In this document: one piece after another, positions 1 through 64,000 of the stretch
Layout: each line of letters opens with the position of its first letter
Numbering within the stretch: the stretch's first letter is position 1
DNA from: Phycisphaeraceae bacterium
GTDB lineage: Bacteria; Planctomycetota; Phycisphaerae; Phycisphaerales; SM1A02
Assembly: GCA_015709595.1 (NCBI GenBank)
Contig: CP054178.1
Coordinates: forward strand, 310,001-374,000
Direction: 5' to 3'
DNA length: 64,000 bases
Program-made: the position numbers and the translations under genes
The notes under the pieces: generated by a model
What the model was told of the DNA's origin: nothing
What the model saw: the letters and a program-made list of their open reading frames with translations, nothing else
Databases searched by the model: none

Positions 1-2
1 TT

Positions 3-578
3 CATGCCGAGCAGCCGACGACGACGTTCGGCGAGTTCAAGCGCGAGATCCTCAATGAGATCGCCCGATGCCTGAACATGCCGTTCAACGTCGCAGCCGG
101 CAACTCCTCCGGGTACAACTACGCCAGCGGTCGCCTTGACCACCAGGTGTACTACAAGAGCATCCGCGTCGAGCAGCACCACCTGCAGCTTGCCGTGCTC
201 GATCGCATCCTGAAGGCGTGGCTCAACGAGGCGGTGCTTGTCGAGGGACTGCTCCCGCAGTCCCTGCGGACCATCGCCGCAACGCTCCCGGAGCACGCGT
301 GGTTCTGGGATGGCGTCGAGCACGTTGATCCAGCCAAAGAGGCGAACGCCCAGGCCACCCGACTGGCCAACCACACGACCACGCTCGCCGCGGAGTTCGC
401 CCGGCAAGGCCGCGACTGGGAGCAGGAGCTCCGCCAGCGTGCCAAAGAGCTCACGCTCATGAACGAGCTCGGCCTCGCGCTCGCAAGCGCACCGGCCGCC
501 GCTCCGGCCGCGAACGCGCCCGCCGAAGACCCCGCAGACAACGTTGATGAGGAGACCGCCAGTGCCAGTCACCGCTGA
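3..578 (+). CDS. phage portal protein, lambda family (C-terminal part)
   Basis: The gene enters from the left edge, already open in the frame that begins at base 3, and ends at 578. The visible 191 residues include the block NYASGRLDHQVYY, which is typical of the C-terminal half of lambda-type portal proteins. The portal forms the dodecameric ring at the capsid vertex through which DNA is packaged and to which the neck attaches. The tail of the protein is Ala/Pro-rich. The next gene begins inside its last codons and encodes a protease/capsid fusion, which is the usual order in phage head clusters. The family call is by motif; the N-terminal part lies outside the window. Confidence 0.85.
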   Translation, partial: HAEQPTTTFGEFKREILNEIARCLNMPFNVAAGNSSGYNYASGRLDHQVYYKSIRVEQHHLQLAVLDRILKAWLNEAVLVEGLLPQSLRTIAATLPEHAWFWDGVEHVDPAKEANAQATRLANHTTTLAAEFARQGRDWEQELRQRAKELTLMNELGLALASAPAAAPAANAPAEDPADNVDEETASASHR

Positions 579-2505
579 CAAGACCAAGACGATCCCAGCC
601 CTCACGCTCACGGCAACCGCCGACATCACCGTCGCCGCGGCCGCTGACGGGCAAAGCGCTCCGCTCCCACGCTTCAAGATGGTCGCGTACACCGGTGGCG
701 CGATGCGCGTCGCGGGTTGGCGGCACCCGGTCGTGATCGATCTCGCGGGCTTGGCGGTGCCATCGCAGGCACGCCCCATCCGCTTCGGGCATGACCCGCT
801 GTCGGGCGTCGGCCACACCGATTCGATCCGCGTCGAGGCCGGGCAGCTCGTGGCGACGGGCGTGATCTCGCGTGACACGAGCGCCGCCAAAGAGGTCGTC
901 GCGTCCTCGCGGAACGGCTTCCCCTGGCAGGCCTCCGTCGGCGCGAGCGTCGAGGAGTTTGAGTTCATCAAGGACAACCAGAAGGCGACGGTCAACGGCC
1001 AGGAACTCACCGGCCCGGTCAACGTCGTCCGCAAGGCCACGCTCGGCGAGATCAGCTTTGTGGATCTCGGCGCAGACGGCCGCACCAGCGCGAGCATCGC
1101 CGCGCGTCAGAACAAGGAGCCCAGCGTCATGGCCGACGATCCCACGACTTCCAATCCCACCCCGTCCCCAATCATCGCCACCGAGCAGACGCCTGAGCAG
1201 GTCCGCGCTGCGGCGCTCGCTGAGACCGCCCGCATCGCCGCCGTCCGCAAGGTTTGCGGCGGCAAGCACAGTGAAATCGAGGCCCAGGCTATCCGCGACA
1301 ACTGGGATGCCACGCGTACCGAGCTCGAGGTCCTGCGTGCCAGCCGACCCAAGGCCCCGGCCATCCACGCCCCCGACACCAGCGTGACCAGCGAGGTGCT
1401 CGAAGCCGCGTGCTTCCAGAGCGCCAAGCTCGAAGGCATCGAGAAGGTCTGCTCCACGCAGGCAATCGAGATCGCCGCCAAGCGGTTTCAGGGCGGGCTG
1501 GGCCTGCAGGAACTCCTGTTCGAGGCCGCCATCGCCAACGGCTACACCGGCCGCACCTTCCGCGACAGCCGCCGCGTGCTCGAGGCCGCGTTCGGTCGCG
1601 GGATCGAGGCGGGCATGACCACCATCGATGTGGGTGGCATCCTCTCCAACGTCGCCAACAAGTTCCTGCTCGAAGGCTTCTTTAGCGTCGAGCGCGTGTG
1701 GCGGAGCATCTGCGCCGTCCGCAACGTCAGCGACTTCAAGACCGTCACCAGCTACCGCCTGGTCGGCAAGGACCAGTACGAGCAGGTCGCCCCCGGCGGC
1801 GAGCTCAAGCAGGGCACGCTCGGCGAGGAGACCTACACCAACAAGGCCGACACCTACGGCCTGATGCTCTCGATCGACCGCCGCGACATCATCAACGACG
1901 ACCTCGGGGCGATCACCACTGTCCCCCGCAAGCTGGGCCGCGGCTCGGGCCTGAAGATCAACGACGTGTTCTGGACGGCGTTCATGAACAACGCCGCGTT
2001 CTTCAGCGCCGGCAACAAGAACTTCATCTCGGGCGCGGACACCGCCCTCGGCATCGATGGCCTTACTAAGGGCGAGGTCGCCTTCATGGACCTCGTGGAC
2101 TCCGACGGCAAGCCCACGGGCGTGATGCCCGCGATCCTGCTGGTGCCGACGGCGCTCTCGGCGATGGGCACGCAGCTCTACAAGAGCGTCGAGCTCCGGG
2201 ACACGACCGCGAACACGAAGTTCCCCGTCGCCAACCCGCACCAGGGCAAGTTCCGCATCGAGGTCAGCCGCTACCTCTCCAACGCCCTCTACACGGGCAA
2301 CTCGGCCAAGGCGTGGTACCTCCTCGCGGACCCCAGCGACCTGCCGGTCATCGAGGTGGCGTTCCTCAACGGCCAGGAGGCCCCGACCGTCGAGACCTCG
2401 GACGCGGACTTCAACATGCTCGGCGTCCGGATGCGTGGGTACCACGACTTTGGCGTCAACCTGCAGGATCCGCGCGGCGGCGTCAAGAGCAAGGGCGAGG
2501 TGTAA
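562..2505 (+). CDS. prohead protease / major capsid protein fusion
   Basis: The protein has about 647 residues. Residues 1 to about 190 look like a phage prohead protease, with GHDP...GHTDSIRVE and later GEISFVDLGADGRTSA, a common protease ending. The C-terminal 350 residues look like a Mu gpT or HK97-like major capsid protein, with FLLEGFFSVERVW and SIDRRDIINDDLGA. The fusion would deliver protease and capsid subunit as one chain that is cleaved during head maturation. The GTG at 562 is preferred because a GAGGAG ribosome binding site ends 7 nt before it; TTG at 544 and ATG at 547 are in frame but lie over that site. The gene overlaps the portal stop. The sequence separating protease and capsid (residues about 190-270) is Pro/Thr- and Ala-rich and may act as the scaffold or delta region. 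Confidence 0.82.
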   Translation: MPVTADKTKTIPALTLTATADITVAAAADGQSAPLPRFKMVAYTGGAMRVAGWRHPVVIDLAGLAVPSQARPIRFGHDPLSGVGHTDSIRVEAGQLVATGVISRDTSAAKEVVASSRNGFPWQASVGASVEEFEFIKDNQKATVNGQELTGPVNVVRKATLGEISFVDLGADGRTSASIAARQNKEPSVMADDPTTSNPTPSPIIATEQTPEQVRAAALAETARIAAVRKVCGGKHSEIEAQAIRDNWDATRTELEVLRASRPKAPAIHAPDTSVTSEVLEAACFQSAKLEGIEKVCSTQAIEIAAKRFQGGLGLQELLFEAAIANGYTGRTFRDSRRVLEAAFGRGIEAGMTTIDVGGILSNVANKFLLEGFFSVERVWRSICAVRNVSDFKTVTSYRLVGKDQYEQVAPGGELKQGTLGEETYTNKADTYGLMLSIDRRDIINDDLGAITTVPRKLGRGSGLKINDVFWTAFMNNAAFFSAGNKNFISGADTALGIDGLTKGEVAFMDLVDSDGKPTGVMPAILLVPTALSAMGTQLYKSVELRDTTANTKFPVANPHQGKFRIEVSRYLSNALYTGNSAKAWYLLADPSDLPVIEVAFLNGQEAPTVETSDADFNMLGVRMRGYHDFGVNLQDPRGGVKSKGEV

Positions 2506-2508
2506 GCC

Positions 2509-2982
2509 ATGCCCGGGCAGGTCAGCACAGGCGCTGGGGGGCTCGGCGAAGAGCTCCCCGGCGACCTTCAAAGCGGCATCGATCAGCAATCGGGCATCGA
2601 CACCGATGGCCCACCAACAGATGGAGGTTCAGGCATGGCTTCGGGACCAGCAAAGTTCGTTCAGGAAGGCGGCTCGATCGACTACACCCCGGGCGCGGAT
2701 GTGCTCGTCGGCGCGGTGATCGTGCAGGCCGATCTCATCGGCGTGGCGCAGGCACCGATCAAGGCGGGCCAGTTGGGTTCGCTCGCCGTCACCGGCGTCT
2801 TCGACTTCAACAAGGCGGTCGGCGCTGGCAGCGCCATCCCCGCGGGCACGCTCACGTACTGGGATGCGGCCGCCCAGAACGCCACCAAGAACGCGGCCGC
2901 CGGCGCGAACAAGCTGATCGGCAAGGCGGTGAAGGCCACCGTCGACGCCGACACCGTCGTCCGCGTGCGGCTGCAGCAGTAA
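2509..2982 (+). CDS. DUF2190-type capsid decoration protein
   Basis: The core, KFVQEGGSIDYTPGADV onward, matches the DUF2190 pattern of small phage head proteins encoded just after the major capsid gene. They are thought to be decoration or capsid-stabilising subunits. The core ends about 115 residues later in a valine-rich strand. Two starts are plausible. ATG 2509 has GAGG 8 nt upstream and adds a 42-residue Gly/Asp-rich leader. ATG 2635 has GGAGG 7 nt upstream and gives the usual family length. The second fits the family better; the longer extent is listed because both ribosome sites look usable. Confidence 0.72.
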   Translation: MPGQVSTGAGGLGEELPGDLQSGIDQQSGIDTDGPPTDGGSGMASGPAKFVQEGGSIDYTPGADVLVGAVIVQADLIGVAQAPIKAGQLGSLAVTGVFDFNKAVGAGSAIPAGTLTYWDAAAQNATKNAAAGANKLIGKAVKATVDADTVVRVRLQQ

Positions 2983-3000
2983 CCCCCCAAGGAGCCACCC

Positions 3001-3381
3001 GTGGGCGACCTGCTCGATCGCGGCGCGGCATTTCTCGATGCCCAGCGTCACCAGCACCTCTCCCGCCCGGTCGTGTACCGGCGTGGCACGGACGAGAACG
3101 AAGTCCAGGCCACCGTCGGCAAGACCGAGTTCGAGCAGGCCGACGACGCGGGTCTCATCCACCGCGTGGAGTCGCGGGACTTCCTCGTGCGGACCGCGGA
3201 ACTGGATCTGGGCGCGGGCCCGATTCTCCCGCGGGCGGGCGATCAGGTGCGTGAGACGGTTGGTACGAGCGTGTTCGTGTACGAGGTCAATGCCCCCGGT
3301 GGACAACCGCCCTGGCGCTACAGCGACCCGTACCGCAGGGTTCTTCGGATTCACACCAAGCACATCGGCACGGAGACGTGA
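3001..3381 (+). CDS. phage head-tail joining-type protein (hypothetical)
   Basis: This is a 126-residue protein with a GTG start shortly after the decoration gene; AAGGAG lies just upstream. It is rich in beta-prone stretches, has no membrane segment or signal peptide, and contains a conserved-looking PWRYSDPYRRVLRIHTKHIG ending. Its place between capsid and tail-tube genes is where phages encode head-tail connectors or neck proteins, so a neck role is inferred from position alone. The stop TGA shares its last base with the ATG of the next gene, which suggests coupled translation. It is not firmly matched to a named family. Confidence 0.55.
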   Translation: MGDLLDRGAAFLDAQRHQHLSRPVVYRRGTDENEVQATVGKTEFEQADDAGLIHRVESRDFLVRTAELDLGAGPILPRAGDQVRETVGTSVFVYEVNAPGGQPPWRYSDPYRRVLRIHTKHIGTET

Positions 3382-3686
3382 TGGCGGACTCAAGCAACAA
3401 CTCCAACGGACAGAACGGCAGCGCCCGTTGGGCCGGCGTGGTCGTCACGGTTGTGCTCGCGGCGGGCGCGATGACCGTCCAGTGGGGCGTGGTCACCACG
3501 AAGCTCCAGCAGGTGGAGAAACGCCTCGACGAGTTCATCGGCGAGGCCCACGCGATCCGGGCGCAGTACGCCGAGATGGAACGCAAGATCTGGTTCCTCG
3601 AAGGCAAGCTGTCCGGACTGACGTCCAACTCTCCGCGCCAGAGCGTGCCAACCACGGGCTCCCCGGTGATCGGAGGTGGGCCGTGA
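3381..3686 (+). CDS. small membrane protein with coiled coil, phage neck region
   Basis: The protein has 101 residues. A short polar N-terminus is followed by one membrane segment (about residues 17-38, WAGVVVTVVLAAGAMTVQW), then a heptad-like helix (TTKLQQVEKRLDEFIGEAH) and a Pro/Gly tail. The ATG at 3381 overlaps the previous stop. A single membrane helix with an external coiled coil is seen in small phage holin-like, spanin-like and exclusion proteins, but this gene lies in the neck region rather than a lysis cassette, so no role is assigned. Confidence 0.5.
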   Translation: MADSSNNSNGQNGSARWAGVVVTVVLAAGAMTVQWGVVTTKLQQVEKRLDEFIGEAHAIRAQYAEMERKIWFLEGKLSGLTSNSPRQSVPTTGSPVIGGGP

Positions 3687-4114
3687 GCACGATCGCCGCC
3701 CTCGCCGACGCCGTCGCGGCGCACGTGAGCGCCGGGTCCTACGGACAGCCCGTCACGGCCGTCCGGATGTACCAGCCCGCATTCACTCTGGAGGATCTCA
3801 AGGACCTCCGCGTGTCGGTGGTGCCGCGCACGGTGCAGATGACGCCGGTGACGCGGGACAGCCTGGCCATCGAGTACGTCATCGACGTCGGCGTGCAGAA
3901 GAAGCTGCCCGCCGATGGGGCGGACGCGGCGATCGATGAGTTGCTCGTGCTGGTCGAGGCGATCGCGGAACATCTGCGGTTCACACGGCTGGAGGGCTTT
4001 CCCGATGCAGCGTGGGTCGGGATCAACAACGAGCCGGTGGTGTCGAGCGAGGCGCTCGAGCAGCACCGGGTGTTCACCAGCGTCCTGAGCGTCACCTACC
4101 GGGAGCGGAGGTAG
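3683..4114 (+). CDS. phage tail terminator/completion-type protein
   Basis: The protein has 143 residues. It starts at GTG 3683, five bases after a GGAGGTGGG stretch and overlapping the end of the preceding gene. The sequence begins with a helix (ALADAVAAHV) and continues with alternating strands and a long helix (DAAIDELLVLVEAIAEHL), which is the pattern of small tail-terminator or neck proteins (lambda gpU or HK97 gp10 neighbours). Its place immediately before the tail-tube gene supports this. There is no catalytic motif. The assignment is by position and fold pattern and is not certain. Confidence 0.55.
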   Translation: MSTIAALADAVAAHVSAGSYGQPVTAVRMYQPAFTLEDLKDLRVSVVPRTVQMTPVTRDSLAIEYVIDVGVQKKLPADGADAAIDELLVLVEAIAEHLRFTRLEGFPDAAWVGINNEPVVSSEALEQHRVFTSVLSVTYRERR

Positions 4115-4116
4115 CC

Positions 4117-4374
4117 ATGCGCAACACGATCATCTTCGGCGTGGCAATGACAGACGAGCTCAAGCCGCTGGCGACCCAGAAGACCATCGCCACCTTCACG
4201 CTCACCGCGTCGCACAAGAACACGCAGGACCTGCTGCTCTCGGACGGGAAGACCGACCCCATTGAGGTCGCCCCGGGCACGCAGTACTTCTTCGAGCGGG
4301 TGAACCTGGCGGACATTCTGGTCAAGAGCAAGGGCGGCGAGATGGTCTTTGTGGTCGGCCACAGCGCCGAGTGA
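4117..4374 (+). CDS. hypothetical phage protein, 85 aa
   Basis: This short ORF starts at ATG 4117, two bases after the previous stop and just downstream of GGAGCGGAGG, a strong ribosome binding site. It is followed by GGAG and the tail-tube gene 12 bases later. The protein is mostly beta-prone (TIATFTLTASHKN, EMVFVVGHSAE) with no signal peptide or membrane helix. The spacing on both sides supports a real translated gene of the tail cluster. No family was recognised. Confidence 0.5.
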   Translation: MRNTIIFGVAMTDELKPLATQKTIATFTLTASHKNTQDLLLSDGKTDPIEVAPGTQYFFERVNLADILVKSKGGEMVFVVGHSAE

Positions 4375-4386
4375 AAGGAGTCAGCG

Positions 4387-4815
4387 ATGGCAATCAAGCT
4401 CGGCATGGAAGCCGCCCTCAAGTACAAGGTCGGCGGTCAGGGCGGCGCGGGTGCGTGGACGGCGCTGGGCAACACCCGCGACGTGACACTCAACCTCGAA
4501 GCGGGCGAGGCGGACGTGACCACGCGGGCCAACAACGGCTGGCGGGCGACGGTCGCCACGCTCAAGGAGGCGAGCGTCGAGTTCGAGATGGTCTGGGACA
4601 CCGGCGATGCCGGGTTCACCGCCATCAAGAACGCCTTCTTCAACAACGACCCCATCGGCCTGCAGATCCTCGACGCGGCCGCGGGCCAGGGCCTGCAGGC
4701 GGACTTCTCGATCACCAACTTCAGCCGCAGCGAGGCCCTCGAGGAGGCCATCACGGTGTCGGTGACGGCGAAGGTGACGTATTCGACCACGGCGCCCTCA
4801 TGGATCGGCAGCTAA
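4387..4815 (+). CDS. phage tail tube protein
   Basis: This 142-residue protein has the signature of TP901/phi13-type tail tube subunits. It begins MAIKLGMEAALKYK, then has NTRDVTLNLEAGEADVTTRA and WRATVATLKEASVEFEMVW, and ends in a strand (AITVSVTAKVTYSTT). These subunits stack as hexamer rings to form the tail tube around the tape measure. AAAGGAG lies directly upstream of ATG 4387. The downstream chaperone and tape-measure genes are in the order expected for a long non-contractile tail; no sheath gene is seen, so a siphovirus-like tail is favoured. Confidence 0.78.
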   Translation: MAIKLGMEAALKYKVGGQGGAGAWTALGNTRDVTLNLEAGEADVTTRANNGWRATVATLKEASVEFEMVWDTGDAGFTAIKNAFFNNDPIGLQILDAAAGQGLQADFSITNFSRSEALEEAITVSVTAKVTYSTTAPSWIGS

Positions 4816-4829
4816 GCACGGAGGCACGG

Positions 4830-5351
4830 ATGCGGCAGTTCAAGGACAACGCGGGTCGGACCTGGACGGTGGACATCAACGTCGCCACGCTCAAGCGCGT
4901 GCGCGGGCTCACGGGCGTCGACCTCATGCAGGTCATCGAGGGGACGCTCATCGAGAAGCTCATCCGCGACCCGGTGCTGCTGTGCGATGTGGTCTACGCC
5001 GTCTGCAAGCCCGAGGCGGATGCGGCAACCCCCCGGGTCTCGGACGAGGAGTTCGGCAAGGCGATGGCGGGCGACGCCATCGAAGCCGCCACGCAGGCGG
5101 TGCTGGACGAACTCATCAGTTTCTGCCCGAGCCCGAGGGACCGGGCCAACCTCGGGCGGGTGCTCCAGGCCACGAACCGCGTGCTGGACAAGGCCCGCGA
5201 CCTGACGGAGAAGCGGATCCAGACGCTGACCAGCGAGAGCGAGCTGGACAAGCTCGTGAACCGGATGGTCCCATCGCTCCAAGAGCCGCAGACGTCTGGA
5301 AGTTCATCTACCAGTGTGCCGGAGCCCTTGGCATCGACCCCGGGCCCCTGA
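4830..5351 (+). CDS. tail assembly chaperone (upstream product)
   Basis: The protein has 173 residues from ATG 4830, chosen for the GGAGG five bases upstream; ATG 4800 is in frame but lies inside the tail-tube gene. The N-terminal part (FKDNAGRTWTVDINVATLKRV, then a GVDLM segment) is typical of small proteins encoded between tail tube and tape measure, which act as chaperones for the tape measure. The end is Ser/Pro-rich and looks like readthrough of an overlapping gene rather than a folded domain. A second frame with good coding character takes over before the stop, as in the lambda G/GT pair. Confidence 0.65.
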   Translation: MRQFKDNAGRTWTVDINVATLKRVRGLTGVDLMQVIEGTLIEKLIRDPVLLCDVVYAVCKPEADAATPRVSDEEFGKAMAGDAIEAATQAVLDELISFCPSPRDRANLGRVLQATNRVLDKARDLTEKRIQTLTSESELDKLVNRMVPSLQEPQTSGSSSTSVPEPLASTPGP

Positions 5352-5602
5352 CGCTGCGGGAACTGGTCGCCATGCTCGACGGTCGCCAGCGCCACGACTG
5401 GTCGATCGCCGCCGCCGTCATGTCCGTGGTGGCCAACACCGCCCGCGATCCCAAGCGATCCCGCCTGCTCAAACCCGCCGACTTCGACCCCTTCAACAAG
5501 CCCCCCCACCCCCAGCGACCCGTCAAGGTTGACGTGTCGGTCCTCAAAGACGTGTTCATCGACCGCCGCATGCCGGAGGTCGCCAAGGAGACTCGCGCAT
5601 GA
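5267..5602 (+). CDS. tail assembly chaperone, -1 frameshift extension
   Basis: This frame lies -1 relative to the preceding gene. It shows clear protein character from about 5285: DVWKFIYQCAGALGIDPGPL, TLRELVAMLDGRQRHDWSIA, then KPADFDPFNKPPHP. That composition is typical of the second tail chaperone (lambda T-like part; the DFDPFN and Pro-rich block recurs in planctomycete phages). No ATG or GTG exists in frame near its beginning, so it is probably translated by a -1 ribosomal shift from the upstream gene somewhere between about 5260 and 5300. No textbook slippery heptamer is visible. The listed start is the earliest likely entry into this frame, not a start codon. The end overlaps the lipoprotein gene. 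Confidence 0.55.
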   Translation, partial: GPIAPRAADVWKFIYQCAGALGIDPGPLTLRELVAMLDGRQRHDWSIAAAVMSVVANTARDPKRSRLLKPADFDPFNKPPHPQRPVKVDVSVLKDVFIDRRMPEVAKETRA

Positions 5603-6093
5603 AGAGCCTTTCGACCCGCCACTACGTCTACATCGGTGCTCTGATCCTGCTGGCGCTCGTGCTCGCGTCGTGCGCCGGCCTCGACCTTGGCGACATCGTC
5701 AAGGTCAAGACGCCCAACACGATCCAGCAGACCACCGGCCTGCCGTCGACGCTGAGCCTCAACGAGGCCGAGGTTGAGTACCAGAACTGGTTCAACCTCA
5801 CGCAGACGACCGGGGCGCAATGGAAAGGCAACATCGAGAAGGCCGGTGAGATCCGCGGGCTGCTCGGGCAGCTCACGCTCTCGGCCCTCGACACGGTCGG
5901 TCCGACCGTCGCTGGGCTTCCCGTGCTCGGGCCCGCGCTTCCGGCACTCACCGGCATCGTCGGTCTGTTCATCGGGTCCGGCCGTCTCCGCAAGGAGAAG
6001 GAAGCGTCCTTCAACAAGGGCCTGGAGAAGGGCAGCACGATCGCCGGCACCGGCGGTGGTCAGGCTGGGGGCGCTGGGAGCAGCGGCGCGTGA
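5599..6093 (+). CDS. phage-cluster lipoprotein, unknown function
   Basis: The protein has 164 residues. Its N-terminus is a clear lipoprotein signal: positively charged start, hydrophobic stretch (YIGALILLALVL) and lipobox LASC with the cysteine near residue 26. The mature part has a helical region and a hydrophobic C-terminal segment (about residues 97-130, ending GIVGLFIGSG), then charged residues and a Gly-rich end. ATG 5599 overlaps the preceding stop. A lipoprotein set between tail chaperone and tape-measure genes is unusual. Phage lipoproteins often block superinfection or act in lysis (Rz1 type), but no such family is recognised here. Confidence 0.55.
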   Translation: MKSLSTRHYVYIGALILLALVLASCAGLDLGDIVKVKTPNTIQQTTGLPSTLSLNEAEVEYQNWFNLTQTTGAQWKGNIEKAGEIRGLLGQLTLSALDTVGPTVAGLPVLGPALPALTGIVGLFIGSGRLRKEKEASFNKGLEKGSTIAGTGGGQAGGAGSSGA

Positions 6094-6533
6094 TCAATAT
6101 GCGGATCAAGGACATGTTCTTCGACCGCCACGTCGTCATCGCGGCGGTCGACAACGCCAAGCGGAAGGTGCTCAGCAAGGCCGGCGCGTTCATCCGCACG
6201 GCGGCGAAGACGAGCATCCGCAAGCGCAAGGGGTCGGCTCCTCCCGGGGCCCCACCCCATTCGCACGAGGGCAGCCTGCGTCGGCTGATCCTCTTCGGGT
6301 ACGACAAGCCCAACGACTCGGTGGTCGTCGGGCCCGTGGGATTCAAGAAGAGTGACGCGCCCAGTGTCCTCGAGTATGGCGGTGACACCGTCGTGCTGCG
6401 GCGTGTGGGGGGCGGGGGGAAGCTCACATCACAGAAGGTCAAGATCGCGCCGCGGCCGTACATGGCTCCGGCGCTGGAGAAAGAGCGGCCGAAGCTGCCG
6501 CTGTTGTGGCGGAACTCCGTCAGGAAGGGCTGA
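6090..6533 (+). CDS. HK97 gp10-like neck/tail-completion protein
   Basis: The protein has 147 residues and starts at GTG 6090 (overlapping the previous stop) or ATG 6099. The pattern is an N-terminal helix with basic residues (KRKVLSKAGAFIRTAAKTSI), then the segment SAPPGAPPHSHEGSLRRLI, a Val-rich middle and a C-terminal RPYMAPALEKERPKLP. This corresponds to HK97 gp10-like minor structural proteins, which often contain the ending RPFL..A. They function at the head-tail junction. It lies directly before the tape-measure gene, which is an ordinary place for this family. Confidence 0.6.
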   Translation: MINMRIKDMFFDRHVVIAAVDNAKRKVLSKAGAFIRTAAKTSIRKRKGSAPPGAPPHSHEGSLRRLILFGYDKPNDSVVVGPVGFKKSDAPSVLEYGGDTVVLRRVGGGGKLTSQKVKIAPRPYMAPALEKERPKLPLLWRNSVRKG

Positions 6534-6539
6534 ACCACC

Positions 6540-8534
6540 GTGGCCGACACCCGTGGCATCCGAGCAGGCCGGGCCTTCGTTGAGCTGGGCGTCAGCGACA
6601 AGCTGTCGGCCGGGCTGAAGGCGGCCCAGAAGAAGCTCGAAGCCTTCGGCGAGGGGCTTCGGTCTATCGGCACCAAGATGGCGGGCATCGGCGTCGCGGC
6701 GATCACCGCGCTGCTCGGCACCGCGAAGGCCTTCTCCGACTCCGGCGATGCGCTCGACAAGATGAGCGCCCGCACGGGCGTGAGTGTCGAGGCCTTGAGC
6801 GAGCTCGGGTATGCAGCCGACCTCTCCGGCACGGACATGGAGACGCTGGAGAACGGCCTCCGCGTCATGCAGAAGACGCTTACGGAGGCGTCGCAAGGCT
6901 CCAAGGGAGCGAACGAGGCCCTCGCGCGGCTCGGGCTGACGGTGCAGGACCTGGCCAAGCTCTCTCCCGACGAGCAGTTTAAGCTCCTGGCCGATCGCAT
7001 CTCCCGCATCCAGGACCCCGCAGCCCGCGCCGCGATGGCGATGGAACTCTTCGGCAAGGCGGGGACGAAGCTCCTGCCGCTCATGGCCGACGGGGCCGCG
7101 GGCATCAACGAGATGCAGGAGCAGGCCCGAAAGCTCGGGCTCACCGTCAGCACTGAGACCGCCCGCGATGCCGCCGAACTCAACGATGCCCTCGGCACGC
7201 TCTGGAAGGTCCTCAAGCAGGGTGTCTTCACGATTGGCGGGGCGCTCGCCCCGACGATCAAGGACCTGACCGAGCGGATCACGCGGATCGTCGTGAGCGC
7301 CACGGCGTGGGTGAAGGCGAATAAGGAGACGGTCGTCTGGGCGCTCAAGGTCGCGGCGGCGGTCGCCGTCGCGGGGATCGCCATCGTCGGCCTGGGTTAC
7401 ATCATCTCGGGCATCGGCGCGGCGCTTGGAATCGTGGCCGCCGTCATCGGCGGGATCGGAACAGCATTCAGCCTCATCGGGGCTGCCATCGGCGCGATCC
7501 TGACGCCGGTCGGCCTGACCATCGCCGCGATCGTGGCGCTCGGCGGCACACTGCTGGTCGTCACCGGCGCAGGCGGCGAGGCCCTGTCGTGGCTGGCTGA
7601 GAAGTTCACCGAGTTGCGAGACTGGGTCGGCAAGGTGGTCGGCGGTATCTCCGATGCCCTCGCCGCCGGCGACATCGCACTCGCAGCCGAGATCCTGTGG
7701 CTGTCGCTGAAGGTCATCTGGCAGCAGGGCGTCGCGGCGCTCAACAAGGCGTGGCTCGGCGCGAAGGAGTTCTTCGTCTCCACGGCGTACTCCATGTGGT
7801 ATGGGGCGCTTGCCGCCGCCGAGATCGTCTTCCACGCCCTCGAGGTCGCGTGGATCGAGACCACCGCCTTCCTGTCAAAGACATGGACCAACTTCGCCAC
7901 CGGCTTCCAGATGATCTGGGAGGAGGCGTCGTCGTGGGTCGCCAAGCGGATGCTGGAGATCCAGGGGCTGTTTGACGACGGGCTCGATGTTGAAGCCGCC
8001 AAGAAGGCGGTGGATCAGCAGCTCGAGTCCCGCCTCGTCGAACTGGAGAACGCTGCCCAGCAGTCGGTGACCGCCCGCGAGAATCAGCGGGAGCAGCAGC
8101 GCCGCGATGCGGCGGCGATGCACGAAGCGACGCTGGCCGCGATCGGCCAGGACTTCGAGAACGCGCAGGAGGCACTGCGCAAGGACACCGAGGCCGGGCT
8201 CGCCGAATCGCAGGCCGCGCTCGACGCCGCGAAGCAGAAGCTCGCCGCCGCGATCGAGGAGGCCCGAAAGAAGCGCGAGGCCGCCGACGCCGAGAAGGGA
8301 CCTGGTCGTCCCCAGCGGGACATCCTCGCGGACTTCGAGGAGCGTCTGTCCGGCCTCGGGGCGGCCATCGGCAAAGGCATCAGCGTCACAGGGACGTTCA
8401 GCGCCGCTGCTGTCTCCGGCTTGGGCACGGGTGGCGACGCCGCCGAGCGCACCGCCAGCGCCACCGAGCAGACCGCCCGCAACACCAAGCGTCTGCTGGA
8501 TGCCAGCGTCGACAACGGACTGCGGTTCTCCTGA
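6540..8534 (+). CDS. phage tail tape measure protein
   Basis: The protein has 664 residues and a GTG start after a six-base gap. Residues 1-250 resemble the tape-measure domain of the TP901 type (SVEALSELGYAADLSGTDME, FGKAGTKLLPLMADGAAGI). They are followed by a strongly hydrophobic region (about 265-345) rich in Gly, Ala and Ile with several possible membrane helices. Then comes a long helical region with heptads (DFENAQEALRKDTEAGLAES, DAAKQKLAAAIEEARKKREA). The tape measure sets tail length and helps DNA cross the membrane. At about 1.54 angstroms per residue the protein would fit a tail near 100 nm; this is the general rule for the family, not a measurement. Confidence 0.82.
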   Translation: MADTRGIRAGRAFVELGVSDKLSAGLKAAQKKLEAFGEGLRSIGTKMAGIGVAAITALLGTAKAFSDSGDALDKMSARTGVSVEALSELGYAADLSGTDMETLENGLRVMQKTLTEASQGSKGANEALARLGLTVQDLAKLSPDEQFKLLADRISRIQDPAARAAMAMELFGKAGTKLLPLMADGAAGINEMQEQARKLGLTVSTETARDAAELNDALGTLWKVLKQGVFTIGGALAPTIKDLTERITRIVVSATAWVKANKETVVWALKVAAAVAVAGIAIVGLGYIISGIGAALGIVAAVIGGIGTAFSLIGAAIGAILTPVGLTIAAIVALGGTLLVVTGAGGEALSWLAEKFTELRDWVGKVVGGISDALAAGDIALAAEILWLSLKVIWQQGVAALNKAWLGAKEFFVSTAYSMWYGALAAAEIVFHALEVAWIETTAFLSKTWTNFATGFQMIWEEASSWVAKRMLEIQGLFDDGLDVEAAKKAVDQQLESRLVELENAAQQSVTARENQREQQRRDAAAMHEATLAAIGQDFENAQEALRKDTEAGLAESQAALDAAKQKLAAAIEEARKKREAADAEKGPGRPQRDILADFEERLSGLGAAIGKGISVTGTFSAAAVSGLGTGGDAAERTASATEQTARNTKRLLDASVDNGLRFS

Positions 8535-8561
8535 TCTACCCACGAGAGGAGGTTGTCGTTC

Positions 8562-9380
8562 GTGCCGGTCGAGGTGTTTGAGAAGTTCGAGAGCCGCCGC
8601 TCCACCAAGGCGAACCAAGCATCGCAGTCGTCTGCGGAGCTCGGCTACATCGTGCGCGGCACCGCCGACGACCTCGCGGCCCGCACCGCAGCGCAAGCGG
8701 CCTCTCCCGCGACCTACGACACACTCCCGCGCCAGACCATCCAGATCGAGCCCATCGGCCCACAGCTGTGGGATGTCACCGTCCGCTACAGCCAGAACGC
8801 CTCCACCGGCACGATCACCCCGAGCGAGTCCTCGTTCACGTTCGAGACCGGCGGCGGCACGCAGCACATCACCCAGAGCCTGCAGACCATGCAGCGCCGC
8901 CCCGCGCCAGGCACCACCGCGCCGGACTTCGGCGGCGCGATCGGCGTCACCTCCGACGGCGTCGAGGGCGTCGACATCACCGTCCCGGTCTACCAATTCT
9001 CCGAGACGCACTACTTCACCGATGCGCAGGTCACCGCGTCGTACAAGGGCGCGATCTTCTCCTGCACGGGCAAGACCAACGCGGGCTCGTTCCGCGGCTT
9101 CGCGGCCGGCGAGGTGCTCTTTCTTGGTGCGACGGGGTCCAAGCGAGGCGATGGTCCCGACGACGACTGGGAGATCACGTTCCGCTTCGCCGCGAGCCCC
9201 AACCAGACCAACCTGACCGTCGGCCCGGTGACCGGGATCAACAAGAAGGGGTGGGAGTACCTGTGGGTCCGCTACGCCGACGCGGAGGACTCGGGCTCGG
9301 GCGCGATCATCAAGAAACCCATCGCCGCGTACGTCGAGCGCGTGTACGACCAGGCCAACTTTGGAGCACTGGGAATCTGA
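8562..9380 (+). CDS. phage tail protein downstream of tape measure
   Basis: The protein has 272 residues. GTG 8562 is chosen because a GAGAGGAGG ribosome site ends nine bases before it; TTG 8553 lies directly against the site. The sequence is almost all beta-prone with Gly/Thr/Ser loops (FTFETGGGTQHITQSL, GVDITVPVYQFSETHYF), no cysteine-rich or catalytic motif, and a C-terminal part resembling a host- or baseplate-facing structural protein (GWEYLWVRYADAEDS). Genes directly after the tape measure normally encode distal tail or tail-tip proteins, so this role is inferred. Family not recognised. Confidence 0.6.
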   Translation: MPVEVFEKFESRRSTKANQASQSSAELGYIVRGTADDLAARTAAQAASPATYDTLPRQTIQIEPIGPQLWDVTVRYSQNASTGTITPSESSFTFETGGGTQHITQSLQTMQRRPAPGTTAPDFGGAIGVTSDGVEGVDITVPVYQFSETHYFTDAQVTASYKGAIFSCTGKTNAGSFRGFAAGEVLFLGATGSKRGDGPDDDWEITFRFAASPNQTNLTVGPVTGINKKGWEYLWVRYADAEDSGSGAIIKKPIAAYVERVYDQANFGALGI

Positions 9381-9392
9381 CCCCCACACATC

Positions 9393-10433
9393 ATGCCCGA
9401 CGACCTCCGCAAAGTCCGCTCCGGCCAGCCGCTCCGCATCCCCGCGGGCGCGTACAACGCGTTCGTCGATGCGGCGGTCGATCTGCGTGCGCGTCAGGGG
9501 CGCGGCCAAGCCGTCGCGGGGCCGCTCGTCGAATCCGCGCAGCGTGGCATCGGCGTGGTGCTGGTCCGCAACGACTCGGACGAACTGATCGAGCCGCACC
9601 ACGCGCTGGCCATCACCGGAGTGCTTGTCGAGCCCGGTGAGGACGACCAGGAGCGGACCTTCCACAGCCGCACGCCTCTGACGGGTGACGTCGCCACTGA
9701 AGAGTCCGACACGCTCGCCTTCGCGGTGGCGCTCCAGCCGATCAAGCCCAACGCCCTCGGTCCCTGCGTGCTCACCGGCGTGACGACCGCGCGGGTCTAC
9801 ATCACCAACGAAACCGACACCACCTGCGAACTCGCGGCCGACGAGACGGTCCTGGCGAGCACGCCCATGAGCGGCATCCCGATCCTGTGGAAGGAGGATG
9901 GCACCGGCGAGAAGTGGGCGGTGATCGAACTCGGCCGCCCCTCGCCCGGACGCATCACCGCGATCCTCGGCGCGGCCCAGCCGATCCCCACCGAGCGCAA
10001 CCGCTGGCGCTACCCGTGGGTCGAGGCTCAGATTGACGGTAACCCGGGAAGTCCGGACTACCTGCGCTACGTGCCGGTCGAGAACGGCCTGACCTCGCAG
10101 GCCCCCAGCGGCGGCGAGGACCCTACGCGCCTGGCGATCAACCGCTTCGAGGCCCACCACATGAACGACTCCGAGCCCGGCTCCGGGTTCGGCGGCCTGC
10201 TCGGGCTGGGCCCGGTGTGCGAGCTCCCGGGCGTGCTGCCCAAGTGCCCGCCCGCGCGGTCGCTTAAGCCCAAGCTCGTGCCGATCCCCGAAGGCGTGTG
10301 CGTGCAGATGACCTGTGAGCGCAACAGCCGGGGCAAGCCCGTGTGGGTCTTCGAGGCCATGAGCCTGATCGAGATCGCCGACCCCGCCGACGAGGACCGC
10401 AAGTTCAACCTCTACATCGGAGGTGCCGAATGA
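9393..10433 (+). CDS. hypothetical phage tail-region protein, 346 aa
   Basis: The N-terminus is MPDDLRKVRSGQPLRIPAGAYNAFVDAA, a start that recurs in tail-region proteins of phages found in planctomycetes, followed by beta-rich sequence with many Thr and Val residues (RVYITNETDTTCELAADE). The middle part mentions no known catalytic motif, and a small Cys-Pro segment (GVLPKCPPARS) comes near residue 285. There is no signal peptide. It ends with a TGA that overlaps the ATG of the methyltransferase, so translation is probably coupled. A structural role in the tail tip is inferred from position only. Confidence 0.5.
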   Translation: MPDDLRKVRSGQPLRIPAGAYNAFVDAAVDLRARQGRGQAVAGPLVESAQRGIGVVLVRNDSDELIEPHHALAITGVLVEPGEDDQERTFHSRTPLTGDVATEESDTLAFAVALQPIKPNALGPCVLTGVTTARVYITNETDTTCELAADETVLASTPMSGIPILWKEDGTGEKWAVIELGRPSPGRITAILGAAQPIPTERNRWRYPWVEAQIDGNPGSPDYLRYVPVENGLTSQAPSGGEDPTRLAINRFEAHHMNDSEPGSGFGGLLGLGPVCELPGVLPKCPPARSLKPKLVPIPEGVCVQMTCERNSRGKPVWVFEAMSLIEIADPADEDRKFNLYIGGAE

Positions 10434-11020
10434 CAACCACTCCGACCACCCCAACGCCGCTCGATGCCAAGCGTGCCAAGGAGCGGACCAAGTACCTGGC
10501 ACTGGCGAACAAGCCCGGCTCCACGTACGGCTCGTCCAACCACGGCCGGGCGGCGATCCCGCTCATCCAGGAGTGCAAGCCGAGGTTCGTGGTGGACTTC
10601 GGCTGCGGCCGCAACGACCTTGTGCGCGAGCTGCGGCGTCTTGGCATCGACGGACTGGGCGTCGACTTCGCGTTCCACGAGGCGGACCTCGTGCGCCCCA
10701 TGCACGCGACCGCCCTGCAGGCGGGCATCGCCGACGTGGTGACGAGCTTCGACGCCCTCGAGCACCTCCTGCCCGAGGACGTGGATCTCACGCTCGCGGA
10801 GATGCGCCGCGTCGCGGTGCCGCGCGGGCGGTTCATCTTCTCGATCTGCACGCGGCCGAGCACGACCACCGTCGCCGGCGAAGGTCTGCACCCGACGGTG
10901 CGGCCGCTGGACTGGTGGCTAGAGCGCATCGCCCGCGTCGGCGTCGCTGGCAGGCCCCAGGCGGGGTCCCGCTACATCGTCGGGCGGTTCAAGAGTGATG
11001 GGGGGTGCTGCGGTGCGTGA
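10430..11020 (+). CDS. class I SAM-dependent methyltransferase
   Basis: The protein has 196 residues, with ATG 10430 overlapping the previous stop (ATGA). It shows the class I fold in order: motif I VVDFGCGRNDLVRELR, the acidic end of strand 2 (GLGVDF), the loop VVTSFDALEHLLPED in place of motif II/IV (D-A-L-E-H, as in small-molecule methyltransferases), and a C-terminal strand FIFSICTR. The substrate cannot be read from sequence. The SFDALEHL block is typical of methyltransferases acting on sugars or lipids, not on DNA. It lies at the head of a sugar-transfer cassette, so modification of a surface glycan is plausible. Confidence 0.7.
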   Translation: MTTTPTTPTPLDAKRAKERTKYLALANKPGSTYGSSNHGRAAIPLIQECKPRFVVDFGCGRNDLVRELRRLGIDGLGVDFAFHEADLVRPMHATALQAGIADVVTSFDALEHLLPEDVDLTLAEMRRVAVPRGRFIFSICTRPSTTTVAGEGLHPTVRPLDWWLERIARVGVAGRPQAGSRYIVGRFKSDGGCCGA

Positions 11021-11927
11021 GAACCAGTCCGACATCGCGGCATTGCAGGCTGGGCTCAAGGCGCGCAAGCCCGCCCGGGATGGCCTGCGCCTCTACACCG
11101 CCCCGCCGACGTTCGAGTCGGTGTCCCTGAGCGGGTTCTACCGGGGCCGGACCGCGTTCCTCATGCTCTCCGGGCCGTCGCTCAAGCAGATCGACCTGTC
11201 GCTGCTGGATGCCCGCGGCATCGTCACGATGGCCGTCAACAACGCCTGGTCGGTGCGGCGGCCCACGCTCTGGACCTGCGTTGATGACCCCGGGCGCTTC
11301 ATCGATGTGGGCTGGAAGGACCCGGGCATCCTGAAGTTCGTGCCGACCTGCATGTGGGACAAGCGGCTGAAGGTGATGAACCCAGACGGCACGCTCCGCA
11401 ACAGCGCCTTCAAGGTCCACCAGATGCCCGGCGTGCTGTTCTTCCGCCGCAGCGACCACTTCGACCACGAGCGATTCCTCACAGGGGACACGGTCTCATG
11501 GGGCAACGACGCGAAGAACCCCGACTCGCTGGGCATCACCGGCAAGCGCTCGGTCATGCTCGTCGCCCTGCGGCTGCTCCACTACCTCGGCTTCTCGACG
11601 GTGTATCTGCTCGGCTGCGACTTCAAGATGGATGCCGAGCGCAAGTACGCCTTCGACGAGCACCGCGCGGCCAACGCGATCCGGCACAACAACGTGCTGT
11701 ATGACTCGCTGGCCAGACGGTTCGAGGCGCTGAAGCCCCACTTCGAGAAGAACCGCTTCCGCGTGGTCAATTGCTCGCCCGGAAGCGCCCTCGAGGTTTT
11801 CGAGAAGATGGCCTTTGAGGACGCGGTGAAGGCAGCCGCTTCCGAGTGCGGCAAGCCCATCCGCACCGACGGGTGGTACGAGCCAAATCCCAAGGCGAGC
11901 GCCCCGCAGCAGGAGGCCGCACGATGA
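11013..11927 (+). CDS. DUF115/MAF-like putative sugar transferase
   Basis: The protein has about 304 residues. GTG 11013 overlaps the previous stop; TTG/ATG codons at 10995-10998 are alternatives. The sequence contains LMLSGPSLKQIDLSLLDARG, VTMAVNNAW, VYLLGCDFKM and VVNCSPGSALEVFEKM. This is the pattern of the DUF115/MAF group related to bacterial sialyltransferases, which attach nonulosonic or other sugars to surface proteins such as flagellin. The DPGRF and DFKMD acidic positions could bind a nucleotide sugar. It lies in a run with a methyltransferase, a Ser-rich protein and two more glycosyltransferases. The acceptor is unknown. Confidence 0.6.
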   Translation: MRENQSDIAALQAGLKARKPARDGLRLYTAPPTFESVSLSGFYRGRTAFLMLSGPSLKQIDLSLLDARGIVTMAVNNAWSVRRPTLWTCVDDPGRFIDVGWKDPGILKFVPTCMWDKRLKVMNPDGTLRNSAFKVHQMPGVLFFRRSDHFDHERFLTGDTVSWGNDAKNPDSLGITGKRSVMLVALRLLHYLGFSTVYLLGCDFKMDAERKYAFDEHRAANAIRHNNVLYDSLARRFEALKPHFEKNRFRVVNCSPGSALEVFEKMAFEDAVKAAASECGKPIRTDGWYEPNPKASAPQQEAAR

Positions 11928-13402
11928 GCGACGGCCCCACGCGGTACTACCTCTACATCCCCGTCTGGGCGACGGGCCGCGCTCCCCAGGGCGGCGGGTC
12001 GAGCAACTACTCGACGCCGTCAGGCTCGACCCCGGAGAGCACGTACTCGACCCCGACCAGCACGCCGAGCATGCCGTCGAGCTACTCGACGACCGGCGAC
12101 GTAATCTACACGACCGGGCCGGGCGGCACGCCCACGCTCACGTTCTACACCACCGGCGCGTTCACGAGCAACACGCCGGGGACGACGCACACGCCGTCGA
12201 GCAGCGGGGCGATGTCATCCAGCGGGATGACGACCGACTCGTCGCAGACGCCGACGAGTTCGCAGACCCCGTCGAGCACGGGCTCATCGGGCATGAGCAG
12301 TTCCGGCGGCGGGAGTTCCTCGGGCGCGTCGAGTGGCATGTCCTCGGGTGCGAGTTCGGGGGCGTCGTCGGGCATGTCGTCGGGCGGGTCGTCCGGTGGT
12401 TCATCGGGCGGCGGTTCGTCCGGTGGCGGGTCGTCGGGTGGCGGTGGATCGAGTGGCGGCGGCAGCGGCCCCGGTGGGTCGGGTCCAGGCGGGTCCGGGC
12501 CTGGCGGCTCGGGGCCGGGTGGTTCTGGCCCGGGTGGGAGCGGACCCGGTGGCTCCGGCCCCGGTTCCAACTGCGTGCTCGCGGGCACGCCCGTTGTGCT
12601 GGCGGACGGTTCGATCAAGCCGGTCGAGGCGCTCCAGCCGGGCGACCGCGTCGCGGCACTCGATGTGGCGGGCCTGGACCGCGACGTGCCGTGGCGAGCC
12701 CAGTACCAGTGGCTCCGTCCGTGGGCGGAGGCGGCGCTCACGCCCGTCACCGGCACCGTCGGCAGCGTGAAGCTCGGCGCGCACGACGGGTTCGTCACCA
12801 TCAACGGCCGCCTGCGCCTCACGCCCGAGCACCCTGTGCTGCTGAAGCGCAACGAGGAGATCGGCTTCGCGTCGGCGGAGTTCGTGCAGGTCGGCGATGC
12901 GCTCGTGCGGCAAGACCTGAGCGAGGAGCTGGTTGAGACGGTGGAACGCTTGGGCGAGCGTGTGACAACCGTGGCCGTGCATGTGCCCGGACTCAACGTG
13001 TTCCTGGCGGGCGGCGTGTGGATTCACAACGACATGCCCGCCACGCAGCAGAGCGGGTCCGGATCGTCGTCGGGTTCGGGGTCGAGTTCAGGCTCCGGGT
13101 CCGGGTCGTCGAGCGGGAGCGGCTCCGGCAGCGGAAAGTCCAGCGGCTCGTCCATGTCGAGCTCGGGGTCCAGTTCCGGATCGAGTTCCGGCAGTTCGTC
13201 GGGCTCATCGAGCGGCAGCGACAGCGGCTCGGGGCCGCCCGGTTCCGGCTCGGGGTCCGGGAGCGCCCAGCAGTCAGTGGCGCTGGGCGAGGGCGCATCG
13301 TCGTTCATCGAGGGCGGCATGGAGGGCGTGCCGCTGGCGAAGTGGCAGCAGAGCGGCGTAGGAGGTCTCAGCAGCGGCATTGAAGAGGAGGCAAAGGCGT
13401 GA
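11924..13402 (+). CDS. Ser/Gly-rich phage protein with embedded Hint (bacterial intein-like) domain
   Basis: The protein has 492 residues, with ATG 11924 overlapping the previous stop. Residues 1-216 are low complexity: Ser/Thr/Pro-rich, then SSGGSSGGG, then about seven GPGGS repeats. Residues 217-369 form a Hint domain with block A at Cys217 (CVLAGTPVVLADGSIKP), GDRV, block B LTPEHPVLLKR, and blocks F/G ending GGVWIHN. The last two residues are His368-Asn369, followed by Asp370. No homing endonuclease is present. Residues 370-492 return to Ser/Gly-rich repeats and end with a non-repetitive tail (EGGMEGVPLAKWQQSGVG). Because the +1 residue is Asp rather than Cys, Ser or Thr, simple protein splicing is unlikely; cleavage at one or both ends, as in bacterial intein-like domains, is more probable. 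Confidence 0.78.
   Translation: MSDGPTRYYLYIPVWATGRAPQGGGSSNYSTPSGSTPESTYSTPTSTPSMPSSYSTTGDVIYTTGPGGTPTLTFYTTGAFTSNTPGTTHTPSSSGAMSSSGMTTDSSQTPTSSQTPSSTGSSGMSSSGGGSSSGASSGMSSGASSGASSGMSSGGSSGGSSGGGSSGGGSSGGGGSSGGGSGPGGSGPGGSGPGGSGPGGSGPGGSGPGGSGPGSNCVLAGTPVVLADGSIKPVEALQPGDRVAALDVAGLDRDVPWRAQYQWLRPWAEAALTPVTGTVGSVKLGAHDGFVTINGRLRLTPEHPVLLKRNEEIGFASAEFVQVGDALVRQDLSEELVETVERLGERVTTVAVHVPGLNVFLAGGVWIHNDMPATQQSGSGSSSGSGSSSGSGSGSSSGSGSGSGKSSGSSMSSSGSSSGSSSGSSSGSSSGSDSGSGPPGSGSGSGSAQQSVALGEGASSFIEGGMEGVPLAKWQQSGVGGLSSGIEEEAKA
12470..12569 (+). repeat. GPGGS-coding short tandem repeats
   Basis: About seven imperfect 15-bp units encode Gly-Pro-Gly-Gly-Ser directly before the Hint domain. The third codon positions vary between units, so the peptide repeat is kept while the DNA is not identical. 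That argues for selection on the protein and against recent slippage. The longer flanks, from about 12290 and after 13045, are irregular Ser/Gly codon runs. Confidence 0.8.
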
Positions 13403-14022
13403 TTCCGAAGGTCATCTATACGGCGGACCTCAGTGAGACTCCCGACAAACAGCGGCTCACCGCCTGGCGGCACGCGTGGCAGACCATGCACCCCGAGTGG
13501 GACGTGGTGACGCTCACGCTGGATACCAAGCCGCCGATCCTCAACTACGACCAGTGGCAGCAGACCTTCGGGCTCAGCGAGCCCGCAGCCTCGGCCGCAC
13601 GGCTGAACCTGCTCCGCTACGAAGTGCTGGCCCGCGAGGGCGGCGTCTTCGTCGATCCGGACCGACTGCCGCTGCGCCCGCTCGATGAACTCGTCGCCGG
13701 GGTCGGCGCGCTCTGCTCGACCATCGCCAGCCATGGCGCGAGCAGGCCGCACATGCTCTCGCCGTCGGTGCTCGGCTCGACGCGGAACCATCCGATGCTC
13801 TGGCACGCCATCCGCGATCTGCCGCACTCGGTGCTGGTCTATCGCGGCGTGTGGGACCAGAGCGGGCCGGGGTTCCTCACCCGCGTGGTCCGCGACCACG
13901 GGCACTTCCGCGACGTGGTGCCCTTCCATTGGGCACTCTTCGAGCAGGGCGAGGAGGCCGCCAGGGCCCATGGCGGCGCGTTCGGGTTCGTGATCGGCAA
14001 GACGGCGGAGATTGCAACTTGA
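13399..14022 (+). CDS. glycosyltransferase with DxD motif (Gly_transf_sug/OCH1-like)
   Basis: The protein has 207 residues and starts at GTG 13399, overlapping the previous stop, with GAGGAGG before it. It begins MIPKVIYTADLSE, the common opening of the sugar-transferase family that includes OCH1 and capsular enzymes (IPK.IHQ). It then has AARLNLLRYEVLAREGGVFV ending in the DPD triad that would hold the metal and nucleotide sugar. It is a short member without membrane anchor or signal peptide. Its paralogue follows directly. The adjacent Ser-rich Hint protein is an attractive acceptor, but that is inference. Confidence 0.65.
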   Translation: MIPKVIYTADLSETPDKQRLTAWRHAWQTMHPEWDVVTLTLDTKPPILNYDQWQQTFGLSEPAASAARLNLLRYEVLAREGGVFVDPDRLPLRPLDELVAGVGALCSTIASHGASRPHMLSPSVLGSTRNHPMLWHAIRDLPHSVLVYRGVWDQSGPGFLTRVVRDHGHFRDVVPFHWALFEQGEEAARAHGGAFGFVIGKTAEIAT

Positions 14023-14696
14023 GCACTGCCTCGACCATGATCCCGCGGGTCCTCCACCAGATCTGGCTGGGCAAGGGCGAGATGCCCCTGCACCAGCGGC
14101 GTTGGCGGCGGCGCTTCGCCGAGATGAACCCGCACTGGGAGATGCGGCTGTGGACGGACGACAACCTGCCGCCGATCCTCAACCGCAACGCCTGGGCGGC
14201 GTGCGGCAACGTCGGAGGCACGCCCGGTTGCGTGATGCGCTCGGACATCCTGCGCCTGGAACTCCTGGCCCGCTTCGGCGGCGTCTACCTCGACACCGAC
14301 GTGAAGCCCATCCGTCCGCTCGATGAGATGTGCCCGCCCGAGATCCGGGCGTGGGCCGCATGCGAGCAACTCGACATCGTCTCCAACGCGGCGATGGGAT
14401 TCCCCGCCAAGCACCCGGCCATGTGGCACGCGGTGGCGATGATCGAAGAGTCGTTCTTCGAGCGCCGGTACGTCGGCGATCAGGCCGGCCCGGGGCTCCT
14501 AGCTCGGGTGATCACCCAGTACGACGACGTGGCACTCTACCCGCCGGCGTACTTCCACCCGACCGTCGGAGAGTCGAAGTTGAATCCCGACGCGCCGAGG
14601 TTCCTCCTGGGCGCACATCTGTTCGCGGGCACATGGGTGGAAGACAACCGCCGACTCTACCTGGGGATGTGGCACGCAAACGAATCACGTCGCTGA
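14019..14696 (+). CDS. glycosyltransferase with DxD motif (Gly_transf_sug family)
   Basis: The protein has 225 residues. TTG 14019 is chosen because GGAG lies eight bases upstream and the codon overlaps the preceding stop; ATG 14037 is the alternative. The sequence has [48 protein letters not shown] (DTD is the DxD metal motif) and a C-terminal [10 protein letters not shown]. This is a standard member of the sugar-transferase DxD family that adds hexoses using a nucleotide sugar. It is the last gene of the phage cluster, and its final 12 bases overlap the end of copA on the opposite strand. Confidence 0.72.
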
Positions 14697-17186
14697 GCGA
14701 GACCTCAACCTGAGGCTGTTGAGGACCACGCTGACGCTGCTAAACGCCATCGCGGCGCTCGCGATAATCGGAGAGAGCAACCAGCCCGTGAACGGGAAGA
14801 GCACGCCTGCGGCGACGGGGATACCCACGACGTTGTAGATGAACGCCCAGAAGAGGTTCTGCCGAATGGTCCGCATCGTCGCATGGGAGAGGGCAATCGC
14901 CTGAGGTACGGCCCGCAAGTCGCCCCGCATGAGCGTGATGTCCGCAGACTCCATCGCGACATCGGTGCCGGTTCCGACCGCGAGGCCGACATCGGCCTGT
15001 GCGAGCGCCGGGGCGTCGTTGATGCCGTCGCCGACCATGCCCACGACGTGACCTTCGGCCTGGAGGGCCTTGACCTTGTCCGCCTTGTCCTTGGGCAGGA
15101 CCTCCGCGAATACAAGATCCACACCGACCTGCGAAGCGACCGCTTCGGCCGTCCGCTGATTGTCGCCGGTCATCATGACCACGCGGAGGCCCAGCGCGTG
15201 CATCGTGGCGATGGCCTCCTTCGACTCGGGCCGTACCGTGTCGGCAACGGCCACGATCCCGGCTTCGCGGCCGTCCACGGCGATGAACATGGGCGTGCGC
15301 CCCATCGCAGCCAGGCTCGCGGCCTTCTCGGCAAGCGCGGGCTGGATACCGCGCTGCTCGAGCAGCGCGGCCTTGCCAACGAGCACGGCGCGGCCGTTCA
15401 CAGTGGCCTCGACGCCGTGCCCGACCAGGGCCTGGAAGCCGATCGGCTCGGTGAGGGCCAGCCCGCGTGCCATTGCCTCGCGCACAATCGCCGCGGCGAG
15501 CGGGTGCTCGCTGTGCTGCTCGGCCGATGCGGCCAGTCGCAGCAACTCGTGTTCATCGAGCGTTCCACCGGGTGCCGGGATGACGTCGGTCACGGTGGGC
15601 TTGCCGTGGGTGATGGTGCCGGTCTTGTCGAGCACGATCGCGGTCAGTTTATGCGCGGTCTCCAGCGCTTCACCGCCCTTGATGAGAATGCCCTTCTCGG
15701 CCCCGCGACCGGTCCCGACCATGATCGCCGTCGGTGTGGCCAAACCAAGGGCGCACGGGCAGGCGATGATGAGCACCGAGACCGCGGTGACCAGGGCCAT
15801 GCTCAGGCGTGAGTCCGGTGGTGACACGATCCACCACACGATGAAGGTCGTAAGTGCGATGGCGATCACGATCGGCACGAAGACGCCGCTGATCCTGTCG
15901 GCCAGGCGGGCGATCGGGGCCTTGCTGCCTTGCGCCTCCTGGACAAGCCGCACGATCTGCTGGAGTGCGGTATCGGCCCCCACCTTGGTCGCGACGAGCC
16001 GCAACGCGCCAGTCGTGTTCAGCGTGGCACCAAAGACGCTGTCGCCTGCATCCTTCTCGACGGGCACGCTCTCGCCGGTCAGCATCGATTCATCCACCGC
16101 CGACCGGCCGTTCTCGACCGTGCCGTCGACGGGGATCTTTTCGCCGGGCCGTACCAATACGCGGTCGCCGATCACCACGGCCTCGATGGGCACGTCGCCC
16201 TCGACGCCGTCCCGCAGCACTCGGGCGGTCTTGGGTTGCAGGCCGATCAGGCGTTTGATCGCCGCTGTGGTCCTCCCCGTCGCTCGGGCCTCAGAGTACT
16301 TGCCCAGAAGGATGAGCACGATGATGACCGCCGCAGCCTCAAAGTAGACCGGCACCGCGTGCGCACCGCCCGCTGCCGCGGCAGCGTCGTGCAAACCGTG
16401 CGCCGCCCCGCCCGCCCCCGCCGCGCCGCCCGTGACCCCCGCGAAGAATGAAGGCCAGATCGTTGCCGCCAGTGAGTAGACGTAGGCTGCGCCCGTGCCC
16501 ATCGCGACCAGCGTGTCCATGTTCGCGCTGAAGTGGCGGAGGCCCTTCCAGGCGGAGCGGAAGAACTGCCACCCGCACCAGAAGAGCACCGGAGTGGTCA
16601 GCGCAAGCTGGAGCCAGTTGATCCAGGCGACGTTGAACGCCTCGATCTTGCCGTGCGACATTGCGATGACCAGAACCGGCAGCGAGAGCGCCGCGCCCAC
16701 GATCATCTTGGTGAGCAGGCGCTTTGCCTCAGTCTCGCCCACATTCATGTGGGCCGAGTGGTCGTCGCCAAGGCTCGACGCGTTCTGACTTGGGGTGTGC
16801 GACCGAAACCCATGCGACGCATGCTCATGCATCGTCGTCGCGAGGTCGTGGCCGTGATGTCCGTGCGGTGTTTGAGGTCTGGACGATGTGGCCGCGGGAA
16901 TGATCGCCTTGTACCCAATGTCGTCCACCGCCTTCGCCAGGGCCTCCGGGTGGGTCGCCGCTGGGTCGAACTTGACCGTTGCCACCTTGGTAGCGAAGTT
17001 GACGCTCGCGGTGGCAACGCCGGGTTGCTTGGCCAGACGCTTCTCGATGCGCATGGCGCAGGAGGCGCACGTCATGCCCTCGATGGGCAGATCGCAGCGT
17101 TCCATGGCGGTCTGAGTAGGGTGCGATTGCGAGATATCACTGCCGTGCAAGGAGGCACGGTTATCGCCGACGTTCGTGGCGTTCAT
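14685..17186 (-). CDS. copA: copper-exporting P1B-type ATPase
   Basis: The protein has 833 residues and pumps Cu(I) out of the cytoplasm using ATP. In order it has an N-terminal metal-binding HMA domain with MTCASC near residue 39, a His-rich linker (about 104-155, with HGHHGH and HEHASH), eight expected membrane helices, TGES near 367, the ion-pathway motif CPCALG near 474, DKTGT (phosphorylated Asp near 519) and GDGINDAP near 718. CPC identifies the Cu(I)/Ag(I) group. It is the third gene of a minus-strand operon after copZ and csoR, 42 nt from csoR. All catalytic residues are present, but transcription from the operon promoter must now cross an insertion in copZ. Confidence 0.93.
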
Positions 17187-17228
17187 GGCTTGGGCCTCTG
17201 TGTGTTATAGCGTGGCGCGGAGTGGCAC

Positions 17229-17675
17229 TTAGCGTGCAATCCTTCCGACCAGCTCGATCAGTTCTTCGACCATCGCAGTCTGCTGTTCCTTATCTCCGTG
17301 CATGGCGCGGCTGGCGCAATGCCCGAGGTGGTTCCGCAGCAAGTTTTTCGCGACAGCTCGCAGCGATTCCTGCACGGCCGCACACTGCTGGATGATGTCG
17401 GCGCAGTAGCGATCCTCCTCGATCATCGCGGCAATCCCGCGCACTTGCCCCTCGATCCGCTTGAGGTGTTTCAGGTTCGCCGCCTTGAGCCCCGCGTCCA
17501 CACCGGCCGCGTGCGCGCCCGGACCGACGCCATCACTCGCGGCTTCCACCCCTCCCGCAGCACCGCACCCGCAGCACGCTGCACCGGCCGCGCCATCCGC
17601 TGATGTGTGGCCTGCGCTGTTTACGCTCCCGACGGTGCCCGCTTGTCCATTGCTCGTTAAACGCTGCTTCTTCAT
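17229..17675 (-). CDS. csoR: CsoR-family metal-sensing repressor
   Basis: The all-helical DUF156/CsoR fold is seen from residue about 55: HLKRIEGQVRGIAAMIEEDR, YCADIIQQCAAV, then NHLGHC. The Cys of RYC and the His and Cys of NHLGHC are the three Cu(I) ligands of CsoR, so copper is the likely inducer. The start at 17675 (MKKQRL) is listed; TTG/ATG codons up to 17702 are in frame. The N-terminal 50 residues are unusual, Gly/Ala-rich with a CCGCG cluster that could bind metal. The gene lies between copZ and copA. Apo-CsoR should bind the ATACT-N7-AGTAT sites at 19388 and 29158. Confidence 0.88.
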   Translation of the reverse strand: MKKQRLTSNGQAGTVGSVNSAGHTSADGAAGAACCGCGAAGGVEAASDGVGPGAHAAGVDAGLKAANLKHLKRIEGQVRGIAAMIEEDRYCADIIQQCAAVQESLRAVAKNLLRNHLGHCASRAMHGDKEQQTAMVEELIELVGRIAR

Positions 17676-17833
17676 GGGTGATGACCTCTTCGTTGCCAAC
17701 ATCGCTCGCCGCTACACACGCAGATCTCAGCCGCAGCATCCGCCCCGGACGGCATTCTGCTTCGCTCCGCCGCAGCATGAGGCCCCGGGGGCCGCTTGAG
17801 CAGAGCCGCCCGTAGACGCCGCGCTCGCCTTAG

Positions 17834-19131
17834 CAGGCTGTTGAAGAACCCCCCAAACACGCGCCGAATCGCGCAACCGGTGAGGGTGGATGTGCGAAGA
17901 TGGTGTGCATGAGAGGCACACCCGAGCGTCAGGTTCCGATCTTCCACACCTTCAACGTCGAGGATCTGATCGAGCCGGATCATCCGTTGCGGGCGATCAA
18001 GCGGATGGTCGATCGGGCGCTCTCGGACATGAGCCGGACGTTCAACGCGGCGTACAGCGACACGGGCCGGCCGGGTGTGCCCCCGGAGACGCTGCTCAAG
18101 GCCCTGCTCCTGCAGTGCCTGTACACGGTCCGGTCCGAGCGGGAGCTGTGCCGGCGGCTCAAGACCGACCTGCTCTTCCGGTGGTTCCTGGACCTGCGGC
18201 CCTCCGACGAGGTCTTCGACCACGCGGTGTTCAGCCACAACCGGGAACGCCTGGCCGAGCACGGGATCACGCCGAAGTTCTTCGACACGGTGGTGAAGCA
18301 GGCCCTGGCGCTGGGATTGACCAGCGATGAGCACTTCACGGTGGATGGGACGCTGATCCAGAGCCACGCCTCGCTCAAGAGCCTCAAGAGGATCGAGCGG
18401 GAGGAACGCCGCAAGGATGACGATCCACCCTCCGGGGGTCGCAACGCATCCGTGGACTTCAAGGGGGAGAAGCGGGCCAACGCCACGCACCGGAGCACGA
18501 CCGATCCCGAAGCGCGGCTGTACAAGAAGGGGGACGGCGTGGGGGCGTTCCTGTGCCACTCGGCCCACGCCCTCTCCGAGAACCGGCACGGGCTGATCGT
18601 GGCGGTGCGTGTGGAGGAGGCCAACGGAACGGCGGAACGGGCCAGCGCGCTGCGGATGCTCGATCACGCCGAACGCGGGCACGGCGTGCGGCCGTGGACG
18701 CTGGGGGCGGACAAGGGGTACGACGCGGGGCCGTTCCTGGTGGAGCTGGAGAAGCGCTGGATCGAGCCGCACATCGCGATCAAGTCGGGACGGATCGATC
18801 CGATGAGCGAGCGTTCCGATCAGGGCACGTGGGCCCGGTGGTTCGTGCGGCAGGAGCAAAGGAGAGCCGGGTTCAGGACCAGCCAGCGACGACGAAAGCT
18901 CGTCGAGGAGTTCTTCGGGTGGGTCAAGACGGTGGCGGGGCTGAGGCGGGCCAGGCACGTGGGGCGAGAGAAGATCACGCAGTGCTTCGAACTGGCCGCC
19001 GCGGCGTACAACCTCGTGCGGATGAGAACCCTGACGGCCGCGTGAAGGGCCGAATGATCGCACAGCCCAGAGACAACGCGAGTTCCGAGGTAGACTCAGT
19101 GTGCCGTGATGGACGGTTGTTCAACAGCCTG
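17834..19131 (+). mobile_element. IS5-superfamily insertion sequence, 1298 bp, intact
   Basis: The element is bounded by inverted repeats that start CAGGCTGTTGAA. The left copy is 17834-17850, and the right copy is 19115-19131 on the other strand; they match at 16 of 17 bases. It is flanked by a 4-bp direct repeat TTAG at 17830-17833 and 19132-19135, which fits the YTAR target preference known for the IS5 group. The single transposase gene runs plus, opposite to the copper operon. Both ends, the duplication and the full-length transposase suggest a recent and possibly still mobile insertion. Whether it belongs to IS5 or to IS1182 cannot be settled without a database. Confidence 0.9.
17900..19045 (+). 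CDS. IS5/IS1182-type DDE transposase
   Basis: The protein has 381 residues. The N-terminal DUF772-like part reads DHPLRAIKRMVDRALSDM and LLKALLLQCLYTVRSERELC. The catalytic acidic residues appear as VDGT (first Asp, in HFTVDGTLIQSHAS), ADKGYD (second Asp) and EEFFGWVKTV (Glu), the DDE layout of the IS4/IS5 group. It is the only gene of the element, intact and of normal length for the family. ATG 17900 (MVCM) is listed; the second Met is three codons on. Confidence 0.9.
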   Translation: MVCMRGTPERQVPIFHTFNVEDLIEPDHPLRAIKRMVDRALSDMSRTFNAAYSDTGRPGVPPETLLKALLLQCLYTVRSERELCRRLKTDLLFRWFLDLRPSDEVFDHAVFSHNRERLAEHGITPKFFDTVVKQALALGLTSDEHFTVDGTLIQSHASLKSLKRIEREERRKDDDPPSGGRNASVDFKGEKRANATHRSTTDPEARLYKKGDGVGAFLCHSAHALSENRHGLIVAVRVEEANGTAERASALRMLDHAERGHGVRPWTLGADKGYDAGPFLVELEKRWIEPHIAIKSGRIDPMSERSDQGTWARWFVRQEQRRAGFRTSQRRRKLVEEFFGWVKTVAGLRRARHVGREKITQCFELAAAAYNLVRMRTLTAA

Positions 19132-19384
19132 TTAGCCGCGTAGCCGGCCTCGCCCAACGCGTTGACGGCCTGGGCCACGGTCAGCCCATCGGGTGCGGTG
19201 ATCTCGGCGCGACCCACTGCGACCGACCGGACGCCCACGCCCGGCACGGCAGCCAGTGCCTTGGTGACGGCCCGAACGCAGTGCCCGCAGGTCATTCCGT
19301 CGATAGTGAGCGTGAACGAGCCCGGGTCGGCGGTGGTGGAAGGAGGATTCGTTGTGGTCTTCGTCATGGCTGACTTCCTTTCAA

Positions 19385-19413
19385 AGTATACTCCCCCCCA
19401 GTATGTACGTCTA
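19385..19413 (-). promoter_or_regulatory. copZ-csoR-copA promoter with CsoR-type operator
   Basis: On the minus strand, TAGACG (19413-19408) and TATACT (19390-19385) are separated by 17 bases and fit a sigma-70 promoter. The operator ATACT-N7-AGTAT at 19388-19404 has a spacer of seven consecutive G/C pairs and overlaps both the promoter spacer and the -10 box. G/C-rich centres flanked by AT arms are typical of CsoR sites. A bound repressor would block polymerase. The copZ start codon is 18 bases beyond the -10 box. Confidence 0.72.
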
Positions 19414-19512
19414 GTTTGATGCGTGGGTTCACACTCGGTTTCAGAAAGGCGCAACCCTTCAGCGGCACCATCGCCCTCCAGAGATATCCTTCCATAGACC
19501 GAACACATTTCT

Positions 19513-20886
19513 TCATCGCACGCTGCCGCCCGCCGCCCGCTCCAGTTCGATCGCGGCGAGCAGCGCGTCGCGTTCCAGGTCCAGCAGCGTCCGGCGTGCC
19601 TCAATCAGTTCGCGCTGCGCATCGAGGAGCACAGTCACGTCGGCCTGGCCTGCCTTGAGCGCGGCCTCGGCAAGGGCCAGGTTCCGTTCCGAGATTGTCA
19701 GCACAGTCGAGCGGTATTCCTCAACCAGTCTCGAGGCGCTGTCGAGATCAACCCACGCAACACGGGCCTCGCGTATGGCCCGCTGCGAAGCGGCTTCATA
19801 GGAAGCAAGGGCAACGCGGGCGAGCGACCCGGCTTTGGCGATCTGGGCGGCGTTGGTGTCGAAGATCGGGATGCCGACGTCAAGGACAGGCCCGAGGGAC
19901 TTGCTGCCGTCGGCCTCGCGCTCGAAGTCGGCCCCAAGCCCGAAGTCCCGCAGGCGGCTCTTCTCTTCGGTGGAGAGGTCGGCTTGTTGCGCCGTCACGA
20001 CCGACCGGGCCGCCGCGACGTCCAGCCGCTGCGAGAGCGCGAGGGCGACAGCGCCCGACTCGTCGATGGGGGTGGCGAGCGGCATCGAACCCGCTGCATC
20101 AACGGACCACTCCGCGCTCTCGGCCGCGAAGCCGATGAACTCGAGCATGATGCGGCGTTCCTTCGCCAGGTCGCGGGCGACGAGCGCACGTTCCGCCTCG
20201 GCTTTGGCAAGTTGCTGCCGGGCGCGGTTGACATCCAGCGTCGTCCCCTCACCGCCGCGTACGCGGGTGTCAAGGGATTCGATGCTCCTGCGGATGGTCG
20301 TGAGATTCTCATCGGAGAGGGCGAGTGCTCTCTCGCCGAAGGCGATGCGTGCGTGCGTGGCCTTCACGTCCGCGACCAGTCGCAGCGCCTTATCGGAGAC
20401 ATCAAGCACGGTCTGGTTGAGCCGGGCATCGGCGGCCTTGACCTTACCGTCTCGGAGCCACAACGCCGTGAACGACTGCACCACCGAGGCACCAAAAAAC
20501 GTACCCCCGCTCACGGGATCGACCGGGAACCGCAGCGTCAGTCCGAGCACCGGATTCGGAAGCAGACCCGCCTGAACCAAGTCCGCCCGCGACGCGGCGA
20601 TCTGCTCGACCTGCGAGCGGATCTCGCGGTTGTTACGGAGAGCCATCACGAGCGCCGCTTCCCGCGTCAGTGGCGAGCGCCCATCCCACGTCGTCAAGGC
20701 CGCTTCCCACGGCTGCGACCACACCGGCGTCACGCCGGAGCGATCGCCGATGGTCGAAGCGGCACGGCCGATATCCGGCGTGGGGTCCAGCGAGGCGCAC
20801 CCGCCCGCGATCAGTGCAAGCGCGAGGGCAAACGTCGCGGGCGTGCAGGAGAAGAGGGAACGCTGACGAGTCGGCTGGCGCATCAT
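19513..20886 (-). CDS. outer-membrane efflux channel, TolC/CusC type
   Basis: The protein has 457 residues from ATG 20886 (GGAGAC upstream). A lipoprotein signal ends at AGGC, as in CusC. The rest is the TolC repeat of long helices with LTREAALVMALRNNREIRSQ, TLDVNRARQQLAKAEAERAL, QADLSTEEKS and EAALKAGQADVTVLLDAQRE. It would form the trimeric outer-membrane exit for the RND pump of the same operon. It is the last gene of that operon. From its stop to the copZ promoter there are only about 100 bases, with no obvious terminator. Confidence 0.82.
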   Translation of the reverse strand: MMRQPTRQRSLFSCTPATFALALALIAGGCASLDPTPDIGRAASTIGDRSGVTPVWSQPWEAALTTWDGRSPLTREAALVMALRNNREIRSQVEQIAASRADLVQAGLLPNPVLGLTLRFPVDPVSGGTFFGASVVQSFTALWLRDGKVKAADARLNQTVLDVSDKALRLVADVKATHARIAFGERALALSDENLTTIRRSIESLDTRVRGGEGTTLDVNRARQQLAKAEAERALVARDLAKERRIMLEFIGFAAESAEWSVDAAGSMPLATPIDESGAVALALSQRLDVAAARSVVTAQQADLSTEEKSRLRDFGLGADFEREADGSKSLGPVLDVGIPIFDTNAAQIAKAGSLARVALASYEAASQRAIREARVAWVDLDSASRLVEEYRSTVLTISERNLALAEAALKAGQADVTVLLDAQRELIEARRTLLDLERDALLAAIELERAAGGSVR

Positions 20887-20949
20887 GCGGAAGGTCTCCA
20901 AGCGGGAATCGGCCCGCGCCGCGTCCGCGGGGCGGGACGGTGGGTGCGA

Positions 20950-21753
20950 TTACTTGTGCTCGTGGCCGCCGCTCGCGCCGTGCCCGATCTCGGGCTTCGT
21001 GTTGGCGTCGGCGGCGGGTTTCTTTTCCGCCCGGCTCGACCAGTGAAGGTGCGCGATCCGGGGCGTGCCGCTGTCGTCCACCACGACGTAGGTCGCGGCA
21101 GCGAGGAAGTTCCGCGGCGCATCGGGGTGGTTGGGGTCGGGCGCCGTGAACGAGCCGATCTGCCGGACGATCGAGGTCGAGCCAAAGGTCTGCACGTCTT
21201 CTTTGGTCACGGTCATCACGAAGCCGGGCATCTCCTTGAGCTCGGGCAGGAGGTGGTGATCCCGGTAGGTCTCCCACGTCCCCTCGTCGCCCGCGTTCTC
21301 ACTCACGGTCGCGCGGCCTTTGTCAAGGAAGAGGGCGTTGAGAGCCGTCGCATCCGCCGTGCCGCACGCGGCGAGGTAATCACGGGCGATCTTCAGTGCC
21401 GGGTTGCTCGCCGCGTTGATTGCCGAAACGGCTTCAGGAGATACCTTGGTCAGGAGCGCCATCTTCGCCTCGTCGGACTTGCGGTCCCACTTGCGGTCGC
21501 AGCCTGGGCAGCAGAAGCCGATGGTGACGCCCTTGAACTGGCGCGTCGGCGAGTCGGCATCCACCTCGTTCTCCATGATCGGGCAGAGTTTGTTGACGGG
21601 TTTGGGCGCGGGCTGGGCCGGTGCTGATGCGGCGGGTTGCGTGGGCGCGGCTGGCGGCTGGGGCTGCGCCGCCCAGGCGGCAGCGCTGATGATTCCACCG
21701 CCGAGCACGAGCGCGGCGAGTGAACGGGTGAACACGATGGGGGCCTTCTTCAT
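20950..21753 (-). CDS. secreted protein with Cys metal site and SnoaL-like domain
   Basis: The protein has 267 residues with a Sec signal (SLAALVLGGGIISAAAWAA) and a Pro/Ala linker. A TRASH/YHS-like cysteine unit follows (NKLCPIMENEVDAD, then IGFCCPGCDRKW), which offers a heavy-metal site. The rest (about residues 110-245) looks like a SnoaL/NTF2-type fold with TWETYRDHHLLPELKEMP, and the tail is His-rich (GHGASGGHEHK). It lies between the 632-residue metal protein and the outer-membrane channel, and probably captures or delivers copper in the periplasm. No enzyme activity is claimed. Confidence 0.6.
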   Translation of the reverse strand: MKKAPIVFTRSLAALVLGGGIISAAAWAAQPQPPAAPTQPAASAPAQPAPKPVNKLCPIMENEVDADSPTRQFKGVTIGFCCPGCDRKWDRKSDEAKMALLTKVSPEAVSAINAASNPALKIARDYLAACGTADATALNALFLDKGRATVSENAGDEGTWETYRDHHLLPELKEMPGFVMTVTKEDVQTFGSTSIVRQIGSFTAPDPNHPDAPRNFLAAATYVVVDDSGTPRIAHLHWSSRAEKKPAADANTKPEIGHGASGGHEHK

Positions 21754-21867
21754 GGGTTTGACTCCGGGAAACTTGGATTAGGACTGTTGAACGACCGATG
21801 AGCGGCCCAGCGGTCTGGGCAGACGGGATGCCACCGCGCTGGCTCTCGCCCAGCGCGGCGGCGACGA

Positions 21868-23766
21868 TCACTTCTTGATGTACTCGCTGGGATCAAGGAC
21901 CTCTTTGGGCGAGGTCTTGGCGAGCAGCACGTACTCGTCGATGCACGGCGGGCAGCAGAACTCGTAGGTCTTGCCACCGATGATCCATGTGAACTTGGGG
22001 TTCGCCTTGGTCATCGTGATCGGGCAGATCTTGTCGCCGGCCTTGGGCTTCATGTCGTGCTTGGCCATCTTGCCCTTGTACTTCTCGCCCGCAGTCACCG
22101 AGCCGTTGGCCTTGATGTCGGCCTCGGTGTAGATGCCACCCGGCGTGAGGTAGAGCGCTCGCTCTTCGTCGGCGTCTACGCCCGCGGGCATGGCGTCCCC
22201 CCCTCCGTCGCCACCATGTCCACCCTTGGCCGAAGAGGCCGCGATCGCCGCGACGAACTTGCCCATCCTGTCGGTGTCGCTCATCGCGTCCCACTTCGCG
22301 GCGGAGGCCGCATCGTGGAATGCGACGGCCTGGCCCTTGAAGTCGCGGGTGATCATGGCGTCGGCCGCGTCGGCGGTAATAGGGCAGACGGTGTTGGCCG
22401 GGGCGGCGCTCACCGGCCCCTTCTCCACCGCGAACGTGAAGGGCACCGTCAAGACCTGCTCCTTCTCAGCAGTGCCCACGTTGAACTGGCCCCATGCTTT
22501 GTAGATTCCAGGCTCCTTGAAGTGGGCTTCGAAGTCCACCTTGGGCCCGCCGGTCTGGGGTGCCGTCTTGGAGGCAACGCCGCCGTGGCCCGCGTGCTCG
22601 TTCTTCGTCGTCTCTGCGCCATGTCCCCCGTGGTCATCGTGCCCGCCCGCCCCGTGCTCGTCACCCTCGTGCGGATGCGCGTGGACGAACTGCGTGCCGT
22701 CCTGGCTGATGATGACCAGATGCCCCATCGCACCCAGGTACGGTCGGAGCGTTGTGACGGGCTTGCCGCCCTTGGTGATGGTAAACGACATGTGCGCCTT
22801 GCCACCGGCCTTGATGGTCCCCTCCGTGTCGAGCGCGACGGTGAAGCCGTCGATGGTCTTGGGCTTGTCCGCATCGACCATCAGCGCAACGGCGGCCATG
22901 GGCGTTCCGCTCGCGGTCACCTTCACCGGCACCACCTGCTGCGGCGAACCTTTGGGCGTGAAGTCGAAGTAGAGCGTGTACTCGCCACCCGCCGGGAAGG
23001 TGATGGGGATGGTGAACGAGCCATCGGCGTGCCGCGCGGGATGCTCGTGCGCGAACCACGAGAGATCCTTGCTCACCACCAGCAGGTGCAGCACCTTCTC
23101 GTGAACGGTGTCGAGGTCTTTGACGGGTGTCCCCTTCGCGTCCTTGAGGGTAAAGACCATCGGCGCGGCCTTGCCCGCCTCGATCGCTTTGTCATCTTCG
23201 GCCGCAACCGTGACCGTGTGCGTGACCGGGGCCGCCTCGGCGCCGTGGCCGTGGTCGTGCCCGTCCGCCATCGCGGGCGCGAGCGCAGCGACCTTGGCCG
23301 CCGCCGCCTTCACGGGCGCGAACGCCGCCTTGCTCTTGGCGACATCGCCCGCGTCGGCGATGTTGTGGAGGTTGTCCGCCGCCTCGGCGAGTTCCTTGCT
23401 GGCGAGGTTGATGTCTTTCACCCTCTCGCGCGGTACGCCGCTCTCCTTGGCGAGCGCGAGTGCCCCGAGCGTCTTGGCGAGCGTGGCGACGGCGTTGGCC
23501 TTGTCCGAGACGCCCGCGATGGACCCACCCGCGAGCGCCGCGTCCATCGCCTTCACATCCGCGGCGATGCGTTGCGCCGCATCGGCGAACGACCCAGCCT
23601 TGGCGACTTCGCCGTGCGCGTGGCCGTCGTCCTTGTGGCCGGGCTGCCCCCCTGCGCCCGGCTTGTCGTCGCCGTGGCTGTGCTGGGCGAGAGCACTCGG
23701 CGCGGTGGCGAGTGCGAGGCCGGATGCGAGGATCAACGACAGGACTGGAAGACGTGAACGATTCAT
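21868..23766 (-). CDS. multidomain periplasmic metal-binding protein with two YHS/TRASH-like units
   Basis: The protein has 632 residues, with ATG 23766 overlapping the stop of the RND pump (ATGA). A signal peptide (LILASGLALATAPSALA) is followed by a His/Asp-rich stretch (AQHSHGDDK, GHKDDGHAHGE), a helical segment (about 55-160) and beta-rich domains (PMVFTLKDAKGTPVKDLDTV, LHLLVVSKDLSWFAHEHP) with another long His-rich loop near 370-400. Two C-terminal cysteine units follow: VCPITADAADAMITRDFKGQ and KICPITMTKANPKFTW with FCCPPCIDEY. The HEHP and HAHPHEGDEH motifs recur in periplasmic copper or silver proteins. It probably supplies metal to, or buffers it for, the pump. Confidence 0.65.
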   Translation of the reverse strand: MNRSRLPVLSLILASGLALATAPSALAQHSHGDDKPGAGGQPGHKDDGHAHGEVAKAGSFADAAQRIAADVKAMDAALAGGSIAGVSDKANAVATLAKTLGALALAKESGVPRERVKDINLASKELAEAADNLHNIADAGDVAKSKAAFAPVKAAAAKVAALAPAMADGHDHGHGAEAAPVTHTVTVAAEDDKAIEAGKAAPMVFTLKDAKGTPVKDLDTVHEKVLHLLVVSKDLSWFAHEHPARHADGSFTIPITFPAGGEYTLYFDFTPKGSPQQVVPVKVTASGTPMAAVALMVDADKPKTIDGFTVALDTEGTIKAGGKAHMSFTITKGGKPVTTLRPYLGAMGHLVIISQDGTQFVHAHPHEGDEHGAGGHDDHGGHGAETTKNEHAGHGGVASKTAPQTGGPKVDFEAHFKEPGIYKAWGQFNVGTAEKEQVLTVPFTFAVEKGPVSAAPANTVCPITADAADAMITRDFKGQAVAFHDAASAAKWDAMSDTDRMGKFVAAIAASSAKGGHGGDGGGDAMPAGVDADEERALYLTPGGIYTEADIKANGSVTAGEKYKGKMAKHDMKPKAGDKICPITMTKANPKFTWIIGGKTYEFCCPPCIDEYVLLAKTSPKEVLDPSEYIKK

Positions 23767-26700
23767 GCCTGGGCTCCTTGATCTGAGGCCGCCGAGCGGC
23801 CGGGTTCGAATGATGCAGAGGCGGACGCGTTGCCACGATCGCTCGCCCCTGCTGGTGTGGCGACGGTGGGTGTCGAATGGCTTTCGGTCGTGGTCGGCAC
23901 GGGTTGGCTCGGCGGGCTCTGGCCGTGCTTCGCGGCGTGTTCCCGTGCCAGCCGCTCGGCGGCGGCCTTGCCGAAGCGGTAGAAGACGGCTGGGGTGACG
24001 AAGAAGTCCAGCAGCGTGCTGGTGATGAGCCCGCCCAGGATGACGACCGCGACCGGGTACAGGATCTCCTTGCCCGGCTCGCCCTTGCTCAAGACCAGCG
24101 GGATGAGGCCCAGCCCCGCTGTCACGGCGGTCATCAGTACCGGGGCCACGCGTTCCTGGCTGCCCTGGATGATGAGTTCTTTGCTCCACGGGCGGCGCTC
24201 CTCGGTCATGAGGTGGATGTAGTGGCTGACCATCAGCACGCCGTTGCGGGTGGCAATGCCGGTGAGGCTGATGAAGCCCACCAGTGAAGCCACGCTGAAG
24301 GGCTCGCCGGTGATGGCGAGCGCTGCGACGCTCCCCAGGAACGCGAACGGCACGTTGAGCATGATCTGGATGGCGACCATGCCCGAGCGGTAGTGCGTGA
24401 AAAGAATGACGAAGATCGCGATAAGCGAGCCCGCGCCAAGTGCCAGCAGCAGGCGGGTCGATTCCTGCTGGGCCTCGTACAGGCCGCCGTACTGGATCGT
24501 GTAGCCCTGAGGAAGTTGGACATCCATCGCCACCGACTTCTTGATCTCCTCGACCGTCGAGCCCAGGTCGCGACCCCGGACGTTGGCGGACACGACGATG
24601 CGGCGGCGCAGGCTCTCGCGCTGCACCTCGTTGGGGCCGAGCTTTTCGACGATCTCGGCGACGTCTTGCACGAGCACGATCGCCCCCGTCGGGGACACCA
24701 GCCGCACGAGGCCGAGCGCGGTCGGATCTGTGCGATGGTGATCGTCCAGCGTTAACGTGATATCGAACACCTTCAAGCCGTCGAGCACCTGGCCGACAAC
24801 CTTCCCCTTGGTGGCCGTCTCCATTGCGTCGGTGAGCGTCGCGGGCGTGAAGCCGACGCGGGCCGCCGCCTCGCGGTTGACGCTGATGTGAAGCTGCGGG
24901 ATCAGCACCTGCTGCTCGACCTGCAAGTCTGCGACGCCAGGGATGCCATCCATCGCGGCTTTGGTCTGCTCCGCGAGCGTGCGGAGCGTGCCCAGGTCGT
25001 CGCCGAAGATCTTGATGGCGACCTGGGCGCGGACGCCCGAGAGCAAGTGCTCGATGCGGTGGCTGATGGGCTGACCGATGCCAGTGGCGACACCGGGGAA
25101 GGCCTCCAGCTTCTCCTCGATCATCGAGAAGACCCGTTCGCGCGGCAGGATGTCCTCGACCGGGGGTGGTTTCCTGCCCGCGGGTGTGGTGTGCTTGTCT
25201 GGGTCCTTCGCCTCCTCCCTTGTCCAGAAATCGACCTCAATCTCGCTGGCGTTGACGCCCAGCGCGTGCTCATCCTGCTCTGCGCGGCCTGTGCGACGTG
25301 CCGTGCTCTTGACCTGCGGGATCGAAAGGATCATCTCCTCGGCCTTGGTGCCGAGTTTGTTGGACTCGTCCAGCGAAACGCCCGGCTGGCCAAAGAACGA
25401 GACGACGGCCGTGCCCTCGTTGAAGGGCGGCAGGAACTCCGAGCCCAGGCGCGTGACGACGAACAATGCCACCGCGACTAAAGCTCCGAGCGTCCCCAGC
25501 ACCGCGACCGGGCGTGGCATCGAGATGGAGTAGGACTTGAGCGCCAGCCACTTGCAGGCCCGCAGCAATGCCCCATCCTTGCCGTGCTCCATGCGCTTGA
25601 TGCCCGGGAGCAGGTAGTACGCCAGCACGGGCGTGACCGTGAGCGCCACCAGCAGCGACGCGAAGATGCTCACGATGTACGCGGTGGCCAGCGGGGCGAA
25701 GAGACGCCCTTCGATGCCCGGCAGAAAGAACGTGGGCAGGAACACGAGGTTGACGATGACCGTTCCCAGGATGATCGGGTTGCGGATCTCGCTGGAGGCC
25801 TCAAAGACCACCTGCGCGATCGGCCGGGGTGCTGCTGAACGACGGTTCTCACCCAGGCGGCGGTAGACGTTTTCCACGTCGACCACCGCATCGTCCACGA
25901 GCTCGCCGATGGCGACCGCCAGGCCGCCCAACGTCATGGTGTTCACGCTCAGGTCCAGCCAGTGGAAGACCAGGAAGGTCGTGATGATCGAGAGCGGCAG
26001 CGCCGTGAGCGTGACGATCGTCGTCCGCACGTTCATGAGGAAGAGGATCAGGACGATGACGACCAGAATCGCGCCGTCTCGAAGTGCTTCAAAGACGTTG
26101 CCGATCGATGACTTGATGAAGTGCTCCTGACGGAACACATCAGCGTTGATCTCGATGCCCTTGGGGAGCGTGGGTCGGATCTGTTCGAGCGTTTGGTCGA
26201 GTGCCTGCGTGAGCGTGATCGTGTCCGCCCCCGGCTGCTTCTGAATAGCCATGATGACCGCGGGGGTGCCGTTGTCCGACCCGTCGCCGCGCTTGATCGT
26301 GGGCCCGGCCTCGATAACCGTCGCCACGTCGCGCACCAGCACCGCCCTCGGCGGGCTGACATGGTCGCCGGGCTTGGTGGCGACGAGGGACAGTGCAATG
26401 TCGTCGGCGGTCTGCACCCGCCCGATGTTGCGGACGACAAGTTCCTGAGAACCGCTGACCACGAAGCCGCCGCCGGTGTTCTGGTTGGCTGCGGCAAGGG
26501 CCTTCTCAACATCCTCGATGGTTAGGTCAAACAGACGGAGCTTGTCGGGATCCACCTGGACTCGGAACTGCTTGAGATCGCCACCCATCGCCGTTACCTG
26601 GGCGATGCCGGGGATCGAGAGGATTGCCGGACGCAGCGTGAACTCCGCGACCGTTCGAACATCCATGGGCGTCAGTGTTTTGCTGGAAACACTGATCAGG

Positions 26701-27119
26701 GCGATCTCGCCCATGATGCTGGTGGCGGGCGTCATCACCGGCACGATGCCGGGGGGCAGCTTCTCCGTGATGGTGCCCATCCGCTCGGTGACGACCTGGC
26801 GGTTGTACTTGAGATCCGTGCCCCACTGGAACTCGACGAAGACAATCGAGAGCCCAAGCGATGAAACGCTCCGCACCCTCTCGACGCCCGGCGAGCCGTT
26901 GACGGCGGTTTCAATGTTGTACGTGACCTGGGCCTCGACCTCCTCCGGAGCAAGCCCGGCGGCCTCGGTCATGATGGTCACGACCGGACGATTGAGGTCG
27001 GGAAGAACGTCCGTGGGTGTCCGCAGCGTCACGTACATCCCATAAACGGAGACGAGAAGCGCGGCGATCAGCACCAGCACGCGGTTGTTCAAGGATGATC
27101 GGATGATCCAGTTGAGCAC
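23763..27119 (-). CDS. heavy-metal RND efflux pump, CusA/CzcA type
   Basis: The protein has 1118 residues, the normal length of the HME family, and twelve membrane helices are expected. It starts MLNWIIRSSLNNRVLVLI, then has TPTDVLPDLNRPVVTI, the TM4 signature GGLAVAIGELVDDAVVDVEN (the two Asp of the proton relay), FFLPGIEGRLFAPLA and the second-half ISLTGIATRNGVLMV. The C-terminus has an extra Ser/Thr/Pro-rich tail. Together with the adaptor and channel it would export Cu(I), Ag(I) or divalent metal from periplasm to outside. The co-encoded CPC ATPase and copper sensor favour copper, but the metal is not shown by this sequence alone. Confidence 0.88.
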   Translation of the reverse strand: MLNWIIRSSLNNRVLVLIAALLVSVYGMYVTLRTPTDVLPDLNRPVVTIMTEAAGLAPEEVEAQVTYNIETAVNGSPGVERVRSVSSLGLSIVFVEFQWGTDLKYNRQVVTERMGTITEKLPPGIVPVMTPATSIMGEIALISVSSKTLTPMDVRTVAEFTLRPAILSIPGIAQVTAMGGDLKQFRVQVDPDKLRLFDLTIEDVEKALAAANQNTGGGFVVSGSQELVVRNIGRVQTADDIALSLVATKPGDHVSPPRAVLVRDVATVIEAGPTIKRGDGSDNGTPAVIMAIQKQPGADTITLTQALDQTLEQIRPTLPKGIEINADVFRQEHFIKSSIGNVFEALRDGAILVVIVLILFLMNVRTTIVTLTALPLSIITTFLVFHWLDLSVNTMTLGGLAVAIGELVDDAVVDVENVYRRLGENRRSAAPRPIAQVVFEASSEIRNPIILGTVIVNLVFLPTFFLPGIEGRLFAPLATAYIVSIFASLLVALTVTPVLAYYLLPGIKRMEHGKDGALLRACKWLALKSYSISMPRPVAVLGTLGALVAVALFVVTRLGSEFLPPFNEGTAVVSFFGQPGVSLDESNKLGTKAEEMILSIPQVKSTARRTGRAEQDEHALGVNASEIEVDFWTREEAKDPDKHTTPAGRKPPPVEDILPRERVFSMIEEKLEAFPGVATGIGQPISHRIEHLLSGVRAQVAIKIFGDDLGTLRTLAEQTKAAMDGIPGVADLQVEQQVLIPQLHISVNREAAARVGFTPATLTDAMETATKGKVVGQVLDGLKVFDITLTLDDHHRTDPTALGLVRLVSPTGAIVLVQDVAEIVEKLGPNEVQRESLRRRIVVSANVRGRDLGSTVEEIKKSVAMDVQLPQGYTIQYGGLYEAQQESTRLLLALGAGSLIAIFVILFTHYRSGMVAIQIMLNVPFAFLGSVAALAITGEPFSVASLVGFISLTGIATRNGVLMVSHYIHLMTEERRPWSKELIIQGSQERVAPVLMTAVTAGLGLIPLVLSKGEPGKEILYPVAVVILGGLITSTLLDFFVTPAVFYRFGKAAAERLAREHAAKHGQSPPSQPVPTTTESHSTPTVATPAGASDRGNASASASFEPGRSAASDQGAQA

Positions 27120-27167
27120 GGAAAGGTTCCTCGATTGGCTTCCGGGGGTTGAGCGTGGATGGTGTGA

Positions 27168-28541
27168 TCAGTGCGAGTGGCCGTGGCCGTCGCCAGACTT
27201 GGCAGGCTCACCGACGGGCTCGGGAGCGCCGGGCACGAATCCGCGGAGTTGTGACAGGCTGAACGCGCCTCCGACCGCCACGACATCGCCAGGCACGAGA
27301 CCCTTGACAATCTCGATAACTCGATCATCACGCACGCCGACGGCAACGTCGCGTTTCTTGAAGACCTCGTTTTCGCCCTTACCCTCGCGCACGAACACGT
27401 ACTGCATCGGGCCTTCCTTCACGACCGCCGACGCGGGCACTACGACTGCGCCGTCATTGGTCGAAAGCACCACGCTCAGATCTACAATCTGCCCTTGTCG
27501 CAGCAGACCCTGCGGGTTATCGACGTCGATGATGACGTGCGCGGTGCGCTTGGATGCATCGATCACGGGACTGAGGAACCGAACAACTCCTTCGGCAACA
27601 ACCTCGCTCGCGGCGGCCACACCTCTGCGGACCCGCACCTTTGCGTTCGACGCTGCCTCCACCCGCGAAAGCAGGCCTTCGGGCAGTTCTCCTTCGATCT
27701 GCACCCGCGAAAAGTCACCGATGCTCACAATGGGACTTCCAGCTCCAACACCCTCACCGATCACTGCCGCTCGGCTGACGACCACGCCGTCCAGTGGCGC
27801 GAGGAGGCGGATGACACCCGCCGCATCGGTGCCAGCTCCAGCCGGGAGCGTGGCTCGGAGGGCTTCGACGGACGCCAGCGTGGCCTCTCTTTGACGACGC
27901 AACGAATCGGCGTCGGTCCTTGCCTGTTCCAGGGAGACCTTGCGGAGCGATGCGTCGGTGCGGAGACGGATCGCCTCGCCTCGACGCTGCGCCAGCAGGT
28001 TCGCCGAAACGCTCTCGCCGGCGGACACCAACCGATCGACCTCAGCTTCGGCGAGCGCTGCGCTCTGTTCGGACGCAGGAGCCTCGATCTCGAGTGATGC
28101 GACCTGCGACGTCGCCCGCCTTTGCTCAGCGTTAAGCCGCTCGGCCTCCGACTCCAGCCGCCTGACCTCGAACAAGGCCCGGGCTAGTTCTGGAGACTCA
28201 ACTTCCGCGATGAGATCACCCTTGCGCACTCGATCACCAGGTTGCACCGCGATCGAGCGGACGACACCCGCGTAGGTGGCTGAGACACCCGCAAGCGCCC
28301 CGGGCTGGGCGCGGACCATGCCCGTGAGACGGACGACATCCTCGACGTTGCCAAAGTCCACCTCGGCGGTCTTGAGCCCGATGGCGAACGCGGTCGCTTC
28401 GGTGACCTTCTTAGGAGCATTGGGGTCAAACGTCGCGCCCGTCGGCTTGCCGTGACCTTCGTGTGCGTACACAGGAATCAGGATGGCCGCGGTCGCGAGC
28501 GCCAGTGCGCCCGCTGCCAGGGCCGCGCGTGAGCGGACCAT
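27168..28541 (-). CDS. periplasmic adaptor of RND pump, CusB/CzcB type
   Basis: The protein has 457 residues from ATG 28541, chosen for the GGAG seven bases upstream and the signal sequence that starts there (SRAALAAGALALATAAILIP). A His-rich stretch follows (AHEGHGKP). The membrane-fusion core shows the lipoyl half (GVVRSIAVQPGDRVRKGDLI), a long helical hairpin with repeated Ala/Glu heptads, the second half (GVIRLLAPLDGVVVSRAAVI) and the C-terminal beta-barrel (VIDASKRTAHVIIDVDNPQG). The last residues are GHGHSH. The pump gene follows 48 bases downstream. Confidence 0.85.
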   Translation of the reverse strand: MVRSRAALAAGALALATAAILIPVYAHEGHGKPTGATFDPNAPKKVTEATAFAIGLKTAEVDFGNVEDVVRLTGMVRAQPGALAGVSATYAGVVRSIAVQPGDRVRKGDLIAEVESPELARALFEVRRLESEAERLNAEQRRATSQVASLEIEAPASEQSAALAEAEVDRLVSAGESVSANLLAQRRGEAIRLRTDASLRKVSLEQARTDADSLRRQREATLASVEALRATLPAGAGTDAAGVIRLLAPLDGVVVSRAAVIGEGVGAGSPIVSIGDFSRVQIEGELPEGLLSRVEAASNAKVRVRRGVAAASEVVAEGVVRFLSPVIDASKRTAHVIIDVDNPQGLLRQGQIVDLSVVLSTNDGAVVVPASAVVKEGPMQYVFVREGKGENEVFKKRDVAVGVRDDRVIEIVKGLVPGDVVAVGGAFSLSQLRGFVPGAPEPVGEPAKSGDGHGHSH

Positions 28542-28685
28542 GAGCAATCTCCAAACTTGAGGACGGGGAACCGAAAGTTGGTGGGGTTTCGCCTGCGGCG
28601 CCATGACGCGAACAGGACTGTGAGCGCAACGCGACCATGTGTTCGCCGAGTGGTGCTCGACAACAGCTGGTCTCAAGTCGATTTG

Positions 28686-29159
28686 CTACACAATGAGCGC
28701 GCAATGCATGCGCAGCAGGCTGGTCGGAGGTCGGGCACAGGCCCAAACCTCTCCGCTCACGAAGGCGGGGGAAGGTTCCGGAGCAGCCCCTGCAACCGTG
28801 GCCCAGTTGAGAATCGCAACGAGCACCGTGGTCGGCAACTCGATGGTCGGCTTCTCGCCCGCCATCATCTTCGCCTGGTTCTGGCCACAGGTACAGTCGT
28901 GCTGGTCGGAGTCATCCTCGGGCGAGACCGGTTTCTTCTGGTGATCGCCACCGGAATCACGGCCCTTTGAGCCCGAGTGGTGGCATCCCTTGTGGTCGTG
29001 CTCGTTCGCCACGGGCTGACCGTGATGATCAACCGCAGAAGCTGGCACACAGGAAGCACATCCACTCACCCACGAGTGGAAGTTGCAGCAGCAGAACGGC
29101 ACCACCACTGCCAGAAGCAGGGCGACGAGGGTCCGGAAATGGCTGCTGCGAGTGAGCAT
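28686..29159 (-). CDS. Cys/His-rich secreted protein, first gene of the efflux operon
   Basis: The protein has 157 residues. A signal peptide-like N-terminus (TLVALLLAVVVPF) is followed by CCC, a short SGCASCVP, a charged region with HDHKGCHHSG and DQHDCTCGQNQ, and a moderately hydrophobic C-terminal half that includes a possible membrane helix (TTVLVAILNWATVAGAA). The thiol and imidazole density points to metal binding, comparable to CusF-like or Cys-rich accessory proteins, but no family is recognised. The ATG is located inside the operator and 3-4 bases after the predicted transcription start, so its mRNA is probably leaderless. 144 bases separate it from the adaptor start. Confidence 0.55.
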   Translation of the reverse strand: MLTRSSHFRTLVALLLAVVVPFCCCNFHSWVSGCASCVPASAVDHHGQPVANEHDHKGCHHSGSKGRDSGGDHQKKPVSPEDDSDQHDCTCGQNQAKMMAGEKPTIELPTTVLVAILNWATVAGAAPEPSPAFVSGEVWACARPPTSLLRMHCALIV

Positions 29160-29199
29160 ACTACGGGGGAGTATATCGGCTATCCAAGTGGTACGTCAA
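29157..29199 (-). promoter_or_regulatory. efflux operon promoter with CsoR-type operator, leaderless start
   Basis: On the minus strand, TTGACG (29199-29194) and TATACT (29175-29170) are 18 bases apart, a good sigma-70 promoter. The operator ATACT-N7-AGTAT (29158-29174) shares arms and spacing with the copZ site and overlaps the -10 box. Seven bases after the -10 box lies AGT and then the ATG of the Cys/His-rich protein, so transcription should begin within 3-4 bases of the start codon. No ribosome site can fit, which implies leaderless translation. Confidence 0.65.
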
Positions 29200-29882
29200 C
29201 ACCCGGGGTCTAGTTCGGTGGTGCAGGTTCGGACCCTGACGCTTTCGTGCGTAAACGACCTTATCCGTCCAAATCGCCACCTCGAATCGAGACAAGCTGT
29301 TCGGGTAGTGTCTGGATGCGGACATTCATTTCACCACATACGATCGCACAACCGCACCGGGTGAGACGCGCCCATCACTTCGATCTTGGCGGCGACGTGC
29401 GCGAGCTAGTGAGCCCGGTTCGAGACGGGCTATCCACCCTCTCGGCCCAGAGAGCCTCATCGCCCGGACCAGAGGTATCTGGTCGGTGGAAGCTCGGGGG
29501 TCGCTCCAGCCTCTCTATGCAATCGCCGGGCAGGCTGTGCCCGCGTTCGTCTGGAAGTCAGGCAGCAAGACGGTCCGCACGCCTCACGGTCCGGAGGGAA
29601 ATCCGGCGCGACGGAGCGGTGTTGTACATCGGTTCGTGTCGCGACCTCCCGGTTACGCGCTCCATAATCGCTCGACGGGACATCCCGGCCAGAGACCCCC
29701 TCTGAGACGCTTAAAACCGGTCTCGGCGGCCTCCCGATCGCCGGTCATCCGATGGATCGAACTCCCAGACCTTGTCGCGCCGCCGCTATGTCTATGTTGG
29801 TCTCTCTATCGCGTCGGGTTACCGCTACGCGCCCACTATTCCGAGGTCGGTTGCAAACGCGACCGGCCCGCCAGTTCAGACG

Positions 29883-29912
29883 AAACGCCGCCGAGACGAT
29901 CGGCGGCGTTTT
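29883..29912 (+). terminator. terminator-like hairpin with T-tail
   Basis: The stem AACGCCGCCG pairs with CGGCGGCGTT around the loop AGACGAT (29894-29900), and TT follows, giving a run of four T. It is the shape of an intrinsic terminator on the plus strand, although no plus-strand gene ends nearby. It may be left over from a gene lost by deletion. Confidence 0.5.
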
Positions 29913-30049
29913 CGCGTTCTGGCGAGGGTTTCGCGGGGCCGGCAGTCCGGTGGCGAGTCTCTGATCGCGGCGTGGTCATCACCAGCCGGGCGACGTCGGA
30001 GCGCCCCGAACGCCCGTTTACGCGCGAAGTCTCTCTGTCTCTCCCCGAG

Positions 30050-30063
30050 ACCCGTGCACGGGT
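30050..30063. repeat. perfect 14-bp palindrome
   Basis: ACCCGTGCACGGGT reads the same on both strands. It lies about 180 bases upstream of the first gene of the DUF2924/recombinase block. A dimeric repressor or a serine-recombinase dimer binds sites of this kind, so it could be an operator or part of an attachment site. Function unknown. Confidence 0.4.
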
Positions 30064-30239
30064 TATGACGGGGTTGGTCTCCCTGTAGGTCGAACAACCG
30101 GGGAGGTTGGGAGCGGACAGCGCGGGCAACGGTGTTCGAACGCGCGCCGGTGGTGATCGCGCCGCGCATCGCGCATGCGCACGGCATAGGGCAACCGTAG
30201 TGGCGAAGCGATTCCCGCGTCGCCCATGGAGCCACCCCG

Positions 30240-30455
30240 ATGCCCGCGGACTCCACGCGCAATCCCGAGAGCATGACAGCCGACGAGCGCCGCGACGAGG
30301 TCGTCAGCATCCTCGCGCGCGGCCTCGTTCGCAGCATCGTCGCCAACCGCGCTCGCACATCGCGGATCAGCGGCGATCTCGCAGATTGCGGCCGGACATG
30401 CCTTGAACTTCCGGGCGACTTGCCCCTCAGTGTGGCTCCGCGGCCCGGCGGTTAG
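30240..30455 (+). CDS. small protein of DUF2924/recombinase elements
   Basis: This is a 71-residue protein with RNPESMTADERRDEVVSILA followed by RGLVRSIVANRAR. It is hydrophilic and helical, with no signal peptide. Short proteins of this type are found before DUF2924 and recombinase genes in planctomycete elements, where they may help excision or regulate the operon. The order here is the same. An internal start at the second Met (MTADERR) is possible. Function unknown. Confidence 0.5.
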   Translation: MPADSTRNPESMTADERRDEVVSILARGLVRSIVANRARTSRISGDLADCGRTCLELPGDLPLSVAPRPGG

Positions 30456-30492
30456 GGCCGCCTGCAACGGAGACCCATCAACGGAGCCACAC

Positions 30493-31008
30493 ATGCCAGA
30501 GACCATCGAACGGCAGATCAACGCGCTAGAGCGCATGACCACAACGGAGCTCGTTGAGCGCTTCGCCGAGGTCCACGGCTACCCGTGCCGCACGCGGCAC
30601 CGGCAGTACCTCATCCGGAAGATCGCGTGGCGCATCCAGGCCAACGCCGAGGGCGACCTGAGCGAGCGGGCGCGACGCCGCGCCGCGGAGCTCGCGAACG
30701 ACGCCGAGGTGCGGGTCATGGCCCCGAAGTCCATGATCGCTCCACCCCAGCCGGGGCCGAGCACAACGGTCCATCGCCGGACGCGCGGCCAAGACCATGA
30801 CGACCCCCGCGTCCCACCCGCGGGGTCGGCGATCGTCCGCGAGTACAAGGGCCGCACGATCCGGGTGGTCGTCCTCCCTCGCGGCGAAGGCTTCGAGTTC
30901 GAGGGCGAACGCTTCCGCACCCTGACCGCGGTGGCCAAGCGAATCACCGGCAGCCACATGAACGGATTCCGGTTCTTCCGGCTGCCGTCCGCTGAGGCCA
31001 CGCGATGA
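30493..31008 (+). CDS. DUF2924 domain protein
   Basis: The protein has 171 residues from ATG 30493, preceded by ACGGAG. The N-terminal half is helical (ETIERQINALERMTTTELVE and RTRHRQYLIRKIAWRIQANA), and the C-terminal half has the pattern VREYKGRTIRVVVLPRGEGF, FEGERFRTLTAVAKRITGSH and NGFRFF. This matches DUF2924, a small family that nearly always lies directly upstream of a large serine recombinase. A DNA-binding or accessory role in recombination is inferred from this linkage. It overlaps the recombinase start by 4 bases. Confidence 0.78.
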   Translation: MPETIERQINALERMTTTELVERFAEVHGYPCRTRHRQYLIRKIAWRIQANAEGDLSERARRRAAELANDAEVRVMAPKSMIAPPQPGPSTTVHRRTRGQDHDDPRVPPAGSAIVREYKGRTIRVVVLPRGEGFEFEGERFRTLTAVAKRITGSHMNGFRFFRLPSAEATR

Positions 31009-31250
31009 GCGGCCGTCGTCGGAACCAGCCTGCCGGGACCGCGGAGCCGAAGGCCAGCATCCGGTGTGCCATCTACACCCGCAAGTCGAGCGACGAAGGC
31101 CTCGATCAGGAGTTCAACTCCCTCGACGCACAGCGTGAGAGCGCAGAGGCATTCATCGCCAGCCAGAAGGCCGAAGGATGGACCTGCGTTCCCGACCGCT
31201 ACGACGATGGCGGGTGCCGAGCGCCTCGAGCTCTCGCCTACTCTCGTTGA
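31005..31250 (+). pseudogene. large serine recombinase, truncated N-terminal fragment
   Basis: The fragment has 81 residues. The resolvase-like start IRCAIYTRKSSDEGLDQEFN carries the catalytic serine (residue 28 in YTRKS) and then SLDAQRESAEAFIASQKAEG. After DRYDDGG, where recombinases continue FSGG, the sequence becomes unrelated and stops at 31250. The missing part is about 450 residues, including the rest of the catalytic domain and the DNA-binding domain. The break falls at 31208-31216, exactly where the truncated jetC begins on the other strand, so both were cut by one rearrangement. Confidence 0.82.
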
Positions 31251-32538
31251 GTTCGCGGTGCGCATCGCCGCGATCAAGCACGACATCCTGATGTTCACGT
31301 CGGAGCGCGTCTTCGCGAGTGCTCAAACCCTTGATGAACTCCGGCAGTCGTTGGTGGAGCAACCGCAAAGAGGCATCATCGGTCACATCGGCGGCAAGCC
31401 CCGTCGTGGCCAGCGCGGACATGAACCGGGTGCTACGCTCGCGCCGGCTTGCACTCTCGGTCTCGTGCTGCTTGATGAGCAGCGGAATCTGGCGAAGCCT
31501 CTCGCCGCCGGCATTCTCGATCTCATTTTTCAATTGCCGCTCTTCGTCGGCCGCGTCCCGCAACTCCGTATCGAGACGGTCCCGGGTGGCGAGCAGCGCC
31601 GAGAGTTCCTTCGTCAAGGACTCTGCCGCAGGCGTGAGTAGCTCGATCGTCATCGCCCGGAAATATGGACCTGCGGCACTGCACATAGCCTGTGCCAGGC
31701 GCAAGGCTTCCGACTGCGCGGTGAAGGTGGCGCCCTTTGCCGCGATTGGCGTGAGCAGCTCGAACTGCCGTCGTACCCGCACCAGGCTCTGATAGGCTTC
31801 GGTAAGTTGGGTGAAGTGCGCCTGCAGGGTCTCGATCTTCTCCATCCACGGCTTGGGCTCGAGCATGTGCTCGCGGATGAACTTGTTCAGACTCTGGATG
31901 TCCTTGACCGCGACGGTTTGGTTGAACACATCCATCGCCTTTGGCTGCATGCCCGTAACCTTGGCGACCCAGCCGTGATACTCGTTGTACTTGTCGGTCG
32001 CGCGGAAACCGCGCTTCTCCATCTGCTGGCGCACCCGTTCGGTGGTGGCAAGGTTGGCGCAGTGCTCGGCGATCGACCTCTCACCCTGCGCGAAGGCGTA
32101 GACCTTCTCGGCACCCCCGTCACCGCCAAGGTACAGAACCTGCGCGACGGTGAAGGCCTCGCCGCGATCGTTCTTGAAGGTCGCCAGCAGGGTCGAGTAG
32201 TGCCGTCCATCGGGTCGGAGAAACTGCACCTCCGCTCGGTTGTCTTCGTCGCGGCTCCGTCGGTCAAACGCCCCTTTGATGTAGGTTCGCTCATCGCGTT
32301 CGGTCTTCTGAGCACCGGCGGCGACGTTGTAGTTGCGGACAACCGGGCGCACGAACAGCGTCAACAGGGCGTCCACAAGAGTGGACTTGCCCGAACCATT
32401 CTGGCCGATGAGGAGTGTGGTAGCACCGCACGGCCTGACCACATGCACCGTACCACGGCTGCTATCGAACGTTCCCCAGTTGGAGACCTCGAGCTTTTGG
32501 AGCCGATAGCCGGGTGTCAGTCGCGGGGCGTCATGCAT
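31153..32538 (-). pseudogene. jetC: Wadjet SMC-like ATPase JetC, truncated
   Basis: The start is ATG 32538, overlapping the jetB stop by 8 bases. The ATP-binding head reads LQKLEVSNWGTFDSS, then Walker A GQNGSGKST at residues 45-53, IKGAFDRRSRDEDNRAEVQF and a long coiled coil that is still rising in heptads when it ends near residue 440. JetC is normally about 1100 residues. The second half of the coiled coil, the signature motif and Walker B are missing, so the ATPase cannot close. The last 20 or so residues are read from the recombinase sequence. Confidence 0.8.
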
Positions 32539-33151
32539 CAGAATCCCCCTGCGTGCGAGCCGCCGCAGCCGCAGCAAGCTGCTGTTTCAGGGCTTCGAGT
32601 TCGGAAGCGGGGAGTTTCGCCTTCAGAATGCGGCGGACCTCCCACGCTTCGGGATTGTCGGCGAACTTTCGCACGAACCCCAGGTCATCGAGCTTGTGCA
32701 GGGCGGCGCTGAAATCCTTGCGATGACGCACCTCGTCGTATTGGGCGGGAAAGAAGGCCTTCCACTGGTCGAAGATGGCCTCGATCTCGACAACGCATCG
32801 TTCGTTGTGGAGATCGTCCTCCTCGAACCGCCGGAGTTCGTCCCGAAACAGCACGGCGAGCATCGTGGGCGCATACCCGAGCTGGCTGCGACGGACAAGC
32901 TTCGGGAGCTGCTCGTATCCGCTCGGACACTCGTCCTCTCCCCATTGGCGAACATATGCGTATCCCTCTGCTTCATCGACGACGAGCGTGAGCCCCAGGC
33001 GGGCCACAAAGGTCTCAATCTGTGACCGGCTGGAGAGCAGAATGTTCCACACCCGGTCTTCGTCCGCGTAGATGACCCCCTGCAGCAGTCGAACGGCCGC
33101 GATGCTCCATTCGCGGAACTCGGGGATTGGAGATGGAGACGGGTTAGGCAT
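32531..33151 (-). CDS. jetB: Wadjet JetB (DUF4194)
   Basis: The protein has 206 residues from ATG 33151, overlapping the jetA stop by 8 bases, which favours this start over a TTG further upstream. It is a DUF4194 protein: FREWSIAAVRLLQGVIYADE, YVRQWGEDE, LVRRSQLGYAPTMLAVLF and a helical end. JetB is the kite-like winged-helix subunit that bridges JetC and JetA in the Wadjet (MksBEFG-like) complex, which cuts plasmid DNA. Full length and intact here, but its partner JetC is truncated and JetD is missing. Confidence 0.82.
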   Translation of the reverse strand: MPNPSPSPIPEFREWSIAAVRLLQGVIYADEDRVWNILLSSRSQIETFVARLGLTLVVDEAEGYAYVRQWGEDECPSGYEQLPKLVRRSQLGYAPTMLAVLFRDELRRFEEDDLHNERCVVEIEAIFDQWKAFFPAQYDEVRHRKDFSAALHKLDDLGFVRKFADNPEAWEVRRILKAKLPASELEALKQQLAAAAAARTQGDSDA

Positions 33152-34613
33152 TCGCGGTCTCCTGGGGAGGGAGAAACACAATCAGCGGGACGGTCACGCG
33201 GCGAGAGACGGTGCCGGCGACCTGGATGTCCTCGGACCGTTCCCGACTGATGATGTGCCCGTCATCCTTGGCGATCTGGATGTAGCCCAAGAGCTCAACA
33301 ATGCCTGCTTCGGGTGGAAACTCTCGCACCACCTCGGAAAGTGTCATGGCTCTGCCCGTGCGCGAAGTAAGGGCACGAATGCGTTGTCGCATCGCCGCCC
33401 AGTCAAGGCGGTGGAGTTGGGCAAGCATCCGGAACAACTCCACGCGACGAGCATCATCAACATGTCCCTCCGAGAGGTCCATCTTTGCAAACTCGGTGGG
33501 AGGGCTCCAGAACGTCCGTGAGAACGGAAAGGCCATCTGCACGCCAACATCCACTGTGGCGCTGATGTCCGCGGGCGGAGCATCGGCGAGCGCGGCACCG
33601 AGGCCCCGGATGTCCGCGAGCAGTTGGGTCACTCGACGCCGATCCGACGCGGTCCTGACATCCAGCAGTCGCCGCAGCGTGGCAGAGAGACGCTGATTGG
33701 TCCGCATCACCTTTTCGGCGTCAGCGATCAGCGACGGCACCATTCGGCGCACCGTGGCGAGCCCGTCGGATTGCTGCGAAAGCTCGTCGATCCTCCCCAG
33801 TTCGGCGATGATCGTCCGGAGTTTTTCCTGTTGGGTTGGCGAGAGAATGAAGCGCACGAACTCGTAGAAGCTCACGCCCTGGTCGTCCTGCTTCAGGACA
33901 TCCTCCGCGTCGAGCGCGAACTGAAGGATCTCGCCTCGGGAGTCCTTTCCATCGAGCTGTCGCCGCTGTACCTGGCGGGTGATCTCCTTGAAGCGGTCTT
34001 CAACGGCGCGGAAATCAGAGAGGAGTTCTTTGAGCAGCCCGACGGCGGTGGCAAACCGCTCTCGCACCGCTGCGGGTTCATATCGCGCCTCGACCCCGCC
34101 ATCTTTCAGGATCTGTCCGATCTCATTGTCGATCCGTGTGCGTTCCTCCCGGAGATGCGCCAACCGGACCTCGGGATCGTGCGAGGCGCCGGCGACGAGA
34201 TCGGCCAGGGTGCTGATGACGACGCGCAGGCGAGATTCAGTGCCGACGAACCCCAGGTCTTTTTGGAGCGCGCGGTCGAGGAACAGAAACACGTCTTCTG
34301 TGTGCGGCGTCAACTGAAACACCGGCTCGTTCCGGCCCCCTTCGACAGAACGATGCAGCCAGCGCGTTTCCCCACTGCACCAGGAGGACAGGTAGTGCTC
34401 CGGCTTGTCTCGCAGCGCGTCCGGGTGGGCTGCCTGCACGGACTCTTGGTACTCGCCCAGTGCGCTGACCAAATCAGACGAAGGGAGGGAGATGCGACCT
34501 GGTAGCTTGAACTGCCGGTGGAGGAAATCAATCACGAACGGGGCATGTTGTGCCCGCAGCAACCTCAGCGCTGGCGACGTGCCAAAATATGCGAGCAGCT
34601 GGTCAAGGCGCAT
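33144..34613 (-). CDS. jetA: Wadjet JetA (DUF3375)
   Basis: This 489-residue protein is of the length and pattern of DUF3375: MRLDQLLAYFGTSPALRLLR, ALRDKPEHYLSSWCSGETRW, FQLTPHTEDVFLFLDRALQK, then coiled-coil sequence in the centre and AGIVELLGYIQIAKDDG near the end. JetA is the kleisin-like subunit of the type I Wadjet system, a condensin-related machine that recognises and cleaves circular plasmids. It is the first gene of the jetABC remnant, transcribed away from the Fic gene. No frameshift is seen. Confidence 0.85.
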   Translation of the reverse strand: MRLDQLLAYFGTSPALRLLRAQHAPFVIDFLHRQFKLPGRISLPSSDLVSALGEYQESVQAAHPDALRDKPEHYLSSWCSGETRWLHRSVEGGRNEPVFQLTPHTEDVFLFLDRALQKDLGFVGTESRLRVVISTLADLVAGASHDPEVRLAHLREERTRIDNEIGQILKDGGVEARYEPAAVRERFATAVGLLKELLSDFRAVEDRFKEITRQVQRRQLDGKDSRGEILQFALDAEDVLKQDDQGVSFYEFVRFILSPTQQEKLRTIIAELGRIDELSQQSDGLATVRRMVPSLIADAEKVMRTNQRLSATLRRLLDVRTASDRRRVTQLLADIRGLGAALADAPPADISATVDVGVQMAFPFSRTFWSPPTEFAKMDLSEGHVDDARRVELFRMLAQLHRLDWAAMRQRIRALTSRTGRAMTLSEVVREFPPEAGIVELLGYIQIAKDDGHIISRERSEDIQVAGTVSRRVTVPLIVFLPPQETANA

Positions 34614-34921
34614 GGCGGCTGTCCGATCGCTCCGGTATCCACGGAATTAGAGTAGTTGCCGCGGCATTCATGAGCGGCGCAACCGATCGAGATCGCATCG
34701 CAGCTTCTTTCGTGCCCGTGGCGATCACCTCCCTGTCAGCTCGCACCCGTAGGCCGCGTTGGTGGCGACGGGCGCGTCGTGCAGTGTACCAGTTTTCTGG
34801 CCGATATACCTTTCAGACGCCAAAACTGCGGCCTATCGGGCCGGTCCGTATCCGTTTTGGTGCTAGAATAGCCCGCCATAACGATTTTGGCGTCGTCGTA
34901 TCCGTTTTTGAGGAGTCCGCA
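34614..34921. other. divergent intergenic region jetA / fic
   Basis: This 308-bp stretch lies between the divergent starts of jetA and the Fic gene. No gene is supported; the long plus frame across it lacks a good start and has shadow-like composition. It carries the fic promoter with its repeat cluster (described separately). No second hairpin or known RNA is recognised in 34614-34815. Confidence 0.6.
34816..34908 (+). promoter_or_regulatory. fic promoter region with TTTTGG repeats and a 12-bp direct repeat
   Basis: GACGCCAAAA at 34816-34825 and TTTTGGCGTC at 34885-34894 form a perfect 10-bp inverted repeat. A third TTTTGG lies at 34855-34860. CGTATCCGTTTT occurs twice, at 34847-34858 and 34897-34908, exactly 50 bases apart. 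An extended -10 TGCTAGAAT (34861-34869) lies between them; no clear -35 box. The arrangement suggests a looping repressor or autoregulator of the Fic gene. Confidence 0.55.
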
Positions 34922-36448
34922 ATGGACCAGCCAAGGGCGACAACCCGGCCCGCAGGCTACGCAGCCCTGCTGGAGAGATACACGATCCGCGCGATGCCCA
35001 ACTGGCATCGGTCTGTCGTTTCTGAGGGTAGTACGCGACGAACCGATGCATCAGCGGGCGAAGTCGTCGAAACGTACCCGGCCGCGTACTGGCCGGGTGA
35101 GAGTCCCGGAGACCACCTTGAGTTCGCCCTGAAGTACGACGGAATGAACCTGGGCCTCCTGGCGGTCCTTCTGCCGGCGATCGGGGCGGACGAGATCACC
35201 CGATACATCAACTCCAAGCCAAACGGGAAGTACGCCCGCCGCATCTGGTACTTCTACGAGATGCTGACCGGCGATCGGCTCCCCCTTGCCGACCTGACGC
35301 AGGGCAACTACGTGGACCTCCTGGAGAGCGAGGAGCACTTCACGTCCGATCGCGCGGAGCCGATCCGTCGCCAGCGTGTGAACAACAACCTGCTCGGCGA
35401 TGCGAGCTTCTGCGCAACGGTTCGGCGGACTGCGACGATCTCAGGGTTCATCAGCAAGGACCTCGCCGCTCGGTGCAAACAGTTGATCTCGGCTTACTCG
35501 CCGGAACTGCTCCGGCGAGCACTGAGCTACCTGTACACGAAGGAGACGAAGTCGTCCTTCGAGATCGAGAACATCAAGCCGGACGCAAACAGAACCGAGC
35601 GGTTCATCGCCCTCCTGCGCGTCGCCCTGAAAGAGGATCTGTGCACAAAGCCCCGGCTGATCGATCTACAGAACCAGATCGTGGACCCTCGGTTCAAGGA
35701 CGACGACTACCGCGACAGCCAGAACTACGTGGGCGAGACGGTGTCCATTGGGAAGGAGCGCGTGCACTACGTCTGCCCGAAGCCCGAGCACGTCACGGCG
35801 CTGATGGAGGGGCTTATCTCGGCGCACGGGCGGATGGAGCGCGGCACCGTCCATCCGGTTGTTCAGGCTGCGATCGTCGGGTACGGCTTCGTGTTCGTCC
35901 ACCCCTTCGAGGATGGCAATGGCCGCATCCACCGTCTCCTCATCCACAACATCCTCAGTCGGAGAGGTTTCGTGCCGGACGGCGTGATCTTCCCGGTTTC
36001 CGCGGCGATGCTCAAGCATTCCGCCGCGTATGACGGGTCGCTCGAAGCTTTTTCGCGGCCGCTGTTGGGGTTGGTGGAGTACACGCTCGACGACCAGGGA
36101 CGCATGACCGTCCACAACGATCCCGGCGTGTGGTACCGATACCCGGACATGACCGTGCAGGTCGAGAGCCTGTTCACCTTCGTCGAGCAGACCATCGAAA
36201 CGGAGCTCGTCGAGGAGCTCGCATTCCTGGCGAATTACGACGAAACAAAGCGCGCCATCCAGGCGATCGTCGACATGCCTGATCGCGACATCGACCTGTT
36301 CATCCGTTTCTGCCTGCAGAACAACGGCAAGCTGTCCCAGCGGAAGCGGGAGTCGCACTTTCAGATGTTGACCGAGGACGAGATCCAGCGGATCGAGCGA
36401 GCAGTCGCAGAGGGGTACAGGCAACGTGAAGACGGCCCCGGGCGATAG
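34922..36448 (+). CDS. Fic family protein (putative AMP transferase)
   Basis: The protein has 508 residues. ATG 34922 is chosen for the GAGGAG seven bases upstream. The Fic core motif HPFEDGNGR is at residues 327-335, complete with catalytic His and the Asp, Asn and Arg needed for ATP. An inhibitory helix motif (S/T)xxxE(G/N) is present at 212-217 as SFEIEN, so activity should be self-inhibited. The N-terminal 200 residues resemble the DUF4172/Fic_N part. Fic proteins usually transfer AMP to a hydroxyl of a target protein and often act as toxins or regulators. It is neighboured by a Wadjet remnant, a defence-island context. Target unknown. Confidence 0.82.
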   Translation: MDQPRATTRPAGYAALLERYTIRAMPNWHRSVVSEGSTRRTDASAGEVVETYPAAYWPGESPGDHLEFALKYDGMNLGLLAVLLPAIGADEITRYINSKPNGKYARRIWYFYEMLTGDRLPLADLTQGNYVDLLESEEHFTSDRAEPIRRQRVNNNLLGDASFCATVRRTATISGFISKDLAARCKQLISAYSPELLRRALSYLYTKETKSSFEIENIKPDANRTERFIALLRVALKEDLCTKPRLIDLQNQIVDPRFKDDDYRDSQNYVGETVSIGKERVHYVCPKPEHVTALMEGLISAHGRMERGTVHPVVQAAIVGYGFVFVHPFEDGNGRIHRLLIHNILSRRGFVPDGVIFPVSAAMLKHSAAYDGSLEAFSRPLLGLVEYTLDDQGRMTVHNDPGVWYRYPDMTVQVESLFTFVEQTIETELVEELAFLANYDETKRAIQAIVDMPDRDIDLFIRFCLQNNGKLSQRKRESHFQMLTEDEIQRIERAVAEGYRQREDGPGR

Positions 36449-36631
36449 GCACTTCCGACCTGCGCCATAGGGGGCCGCGGCGCGCAAAATGGTGCGACTT
36501 TGCGACCGTCTCGACGGATCTCTGGATCGCCGGCGCGCGCGAAGTCAGCTCGATACACCTGCCGTCACGCCGCACGCCCCCCTGCGCTTCGCGCCCGCAT
36601 CAAAACGAACGCTCGGATAAACTCCGGCCTC

Positions 36632-37786
36632 ATGGCGAGCGCACTGGTCATTCCGTGCCATCTCCGCACCAGGTGGGACCTGAAGTGCCTGCTTCGATTG
36701 CTCGACAGCGTGCGCGATCAGTCCACGGCCTTCTCTCGCGTGTACGTTGTGGATGACGCGAGCCCGCTCAAGTACTCCCTGGCGGATCGTGACGTCGATC
36801 ACGTCGTGTTGGACACCAACGGCGGACCCGCCCGGGCGCGAAATGTGGCGGTCGCCAAGGCACTGGCCGCCGGCGACGAGTTGATCTTCTTCACGGATCA
36901 CGACTGCATACTCGACCGTGACTGGCACGGTCACATGGCCCGCTTCCTCTCGGACACCAACTTCGCCGCCGTGGGCGGCATGACCTACGCCTGGGGCTCA
37001 ACGCTCCTGGACCGCTACCACGAGATCAACGGCACGTTGGCCGGGAAGTGGCTGCTCCCGGATCGGCGAGAACTCTGGTACATGCCGTCCCTGAACTTCG
37101 GCATGAAAGCGAGGGCCGCGCAGGAGTTTCCGTTCGATGAGCGGTTCCCGCACGCGGCCGGCGAGGACGTGGATCTATGCCTGCGACTGCGAAGCAAGTA
37201 CCGCATCGGGTTCTGCGCTGAGGCAAAGCTGTGGCATGACTTCGGGTACTCAAGCACCGTCACGGGGTTCTGGCGCTTCATCAAACTGTTCATGAAGTAC
37301 AAGAGCTCCAGCGCGACGCTGTACGAGGGGCACACGGTCCTGATGTGGGATGCGTCCGAGTCCATCTTTGAGGGCAACAAGTATGAGCCTGATCTACGAC
37401 TTGAGGATGAAGGGACCGGGCATCGGACGGGCGGTGCCGGGTTTGCTCCCGTCATCCTGATCGACACCTTCAGTGGTGACAAGATAGACGAGTTTCTGGC
37501 CGCGTTTCGATCCGAGCGCCCACGGAGCCGAGTATGTGTGACCGTGCTGCACGCTTCAGATGATGTGCTGCGTGAGAGGGTGCTCAACCGCGACGGGGAT
37601 GGATTCCGAGACATCGACATCGCGTTGAAAATCAATCACGAGTCGGTCCGCGACGCCCGGCTCTTTGAACTGCTGCTCGACACAACCAACCTCTCGCCAG
37701 GGGATGTGGCAGGTGCCATCCATCGACTCGCGGGTGATCCAACCGCCGGCGCCTCTCGACCCGGAAGTCGCGAGCGCCAGGGGTGA
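36632..37786 (+). CDS. glycosyltransferase family 2
   Basis: The protein has 384 residues; ATG 36632 begins the GT-A core ALVIPCHLRTRWDLKCLLRL. It contains VYVVDDASPL, NGGPARARNVAVAKAL (nucleotide-sugar part), the metal-binding FFTDHDC, then an acceptor part GEDVDLCLRLRSKYRIGFC and WHDFGYSS. It ends with about 120 residues of a separate alpha/beta-type tail (APVILIDTFSGDKIDEFLAA). Sugar and acceptor are unknown. It lies between the Fic gene and the integrase remnant and has no neighbouring polysaccharide genes. Confidence 0.7.
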   Translation: MASALVIPCHLRTRWDLKCLLRLLDSVRDQSTAFSRVYVVDDASPLKYSLADRDVDHVVLDTNGGPARARNVAVAKALAAGDELIFFTDHDCILDRDWHGHMARFLSDTNFAAVGGMTYAWGSTLLDRYHEINGTLAGKWLLPDRRELWYMPSLNFGMKARAAQEFPFDERFPHAAGEDVDLCLRLRSKYRIGFCAEAKLWHDFGYSSTVTGFWRFIKLFMKYKSSSATLYEGHTVLMWDASESIFEGNKYEPDLRLEDEGTGHRTGGAGFAPVILIDTFSGDKIDEFLAAFRSERPRSRVCVTVLHASDDVLRERVLNRDGDGFRDIDIALKINHESVRDARLFELLLDTTNLSPGDVAGAIHRLAGDPTAGASRPGSRERQG

Positions 37787-37856
37787 GACCGGTGGAACTG
37801 CTATGTTCCCTATGCGGCCGATCGGCCCGGTGCCCGGAGAATCGCGCGAATTTCGA

Positions 37857-37898
37857 GGTCTCGGATCGGCCTCTCGTCGCTCCGATTAACCCGAGACC
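37857..37898. repeat. interrupted long hairpin
   Basis: GGTCTCGG and ATCGG (37857-37869) pair with CCGAT (37882-37886) and CCGAGACC (37891-37898), leaving a 12-base loop and a 4-base bulge. No T-tract follows. It might work as a transcript end or a protein site. Confidence 0.45.
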
Positions 37899-37999
37899 CC
37901 CGCATAAGTCCGCCGGGGGGCCCGTTCCCCATGAGGAGTCTCTGGGGCTCTGAAAAGCAGGCTGTCAGGCCACCCCACGCCCATTACTTCTTTTCTGAC

Positions 38000-38030
38000 A
38001 GGGACTTGCGCACATCGCAGGTCCCTTTCT
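38000..38030 (+). terminator. intrinsic terminator-like hairpin
   Basis: AGGGACTTGCG pairs with CGCAGGTCCCT (one G-T pair) around CACAT, followed by TTCTT. A normal terminator shape on the plus strand, which would end transcripts from the glycosyltransferase or upstream genes before the integrase. Confidence 0.6.
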
Positions 38031-38129
38031 TGTTGGTCAAAACGGGCAAGATGTACCCGAAAACGTACCCCGTGACCTGAGAGACATGGACCTGCCAGTG
38101 AAGCACCGGATACACCCCGGAGGTCGCTC

Positions 38130-38579
38130 GTGGCAAGTCTCAGGAAGCGTGGCAGGGCGTTCCAGATTCAGTACTTCGTCGGCGGCAAGCAGAAGCGAGT
38201 CTCGCTCGGCCGCATCCCCTACCAGATGGCCAAGGCCAAGCTCGCCCAGTTCGAGCTGGCCCAACTCCAGGGGCTCGACAACCCGCTGCCGTCGAAGACC
38301 CGCATCGCCGAGGTTCTCACCGCGTACGTCGCCCACATCCGAGCGTTCAAGACGCCCAAGGCCGCGCAAACGGACATCTACTACCTGCGCGAGGTCTTCG
38401 GCCCCGTGTGCGAGGCGGTGACCATCACCCGCCGCCGCAGCAGCGCCGCCGCCCGGAAGCGCCCCTCCAGCCAACTCGACGGGCGCAAACGCCTGCCCGT
38501 CATCGAGGCCATGATGGGGACGGTGAACAGTGATTCCGTGGGACACCGAAAGCCGGGGCAGTTCCAAGGATCCGGCTGA
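38130..38579 (+). pseudogene. tyrosine recombinase/integrase, truncated N-terminal part
   Basis: GTG 38130 has GGAGG six bases upstream. The first 125 residues match planctomycete phage-type integrases: ASLRKRGRAFQIQYFVGGKQ, then SLGRIPYQMAKAKLAQFELA, YLREVFGPVCEAVTITRRRS and LDGRKRLPVIEA. The match stops near residue 126 and an unrelated 23-residue tail follows. The SAM-like core-binding part is incomplete, and the catalytic domain with the R-H-R-Y residues is absent, so it cannot recombine DNA. The break near 38507 probably marks a deletion edge of the island. Confidence 0.75.
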
Positions 38580-38668
38580 TCGCGGCGTGCTCCGTCAGTG
38601 GGAACCCCCGAACAACCACGCCTTGGATCGATTACGCCCTTCATGAGTGGTGATTCTGATCCAAGAAG

Positions 38669-38704
38669 CCCCTCGCCCCAGCCCTCTCCCGGAGAGCGAA
38701 GGGG
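38669..38704. repeat. REP-like palindromic element
   Basis: CCCCTCGC pairs with GCGAAGGGG with one bulged base, and inside it CTCTCC pairs with GGAGAG around one C. Short palindromes of the CCCTCTCCC/GGGAGAG type are dispersed repeats in many high-GC genomes. An 8-bp dyad CTTGGATC/GATCCAAG (38622-38665) lies just before. Confidence 0.55.
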
Positions 38705-38821
38705 TTGTTCAAAGATCCCAGTGAACAGTGTGCTCACCATCCAGAAGCGGCCGATCATGCACTGGGCCGATGCGCAGGTTCTTCACGATGATGTGATTGC
38801 CGTTCGCCGTAGAATCATCGC

Positions 38822-40498
38822 ATGAACGACTTCGATTGGTCGTTGCCCTACCCCTCGCAGCGGGAAGGCGTCTTCGCCCGCAACGTGGTCGCCACTTCGC
38901 AGCCGCTTGCGGCTCAGGCGGGGCTGCGGGTGCTCGGTCAGGGCGGCAACGCCATCGACGCCGCCATCGCAACGGCCATTGCGCTCACCGTCGTCGAGCC
39001 CACGAGCAATGGCATCGGATCGGACGCCTTCGCCCTCATCTGGGCCGGTGGCGGGCTGCACGGGCTCAACGCCTGCGGACGCTCCCCCGCCGCCATGACC
39101 TCTGACCGCTACGCGGGCTTGACCGCCATCCCCACGCAGGGCTGGGGCGGCGTGACCGTTCCGGGGGCCGTCTCCGCGTGGGTGGAGATGTCCGAGCGCT
39201 TCGGACGCCTGCCCTTTGAGCAGCTCTTCGAACCTGCCATCGAGTACGCCCGCCACGGCTTTCATGTCTCGCGCCAGACCGCCTACTACTGGGATCGCGG
39301 GTTCCGAGCCAACCGGAACATGGGGCCGTGGATGGCTACCTTCTGTCCCGCGGGCCGACCGCCGCACACAGGTGAGATGTTCGTCAGCGAAGCGCACGCG
39401 CGTACGCTGGAACAGATCGCGCTCTCGAAGGGCGAATCGTTCTACCACGGCGAGCTTGCCGTCGCCATCGCACGCCACGCCCGCGAAACCGGCGGCTTGA
39501 TCACCGCCGACGACCTCGCCTCGCACAAGGCCGACTGGGTGCGGCCGATCTCCCTTGACTGGCACGGGTTCCGCATCCATCAGATTCCGCCCAACGGGCA
39601 GGGCATCATCGGACTGATGGCCCTGGGTCTGCTCGCCCGCCACCGGCTCGATGAGGTCGAAGTGGATTCCGCCGATTCCCTCCACATGCAGATTGAGGCG
39701 ATGAAACTCGCCTTCGTCGATGGACGGCGGTTCGTGGCCGATCCTGACGCGATGGACGTCGAACCCGCCGCGCTTCTCGACCCGGAGTATCTCGACGCTC
39801 GCGCGCGCCTGATCGACAGGGACCGCGCCGCCGACCCCGGTCACGGAGAACCGAAGCGGGGCGGCACGGTGTACCTGTGCGCGGCCGACAGCGACGGCAA
39901 CATGGTTTCCTATATCCAGTCCAACTACACTGGCTTCGGATCGGGCATCGTCATTCCGGACACCGGCATCGCGATGCAGAATCGAGGGTGCTGTTTCACA
40001 CTGGAGACGGGGCACCCCAACCAGGTTGGACCCGGCAAGCGTCCCTACCACACGATCATCCCCGGGTTCGTCACGCAAGTCGATGGCGGCGGAACAAGCG
40101 TCTCCCTTGGGGGGAGAGCGGGAGCGGCAGGCGCGACGCCAGCCCCATTGAACAACACTGTCACCGAGCGCCCCATCCTCGCCTTCGGCGTCATGGGCGG
40201 CTACATGCAGCCCCAAGGGCATGCGCAGGTGCTGCTGCGAATGCTCCTCCACCGCCAGAACCCACAGGCCGCCCTCGACGCTCCACGCTGGCGCATCGAG
40301 CAAGGCCTTCAGGTCGTCATCGAACCGGGATTCGCCCACCCCACGTACGAAGCCCTCCTTCAGCGAGGACACCAACTCACCGTCGCCCCCGCACGCACCG
40401 TGGAGCACGGCGGGGGGCAGGCCATCTGGCGAATGACCGACGGAGCGTACTTCGCCGCCAGCGATCAGCGCCGTGATGGACAGGCGGTGGGGTGGTGA
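38822..40498 (+). CDS. gamma-glutamyltransferase family hydrolase
   Basis: The protein has 558 residues and is of the Ntn-hydrolase family, which self-cleaves to expose a Thr nucleophile; here this is Thr349 in KRGGTVYLCAADSDGNMVSY. The large-subunit part has GGNAIDAAIATAIALTVVEP (a helix with substrate-facing residues) and FGRLPFEQLF; the small-subunit part has NYTGFGSGIVIPDTG. No signal peptide is visible, so it may act inside the cell, unlike E. coli Ggt. Residues near 425-450 carry a Gly/Ala-rich insertion encoded by a REP-like sequence. It could hydrolyse glutathione-like compounds or another gamma-glutamyl or acyl substrate. Confidence 0.82.
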   Translation: MNDFDWSLPYPSQREGVFARNVVATSQPLAAQAGLRVLGQGGNAIDAAIATAIALTVVEPTSNGIGSDAFALIWAGGGLHGLNACGRSPAAMTSDRYAGLTAIPTQGWGGVTVPGAVSAWVEMSERFGRLPFEQLFEPAIEYARHGFHVSRQTAYYWDRGFRANRNMGPWMATFCPAGRPPHTGEMFVSEAHARTLEQIALSKGESFYHGELAVAIARHARETGGLITADDLASHKADWVRPISLDWHGFRIHQIPPNGQGIIGLMALGLLARHRLDEVEVDSADSLHMQIEAMKLAFVDGRRFVADPDAMDVEPAALLDPEYLDARARLIDRDRAADPGHGEPKRGGTVYLCAADSDGNMVSYIQSNYTGFGSGIVIPDTGIAMQNRGCCFTLETGHPNQVGPGKRPYHTIIPGFVTQVDGGGTSVSLGGRAGAAGATPAPLNNTVTERPILAFGVMGGYMQPQGHAQVLLRMLLHRQNPQAALDAPRWRIEQGLQVVIEPGFAHPTYEALLQRGHQLTVAPARTVEHGGGQAIWRMTDGAYFAASDQRRDGQAVGW

Positions 40499-40549
40499 GC
40501 ACGGTAGGATTCGTCAATCGCCGCTCCTCCGACTCCCTGGAATCACCCC

Positions 40550-41494
40550 ATGCTCGGCGTTTCCGGAATCTTCAGCGATCTTGACGTGGCCGTCACACTG
40601 GACGCCCCGCTTGGACCGCTGACGTGGTACGGCGTGGGCGGCCGCGCCGACGTGCTGCTGCGCCCGCGCACCGTCGAGGCCCTCGCCACCCTTGTCAAGC
40701 GATGCCGCCGCTCGCGCACGCCCCTGCGCGTGCTGGGCAGCGGCGCCAACCTGCTGGTGGCGGATGAGGGCGTGGACGGCGTCGTGGTGCGGCTGGACAC
40801 GCCCGCCTTCACCTCGCAGGAGTTCATGGATGTGGGCGGGCAGCCCGTCCTGCGCGTGGGCGCTGGCGCGGACATGGCCAAGGTGCTCATGGAATGCACG
40901 CGGCGGGGCCTGGGCGGGCTGAGCCAGATGGCCGGCATCCCCGCCTCCGTGGGCGGCGCGGTGCGCATGAATGCGGGCGGCGCGTTCGGCGCGGTGGGCG
41001 ACGCCGTGCGCGCCGTCACCACCATGACGCGGAGCGGCGACGTTCACGTCATTCCCGCCTCGGATATCACCTTCGGCTACCGCACCACCAGCATCGCCGA
41101 CCCGATCATCCTGTCGGTCGAGTTCAACCTGACGCCCGAAGATCCGATCGCTTTGCGCGACAGGGTGAAGGAGATCTTCGCGTACAAGAAGAGCACGCAG
41201 CCGCTGGCCGCGCACTCCGCCGGGTGCGCCTTCAAAAACCCGGTGGACCCGGAGACGGAGAAGGTGGTGAGCGCGGGCAAGTTGATCGATGAGGCGGGGT
41301 TGAAGGGGCTGAGCGTGGGCGGAGCGACCGTGAGCACGCACCACGCCAACTTCATCACCGTGGCCCCCGGCGCCAAGGCCGAGGAGGTGCTGCGGCTGAT
41401 GGACCTGATTCGCGCTCGCGTGTACGAGCGGCACGGCATCGAACTGCAGACGGAGGTGGTGGTATGGCGGCGCGGGGAGCGCGAGCGGGAGTAG
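40550..41494 (+). CDS. murB: UDP-N-acetylenolpyruvoylglucosamine reductase
   Basis: MurB reduces UDP-GlcNAc-enolpyruvate to UDP-MurNAc with NADPH and FAD, the second committed step of peptidoglycan synthesis. The 314-residue protein has the FAD-binding parts LTWYGVGGRADVLLRP, VLGSGANLLVADEG, GAGADMAKVL and GIPASVGGAVRMNAGGAFG, then FGYRTTS and SAGCAFKNP. The Ser of SAGC and a Glu near the end (GIELQTEVV) are the expected catalytic residues. The short form, lacking the insertion of E. coli MurB, is type II. The gene stands alone, without the mur cluster. Confidence 0.92.
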   Translation: MLGVSGIFSDLDVAVTLDAPLGPLTWYGVGGRADVLLRPRTVEALATLVKRCRRSRTPLRVLGSGANLLVADEGVDGVVVRLDTPAFTSQEFMDVGGQPVLRVGAGADMAKVLMECTRRGLGGLSQMAGIPASVGGAVRMNAGGAFGAVGDAVRAVTTMTRSGDVHVIPASDITFGYRTTSIADPIILSVEFNLTPEDPIALRDRVKEIFAYKKSTQPLAAHSAGCAFKNPVDPETEKVVSAGKLIDEAGLKGLSVGGATVSTHHANFITVAPGAKAEEVLRLMDLIRARVYERHGIELQTEVVVWRRGERERE

Positions 41495-41556
41495 CCCACA
41501 CCTGACCCGTGGCATCTTCCGACCGACGCCTCCGCTCGGCACTCAGCACCCAGCAC

Positions 41557-42264
41557 TCAATACCCTCCCGAGCGCATGCGGTCGATGCTCTCGGGAAACG
41601 GATATGACGCAAAAACACCTGTGGGAGCCAGTTCCCACATGGCCACGGCGGGGTAGACATCGCCATGGAAGCCCGCCTGGAACATGGTTCGCAGGACGGT
41701 CTCGAAACTGGGCTCCTCGCCGCGCTGATCCATCAGGCGATTGGACTTGGCGCCGAGGAAGCTCACCGAGCAGGCGGGCAGGCGGTCGTGGCGGCCTTCG
41801 AGCATCTGGGCCGCGATGCGAAATCCGGCCGCCAGATTGTCGATGGTGAAGCATTCCTGCCCGCGCGGGCGCAGCAGGGCGAAGACCTCCACCGCATCCA
41901 GGTCGTACTTGAGCACGTACACCTCGTGCGGCCTGGCGTTGCTGGCGATCAGCCGGGCGTGCTGCGTGATCGACTGCGTGTTCCACTGGCTGGTGGGCAG
42001 CAGCGCGGCCAGCTGGCTGACGATGCCGTGGGCGTTGTCATCCGGGTTGACGCCGCAGATCAGCGTACGGTACCGCCGGGCCAGCAGGTCGGTGAGCAGA
42101 TGCTGACCCCAGAGAATGCGGATGCGCGGCTGACGGACAGCGCTGCGCGGGTCACCGGCGGGCAGGAGCACCACCCGGTCGGACCGCTTGTCCGCCTGCA
42201 TGAGCAGGTCGGCCTCGTCGTCGTAGATTCGCAGGGGCTTCTCGGCGGCTGCGGCTGGGCTCAT
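41557..42264 (-). CDS. hypothetical protein, 235 aa
   Basis: ATG 42264 has GGAGG seven bases upstream. The protein is soluble with mixed alpha/beta prediction: KPLRIYDDEADLLMQADKRS, RVVLLPAGDP, RYRTLICGVNPDDNA, YDLDAVEVFALLRPRGQECF. No known motif is recognised. It is divergent from the W-x-D protein gene, which starts 199 bases away, so a shared regulatory region is possible. Whether it belongs to that locus is open. Confidence 0.5.
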   Translation of the reverse strand: MSPAAAAEKPLRIYDDEADLLMQADKRSDRVVLLPAGDPRSAVRQPRIRILWGQHLLTDLLARRYRTLICGVNPDDNAHGIVSQLAALLPTSQWNTQSITQHARLIASNARPHEVYVLKYDLDAVEVFALLRPRGQECFTIDNLAAGFRIAAQMLEGRHDRLPACSVSFLGAKSNRLMDQRGEEPSFETVLRTMFQAGFHGDVYPAVAMWELAPTGVFASYPFPESIDRMRSGGY

Positions 42265-42463
42265 GGCGACCTCCTGCCGAAGGGGCACAATGAAGGCACT
42301 GTACCGCGTCGGCTGGGGGCGAACAAGGATCGGCTGGGACAACGCGGCGGGCTTTGATCGCCGCAGCTCTCATGCCCATCCGCTCCCCCGTTCCGGCCGT
42401 CTGATACCATGCAACACGCCCGTGGGCCGGTTCGTAGGATCCTCGGGCGACTGGGAGGTCCGC

Positions 42464-42736
42464 ATGGCCAAGGCGATTGTCGATCCGGGCGAACTCCGGC
42501 GGTTCGCGCACACGCTCAAGCAGTTCAACAATGACCTGCAGGCCCGCATGGCCGCGCTGCACGGTCAGATGATCGGGCTGAGCGCCAGTTGGCGCGATCA
42601 GGAGCAGCGCAAATTCGCCGAGGAGTTCGAGCAGACGATGAAGGTCGTCGCCCGCTTCATCGACGTGTCCAATGAGCACGTGCCATTCCTGCTGCGCAAG
42701 GCCGAGCGCGTGGAGGAGTATCTTCAGCAGCGGTAG
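42464..42736 (+). CDS. WXG100-like small helical protein (W-x-D variant)
   Basis: The protein has 90 residues, with ATG 42464 and GGGAGG just upstream. It is predicted as two helices: residues 8-40 (GELRRFAHTLKQFNNDLQAR) and 46-90 (QEQRKFAEEFEQTMKVVARF), joined at the turn ASWRDQ. The Trp43-Arg-Asp turn stands where WXG100 proteins such as EsxA have W-x-G, and Phe51-Ala52 follow eight residues later. Such proteins are dimeric substrates or chaperones of type VII secretion. No signal peptide. It is the first gene of the set ending at 49507, which includes an EssC/FtsK-like ATPase. Confidence 0.65.
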   Translation: MAKAIVDPGELRRFAHTLKQFNNDLQARMAALHGQMIGLSASWRDQEQRKFAEEFEQTMKVVARFIDVSNEHVPFLLRKAERVEEYLQQR

Positions 42737-42845
42737 CGGGCCGAGGCGCGAAACGCTGGGTATTGGCTGCTGGATGCCGTCTCCTTCCGTCCGGCTTCTG
42801 ATGACTTCCGACCTCTGATTGGCGACTCCTGTCTTCTTCCCTCAT

Positions 42846-43949
42846 ATGTCCAGTCGGGCTCACGTCAGTTCGATCGACGCCTTGCGGACGTTCCGAGCCG
42901 CGGTGCTCAAGTTCATCGACGCGGCGGACAAGGCGGTCAGCGAGGCGGAATCGGAGCTGCAGCGCGTGCAGGACTGGCTGACGAATGATCGACCGGTGTT
43001 CTGGAAGGGCGAACTGCGCCGCCGCGAGCAGGACGTGGCGCGGGCACGTGACGAGCTGCGCCGCGTGCAGTGGACGATCGGCGATCACAAACCGGCCGCG
43101 GTGGAGCAGAAGAAGGCGCTCAAGAAGGCGGAGGGGCGGCTGGAAGAGGCGCGGCAGAAGATCGCGGCCGTTCAGCGCTGGCGCGTGCTCTTCGACCGGG
43201 CGGTCAACGAGTACAAGGGGCAGATTCAGCCATGCCGCACCGCGTACGAAGTGGAGCTGCCCGAGGCGGCGGCGCTGCTGTCATCCCTGGCAGGGACGCT
43301 CGATGAATACCTGGCGTTGGCGCCGGCGGAGCTTGAAGGCGAGCTGCGCGAGAACCTGGAGCAGGCGCCGCCCTCGTCAGCCGCTCTGCCCTTCCTCGAC
43401 CGCCCCAAGCCCGCCCAGCGCGCGGCGGAGGCGGCCACGGTGGCCCGCGCCATCGCCATGAAGGCCGTGGTGCTCGACCAGAAGGCGCGGCAGCACCTGG
43501 AGATTCTGCGCGAGGTGTCGGATTTCGTCGTCGCCGCCGGGCACCCAAAGGGTGAGGTCATCCCGGTCTTTGACCGGCTGAAGGCGGAGCGCGAGGCGCC
43601 CAGGCCCGGCGACCTGGTGGTGTACGAGGATGGCGCGCTGCTGGCCGAGGCGATCTTTCTGCACCGACTGCCGGAAAAGGTGGCGGGAGACTCCGGCTGG
43701 TACGTCGGTTCTCTCGTCAGGGAGGACGATGCCCAGGCGCCCCGCGTGGCCCTGGGCGTGACGGCGTCGCGCCTGCTGGCCGCGAGGCCTGAACTGCGCG
43801 AGATCATGGCGTTGCCTCGCGGCTGGCTGGCCACCGTGGAACTGGGGCAGAGAGACGGGGATGGCCAGGGGCCCCGGATCGGACTGGTGCTCGATGAGCA
43901 TGAACGAAACCTGTGGGGGCGAGGACGTGAATCAGGGGCTTCGTCATGA
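42846..43949 (+). CDS. coiled-coil protein with W-K-G motif, type VII-like locus
   Basis: The protein has 367 residues. The first 110 are helical with a W-K-G at 53-55 (NDRPVFWKGELRRREQDVAR) between two helices, resembling an LXG/WXG-type hairpin, followed by a coiled coil (KKALKKAEGRLEEARQKIAA). Residues 150-230 hold Ala/Glu-rich helices, and the last 110 look like a separate beta-rich domain (APRPGDLVVYEDGALLAEAI, GWYVGSLVREDD). No signal or membrane segment. It precedes a second W-x-D protein by an overlapping start. Likely a substrate, chaperone or cytosolic component; no family recognised. Confidence 0.5.
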   Translation: MSSRAHVSSIDALRTFRAAVLKFIDAADKAVSEAESELQRVQDWLTNDRPVFWKGELRRREQDVARARDELRRVQWTIGDHKPAAVEQKKALKKAEGRLEEARQKIAAVQRWRVLFDRAVNEYKGQIQPCRTAYEVELPEAAALLSSLAGTLDEYLALAPAELEGELRENLEQAPPSSAALPFLDRPKPAQRAAEAATVARAIAMKAVVLDQKARQHLEILREVSDFVVAAGHPKGEVIPVFDRLKAEREAPRPGDLVVYEDGALLAEAIFLHRLPEKVAGDSGWYVGSLVREDDAQAPRVALGVTASRLLAARPELREIMALPRGWLATVELGQRDGDGQGPRIGLVLDEHERNLWGRGRESGASS

Positions 43950-44158
43950 GCGTCTCCGTCGGCCGCACCAAGCTCAAGAATGCCCTGCAGGATCTGCTCG
44001 TGAAATGGGAGGAGACGCGGGGCGTTTGGAATGATGTGCGCAGCCAGCAGTTCGCCCGTCAATACCTGGAGCCGCTCGATCCGGCGGTCCGCGCGGCGGT
44101 GGCGGCGATGGATCGCCTGGCGTCCCAGATCGCCCAGGCCGAACGCGATTGCGGGTAG
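43946..44158 (+). CDS. second W-x-D small helical protein
   Basis: The protein has 70 residues, starting at ATG 43946 in the last codons of the preceding gene. Its motif Trp28-Asn-Asp with Phe36-Ala37 (GVWNDVRSQQFARQY) repeats the W-x-D-x5-F-A-x2-[FY] spacing of the protein at 42464. The remainder is helix (DPAVRAAVAAMDRLASQIAQ). Two small WXG100-like partners next to an FtsK/SpoIIIE ATPase are typical of type VII loci. They may form a heterodimer. Confidence 0.6.
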   Translation: MSVSVGRTKLKNALQDLLVKWEETRGVWNDVRSQQFARQYLEPLDPAVRAAVAAMDRLASQIAQAERDCG

Positions 44159-44166
44159 TCGCTACC

Positions 44167-47100
44167 ATGCCTGATTCCGCGACCGTCGATGGAAGCCCCA
44201 TGCCTGACCTCCTGCTCTCCGACATCGAACGAACGGTGATCCGCAACCTGCTGCGGCTGTCCAGCGAACGCGATGCAGGCGAGATGGACATCACCCGTCG
44301 AGGCAAGGCGGAGCGGGCGGCCCTCGACAGGCAGTACGAAGAGCGGCGGCAGCGCCTGCAGCAGCGATTCGAGGCCGACGCCCGCAGCAACGAATCGGAG
44401 CATCAGGCCGCGCGCGAGGAGATCGAAGCACGCTTCGCCGAGGATGCCGCGAAGGACGAGAAGAAATACCGTTCACAGCGGTTCAAGATCAACGAACAGG
44501 CCGATCACGACGAGCTCCAGACGAAAAAGGCGTGGGAGGAGGCCAGGTGGACCGCGGAAACGGTGTACGAGGCCAAGGAGCCGCAGCCCAAGGAGGAGTT
44601 CGAGAAGACCGCCAAGGCGCTGCGCAGCCGGGCGGCGACGTTCCAGGCGATCGAGTCGGAGGCGCTGGAGATTCTCAGGGCCTGCCGCATTCGTCCCAGG
44701 CCGCACACGCCCCCCACGATCTCGATGGCGAGCGCCGAGGCGGGCGAGGCCGCCCGAGTGCTGGAGGACGAGGGCGCCAAGGCGTCGCAGCGACTCCAGG
44801 CGCTGCGCGACGCCTTCCTGCCTCACCTGTTCGAAGGCGCCAGGCCGTTCATGGCGGGATTGCTGCCGTTCGCGGCGGCGGCGGGCCTGGTCGGGTGGCT
44901 GACCGAGTGGAAGTTCAACAACTGGCTGCCGCACGCGGGAATCGCGGCGTTGGCGGCGGCGGTCGTCATGCTGCTGCTGCTGCACGCCCAGGCGCGGAAG
45001 AAGGCCCGGCGCCTGCACGCCGAGCTGCTCGACGCCCTCGCCTCCGCCCGCGCGGCCCGTGAGCGATGCCTCGTGCTGGCCTCGGAAAAGCGCGCCCGCG
45101 AGGAAGCGGAACTGCTCCGCCAGCGCGACGACGATCTGGCCCGCGCGCGGGAAACGCATGAACCGCGCCTGGAGAAAATCCGCACCGTCCGCCGGCAACT
45201 GCTGAAGGAGCTCGACGAGTGGTTCGCGCGACGGAAAGCGGAGTTGAAGGCCGCCCACGACGCCGATCTGGCCGAGTGCGACGCACGCCACGCCACGCGC
45301 CGGGCGGAGATCCTGTCCACCTACGAGTCGGATCGGGCCGCTCTCGAAGCCGAATCCACGGCACGCCGCGCCGCCATCGATGAGCGTGAGAGCCGGGAGT
45401 GGACGACGCTCGAGTCGCAGTGGCGTTCCGGCATGGCCGAGGTGCATCAACTGGTCGCCCGCCTGCGCGAGTTTGACGAGCGGCATGACCGGGCGTGGAA
45501 TGCGGCGGCCTTCGCCGACTGGTCGCCTCCGGGCACCTTCGCGCCCGCGGTGCGCTTCGGAGCGCTGGACGTCAACCTGGCCGCCATTCCCGGCGGCATC
45601 CCTCGCGATGAGCGATTGCTCGACGTTGGTCCGCTCCGCTTCGAGATGCCGGCGATTCTGGACTTCCCGCGCCGCTCCTCGATGCTCATCGAGGCCCACG
45701 ACGGTACGCGCGACCAGGCCGTTGCCACGCTGCAGAACGTGATGGCGCGGCTGCTCACGACCTTTCCGCCCGGCAAGGTGCGCTTCACCATCATCGATCC
45801 CGTGGGGCTGGGGCAGAACTTCGCCGGCTTCATGCATCTGGCCGATTACGAGGAGGCCTTCGTCGCCGACCGCATCTGGACGGAACCGCGCCACATCGAG
45901 CAGCGGCTCACCGACCTGACCGAGCACATGGAGAACGTGATCCAGAAGTACCTGCGCAACGATTTCGAGACGATCACGGACTACAACGAGCACGCGGGCG
46001 AGATCGCCGAGCCCTTTCGATTCCTCGTCATCGCCAACTTTCCCGTCAACTTCACCGAGACGGCGGCGCGACGGCTGGTGAGCATCATCGAAAGCGGTCC
46101 GCGCTGCGGCGTGTACACGCTGATCGCGGTGGACTCACGCCAGCCGCTGCCGCAGGGCGTGTCAATGGACGACCTGCGCAAGGGCGGCGTGGTGCTGGAG
46201 TCGCGCGATGGGCGTCTGACGATGCGGGACGACGATCTGGCCCGCCTGCCGCTGACGCTGGACCCGGCGCCGACACCCGACTTCCTCACCGACATGCTGC
46301 ACACGGTGGGAACGCACGCCAAGCACGCCTCGCGCGTGGAGGTGCCCTTCGAGCACGTGGTTCCCGCGCGTGAGGACTACTGGAGCGGTTCGAGCGATCG
46401 CGAAGTCGCGGTCCCGCTGGGGCGGGCCGGCGCCACCAAGCTTCAGCCCATGGTGCTGGGACGGGGCATCGCGCAGCACGCCCTCATCGCGGGCAAGACG
46501 GGGTCAGGCAAGTCCACGTTGCTGCACGTCATCATCACCAATCTCGCGCTCCACTACCGGCCCGACGAGGTGGAGTTCTACCTGGTGGACTTCAAGAAGG
46601 GCGTGGAGTTCAAGACCTACGCCACCCACGGGCTGCCCCACGCACGGGCGGTCGCGATCGAGTCCGACCGCGAGTTCGGGTTGAGCGTTCTTCAGCGTGT
46701 GGATGCGGAACTCAAGCGCCGAGGGGAAATCTTCCGCAAGCTCGGCGTGCAGGATCTCGCGGGATATCGGCGCACGGGCCATTCGGCTCGCATTCCCCGC
46801 ACGCTGCTCATCATCGACGAGTTCCAGGAGTTCTTCGTCGAGGACGACAAGCTGGCCCAGGACGCCGGGCTGCTGCTCGACCGGCTGGTCCGCCAGGGCC
46901 GCGCCTTCGGCATTCACGTGATCCTCGGCTCGCAGACGCTGGCGGGGGCGTACTCGCTGGCCCGCAGCACGATGGGTCAGATGGCGGTGCGGGTGGCGCT
47001 GCAGTGCAGCGAGGCGGACGCCATGCTGATCCTGGGTGACGACAACACCGCGGCACGCCTGCTTTCCCGTCCCGGCGAGGCCATTTACAACGACCAGGGC

Positions 47101-48111
47101 GGCCTGCTCGAGGGCAACAGCCCCTTCCAGATCGTCTGGCTGCCGGAGGAAGTGCGCGATCGGTATCTGCACGAGGTGTCCGAACTGGCGACGCGCGAGG
47201 GGTACGAGCCGCCCGAGCCGATGATCGTGTTTGAAGGCAACATCCCCGCCGACATCCGTCGCAACGCGGTGCTCCATCGCGTTCTGGCGTCCGGTCCGCC
47301 CGCGCAGCCGCCCGCCGCAGGCGTGGCGTGGATGGGCGATGCGATCGCCATCAAGGATCCCACCGCCGCGGTGTTCCGCCGCCAGAGCGGATGCAACCTG
47401 CTCATCGTCGGCCAGCGTGAGGAGTTCGCGGTGGCCATTCAGGAGGCGGGGATCGTCGGGCTCGCCGCACAGACGCCCGCCGACCGGGGCGTGTTCTACG
47501 TGCTCGACGGTCTGTCGTCGGATTCGCCCCACGCCGGTTCGTTCGAACGGCTGGCCCGCCATCTGCCGCACGACCTGCGCGTGGTGGGATGGCATGACGT
47601 AGAAGGCGCCATGGCCGAGATCGGCGAGGAGCTGGACCGCCGCCGCGCCGCGGGACGACCCGACCCGGCCCCCATCTACCTGTTCATCTGCGGACTGCAC
47701 CGCTTCCGCATGCTCCGGCAGGCGGAAGAGTTCGGCTTCATGTCCTCGTCCTCGGGTGACGAAGGGAAATCGCGAGGCCCGGACAAGATCTTCGGCGAAC
47801 TGCTGCGCGACGGCCCGCCGCTGGGCATGCACGTCATCGCCTGGTGCGACACCCCCAACAACCTGTCGCGCGTGCTCGACCGCGGCGCCATGCGTGAGTT
47901 CGATCTGCGTGTGCTCTTCCAGATGAGCACGACGGATTCCAGCAACCTGATCGACACGCCCATCGCGGGCGCCCTGGGCAACACCCGCGCCATCCTGCAC
48001 AGTGAGGATCTGGGGCTGCTGGAGAAGTTCCGCCCCTACGCCACGCTTGACGAACACTGGGTCGCCGAAATCGGCAAGCAACTGCGCGGTCAGCCGGCCA
48101 ACGTGCAATAG
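44167..48111 (+). CDS. EssC/FtsK-SpoIIIE-like membrane ATPase with three ATPase-like domains
   Basis: The protein has 1314 residues from ATG 44167 (ATG 44200 is an alternative). In order it has a charged coiled coil (1-190), two membrane helices (about 228-246 and 256-274), a second coiled coil (280-450), a degenerate ATPase-like domain without Walker A (about 480-680), and a complete FtsK/SpoIIIE domain. The last carries Walker A GKTGSGKST at 776-784, Walker B RTLLIIDEFQEFF near 875-888 and IHVILGSQTLAGAY. A third domain (about 1055-1300) again lacks a P-loop (GCNLLIVGQREEF). Three tandem ATPase domains after two membrane helices is the EccC/EssC plan of type VII secretion motors. DNA translocation is the alternative. 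Confidence 0.75.
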   Translation: MPDSATVDGSPMPDLLLSDIERTVIRNLLRLSSERDAGEMDITRRGKAERAALDRQYEERRQRLQQRFEADARSNESEHQAAREEIEARFAEDAAKDEKKYRSQRFKINEQADHDELQTKKAWEEARWTAETVYEAKEPQPKEEFEKTAKALRSRAATFQAIESEALEILRACRIRPRPHTPPTISMASAEAGEAARVLEDEGAKASQRLQALRDAFLPHLFEGARPFMAGLLPFAAAAGLVGWLTEWKFNNWLPHAGIAALAAAVVMLLLLHAQARKKARRLHAELLDALASARAARERCLVLASEKRAREEAELLRQRDDDLARARETHEPRLEKIRTVRRQLLKELDEWFARRKAELKAAHDADLAECDARHATRRAEILSTYESDRAALEAESTARRAAIDERESREWTTLESQWRSGMAEVHQLVARLREFDERHDRAWNAAAFADWSPPGTFAPAVRFGALDVNLAAIPGGIPRDERLLDVGPLRFEMPAILDFPRRSSMLIEAHDGTRDQAVATLQNVMARLLTTFPPGKVRFTIIDPVGLGQNFAGFMHLADYEEAFVADRIWTEPRHIEQRLTDLTEHMENVIQKYLRNDFETITDYNEHAGEIAEPFRFLVIANFPVNFTETAARRLVSIIESGPRCGVYTLIAVDSRQPLPQGVSMDDLRKGGVVLESRDGRLTMRDDDLARLPLTLDPAPTPDFLTDMLHTVGTHAKHASRVEVPFEHVVPAREDYWSGSSDREVAVPLGRAGATKLQPMVLGRGIAQHALIAGKTGSGKSTLLHVIITNLALHYRPDEVEFYLVDFKKGVEFKTYATHGLPHARAVAIESDREFGLSVLQRVDAELKRRGEIFRKLGVQDLAGYRRTGHSARIPRTLLIIDEFQEFFVEDDKLAQDAGLLLDRLVRQGRAFGIHVILGSQTLAGAYSLARSTMGQMAVRVALQCSEADAMLILGDDNTAARLLSRPGEAIYNDQGGLLEGNSPFQIVWLPEEVRDRYLHEVSELATREGYEPPEPMIVFEGNIPADIRRNAVLHRVLASGPPAQPPAAGVAWMGDAIAIKDPTAAVFRRQSGCNLLIVGQREEFAVAIQEAGIVGLAAQTPADRGVFYVLDGLSSDSPHAGSFERLARHLPHDLRVVGWHDVEGAMAEIGEELDRRRAAGRPDPAPIYLFICGLHRFRMLRQAEEFGFMSSSSGDEGKSRGPDKIFGELLRDGPPLGMHVIAWCDTPNNLSRVLDRGAMREFDLRVLFQMSTTDSSNLIDTPIAGALGNTRAILHSEDLGLLEKFRPYATLDEHWVAEIGKQLRGQPANVQ

Positions 48112-48220
48112 CGCATCCAACGCATCGCCGCGGCTTGCACTGGGAAGACACCTGTGGTTCACTATCGGCGCCCTGATGGCGCCCGACGCGGGTTGCCGGT
48201 CCTTCCTGTGGAGAAACAAC

Positions 48221-49507
48221 ATGGCCAAGCCCGAACTGACGAGCGCCTGGTGGTCGAAGCACGGCCCCAAAACCCTCAAGACCGGACTGGGCGAGGCGCT
48301 TCGCGCCTACGAGGTGGAGTTCAAGTCATTCCAGTCGTATGCCGCCCAGCCGGGACACGACCACGAAGCCGTTTTCAAGAAGTTGGAGGACGCGCTGGAT
48401 CACGTGAGTGACACGGTCAAGAAGGCCGAGGGCATGTGCAACAAACTGCTGCACAAGGACACGCTGGCCGCGCTGGCCGAGTTCAGGAAGACGCTCATTC
48501 CGCGTGAGGCCCAGCAGTGCATGAAACTCGCCCAGCAGGCCAAGGCGGGGTTCGAAGGCCAACTCAAGCAGATCGGCGTGGAGATCAAGTCGCTTGAGAC
48601 GGAGATCCGCGTCAAGGAGAGAACCATCGACGGCTGGGTCGAGGAGATGACCTCGCTGGAGGCCGAAAGCCGCGTCAAGGCCAAGGACATCATCGCGCAC
48701 GCCACAGCGCAGAACCAGTCGATGGTGTCGCGTACGTTCGACGACGCCGCCCGGATCGGTGATGACATGATGAAGGTCTTTCAGACCGCCAAGGCGCAGG
48801 TGCCCAAGATGGCCGCCGACATCCGCAAGCAGTGGCCGGTGAAGCGTGGCGACAACGTGGTGCCCAAGGGCCACAACTTCGAGAAGCAACTGCAGACGCT
48901 CGACATGCTGGTGATGAACTGGGACGTGAAGTTCGGCACGATCGAAAAACTCAACGAGGCGTTCACGTCCACGTGGAAGACGATCGAATCGGCCCGCACC
49001 GGCTCGCTGAACTCGCGCGATGAGTACGTCCGCATCGTCGAGGCCGACGCCGAGCGCCTGGCGGACGGGCTGACGCGCGTCAACGCCACCGAGGCGCAGC
49101 TGGGGGTCACGCTCTCCGGCATGGGCGAGATGCTGACGAGGACGGAGAAGGCGGTCGGTGAGGAGCGGGCCGCGGAACTGCGCAAGGCCGCTGCCGCGCT
49201 TGTCAGCGCGCAGGGACTGCACAAGCAGTTCACCAAGGAGCTGCTGGCGTTCGAGAAGACCTACGAGAGCACCATCGGCGGCTATCCCCCGTTCGTCAAC
49301 GACAAGGACAAGGACTTCGCCCGCCCGCTCAAGAACATCAAGGCGATGGGCAAGTTCATCGATGACAACAAGCAGGGCGCGCTGGACTCCTCGAAGAAGA
49401 TCAAGGAGCGGGAGGCCCGGCTCAAGGAACTGGTGGCCGGCGCGGTGCAGGACAAGAAATCAGGGGGCGATTCCCCGAAGACCCGGCCGCGATCGACGTC
49501 GCGGTGA
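48221..49507 (+). CDS. coiled-coil protein, last gene of the type VII-like set
   Basis: The protein has 428 residues from ATG 48221. It begins KPELTSAWWSKHGPKTLKTG and is almost wholly helical, with heptads and many Lys/Glu residues (KLEDALDHVSDTVKKAEGMC, KSLETEIRVKERTIDGWVEE). It has no membrane segment or signal peptide, and a Lys/Ser-rich basic tail. An LXG-like or chaperone role is possible because it directly follows the EssC-like gene by 109 bases; a terminal toxin domain is not recognisable. No family found. Confidence 0.5.
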   Translation: MAKPELTSAWWSKHGPKTLKTGLGEALRAYEVEFKSFQSYAAQPGHDHEAVFKKLEDALDHVSDTVKKAEGMCNKLLHKDTLAALAEFRKTLIPREAQQCMKLAQQAKAGFEGQLKQIGVEIKSLETEIRVKERTIDGWVEEMTSLEAESRVKAKDIIAHATAQNQSMVSRTFDDAARIGDDMMKVFQTAKAQVPKMAADIRKQWPVKRGDNVVPKGHNFEKQLQTLDMLVMNWDVKFGTIEKLNEAFTSTWKTIESARTGSLNSRDEYVRIVEADAERLADGLTRVNATEAQLGVTLSGMGEMLTRTEKAVGEERAAELRKAAAALVSAQGLHKQFTKELLAFEKTYESTIGGYPPFVNDKDKDFARPLKNIKAMGKFIDDNKQGALDSSKKIKEREARLKELVAGAVQDKKSGGDSPKTRPRSTSR

Positions 49508-49817
49508 CACGGGCTTTCACCACGTCGCCGCGCCGGGTTCTGGACCGTCACGAGACGAATCGGCCCAGCATCGCCAGGGGGAAACCGGGTCAGCCGACCC
49601 GGCCCATCCGCAGGCGCGACATGGAAGTCGAGCCGCCCGGCGGAGCGGGCACAAGGAATATCGGAGATTTCCGCGTGAGATCAGCATCCGATGGGGTATA
49701 CTGCCCTTGATGGGCCTCGTGCCCGGCCCGGCAGGCGCAGGGCGTGGCCCACAGGTCGCTGATCCCCTTGGCGGGGTGATCCGAGTAGAGCATCCTGGAG
49801 TTTTCAAAGGAGAGAGC
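49508..49817 (+). promoter_or_regulatory. 310-bp gap with promoter of the PEP-CTERM gene
   Basis: No gene is supported. A possible sigma-70 promoter for the next gene is GTGAGA (49675-49680), a 16-base spacer and TATACT (49697-49702), followed by a leader of about 110 bases with ribosome site AAAGGAGAG. Nothing else was recognised. Confidence 0.45.
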
Positions 49818-50432
49818 ATGAAAGCAACGCACATCGCTTCGCTGGTCGCCGCGGGCCTGCTGGCCGTGACCGGCGCGGCCCACGCTGACACCTATGGCAA
49901 CACCAACCCGTTCGAGACGCAGTCGAGCCACTCACCCAACTTCGTTCTGGGCGTCAGGGTGAACATCCCGGTCAATGGCTTTACCGTGACGAGTTTCGGG
50001 ATGATGTACGGGCACGAGAACTTCACCCCCAACACCTCGAACGCCATCTTCGGTCTCTACACCTCTGATGGCAATGGTCTGCCCCAGACGCTGGTGGCGG
50101 TGACCAACCCGATCAACCTCAACGCGCAGCAGACGTACGACAACATTGCGTTCACGTCGACGCCGACCATCAACTCTGGCACCTACTGGATGATGGCGTT
50201 GTACGAATCACTGGCCAGCCCGCGCATGGGCCTGCAGGATCCCAACTCGCTGGTGGCGTACTGGTCCAACCCCTACGCCAACGGCATGCCAGCCACCGCT
50301 CCGGCCATCACCACCTACACCGGCCAGAACTTCAACTACTGGATCAACGGCAGCGTCGTGCCGGCCCCGGGGGCTCTGGCGGCCTTCGGCGTGATGGGAC
50401 TGCTCGGCGTTCGCCGGCGGCGGTCCAACTGA
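49818..50432 (+). CDS. PEP-CTERM-like secreted protein
   Basis: The protein has 204 residues. A Sec signal (IASLVAAGLLAVTGAAHA) precedes a beta-rich, Asn/Thr-rich body (PNTSNAIFGLYTSDGNGLPQ), and the C-terminus is a sorting tag of short Pro motif, membrane helix and basic end: VVPAPGALAAFGVMGLLGVR then RRRSN. This is the PEP-CTERM pattern of planctomycetes, in which an exosortase cuts the protein and joins it to the surface. No exosortase is in the window. AAAGGAGAG lies before ATG 49818. Confidence 0.72.
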   Translation: MKATHIASLVAAGLLAVTGAAHADTYGNTNPFETQSSHSPNFVLGVRVNIPVNGFTVTSFGMMYGHENFTPNTSNAIFGLYTSDGNGLPQTLVAVTNPINLNAQQTYDNIAFTSTPTINSGTYWMMALYESLASPRMGLQDPNSLVAYWSNPYANGMPATAPAITTYTGQNFNYWINGSVVPAPGALAAFGVMGLLGVRRRRSN

Positions 50433-50457
50433 TCCCGCTTCCTCGCCCGTGAGACTG

Positions 50458-50492
50458 CAAGGCGCGGCCCAACAGCCGCGCCTTGTTTTTTG
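50458..50492 (+). terminator. strong intrinsic terminator
   Basis: CAAGGCGCGGC pairs perfectly with GCCGCGCCTTG around a six-base loop, followed by seven T. It ends transcription of the PEP-CTERM gene. The opposing glycosyltransferase gene ends at 50534; reading from that side no A/T tract is present, so it works mainly on the plus strand. Confidence 0.85.
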
Positions 50493-50533
50493 GCATTGGC
50501 GACGCCGCCCGGCGTCGCGAAAGGTGAATGCGA

Positions 50534-52039
50534 TCAGCCGACCCGACCCATCCGCTTCGTCGCCGACCGGTAGATCTGCTCGCAGCGATTGGCCGCCCCA
50601 TCCCAAGTGAGTTTGCGCACCTCGAAGGCGCCATGTTCACGCAGCGTTCGCTGCAGCGGCGGATACTTCAGCACCGCGATGATCTTGTTGGCGATGTCAT
50701 CCACGTCCCAGAAATCAACCTTGAGCGCGTGCGTGAGCACCTCGCTGACGCCCGAGGACTTGGAGATGATGACCGGTACGTCGTGACCCATGGCTTCCAG
50801 CGGAGCGATGCCGAAGGGTTCCGACACGCTGGGCATGACATACAGGTCCGCCAAGGCGAAGACGCGCTGAATGTCCGCCCCGCGCAGGAACCCCGTGAAG
50901 AGCACCTTGTGGCCGATACCCAGCTCGGCGGCCATCTCGATCATGCGGGCGGCCTGGTCGCCGTTGCCCGCCACCACGAACTTCACGTCGTCCATGTACT
51001 CCAGCACGCGCTTGGCGGCGCGGATGAAGTACTCCGGCCCCTTCTGCATGGTGATGCGGCCGAAATACAGCACGATCCTGTCGCGGCTCTCAATGCCGAT
51101 GTTGGTCGGCTGCGTGGGGGAGAGTTCGACCCCGTTGTAGACTACTTCCACCTTGTCAGCATGAATGCCGTAGCGGGCCACAATGGTGTTCTTGGTGAGT
51201 TGGCTGACGGCGATGATCAGCATGGCCGCGTGCATGCCGCGACGCTCGATGTCGTAGACCGCCTGGTTGACGTGCAGCCCGGAACGGTCGAACTCCGTCG
51301 AGTGGACGTGGACGACCAGCGGCTTGCCGCTCATGCGGGCAATCCACATCCCCGCCGGATACGTCAGCCAGTCGTGGGCATGGATGACGTCGAACTGTTC
51401 CCGCCGGGCCGCGGCAAGGGCGAAGTGAGCGTAGCGATGGACCTGACCCATCAGGTCGCCGCCGTAGTCGGCGCCGGTTGGGACAGGGGGCGGGGGCGTC
51501 GCCATCCACCCCGGTGCGCCGGCGGGGTCGTGCGGCGTGGGCGCGGTCCACGCCCCCCCGGCGGTCGCTCCCCCTCCTCGATCCGGGCCGGCGCCATGAA
51601 TGGTGCGCTCCCGCTGCGCCCAGTAGTGGCCCGCCTCCATTTCGACGCCGGGAATGGCTCCCGCCGCGGGTGCATAACTGCTCGAAACCTGCATCGGCAG
51701 CTCGACGAAGCGCGCCTGGCGAGTCTCAACCCGCTCGCCCTCGCGGATGACGGTGGTCGAGGCGCCGGCTGCTCCCGCAGGTGCGACCGTGTGCGGCTGT
51801 CCGCCACCCGACGGGATACCCAAGGCGGGGACGTCTCCCACGGATGACATCGCGGACAGCACCCGATCCGGGCTGAGCAGACGCACATGCGAGGCGGCAT
51901 CGCCCTCCACCGACTTGGGCAGCACGAACGTGACCTCCACCCCTCGACGGACGAGGGCCTTCGTCAGCCCGTGGCAGGCCGTGCCAAGGCCGCCGGTGAT
52001 GAACGGTGGAAACTCCCACCCCAGCATGAGGACGCGCAT
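50534..52039 (-). CDS. glycosyltransferase family 4/5 (glycogen synthase-like)
   Basis: The protein has 501 residues and the GT-B fold. The N-terminal MRVLMLGWEFPPFITGGLGT is the hallmark of starch/glycogen synthase-like enzymes (GG loop binding the nucleotide). Then comes VIHAHDWLTYPAG, and in the C-terminal half RIVLYFGRITMQKGPEYFIR, KVLFTGFLRG and MPSVSEPFGIAPLEAMGHDV with the E-x7-E nucleotide motif. A Pro/Gly-rich insertion of about 80 residues (near 115-200) separates the halves and is uncommon. The acceptor is unknown; alpha-glucan synthesis is plausible. Confidence 0.78.
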   Translation of the reverse strand: MRVLMLGWEFPPFITGGLGTACHGLTKALVRRGVEVTFVLPKSVEGDAASHVRLLSPDRVLSAMSSVGDVPALGIPSGGGQPHTVAPAGAAGASTTVIREGERVETRQARFVELPMQVSSSYAPAAGAIPGVEMEAGHYWAQRERTIHGAGPDRGGGATAGGAWTAPTPHDPAGAPGWMATPPPPVPTGADYGGDLMGQVHRYAHFALAAARREQFDVIHAHDWLTYPAGMWIARMSGKPLVVHVHSTEFDRSGLHVNQAVYDIERRGMHAAMLIIAVSQLTKNTIVARYGIHADKVEVVYNGVELSPTQPTNIGIESRDRIVLYFGRITMQKGPEYFIRAAKRVLEYMDDVKFVVAGNGDQAARMIEMAAELGIGHKVLFTGFLRGADIQRVFALADLYVMPSVSEPFGIAPLEAMGHDVPVIISKSSGVSEVLTHALKVDFWDVDDIANKIIAVLKYPPLQRTLREHGAFEVRKLTWDGAANRCEQIYRSATKRMGRVG

Positions 52040-52211
52040 GGTTCCGCCCGAGAAGACCTGGTGCCTGTGATGAAGATGCCGCCCCGCGTCCTGCGGTCAC
52101 GCCCGACGGGCGCGGCCGCCTTCTTCAGCGGCGCCGCGGCAGTTGGGAATGATGGTAGGCGAGCGTGTGGAATCGACCAGCGATCGGACTTCGAATGGTT
52201 AGAATCGCACC

Positions 52212-53177
52212 ATGCGGAAGGAGCCGCCCGCCACCCCGACCACCTCTGGCGCGCCGCACGCTTCGACAAGCGTGCGACCCGAGTCGGAGCCGCCGTGGAC
52301 GACTCGCCGGCTGCTCGACTGGATGCGCGGGTACTTTGTCGATCGGAAAATCGACTCCCCCCGACTCGTCGCCGAATGGCTGCTCGCCCACGTGCTGGGT
52401 TGCCAGCGGCTGCGGCTGTACATGGAAGCCGATCGCCCGGCCTCGCCGGATGAACTCGCCCGGCTGCGCGGGCTGGTGAAGCGCATCGCCGCCCACGAAC
52501 CGGTGCAGTACGTGCTGGGCGAGTGGGACTTCTACGGTCGGCCGTTCTTCGTGTCCCCCTGTACGCTGATTCCGCGGCCCTGCACGGAGTCGCTGGTGGA
52601 GCAGGTGATCCGCTGGGGACGTGGGCGTGGGGTGGCGAAGGACGGCAACGAAGCACGGCCCATCGGGGGAATCGCCGACCTCGGCACGGGGACCGGCTGC
52701 ATCGGGCTGACGCTCGCCCTGGAGTGGCCTGCCGCCCGGCTGGTGGCGACGGATATCGCCCCGGAGGTGCTGGAACTCGCCCGCCGCAACGCGGAGCGCC
52801 ACGGGGTTTCGGAGCGAGTGGAGTTCCGGCTTGGTTCGCTCCTCGAGCCGCTGGCGGGTGAACGATTCGACATCATCGCATCCAACCCGCCGTACATTCC
52901 AGATGATGAGTGGACCGCCGTGGCGCCGAACGTGAGGGACTACGAGCCGCACCGGGCCCTGCGCGGCGGGGCGGATGGGCTGGCCTTCATTCGGCCGCTC
53001 CTCGCCGGCGCGGCCGAGGTGCTCACCCCGCGGGGCCTGCTGGCGGTGGAGATTCCTCACGCGAAGCGGGACGCGGTGCTGGCCCTTGCCGCCGACGCGC
53101 CGGGGCTGATGAACGCCCGCGTGGAGAAGGACAGTGAGGGATTGTGGCGTGTGCTGCTGGCGGAACGGACGGGGTGA
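52212..53177 (+). CDS. prmC: release factor glutamine N5-methyltransferase
   Basis: PrmC methylates the Gln of the GGQ motif of peptide release factors with SAM. The 321-residue protein has the helical N-terminal part (ERYLLAHVLG-type, here VAEWLLAHVLGCQRLRLYM), the core sequence FYGRPFFVSP and RPCTESLVEQVI, the SAM loop IADLGTGTGCIGLTLAL and the diagnostic NPPYIP near 228. The Pro/Ser-rich N-terminal 30 residues are extra. It is placed divergent to the glycosyltransferase. Standard single-copy gene. Confidence 0.9.
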   Translation: MRKEPPATPTTSGAPHASTSVRPESEPPWTTRRLLDWMRGYFVDRKIDSPRLVAEWLLAHVLGCQRLRLYMEADRPASPDELARLRGLVKRIAAHEPVQYVLGEWDFYGRPFFVSPCTLIPRPCTESLVEQVIRWGRGRGVAKDGNEARPIGGIADLGTGTGCIGLTLALEWPAARLVATDIAPEVLELARRNAERHGVSERVEFRLGSLLEPLAGERFDIIASNPPYIPDDEWTAVAPNVRDYEPHRALRGGADGLAFIRPLLAGAAEVLTPRGLLAVEIPHAKRDAVLALAADAPGLMNARVEKDSEGLWRVLLAERTG

Positions 53178-53237
53178 TGGCGTTCTGCGCCGCTTGGCGA
53201 TCGAGCACCCAGCATCCTGGCGTCTGATGCCCGCCCC

Positions 53238-54077
53238 TTACCCGAACATCATGTCCACCGCCGTCACCATCAGCACGATCACAAATACCAGCCGCACCAC
53301 GTTGACCGGCAGTTTGTGGGTGAGATGCGCGCCGATGAAACTGCCTACGATGGCCAGCGGGATGATGACCGCCGCGATAGTGACGCTCTGAGCCACCGCC
53401 GCAGGCAGTCCGGTGAAGCCCGCCACCCAGTCCACCACGCCGTTGCCCTTGACCGCTGATTCCTCCACCAGCGTTGGCAGCGTCATGTTCTTGCGCACCG
53501 CGCCGAAGACCGAGGTGATGGTCATCAGAGCCGAGCTGGTGGCGATGGCGTTGCGCAGCGGAATCTTGCAGATCTTCTGGAACAGCGGCACGACCACGAT
53601 GCCCCCGCCGATGCCCAGCACGCCCGCCATGAAGCCCACCACCGATCCGACGAAGGGGATCCGCCATCGACCCCGGCGCGGCCCGTCCGCATGGTCCGGC
53701 TCCTTGGGCTTGAGCAGCTTGCGCACGTTGAGGTAGATGACGTAGAGCAGAAACGTGGCGAAGATGCGCTTGAGCAGGTGGGCGTTGAACAGGTTGCCCG
53801 TCTGCACGCCGAGGATGATGAACACGATGGCGAAGGGCAGCATGATCCACACCACGCGCCAGCGCACGGCGTGATTGCGGTGATGCTGAATCGTCGAGGG
53901 CACCGCCACGAAGGTGATGACCAGCATCGACGCCGCCTGCGCGAGGTGCATGTCGTGGCTGAAGACCAGCGTCAGGGCGGGAATCAGGATAATCGACCCG
54001 CCGATCCCCAGCAGCCCGCCGAGGATGCCGGCGAGCAACCCGAAACCGGAGAGGGCCAGAATCTCATACCACGGCAT
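53238..54077 (-). CDS. TauE/SafE family membrane transporter
   Basis: The protein has 279 residues and eight or nine expected membrane helices. The two conserved Gly-rich halves are ILAGILGGLLGIGGSIILIP and FMAGVLGIGGGIVVVPLF, the double motif of the TauE/SafE (DUF81) family. Members move sulfonates, sulfite or related organic anions; the substrate cannot be read from the sequence. Several arginines and histidines lie in the loop PKEPDHADGPRRGRWR. It stands between PrmC and RecJ without sulfur genes. Confidence 0.8.
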   Translation of the reverse strand: MPWYEILALSGFGLLAGILGGLLGIGGSIILIPALTLVFSHDMHLAQAASMLVITFVAVPSTIQHHRNHAVRWRVVWIMLPFAIVFIILGVQTGNLFNAHLLKRIFATFLLYVIYLNVRKLLKPKEPDHADGPRRGRWRIPFVGSVVGFMAGVLGIGGGIVVVPLFQKICKIPLRNAIATSSALMTITSVFGAVRKNMTLPTLVEESAVKGNGVVDWVAGFTGLPAAVAQSVTIAAVIIPLAIVGSFIGAHLTHKLPVNVVRLVFVIVLMVTAVDMMFG

Positions 54078-54187
54078 GGGCCGGAGTGTAGGGGAGATCC
54101 GTCGAGGGTGCGACGGACCATATCGAAGGATGACGTGAATCGACTGAGGATTGGTGACACCGGGGCGTTCTCCGGTATCCTGTGCCC

Positions 54188-55978
54188 ATGCGAGGCCTGA
54201 CGCACCGCTGGCGCTGGCGAAGGGAGCCGCCCCCGTCCAGGGAAGGGGCGCTAGTGGAGCGCGTGCTCGCCGCGCGGGGCCTCTCGAACCCGGATGAAGT
54301 CCGGGCCTTCCGCGAGCCGACGCTTCGAGCGCTGCACGCCCCCGGCCTGATGCCCAACATCGACGCCGCCGCCGAGCGCATTCTCGACGCCGCGCAGCGC
54401 GGTCGAACCATCATCCTGTACGGCGACTACGACGTGGACGGCGTCACGGGCGTCGCCATTCTCTACCACACCATCAAGGCCATCGAGCCAGGCGCCCGAA
54501 TCGGCACCTTCGTCCCCCACCGACTGGAGGACGGCTACGGGCTGAATCCCGACGCCCTGCGCGAGCTGCACGCAGGCGGGGCGGAACTGGTCGTCAGCGT
54601 CGATTGCGGCATCACCGGGGCGGAGGAAGCCCGCATCGCCCGCTCGATCGGGCTGGAACTCATCATCACGGACCACCACAATGTGCCAACGGGTGATGGG
54701 GCACTTCCTGAAGCGATCTGCGTTCATCCGCGTCTGCCTGGAAGCGAATACCCCTTCGGCGACCTGTGCGGCGCGGGCGTGGCCTTCAAACTGGCATGGC
54801 GGCTGGCCACCCGCTGGGCGGGATCGGACAAGGTGGGCAAGCAACTGCAGAAGGTGCTGCTCGATCTGCTGCCGCTGGCGGCGCTCGGCACCATTGCGGA
54901 CGTGATGCCGCTCGTGGGCGAGAACCGCGTGATCGCCTCGCTGGGGCTTCGGACGATCCGAGCCACGCCCTTCGCGGGGCTCAAGGCGCTCATCGACGCC
55001 GCCGGGCTTGCGGACGCGAAGATCGACTGCGAGAAGGTGGGCTTCGTGCTCGGCCCGACGCTCAACGCCGTGGGCCGCCTCGGCCATGCCCGCGACGCCA
55101 TGCGCCTGATGACGGACGCACCACCCGAGGAGGCGATCGGACTGGCCAGGCGGCTGGCGGAACTGAACCGTCAGCGCCAGCAGACGGAGCGGACGATTGT
55201 CGCTCAGGCCGCCGACATGGCGGCCCACGCCGGCATGACCGGCACGGATCGGCGCGCCATCGTGCTGGCGCACGACGCATGGCATCCGGGCGTGGTCGGC
55301 ATCGTCTGCTCGCGACTGGTGGACAAGCATCGGCGACCCGTGGTGCTGATGAACCGCCAGGGCGGCGTGTGCAAGGGCTCGGCCCGCAGCATCGACGGCT
55401 ACTCCATCGCCGCGGGCTTCGCCGCCTGCGCCGACCTGCTCACCAAGCACGGCGGACACGACATGGCGGCAGGCCTGACGATGCCCGACGTCAACCTCGA
55501 CGCCTTCACCGAGCGGCTGACGGCCCACGCCAATGAACACATTCCCATCGAGTGGCTGACGCCCTCGCTGGAAGTCGATTGCGAGGCGACGCTGGCGGAC
55601 CTGTCGGCCCAAGCCGTCATGGATCTTCGTTCGCTTTCCCCCTTCGGTCGCGGCAACCCGCGTCCTGTGGTGTTTGTGCGCGGCGCGGTGCTCACGACTC
55701 CGCCGCGCACCATCGGCAAGGACGGCGGACACCTCGACCTGCGGCTGGTGCAGGACGTGGACGGGCGACGATGCTTCATCCGCGCCGTCTGGTGGCGGGC
55801 GGGGTCACTCGCGGCCCAGCTCCAGCAGAATCAGCGCGTGGACGTGGCGATTGAACCGAAGATCAATGAGTTCAACGGTCGAACCAGCGTTGAGGCGGAG
55901 ATTCGAGACATCCGGATCGCCGCTCCGACGCGTGCGACGGATCGGGTCCGGTCGATCGAGGCCTACAACCACGGGTGA
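54188..55978 (+). CDS. recJ: single-stranded-DNA-specific exonuclease RecJ
   Basis: The protein has 596 residues. The DHH superfamily motifs are ILYGDYDVDGVTGVAILY (motif I), VSVDCGITGAEEAR (motif II) and LIITDHHNVPTGDG (DHH, motif III), followed by GAGVAFKLAW and the DHHA1 part with GSARSIDGYSIAAGFAACAD and KHGGHDMAAGLT, and an OB-fold end. RecJ degrades 5' single strands in recombination and repair using Mn/Mg. ATG 54188 is listed; GTG 54182 is also possible. It is flanked by a 78-base gap before a penicillin acylase gene. Confidence 0.93.
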   Translation: MRGLTHRWRWRREPPPSREGALVERVLAARGLSNPDEVRAFREPTLRALHAPGLMPNIDAAAERILDAAQRGRTIILYGDYDVDGVTGVAILYHTIKAIEPGARIGTFVPHRLEDGYGLNPDALRELHAGGAELVVSVDCGITGAEEARIARSIGLELIITDHHNVPTGDGALPEAICVHPRLPGSEYPFGDLCGAGVAFKLAWRLATRWAGSDKVGKQLQKVLLDLLPLAALGTIADVMPLVGENRVIASLGLRTIRATPFAGLKALIDAAGLADAKIDCEKVGFVLGPTLNAVGRLGHARDAMRLMTDAPPEEAIGLARRLAELNRQRQQTERTIVAQAADMAAHAGMTGTDRRAIVLAHDAWHPGVVGIVCSRLVDKHRRPVVLMNRQGGVCKGSARSIDGYSIAAGFAACADLLTKHGGHDMAAGLTMPDVNLDAFTERLTAHANEHIPIEWLTPSLEVDCEATLADLSAQAVMDLRSLSPFGRGNPRPVVFVRGAVLTTPPRTIGKDGGHLDLRLVQDVDGRRCFIRAVWWRAGSLAAQLQQNQRVDVAIEPKINEFNGRTSVEAEIRDIRIAAPTRATDRVRSIEAYNHG

Positions 55979-56069
55979 ACCCGGATGATTCAACGAGCAT
56001 GATGTCCGCCAAGTCATCATTCACGCTCATCCGTGTTCATCCCTGGCTTCAGTTTTCATGGAGTGCGTG

Positions 56070-58424
56070 ATGCTTGTCCTTGCGTCGACACTGATGGTGC
56101 TGATGTCCGGCGATCCCCTGCGCGACTCCCTGCCGGTGTACACGGGAGAGACGACCATCTCGGGGCTGACGGCTCCGGTGACGATCCGCCGTGACGTCCA
56201 AGCCGTGCCGATCATCGAAGGCGCTGCCGCACTCGACGTGATGACCGCACAGGGCTTCGTCCACTCGCAGGAGCGGTTCTTCCAGATGGATCTCGCCCGG
56301 CGTTACGCCGCGGGGGAACTGGCCGAAGTCGTCGGTCCGCCCATGCTGGCGACTGATCGCACGATGCGCCATCACCGCTTCCGTTCGGTCGCCGCGGCGG
56401 TGGTGGCGGCGCTCACGCCCGAGGACCGGGCGATCCTGGACGCCTACGTCCGAGGCGTCAACGCGTACCTGGCTCAAGCCGCCGCGCCGCCGCCGGAATA
56501 CGCCCTGCTGAACGCCAAACCCGCGCCGTGGACGGCGGAGGATTCGATCCTCGTCATCCTGTCGATGTACGACGCGCTGCACCGCGAGGCGTCCGTTGAA
56601 GCGCGAATGGGCGTCATGCAGGAAGCGATGCCCGCGGAGCTTGTGGCGTTCCTGACGCCGGACACCACGCGCGATGACTCACCGCTCATCCTTGAACCCG
56701 ATGGGACCAATGGGCACCGCCCCGCGCTGATCCCCGCCCCGGAGATCATTGACCTGCGCACCAGAACCACCGCGGACGCCGCGGCAGCATGGCTGATGGA
56801 TGATCTCATCGAACCCAGGCCGCTGCTGGCCGGGTCAAACAACTGGGCGGTGGCGGGGACGCGCACCACGGACGGACGCGCCATCGTGGCCAACGATCCG
56901 CACCTGATGCTCGCCGCCCCTGTGCTGTGGTATCGCTGCGAGCTGGCATGGCCCGGGCACCGGGCCGTAGGCGTCTCGCTGCCCGGCGTGCCGTGGATCG
57001 TGATCGGCAGCACCGATCACCTTGCGTGGGGCGTGACCAACGCCACGGCGGATTTTCAGGACTGGATCATCGTCGAAGTCGATCCCGATGATCCGTCACG
57101 GTATCGCACGCCGCAGGGATGGGAGCCGTTCGGCGAGATCGTCGAAACCATCCGCGTGCGCGGCGGCGCGGATGAGCCGCTCACCCTGCGCACCACCCGC
57201 TGGGGAGTGGTGCAGGCGATGGATCATCGCGGTCGCCCCATGGTGCTCAGATGGACGGCGCATGATCCCGCCATGACCAATCTCGGCCTGATGCGCATGA
57301 TCAACGCGCGCACACTGGAAGAAGGGCTGGCCGTGGCCCGCGCGTGGCGCGGACCATCGCAGAACGTGGTCATGGCCGACGCGACCGGGCGCATCGGCTG
57401 GGTGATCTCCGGCGGCTATCCGAACCGGGCGGGGTTCTCCGGCAAGTTCCCCGAGTCGTGGGCGGACGGCTCGAAGGGCTGGAACGGTGAACTGCCTGAG
57501 CATCTGCGGCCGCAGGTGATCGATCCGCCCTCGGGCGTGGTATTCACGGCGAACAATCGCACCTCGTCGCTGGCCCAGTCCAGACGGCTCTCCAGCATGT
57601 GGGCTGGGCCTGATCGTGCGAAGCGCATCGCCATGATGCTCTCGTCGGCACGGAAGCCCTTCTCTGAAAGCGATCTGCTGGACATGCAGCTCGACACGCG
57701 CGTGACGCCGCTGGAGGCGTACCAGGCGCTCGCGCTGCGCCTGCTTGACGGTGTGGAGGACGCTGAACTCGCGCAGGCGCGGCAGGCGATCGCCGCGTGG
57801 TCCGGAGAGGCCGAAGTCGATCAGCCCGGCCTGCCTCTGCTCAACGCCTGGCAGCGGCGCGTGCGGACGCGCGTGCTCACGCCGATCATGCGCGAATGCA
57901 CCGCCATCGACCCGTCGTTCCGCTACGGCTGGTACCTTGCGGATGAAGTCGTGGCGCGGCTTCTCGAGGAGCGACCCGACCACCTGCTGGCGCCGGGGTT
58001 CGAGACATGGGACTCGCTGCTGCTGACATGCCTGCGCGAGGCCATCGCGGACCTGAAGCGCGCCCAGCCGCCCCTGCCCATCGACGCCACGTGGGGACAG
58101 GTGAACCGGGCGGCGATCCGCCATCCGGTGGCCGAGGCGGCCCCGCCCTTCCTGCGCGGAATGCTCGGCATGCCCGAAGACCCGCTGCCCGGACACCCGG
58201 ACGCGGTGCGCGTGGCCGCGCCGACCTTCGGCGCCAGCATGCGTCTCGTGGTGAGTCCCGGCCGTGCCGCCGATGGGTTCCTGCAACTGCCCACCGGTCA
58301 GAGCGGACACCCGCTGTCGCCTCACTTCCGCGATCAGCATCGGGCGTGGCTCGAGGGTCGTCCGACGCCGCTGCGCCCCGGTGAAATCGTTCATACATTC
58401 ACGCTCGCACCGCCGGCGGAGTGA
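56070..58424 (+). CDS. penicillin acylase family protein
   Basis: The protein has 784 residues. ATG 56070 is chosen because GGAG lies six bases upstream; ATG 56058 is in frame. The N-terminus is a signal peptide (LVLASTLMVLMSG). The Ntn-hydrolase chain is seen as alpha and beta parts: FVHSQERFFQMDLARRYAAG, AELVGPPM-like AELAEVVGPPML, then the autocleavage site LLAGSNNWAVAG with Ser near 256 as new N-terminus, and VANDPHLMLAAPVLWYRCEL. Such enzymes hydrolyse amide bonds, including beta-lactam side chains and N-acyl homoserine lactones; the natural substrate is unknown. Export is predicted. Confidence 0.88.
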   Translation: MLVLASTLMVLMSGDPLRDSLPVYTGETTISGLTAPVTIRRDVQAVPIIEGAAALDVMTAQGFVHSQERFFQMDLARRYAAGELAEVVGPPMLATDRTMRHHRFRSVAAAVVAALTPEDRAILDAYVRGVNAYLAQAAAPPPEYALLNAKPAPWTAEDSILVILSMYDALHREASVEARMGVMQEAMPAELVAFLTPDTTRDDSPLILEPDGTNGHRPALIPAPEIIDLRTRTTADAAAAWLMDDLIEPRPLLAGSNNWAVAGTRTTDGRAIVANDPHLMLAAPVLWYRCELAWPGHRAVGVSLPGVPWIVIGSTDHLAWGVTNATADFQDWIIVEVDPDDPSRYRTPQGWEPFGEIVETIRVRGGADEPLTLRTTRWGVVQAMDHRGRPMVLRWTAHDPAMTNLGLMRMINARTLEEGLAVARAWRGPSQNVVMADATGRIGWVISGGYPNRAGFSGKFPESWADGSKGWNGELPEHLRPQVIDPPSGVVFTANNRTSSLAQSRRLSSMWAGPDRAKRIAMMLSSARKPFSESDLLDMQLDTRVTPLEAYQALALRLLDGVEDAELAQARQAIAAWSGEAEVDQPGLPLLNAWQRRVRTRVLTPIMRECTAIDPSFRYGWYLADEVVARLLEERPDHLLAPGFETWDSLLLTCLREAIADLKRAQPPLPIDATWGQVNRAAIRHPVAEAAPPFLRGMLGMPEDPLPGHPDAVRVAAPTFGASMRLVVSPGRAADGFLQLPTGQSGHPLSPHFRDQHRAWLEGRPTPLRPGEIVHTFTLAPPAE

Positions 58425-58908
58425 CATTCGCGGGCAGAAGCCCGGCGGCCACGAGCACGAGGATCAGTTCCGCCGCGTCGTGCTCGTCGAACGCGCCCAT
58501 GTCGAATGAATCCAGGTCCAGCACGCCCCACCACGTGCCGGAGTCGTCGCACAAGGGAATCACCAGTTCCGACTGATCGCGCGGATCACACGCGATGTAC
58601 CCGGGACCAAGTCCGCGCACATCGCGGACAATGAGCGTGGAGCGCGACAGGAGCGCACGTCCGCATGCCCCATGCAGCCCGATGGGCGAGCAGGCCGGCT
58701 TGTCGCGGCGGGGACCGAGGATGAGCCGCCGGTCGTCCGCTTCCCCGGGACGGTCGAGGTAGAAGCCCACCCACGAAACGCCCCGCGAGGCGTGTTCGCG
58801 CCAGAGGGCATCACACAACGCCGACATCCGCGCCTCGCGCATCGCATGGGCAGGCAGGGCTCTCGCGACGCGCATCACCTCGTCGTAGTTCCGTCTGAAG
58901 GTGGGCAT
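58399..58908 (-). CDS. free methionine-(R)-sulfoxide reductase, GAF type
   Basis: The protein has 169 residues and a GAF fold. All three conserved cysteines of the fRMsr family are in place: PACSPI, HGACGRALL and YIACDPRDQSELVIPL. The block WVGFYLD-like GVSWVGFYLDRPGE is also typical. The enzyme reduces free R-methionine sulfoxide using thioredoxin through the cysteine relay. The start MPTFRRNYDEV at 58908 is preferred to an upstream one. The gene end overlaps the penicillin acylase end by 26 bases. Confidence 0.8.
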   Translation of the reverse strand: MPTFRRNYDEVMRVARALPAHAMREARMSALCDALWREHASRGVSWVGFYLDRPGEADDRRLILGPRRDKPACSPIGLHGACGRALLSRSTLIVRDVRGLGPGYIACDPRDQSELVIPLCDDSGTWWGVLDLDSFDMGAFDEHDAAELILVLVAAGLLPANVTPPAVRA

Positions 58909-58942
58909 GGCGTGGCTTCCCGGCGAGACGAGCAAACGCCGA

Positions 58943-60109
58943 CTAACGCATCAGGTCCGCGAGGATTGACAACCCGCCCCGCAGCATCTCGTCCGGCACG
59001 GCGTAACTGAGCCGGAAATGCGTGTCGCGCCGGCTGAAGACCTTGCCGGGAATGATGAGCACGTTGCGCTCGATGGCCTTCTCGCAGAAGGCGCTGGCGG
59101 TCTGTCCGAGGCGCGAGGGCACCTCCACAAAGGCGTAGAACGCTCCGCCCATGGCGGGCATGGTCGTGATCGGCGCGAGTGCTTCGACCACCATGTCGCG
59201 CTTGCGCTGATACGCGCGGACCTGGGGTGACATGTCCACGTCGAACGCCGCCGCCACGCCCGCCTGCGCGATCGAGGGGGCGCAGACGAAGGTGTACTGC
59301 TGAATCTTCGTCATCTGCTCGATGAGCCGCTTGGGCCCGGCCGCATAGCCCAGTCGCCAGCCGGTGCAGCCGTAGGTCTTGCCGAACCCTCGCACCAGCA
59401 GCACGCGGTCGCTGATTCGCGCGGGGCTGGGGCACGCGCCATTCTCTCGCGCGTCGTCATAGGTGAAGGCGTCGTAGATCTCGTCGGAGATCAGCAGCAC
59501 GCCGCGCCGGTCGCAGAGCTCGATGATGTCGCGCAGTTCGTCCGTGCTGTTGACGGCGCCGCAGGGATTGCCGGGCGAGTTGAGAATCACTGCCTTGGTG
59601 CGCTCGGTCAGCAGCGGCTCGATCCGCGCGGCCGTGAGTTTTCCGTCCGGATACGTGTCGCACGGGACCGGCTTCCCGCCGCACATGGTGGTCATGCTGG
59701 GGTAGATCACGAACCACGGATCGGGCACGATGACTTCGTCGCCCGCGTCCAGAATCGACAGCAGCGCGAGGTAAATCGCCCCGCTGGTGCCGCTGGTGAC
59801 GGTCAGTCCGAGTTCATCGGACGGCACGTTCCAACCGACATCCTGCTTGAGGTGCTCCGAGATGCGGCGCAGCAGGTCCGGCGAACCCTGGGTGACGGTG
59901 TAGCCGTTGCGGTTCTCGCGGATGGCGCGGATCGCGGCCTCCTTGATCGGCTCCGGCACGGGAAAATCCGGCTGGCCGATCGAGAAGTTGTATGGATTCT
60001 TCAGTTTCGCACCGAGTTCAAAGACGCGGCGGATACCCGAGGGGTCGATCGAGCGCGAGCGCGAGGAAAGCAGTCGATCGACGTTGAGCGGCGAGGGTGA
60101 AGTCATCAT
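58943..60109 (-). CDS. PLP-dependent aminotransferase, class I (aspartate-type)
   Basis: The protein has 388 residues. The fold-type I features are YNFSIGQPDFPVPEPIKEA, NGYTVTQGSPDLLRRI, TSGTSGAIYLALLSIL, VPDPWFVIYPSM, LNSPGNPCGAVNS, DEIYDAF, and GFGKTYGCTGWRLGY with the PLP lysine. The C-terminal RLSYAVPDEM carries the substrate carboxylate-binding Arg. The sequence belongs to the AspC/AatA-like group (family I-gamma). It transfers amino groups between amino acids and oxo acids; exact substrate not assigned. ATG 60109 or 60106 is the start. Confidence 0.86.
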   Translation of the reverse strand: MMTSPSPLNVDRLLSSRSRSIDPSGIRRVFELGAKLKNPYNFSIGQPDFPVPEPIKEAAIRAIRENRNGYTVTQGSPDLLRRISEHLKQDVGWNVPSDELGLTVTSGTSGAIYLALLSILDAGDEVIVPDPWFVIYPSMTTMCGGKPVPCDTYPDGKLTAARIEPLLTERTKAVILNSPGNPCGAVNSTDELRDIIELCDRRGVLLISDEIYDAFTYDDARENGACPSPARISDRVLLVRGFGKTYGCTGWRLGYAAGPKRLIEQMTKIQQYTFVCAPSIAQAGVAAAFDVDMSPQVRAYQRKRDMVVEALAPITTMPAMGGAFYAFVEVPSRLGQTASAFCEKAIERNVLIIPGKVFSRRDTHFRLSYAVPDEMLRGGLSILADLMR

Positions 60110-60299
60110 GCTGGACAATACGAGGCCAATGACGCCAAGGCACGCGCGTCAGCAGGGGGACATCGCGGTGAACGCCTGACGTGATTCGCCTGACTGGACC
60201 TGCGATGTGACGCGACCGCGCCTGGTCACCGCAGGCAGACAACCATGCGAGCCGCTGAGACGGCCGGCATCAACCGCACGGCACGCCTCGCCGGACAGA

Positions 60300-60647
60300 T
60301 TACTTCTTTCCACCCTTGGCGGCAGGAGCGGCGGCGGCCTTGGCGGCGGGAGCGGCCGCAGCACCCTTCGCGGGAGCGGCGGCGCCCTTGGCGGCCGGAG
60401 CGGCGGCAGCACCGGCGGCCGGCGTCGCGCCCGGAGCGGCGGCGGCGTCACCCTCGGCCGCCTCCTTCTTCTTCTTCGCCGTCACGACCTTGATGCTGCG
60501 CACCTTGGGCAGATGGATCGGATCGCTTCGGCCCGCCTCGAACCGACCGCCTTCGGTCAGTTTGGCGATGCGCTCGGGTCGCGTCAGCACGTTGCGATGC
60601 GCCTCGAGCGCGCCGGACTTGGACTTCAGACTGGGGTGCAGACTCAT
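60300..60647 (-). CDS. small basic protein of PVC-group bacteria with Ala/Lys/Pro tail
   Basis: The protein has 115 residues and starts MSLHPSLKSKSGALEAHRNV, LTRPERIAKLTEGGRF. This is the pattern of the short basic protein conserved in Planctomycetes, Verrucomicrobia and Chlamydiae, probably ribosome- or RNA-associated. The second half (KKKKEAAEGDAAAAPG, then AAAPAAKGAAAPAKG repeats to the end) is a histone H1-like Ala/Pro/Lys tail not found in the short members. ATG 60647 is used. Confidence 0.78.
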   Translation of the reverse strand: MSLHPSLKSKSGALEAHRNVLTRPERIAKLTEGGRFEAGRSDPIHLPKVRSIKVVTAKKKKEAAEGDAAAAPGATPAAGAAAAPAAKGAAAPAKGAAAAPAAKAAAAPAAKGGKK

Positions 60648-60672
60648 GGTCGCCTCTCGTGTTCGGTGCGGG

Positions 60673-61461
60673 TCAGCCGCGGTAGCGTTCGAGACTGATG
60701 CCGATCTCATCCCGCCCGAAGCGGGCCTTCCACTTGATCTTGATCTCGTTGATCTTCGACTCGAGCGATTTGACGGTCGCGCTCTGCCTTGCCTCGGGCG
60801 CATGGCCCGGAGCCACAAACACGTCGAAGTCGCGTCCATTATTCGCAGGCACCACGTACGCTTCAAGCCCGTCGGCCCGACAGAACTCCGCCACCATGGT
60901 CGCACCGGCTTTAGTGGTCTTCTGGACCAGGTAGAAGTAGTTGAGCCCCGATTGTCGTGGGTCGGACTCGATCGGACCCCAACCGGCTGGGGTGGAGGGG
61001 GTCAACGGACGTGAGCCGGAGTCCGACACAGAGCCCGATCGTGCGTCGATGGATCCACCCCCTCCGGATTGACGGTTGGCGGCGCCGGATGTCCCCCCGC
61101 TGCCTCCCGCGTCTCGTGCGCCTCCACCCCGGATGCCCTGCTGTGCCGCCAAGGCAGCCAGCTCGGTCTCACCAGCGACGAGTTCGGCCCGGCGGGCGGA
61201 CTCATCATTCGCGCCCCGCGTGTACCCGAACATGTACGCCCCGGCCGCCACGGCGATTACCCCTGCAATCACCAGGAACACGTATCCCACCGGCACACGG
61301 ATCGAACGCCCCGGCGCGAACCAACGCACGGGATCGTGAGGCGAAACCACCGCCTCGCTCAGCCGATGATGGGGCGTGTGACCGTTGACCTCCGGCGCGG
61401 CGGCACGCGGGGCGTCGTGTCCTGAGAGCAACTCGTAGAGAACGGGCCGGCCGGTCTTCAT
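60673..61461 (-). CDS. single-pass membrane protein with C-terminal SPOR-like domain
   Basis: The protein has 262 residues. ATG 61461 has GGAGG seven bases upstream. A cytosolic part is followed by one membrane helix (about 61-83, VGYVFLVIAGVIAVAAGAYM), a Gly/Ser-rich linker and a compact alpha/beta end (NYFYLVQKTTKAGATMVAEF then AYVVPANNGRDFDVFV) that resembles the SPOR fold, which binds denuded peptidoglycan strands. Its stop lies 26 bases before the small basic protein start, so they may share a transcript. Function inferred only. Confidence 0.6.
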   Translation of the reverse strand: MKTGRPVLYELLSGHDAPRAAAPEVNGHTPHHRLSEAVVSPHDPVRWFAPGRSIRVPVGYVFLVIAGVIAVAAGAYMFGYTRGANDESARRAELVAGETELAALAAQQGIRGGGARDAGGSGGTSGAANRQSGGGGSIDARSGSVSDSGSRPLTPSTPAGWGPIESDPRQSGLNYFYLVQKTTKAGATMVAEFCRADGLEAYVVPANNGRDFDVFVAPGHAPEARQSATVKSLESKINEIKIKWKARFGRDEIGISLERYRG

Positions 61462-61529
61462 GGCAACCTCCATGTCGCGTATGGTGCGCCTTCCGGGGCC
61501 GCGGCGGCGGTCATGTCATGACAGGCATT

Positions 61530-61919
61530 CTACCCGTTTCCCACCGCCAGTGCGCTGGCGATGGCGTGGGAATCGCTGTGGCTGAGCGACAGGAGCCACC
61601 CGGTGATCCCGCGCTCGCGGGCGATCTGCGCCGATCGCCCGCTCAGCCGGACGCCCGGCTGGCCCGCGGGATCGCGCGTCACGTCCACGTCCGTCCAGGC
61701 GATGCCGTCCCGCCAGCCGGTGCCGAGCGCCTTGAGCACCGCCTCCTTGGCCGCGAACCGCGCGGCGTACCGTTCGGCTCGCAGCCGATGACTCTGTTCG
61801 GCGTAGGCCTGTTCACCCGCGGTGAAGCACCGGGCGAGGAAGCGCTCACCGTGCGTTTCCAGCATGTGGGCGATGCGGGTGATCTCCACCAGGTCGATGC
61901 CGTGTCCCATGATGCGCAT
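61530..61919 (-). CDS. acpS: holo-[acyl-carrier-protein] synthase
   Basis: The protein has 129 residues, with the motifs of AcpS: MRIMGHGIDLVEITRIAHML (Asp9 binds Mg) and RYAARFAAKEAVLKALGTG with Glu58 and Lys62. The enzyme moves 4'-phosphopantetheine from CoA to apo-ACP in the cytoplasm. It would function as a trimer. The end LLSLSHSDSHAIASALAV is also typical. Overlap-free neighbours; a standard gene. Confidence 0.92.
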   Translation of the reverse strand: MRIMGHGIDLVEITRIAHMLETHGERFLARCFTAGEQAYAEQSHRLRAERYAARFAAKEAVLKALGTGWRDGIAWTDVDVTRDPAGQPGVRLSGRSAQIARERGITGWLLSLSHSDSHAIASALAVGNG

Positions 61920-61965
61920 GGCAGATGGTATCGGCGCGAGGCCCTCCGCCGACTACCATGCGGTC

Positions 61966-62502
61966 ATGTCGCAATCCCACCAGGAGATGGCCGCCGCCAG
62001 CGCCAGGCATGAGCCCGTGCGATGCGCCGTGTTGACGGTATCCGACACCCGCAACGAACACACGGATACGGGCGGGCGCCGCGTGCGCGAGATTCTCGGC
62101 GAGTTCGGACATGAAAGCGTCGCCCGAGCCATCGTCAGGGATGAGCCCGGCGCGATCCGGACGACGCTGGCTGACTGGCTGCGCCGCCGCGATCTGCACG
62201 CCATCATCACCACGGGAGGCACGGGAATCGCCCGCCGTGATACCACCATCGAGGTGGTCCGTTCATTCCTGACCCACGAACTGGAGGGCTTCGGCGAACT
62301 GTTCCGCATGCTCTCGTGGCACGAAGTCGGATCGAGCGCCATGCTCAGCCGCGCCGTGGGGGGACTGGCGACGGACGCCGATCCGGCCTGGCTCGGCGTG
62401 TTCCTGTTCGCCATTCCAGGATCAGTCAACGCGGTTGAAACGGCGATGCGTCGGCTCATCGGTCCGGAACTGGCGCACCTGGTCTGGGAGCGAACGCGCT
62501 AG
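61966..62502 (+). CDS. molybdopterin biosynthesis protein MoaB/MogA family
   Basis: The protein has 178 residues. The core AVLTVSDTRNEHTDTGGRRV, AIITTGGTGIARRDTTIEVV and SWHEVGSSAMLSRAVGG matches MoaB/MogA proteins, with Gly-rich GGTG and the Asp of RRDTT for binding molybdopterin. These adenylylate molybdopterin before molybdenum insertion. The family also includes stand-alone enzymes of unclear role, so MoaB or MogA is not decided. ATG 61966 follows the acpS start divergently by 46 bases. Confidence 0.82.
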   Translation: MSQSHQEMAAASARHEPVRCAVLTVSDTRNEHTDTGGRRVREILGEFGHESVARAIVRDEPGAIRTTLADWLRRRDLHAIITTGGTGIARRDTTIEVVRSFLTHELEGFGELFRMLSWHEVGSSAMLSRAVGGLATDADPAWLGVFLFAIPGSVNAVETAMRRLIGPELAHLVWERTR

Positions 62503-62543
62503 CCGGGGCGAACACGTCCGCATCCCCAGGATCGCTCGCGGCC

Positions 62544-63086
62544 TCACCTCGGCTGGCGCAACTCCACCCGCACGGGCATGCGCGACAACCGCTCAAACAA
62601 CCGTCGGGCGTTGCGAATGGGCCACCAGTCGTAGAGGAAGATCTCGATCGGCCGCCACATCGCCACCCATCCGGCGATGAGCAGCGATTCGCCGATCACC
62701 TGCACCGCGGCGGATTCGCCGAACAGTCGCTCCAGTTCGATGTGCGCAGTGATGCAGAGCGCCAGCGCGACCAGCCCGATGAAGAGACTGGCGCGGCCGC
62801 GGCGCATCAGGTCACGGAACTCACGTCCTTTCACCTGCGACTGGTACTCGAAGTAGTTGCGCACGGCCTCTCCCACCGATGCGGAGGGATCGGCGTCCAG
62901 CGGGGGTTCATCCAACGTGATGACCAGGGACACGTGGGCGTCGCGTGGGAACTCACGCGCCCAGCCCACGATGAACTCTTCGGCATCGTGATCCAGATCC
63001 TTCTCGTGAAAGGGCGAAGGATCCATCGAGTTGAACAACTGGCGAATGTCGCGCAGCCGAACCTTGATCTCATGGGCGGTGGGCAC
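62544..63086 (-). CDS. membrane protein of unknown function, 180 aa
   Basis: A soluble alpha/beta N-terminal part (DPSPFHEKDLDHDAEEFIVG, AHVSLVITLD) is followed by two membrane helices (about 107-125, SLFIGLVALALCITAH, and 136-152, VIGESLLIAGWVAMW) and a basic tail (RNARRLFERLSRMPVRV). No known motif. It lies alone between the MoaB/MogA gene and the porin. Confidence 0.5.
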   Translation of the reverse strand: MPTAHEIKVRLRDIRQLFNSMDPSPFHEKDLDHDAEEFIVGWAREFPRDAHVSLVITLDEPPLDADPSASVGEAVRNYFEYQSQVKGREFRDLMRRGRASLFIGLVALALCITAHIELERLFGESAAVQVIGESLLIAGWVAMWRPIEIFLYDWWPIRNARRLFERLSRMPVRVELRQPR

Positions 63087-63143
63087 GCAGGATCATTGCC
63101 CGCACCAACGTTCATTTCCTCCACCCTCGGACCGCTTCACGAC

Positions 63144-64000
63144 TCAGAAGAGCAGCTGCAGCTGACTGCGCACCACGATCTGCCCGTCCTCACCGACGCC
63201 ATCCACTCGCCAGCCCGCGCCGGACGACGGGAACGAACCATTGACCCCGTTGAACCCGTATCCCGCGTCCGTGGTCCACTTGAGCGTGTGCTTGTGGAAG
63301 TAGCGGTTGAAGCCGATGGTCGCCACGCTCAGCTCATCGGCGTCGGTGTCATCATCCGCCCATTCGTAGCGTGCGAAGAACTCCAGATCCTCGGTCACGA
63401 AGACGCCGCCCTGAACGAGGAAGCCGTATTCATCGAGGTTTCCGGAGTCCCGATCGGTGTGACGCCCCACTGCCGCGGCATACAGGTTCCACCCCCCGCC
63501 TTCCACGGATAGGTCCGCGGTCCAACTGAAGAACCGCCTCTCGTCATCGTTTCCCAGTCCTGTACCGGGGTTGAACGTGGTGCCGGATTCATCCCGCTCG
63601 GCATGGACCGCGACGCCGAGCATCACGCCCGCTTCGTCTCCCCGGAAACTCGTGAAATCGTTGAATGATCCCCACGCCCCGGCCAGCAGAAACTCCCCGC
63701 GAGCAGTAAGCGCGAACTCAGTGTCCTCCGCCAGGGCGGGCGCAAGCGTGGTGTTCTCGCCGTTGGAGACCGCCGCGCTCATCCGCCACCGTTCATGCTC
63801 GTACTCCACCATGACGGCGCCGGCCCGTCCGAGCGTCCAGGCCTGATGGATGAGCGACCGGTCCACCGCCAGCAGCCGCTTGCTCGACATGAGTGCCTCG
63901 CGCATGAACGGCAGCTTGAAGCGACCAAAGGTGAGCGACCAGCCCTCGCCGAGTTCCTTGGTGATCGTGGCGTCGTTGACCCCCATGACGCCGGTCGAAC
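63144..64000 (-). CDS. outer-membrane porin, OprP/OprO-like (C-terminal part)
   Basis: The gene runs off the right edge. The visible C-terminal 284 residues have alternating beta strands separated by charged loops (LTFGRFKLPFMREALMSSKR, AGAVMVEYEHERWRMSAAVS, YGFLVQGGVFVTEDLEFFAR) and end on VVRSQLQLLF, with a terminal Phe as expected for outer-membrane barrel proteins. The GRFKLPF and ARYEWADDD motifs fit the phosphate-selective porin O/P group. The signal peptide and the first strands are outside the window. Confidence 0.75.
   Translation of the reverse strand, partial: STGVMGVNDATITKELGEGWSLTFGRFKLPFMREALMSSKRLLAVDRSLIHQAWTLGRAGAVMVEYEHERWRMSAAVSNGENTTLAPALAEDTEFALTARGEFLLAGAWGSFNDFTSFRGDEAGVMLGVAVHAERDESGTTFNPGTGLGNDDERRFFSWTADLSVEGGGWNLYAAAVGRHTDRDSGNLDEYGFLVQGGVFVTEDLEFFARYEWADDDTDADELSVATIGFNRYFHKHTLKWTTDAGYGFNGVNGSFPSSGAGWRVDGVGEDGQIVVRSQLQLLF

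Follow-up and report, generated by a model that had tools for sequence, protein, structure and literature searches.

A conserved four-gene module of W-x-D WXG100-type proteins and an EccC/EssC-like ATPase in planctomycetes

Five open reading frames lie on the forward strand between positions 42464 and 49507 of the window, a stretch of 64,000 nucleotides from a planctomycete genome (contig CP054178.1), as initially annotated. Four of them, genes A, B, C and D, form a conserved module within the locus (Table 1). The module is akin to the type VII machines that secrete proteins in Gram-positive bacteria, here in a planctomycete-type genome. A divergent type VII-like locus of this sort, combining WXG100 proteins with an EccC/EssC-type ATPase, had been proposed in the initial annotation and is supported by profile searches, by a tree of the motor domains and by the recurrence of the gene set. 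The locus is beyond chance, since A exceeds the Pfam WXG100 cut-off, the A and C families align at their W-x-D turns and the gene order recurs.

Table 1. Features of the four-gene module (positions in the window)
Feature	Position	Strand	Basis
Gene A, 90-aa WXG100-family protein with W-R-D turn	42464..42736	+	PF06013 match
W43-R44-D45, turn motif of gene A	42590..42598	+	read from sequence
Gene B, 367-aa protein	42846..43949	+	AlphaFold2 model, relatives
Imm33-like domain (PF24719), C-terminus of B	43566..43838	+	32.1 bits, cut-off 27
Gene C, 70-aa WXG100-like protein, a shortened paralogue of A	43946..44158	+	profile-profile match to A family
W28-N29-D30, turn motif of gene C	44027..44035	+	read from sequence
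Gene D, 1314-aa EccC/EssC-type ATPase	44167..48111	+	FtsK_SpoIIIE, 121 bits
Transmembrane hairpin of D, residues ~227-247 and ~252-278	44845..45000	+	hydropathy scans
First RecA-like domain of D, P-loop not conserved	45679..46206	+	model, column counts
Central motor domain of D	46405..47103	+	model; matches FtsK, EssC and EccC motors
Walker A of D, GKTGSGKS	46492..46515	+	column counts
Walker B of D, LIIDEF	46807..46824	+	DEF in 81/81
Third RecA-like domain of D, P-loop not conserved	47122..48039	+	model, column counts

Gene A scores 35.1 bits against the Pfam WXG100 family (PF06013, cut-off 27.3) and 30.1 bits against NCBIfam TIGR03930, below the stricter cut-off of 44.85. All 37 sequences of an alignment of A relatives (A4), that of the window included, match WXG100. 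When the A profile was run against the PDB, it found Helicobacter pylori HP0062 (6e-13) and Bacillus anthracis EsxB (9e-10), the nearest solved relative being HP0062 (3FX7), with a turn that reads WRD. Gene C, whose ATG overlaps the stop codon of B, has no Pfam or NCBIfam match itself; WXG100 is matched by 8 of 43 C sequences at E <= 0.1, and the C profile matches Staphylococcus aureus EsxA with an E-value of 0.0014. In a single hhalign comparison, the two families align with each other at their W-x-D turns (probability 80%, E 1.3e-5 for that one comparison). Iterated A and C profiles also merge, but one cross-hit is present already in the first round, so the merger adds no independent evidence, and the evidence used is the hhalign alignment, which was made separately. 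The initial annotation's reading turned on both small proteins forming helical hairpins. For A this is supported by the match of its profile to solved WXG100 hairpins, and C may fold in the same way, to judge from its profile matches to EsxA and the A family.

The turn motif that the two proteins had been noted to share is present in both, as W43-R-D45 x5-F-A-x2-F in A and W28-N-D30 x5-F-A-x2-Y in C. The replacement of the glycine of WXG by aspartate, also recognized from this single locus, proves to be family-wide. W-x-D is found in 61 of 63 A relatives, the remaining two being cut at a contig end, and in all 67 C relatives; W-x-G occurs in none of either set. The motif YxxxD/E serves as an export motif on T7SSa substrates. 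None of 51 A sequences and none of 48 C sequences has it after the turn, and it is present in the last 60 residues of 6 of 65 B proteins. A is highly conserved, its mean column identity being 60%, compared with 58% for the three RecA-like domains of D.

Gene B is modelled by AlphaFold2 (mean pLDDT 85.2, pTM 0.51) as a long antiparallel helical hairpin (residues 10-158) followed by a C-terminal alpha/beta domain. The Imm33-like domain is matched in only 8 of 63 aligned B sequences, the window's among them, and is thus optional. B had been described as a coiled-coil protein with a W-K-G motif. The motif is present in the sequence, but as a third WXG motif it can be set aside: the tryptophan is conserved and the glycine is not, and the model places the motif halfway along helix 10-78, away from the turn at residues 78-82. 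A structure search with B gave a best VIA-align Z of 10.9, which falls under the level that the tool rates informative for long helices, and which was tied between YscO, a PI3K coiled coil, HlyD, Vipp1, TolC and others; no PPE or EspB chain is among the matches listed. The B profile matched at best an SMC coiled coil in the PDB (E 0.017).

The fifth gene (48221-49507) had been counted as the last member of the system, a reading that is not supported: no relative is found in the 80 homologous loci and, among 61 genomes of the order, it is present in its own genome and absent from the 60 others. It is an orphan, and may be lineage-specific cargo.

The description of D as a membrane ATPase of the EssC/EccC plan agrees with its two hydrophobic segments and its FtsK_SpoIIIE match. 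The protein consists of a coiled-coil-like N-terminal region, a transmembrane hairpin, a second coiled-coil-like region (the coiled coil being judged from sequence) and three RecA-like domains. Two hydropathy peaks are seen in 71 of the 74 D relatives with a full N-terminal region; by a stricter scan of 72 relatives, 58 had two peaks, 13 a single peak and one no peak. Walker motifs are confined to the central RecA-like domain, where the first lysine of Walker A is replaced by arginine in 2 of 81 sequences and the other seven positions are invariant. Against profiles, D scores 104 bits for EccCa, 99 for EssC, 92 for EccCb and 31 for FtsK, all below the NCBIfam equivalog cut-offs (104 of 509 and 99 of 778 bits), and a sequence search of the PDB returned TcEccC (125 bits), EccC5 (108), YukB (76) and FtsK (52). 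By both measures the scores place D nearer to EccC/EssC than to FtsK.

A structure model of D covers residues 480-1314 (pLDDT 88). It matches EssC 4lya (Z 29.2, rmsd 6.3, 493 residues), EccC 4n1a (Z 29.0, rmsd 7.2, 500 residues) and TcEccC 4nh0 (Z 28.6, rmsd 14.1, 714 residues), each over at least two domains. Among matches of a single domain, the highest-scoring fold is that of the FtsK motor with DNA, 6t8b (Z 31.5, rmsd 2.5, 275 residues), which would suit an FtsK- or TcpA-type DNA translocase that moves the chromosome or a plasmid, with the small proteins as accessories. Set against this fold match are the sequence profiles, on which FtsK is far lower than EccC/EssC, and the presence in the genome of an FtsK of its own (206 bits). 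The initial annotation had also raised the possibility that the ATPase clusters with DNA-pumping FtsK. In the motor tree, a branch with support of 96/93 splits chromosomal FtsK and a TcpA-like ATPase from the EccC side, where D lies; an AU test, however, leaves the grouping of D with FtsK, against that with EccC, unrejected (p 0.151). Nine planctomycete FtsK proteins form one clade (99/97) with D outside it. D shares the motor fold with chromosomal FtsK and in this tree falls into a separate clade; WXG100 partners are not known as a feature of FtsK. On balance a DNA translocase is very improbable.

Across 294 Planctomycetota genomes, D is found in 41, A in 40, B in 39 and C in 40 (three weak C matches being left out), and all four in 39. 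Outside the 41 genomes with D there is no A and no B, and there are two weak C matches only. Hypergeometric values for co-occurrence with D are ~1e-48 for A and C and ~1e-46 for B; they take genomes as independent and serve as a guide only. C relatives are present in 67 of the 80 homologous loci and B relatives in 65. The search of planctomycete genomes for W-x-D proteins beside this ATPase, proposed at the outset, finds A-B-C adjoining D in 60 of the 66 loci with room for them, and in all 63 loci with the complete set the genes run A-B-C-D along the same strand. None of the three adjoins D in five of the 66 (L019, L015, L052, L061 and L069). In 8 of 40 genomes, A lies far from D; on the single 6.76-Mb contig of one of the genomes (G105), D lies at ~0.23, A at ~0.71, C at ~1.94 and B at ~2.66 Mb. 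Across the phylum, a genome thus nearly always has either all four genes or none, also where they have moved apart on the chromosome. Any other gene family in the neighbourhood is shared by at most 8 of the 80 loci, and the reading frames immediately downstream of the cassette vary between loci. The parts that are inherited together are defined as four genes, with no fifth family recurring alongside.

The absence of an EccB or EssB/YukC-type gene, remarked on initially, holds for the genome as a whole, which is a single contig and 99% complete. EccB (PF05108) and YukC (PF10140) give sub-cut-off matches of ~14 bits, YukD (PF08817) gives none, and there is no second WXG100 protein above cut-off. 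A standard type VII system with its remaining parts elsewhere in the genome is accordingly very improbable: unlinked parts do occur, as the distance of A from D in some genomes illustrates, but these searches found no such partners, and D falls below the EccC and EssC equivalog cut-offs.

Close precedents for the module exist. WXG100/FtsK operons linked to CoCoNuT have been noted as possible stand-alone secretion systems, with an ATPase of three ATPase domains of which the central one alone is active (PMC11090510). The comparison was made with one example, on plasmid pSBC2-5 of Caballeronia sp. SBC2 (L097). This operon starts with an A-like W-Q-D protein (83.5 bits to the A profile), followed by a 436-residue protein with a coiled-coil-like similarity to B of 14.6 bits only, two small proteins and the ATPase. 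The latter shares 27% identity with D across residues 334-1276; its motor forms one clade with those of the planctomycete set (99/98.8), and D, like the ATPases described for such operons, has three RecA-like domains, Walker motifs in the central one only and an N-terminal coiled coil. In contrast to D, the Caballeronia ATPase, which belongs to a CoCoNuT defence locus, is a soluble EssC-like protein of 927 residues without the transmembrane hairpin, and neither of the operon's two small proteins (113 and 76 residues) matches the C profile. It has weak single hydropathy peaks at 154 and 588, as does the ATPase of an unverified gut scaffold (L121) at 223; these are read as RecA strands. Neither of these two outgroup ATPases has the hairpin, which means that the motor is able to function unanchored. 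The planctomycete module is thus a new, membrane-anchored variant of a kind of WXG100/FtsK operon already known from that report.

A second precedent is H. pylori HP0062, which is described with an FtsK/SpoIIIE gene cluster, that of HP0062 and HP0066, termed a 'WXG100 secretion system' (PMC4978471) and has been reported as a homodimer with the turn WRD (PMC3397514). Among solved structures it matches the A family best, and its turn reads as that of gene A, W-R-D; the planctomycete module, in contrast, adds a shorter paralogue, C. HP0062, the operon linked to CoCoNuT and the cassette of planctomycetes are thereby connected, apparently as one W-x-D branch of the WXG100 world, in which related motors are known in a membrane-anchored (planctomycete) and a soluble form. 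With T7SSa and T7SSb (ESX and Ess) the module shares WXG100 proteins and a multi-domain FtsK-type ATPase with a transmembrane hairpin. It differs in having W-x-D in place of W-x-G, a degenerate-active-degenerate order of ATPase domains, no EccB, YukC or YukD above cut-off in its genome, and a coiled-coil-like region where their ATPases have FHA domains (PMC11090510). T7SSc to T7SSj likewise combine an EssC and WXG100 core with lineage-specific partners, but are described in Bacillota and Actinomycetota only, the main text of that report making no mention of planctomycetes (PMC11217815). A literature search found no description of the cassette for planctomycetes, a mention in the body of further papers being possible; in table rows of one paper, toxin families with T7SS (WXG) export stand together with planctomycetes, with no tie drawn there (PMC3482391).

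It is suggested, with the balance tipped only slightly towards doubt, that A, B, C and D together build one machine of four components in the inner membrane, a relative of the type VII core, in which A and C are partner or substrate and B is an adaptor. The transmembrane hairpin would anchor D in the inner membrane, where it would probably be a hexamer that hydrolyses ATP in its central domain. EccC provides the model for a receptor role of the outer RecA-like domains; by analogy with it, and because they have no conserved P-loop, the outer domains of D are most likely receptors for a partner or substrate. A and C would form a WXG100-type pair that is obligate to D as a partner and is probably exported by it, and the hairpin of B (arms of ~70-77 residues) may connect this pair with the coiled coils of D, serving as an adaptor or chaperone; alternatively, B may leave together with the A-C pair. 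The material moved across the inner membrane would be protein. Such a machine is favoured by the membership of A in WXG100 and of C as its paralogue, by the nearness of D to EccC/EssC in profile and PDB sequence searches, by its transmembrane hairpin and its structural matches over two or more domains, by the constant gene order, and by the co-occurrence of the four genes even in genomes where they are dispersed. Against it stand the failure of the EccB, YukC and YukD searches to reveal a known type VII partner, the lack of a second WXG100 protein above cut-off, of a recurrent neighbour, of an export motif after the turns of A and C, and of a known outer-membrane exit, as well as the conservation of A, the hairpin-less outgroup ATPases, D alone in the five loci noted above and FtsK as the best single-domain fold. 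The stronger proposal, that this is a complete minimal type VII-like exporter of diderm bacteria, is plausible but somewhat more doubtful. It would consist of four proteins, a membrane-anchored motor working without EccB/EccD/EssB-type channel proteins, a WXG100 pair with W-x-D turns, and the long hairpin of B as dedicated adaptor or exported shaft, and would constitute a subtype outside T7SSa-j that is selected as one unit even when scattered.

The conservation of A would suit a substrate and an internal subunit equally. It is conceivable, though the chances are against it, that D is a membrane-tethered motor that secretes nothing, with the A-C pair and B as permanent subunits that regulate or target an ATPase whose object is a protein or nucleic-acid complex inside the cell; defence, as in the CoCoNuT-linked relatives, is one example. 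Such a role would fit the failure to find an export motif, cargo or channel, and the setting of the Caballeronia relative without a hairpin, which lies next to genes for VWA, CARF, PP2C, kinase and DUF2357 proteins. The planctomycete loci are without such flanks of TerY-P, CARF and McrBC type: the Caballeronia VWA (first copy), PP2C, CARF, AAA, ParA and DUF2357 proteins have no match at E 1e-4 in the 80 loci, and the kinase has one (1.7e-5, L083). Among PADLOC defence models, the D motor matches SspH (91 bits) and most of mad8 (72 bits over positions 2-286 of 314). These matches weigh against the secretion machine as well, but they sit on an FtsK-type motor common to many systems, and nothing in PADLOC matches A, B or C with an E-value below 0.01. 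The presence of the hairpin in nearly all planctomycete D relatives also argues against a non-secreting motor. Under the secretion reading, joint retention of the four genes makes a Gram-negative relative of type VII machines open to direct test in a cultured planctomycete.

On mobile elements, A is found on plasmids in Caballeronia only. No relative of A or D was confirmed on viral contigs, and phage records gave partial matches to D only, the best being the gut scaffold mentioned above. This scaffold had been considered strong support for exported effectors, a view that is weakened by the low score of its 349-residue protein against the C profile (14.7 bits; the E-value of 4e-5 is valid for the reading frames of that one scaffold only). 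Against Pfam, the same protein gives a sub-cut-off YwqH-like match (E 0.007).

Genes A to D form a real four-part module whose co-inheritance is near-strict. The window covers positions 310001-374000 of the source genome, a single contig of 3.84 Mb that is 99% complete, and the arrangement found there was compared with the best 80 of at least 488 tblastn-confirmed loci, all from genome contigs, that carry a relative of the ATPase D. There is room upstream of D in 66 of the 80, and A, B and C are all present in 60 of these 66. At L074, close to a contig edge, B and C lie upstream of D, and at five loci with room (L019, L015, L052, L061 and L069) D stands alone; the five may represent unlinked systems or second copies. 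Gene order and strand are identical in all 63 four-gene loci, and no further neighbour family recurs beyond 8 of the 80. Gene 5, which the initial annotation had included as a fifth component, is without relatives at the 80 homologous loci or in a further 60 genomes from the order, and drops out of the system; it is possibly a lineage-specific cargo or an unrelated orphan.

Features of the module and the adjoining gene
Feature	Position	Strand	Description
Gene A	42464-42736	+	90 residues
Gene B	ATG 42846, stop 43949	+	367 residues
Imm33-like domain fused to B hairpin	43566-43838		minority of B relatives (8/63 aligned sequences, window included)
Gene C	43946-44158	+	70 residues; start inside B stop codon
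Gene D	44167-48111	+	1314 residues
Gene 5	48221-49507	+	428 residues, coiled-coil-like, 110 bp downstream of D

Among 294 Planctomycetota genomes, with D called at matches above 100 bits (the best FtsK reaches about 63), 41 carry D, 40 A, 39 B and 43 C. Three of the C matches are weak (G005, G064 and G107, the last falling within A), and dropping them leaves 40. All four genes occur together in 39 of the 294 genomes, and neither A, B nor a retained C was found outside the 41 that bear D. Of these 41, only G219 (80% complete) lacks A, and it also lacks B; G107 lacks B and C. By hand comparison of match positions in 40 genomes, 26 have A linked to D and 8 have the two apart (G024, G087, G105, G137, G152, G194, G216 and G251); in the other 6 (G076, G124, G139, G271, G279 and G280) contig edges leave the linkage undecided, and the D of G271 and G279 is known only from a C-terminal fragment beside such an edge. 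G076 has two D-like matches, on separate contigs (C126 and C138). Contig sizes or shared contigs place tens of kilobases or more between D and A in all eight genomes: A-B-C lies about 0.7 Mb from D in G152 and B-C-A about 180 kb from it in G251, A and B share one contig and C and D a second in G216, and in G105 each gene is separate from the others. That the four genes are kept even where unlinked strongly supports mutual dependence of their proteins, the exceptions being G107 and the five loci at which D stands alone. Because seven of the eight genomes fall in one taxonomic family (f30), the eight separations do not count as independent.

A and C are read as a diverged WXG100 pair because of Pfam, PDB-profile and A-C profile matches. 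A exceeds the Pfam WXG100 cut-off (35.1 vs 27.3 bits) and lies below that of NCBIfam TIGR03930 (30.1 vs 44.85 bits); in Pfam, WXG100 is matched by all 37 sequences of alignment A4, which comprises the window plus 36 loci out of the 63 that have an A reading frame. The A profile finds Helicobacter pylori HP0062 (6e-13), Bacillus anthracis EsxB (9e-10) and Staphylococcus aureus EsxA (2e-5) in the PDB. C by itself matches no family in Pfam or NCBIfam. In a single hhalign comparison its family aligns with that of A at the W-x-D turn (probability 80%, E 1.3e-5, 41 columns), its profile reaches S. aureus EsxA in the PDB (E 0.0014), and WXG100 is matched at E ≤0.1 by 8 of 43 C sequences (best 8.8e-4). 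The proposed WXG100 kinship of the two small proteins thus holds, for A above the Pfam cut-off and for C via profile comparison, as does the replacement of Gly by Asp in the turn of both. Of the 63 A relatives, 61 have W-x-D and the other two are cut short within the motif by a contig end; all 67 C relatives have it (in length-filtered sets with the window counted, 51/51 for A and 48/48 for C). W-x-G occurs in none of the 63 or 67. HP0062 resembles A in its turn: PMC3397514 describes WRD at the bend, a helical hairpin fold and an FtsK/SpoIIIE gene cluster alongside. We infer a WXG100 branch in Gram-negative bacteria that is distinguished by W-x-D.

B has relatives at 65 of the 80 loci, with a common helical core of about 165 residues. 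In the predicted model (mean pLDDT 85, pTM 0.51), helices 10-78 and 82-158 make a long hairpin, followed by an alpha/beta domain that is Imm33-like by Pfam; Imm33 appears among the immunity families in PMC3482391. Structure comparison gave no specific structural relative of the hairpin. Glycine varies among B relatives in W-K-G, which can no longer be regarded as a WXG-type motif.

In D, Walker A and B of the central domain (residues about 747-979) are invariant or almost so in 81/81 sequences, and the other two RecA-like domains have no conserved P-loop at equivalent positions. Of 74 relatives whose N-terminal region is complete, 71 show two hydrophobic peaks at about residues 227-278, two show a single peak and one shows three; under a stricter hydropathy scan, 58 of 72 have two peaks, 13 have one and 1 has none. 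The flanking segments are charged and repetitive, and we take them as probable coiled coil. NCBIfam scores are 104 bits for EccCa, 99 for EssC and 92 for EccCb against 31 for FtsK, all below equivalog cut-offs, and in a PDB sequence search TcEccC, EccC5 and YukB outscore FtsK. VIA-align gives Z 31.5 for the FtsK motor (rmsd 2.5, 275 residues), 29.2 for EssC (6.3, 493), 29.0 for EccC (7.2, 500) and 28.6 for TcEccC (14.1, 714). As modelled, the single domain is nearest to FtsK and the multi-domain plan to EssC/EccC, with domains placed differently. A tree of 38 motor domains unites its 21 planctomycete D proteins (window plus 20 of the 80 loci) with a Caballeronia relative in a single clade (99/98.8). 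The suggestion that D belongs with EccC rather than FtsK is favoured by the profile scores and by a 96/93 branch, in a tree with long branches, that sets planctomycete FtsK and a TcpA-like ATPase apart from D, but a D + FtsK grouping has an AU p of 0.151 and is thus unrejected. Among the matches listed, the best relatives of D are from Phycisphaerales and other Planctomycetota; a few records carry the names Lentisphaerae, Pedosphaera, Verrucomicrobiales, Alphaproteobacteria or simply bacterium.

Homology, domain plan, catalytic motifs, a membrane hairpin (by hydropathy) and co-retention are established for the module. A and C would pair, D would form a hexamer, and A-C, with or without B, would pass through or alongside the D hairpins, the central domain of D supplying the energy. 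From sequence, the chances that the module exports protein appear nearly even, leaning slightly towards doubt; that it is a complete minimal four-protein type VII-like export machine of diderm bacteria is a more tentative proposal. The main rival, a membrane-tethered motor without secretion, is a credible minority reading. It draws on several observations that count against export: A is highly conserved; the D motor matches the PADLOC defence models SspH (91 bits) and mad8 (72 bits, positions 2-286 of 314); the channel partners EccB, YukC and YukD do not exceed cut-off in the module's own genome; no cargo was found among neighbours or on scanning the genome; and no export motif was seen in A or C relatives. 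Of the original type VII-like locus, four genes and the WXG100 and EccC/EssC-type kinship remain, without gene 5. The module is T7SS-like through descent of its two core parts, and is not filed as a T7SS because the core partners tested are missing.

Soluble ATPase relatives without the hairpin also weigh against export. Caballeronia plasmid pSBC2-5 carries VWA, a W-Q-D WXG100 protein, a 436-residue protein, two small proteins and an ATPase, followed by CARF, VWA, PP2C, kinase, AAA, ParA and DUF2357 genes. Its ATPase shares 27% identity with D across residues 334-1276, its WXG100 protein gives a strong match to the A profile (83.5 bits), and the similarity of its 436-residue protein to B is weak and of coiled-coil type (14.6 bits); by profile comparison neither small protein fits C. 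Such operons extend the Type III-A CoCoNuT defence loci, according to PMC11090510, which describes two WXG100 proteins, one motif-less, a coiled-coil nuclease and an EssC-like FtsK with an N-terminal coiled coil. As in D, only the central domain of that ATPase is predicted active; unlike D, with its predicted hairpin, it has no transmembrane domain. PMC4978471 lists a 'WXG100 secretion system' cluster in H. pylori. The planctomycete module is a new stand-alone, membrane-anchored form of a kind previously noted in passing.

L121 (MT836827.1), a gut scaffold recorded as an unverified phage and bearing a ThiF-family protein, encodes a D-related ATPase without the hairpin (motor profile 195 bits), the first domain of which appears duplicated. 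Its 349-residue protein (L121:6322-7371) has a W-N-D N-terminus weakly matching the C profile (14.7 bits) and a metallopeptidase-like HELGH motif; its being an exported effector is no more than a suggestion. In the window itself, a reading frame at 49818-50432 has a signal-like N-terminus (MKATHIASL...) and a C-terminal VVPAPGALAAFGVMGLLGVRRRRSN, which we take to resemble a PEP-CTERM-type sorting signal.
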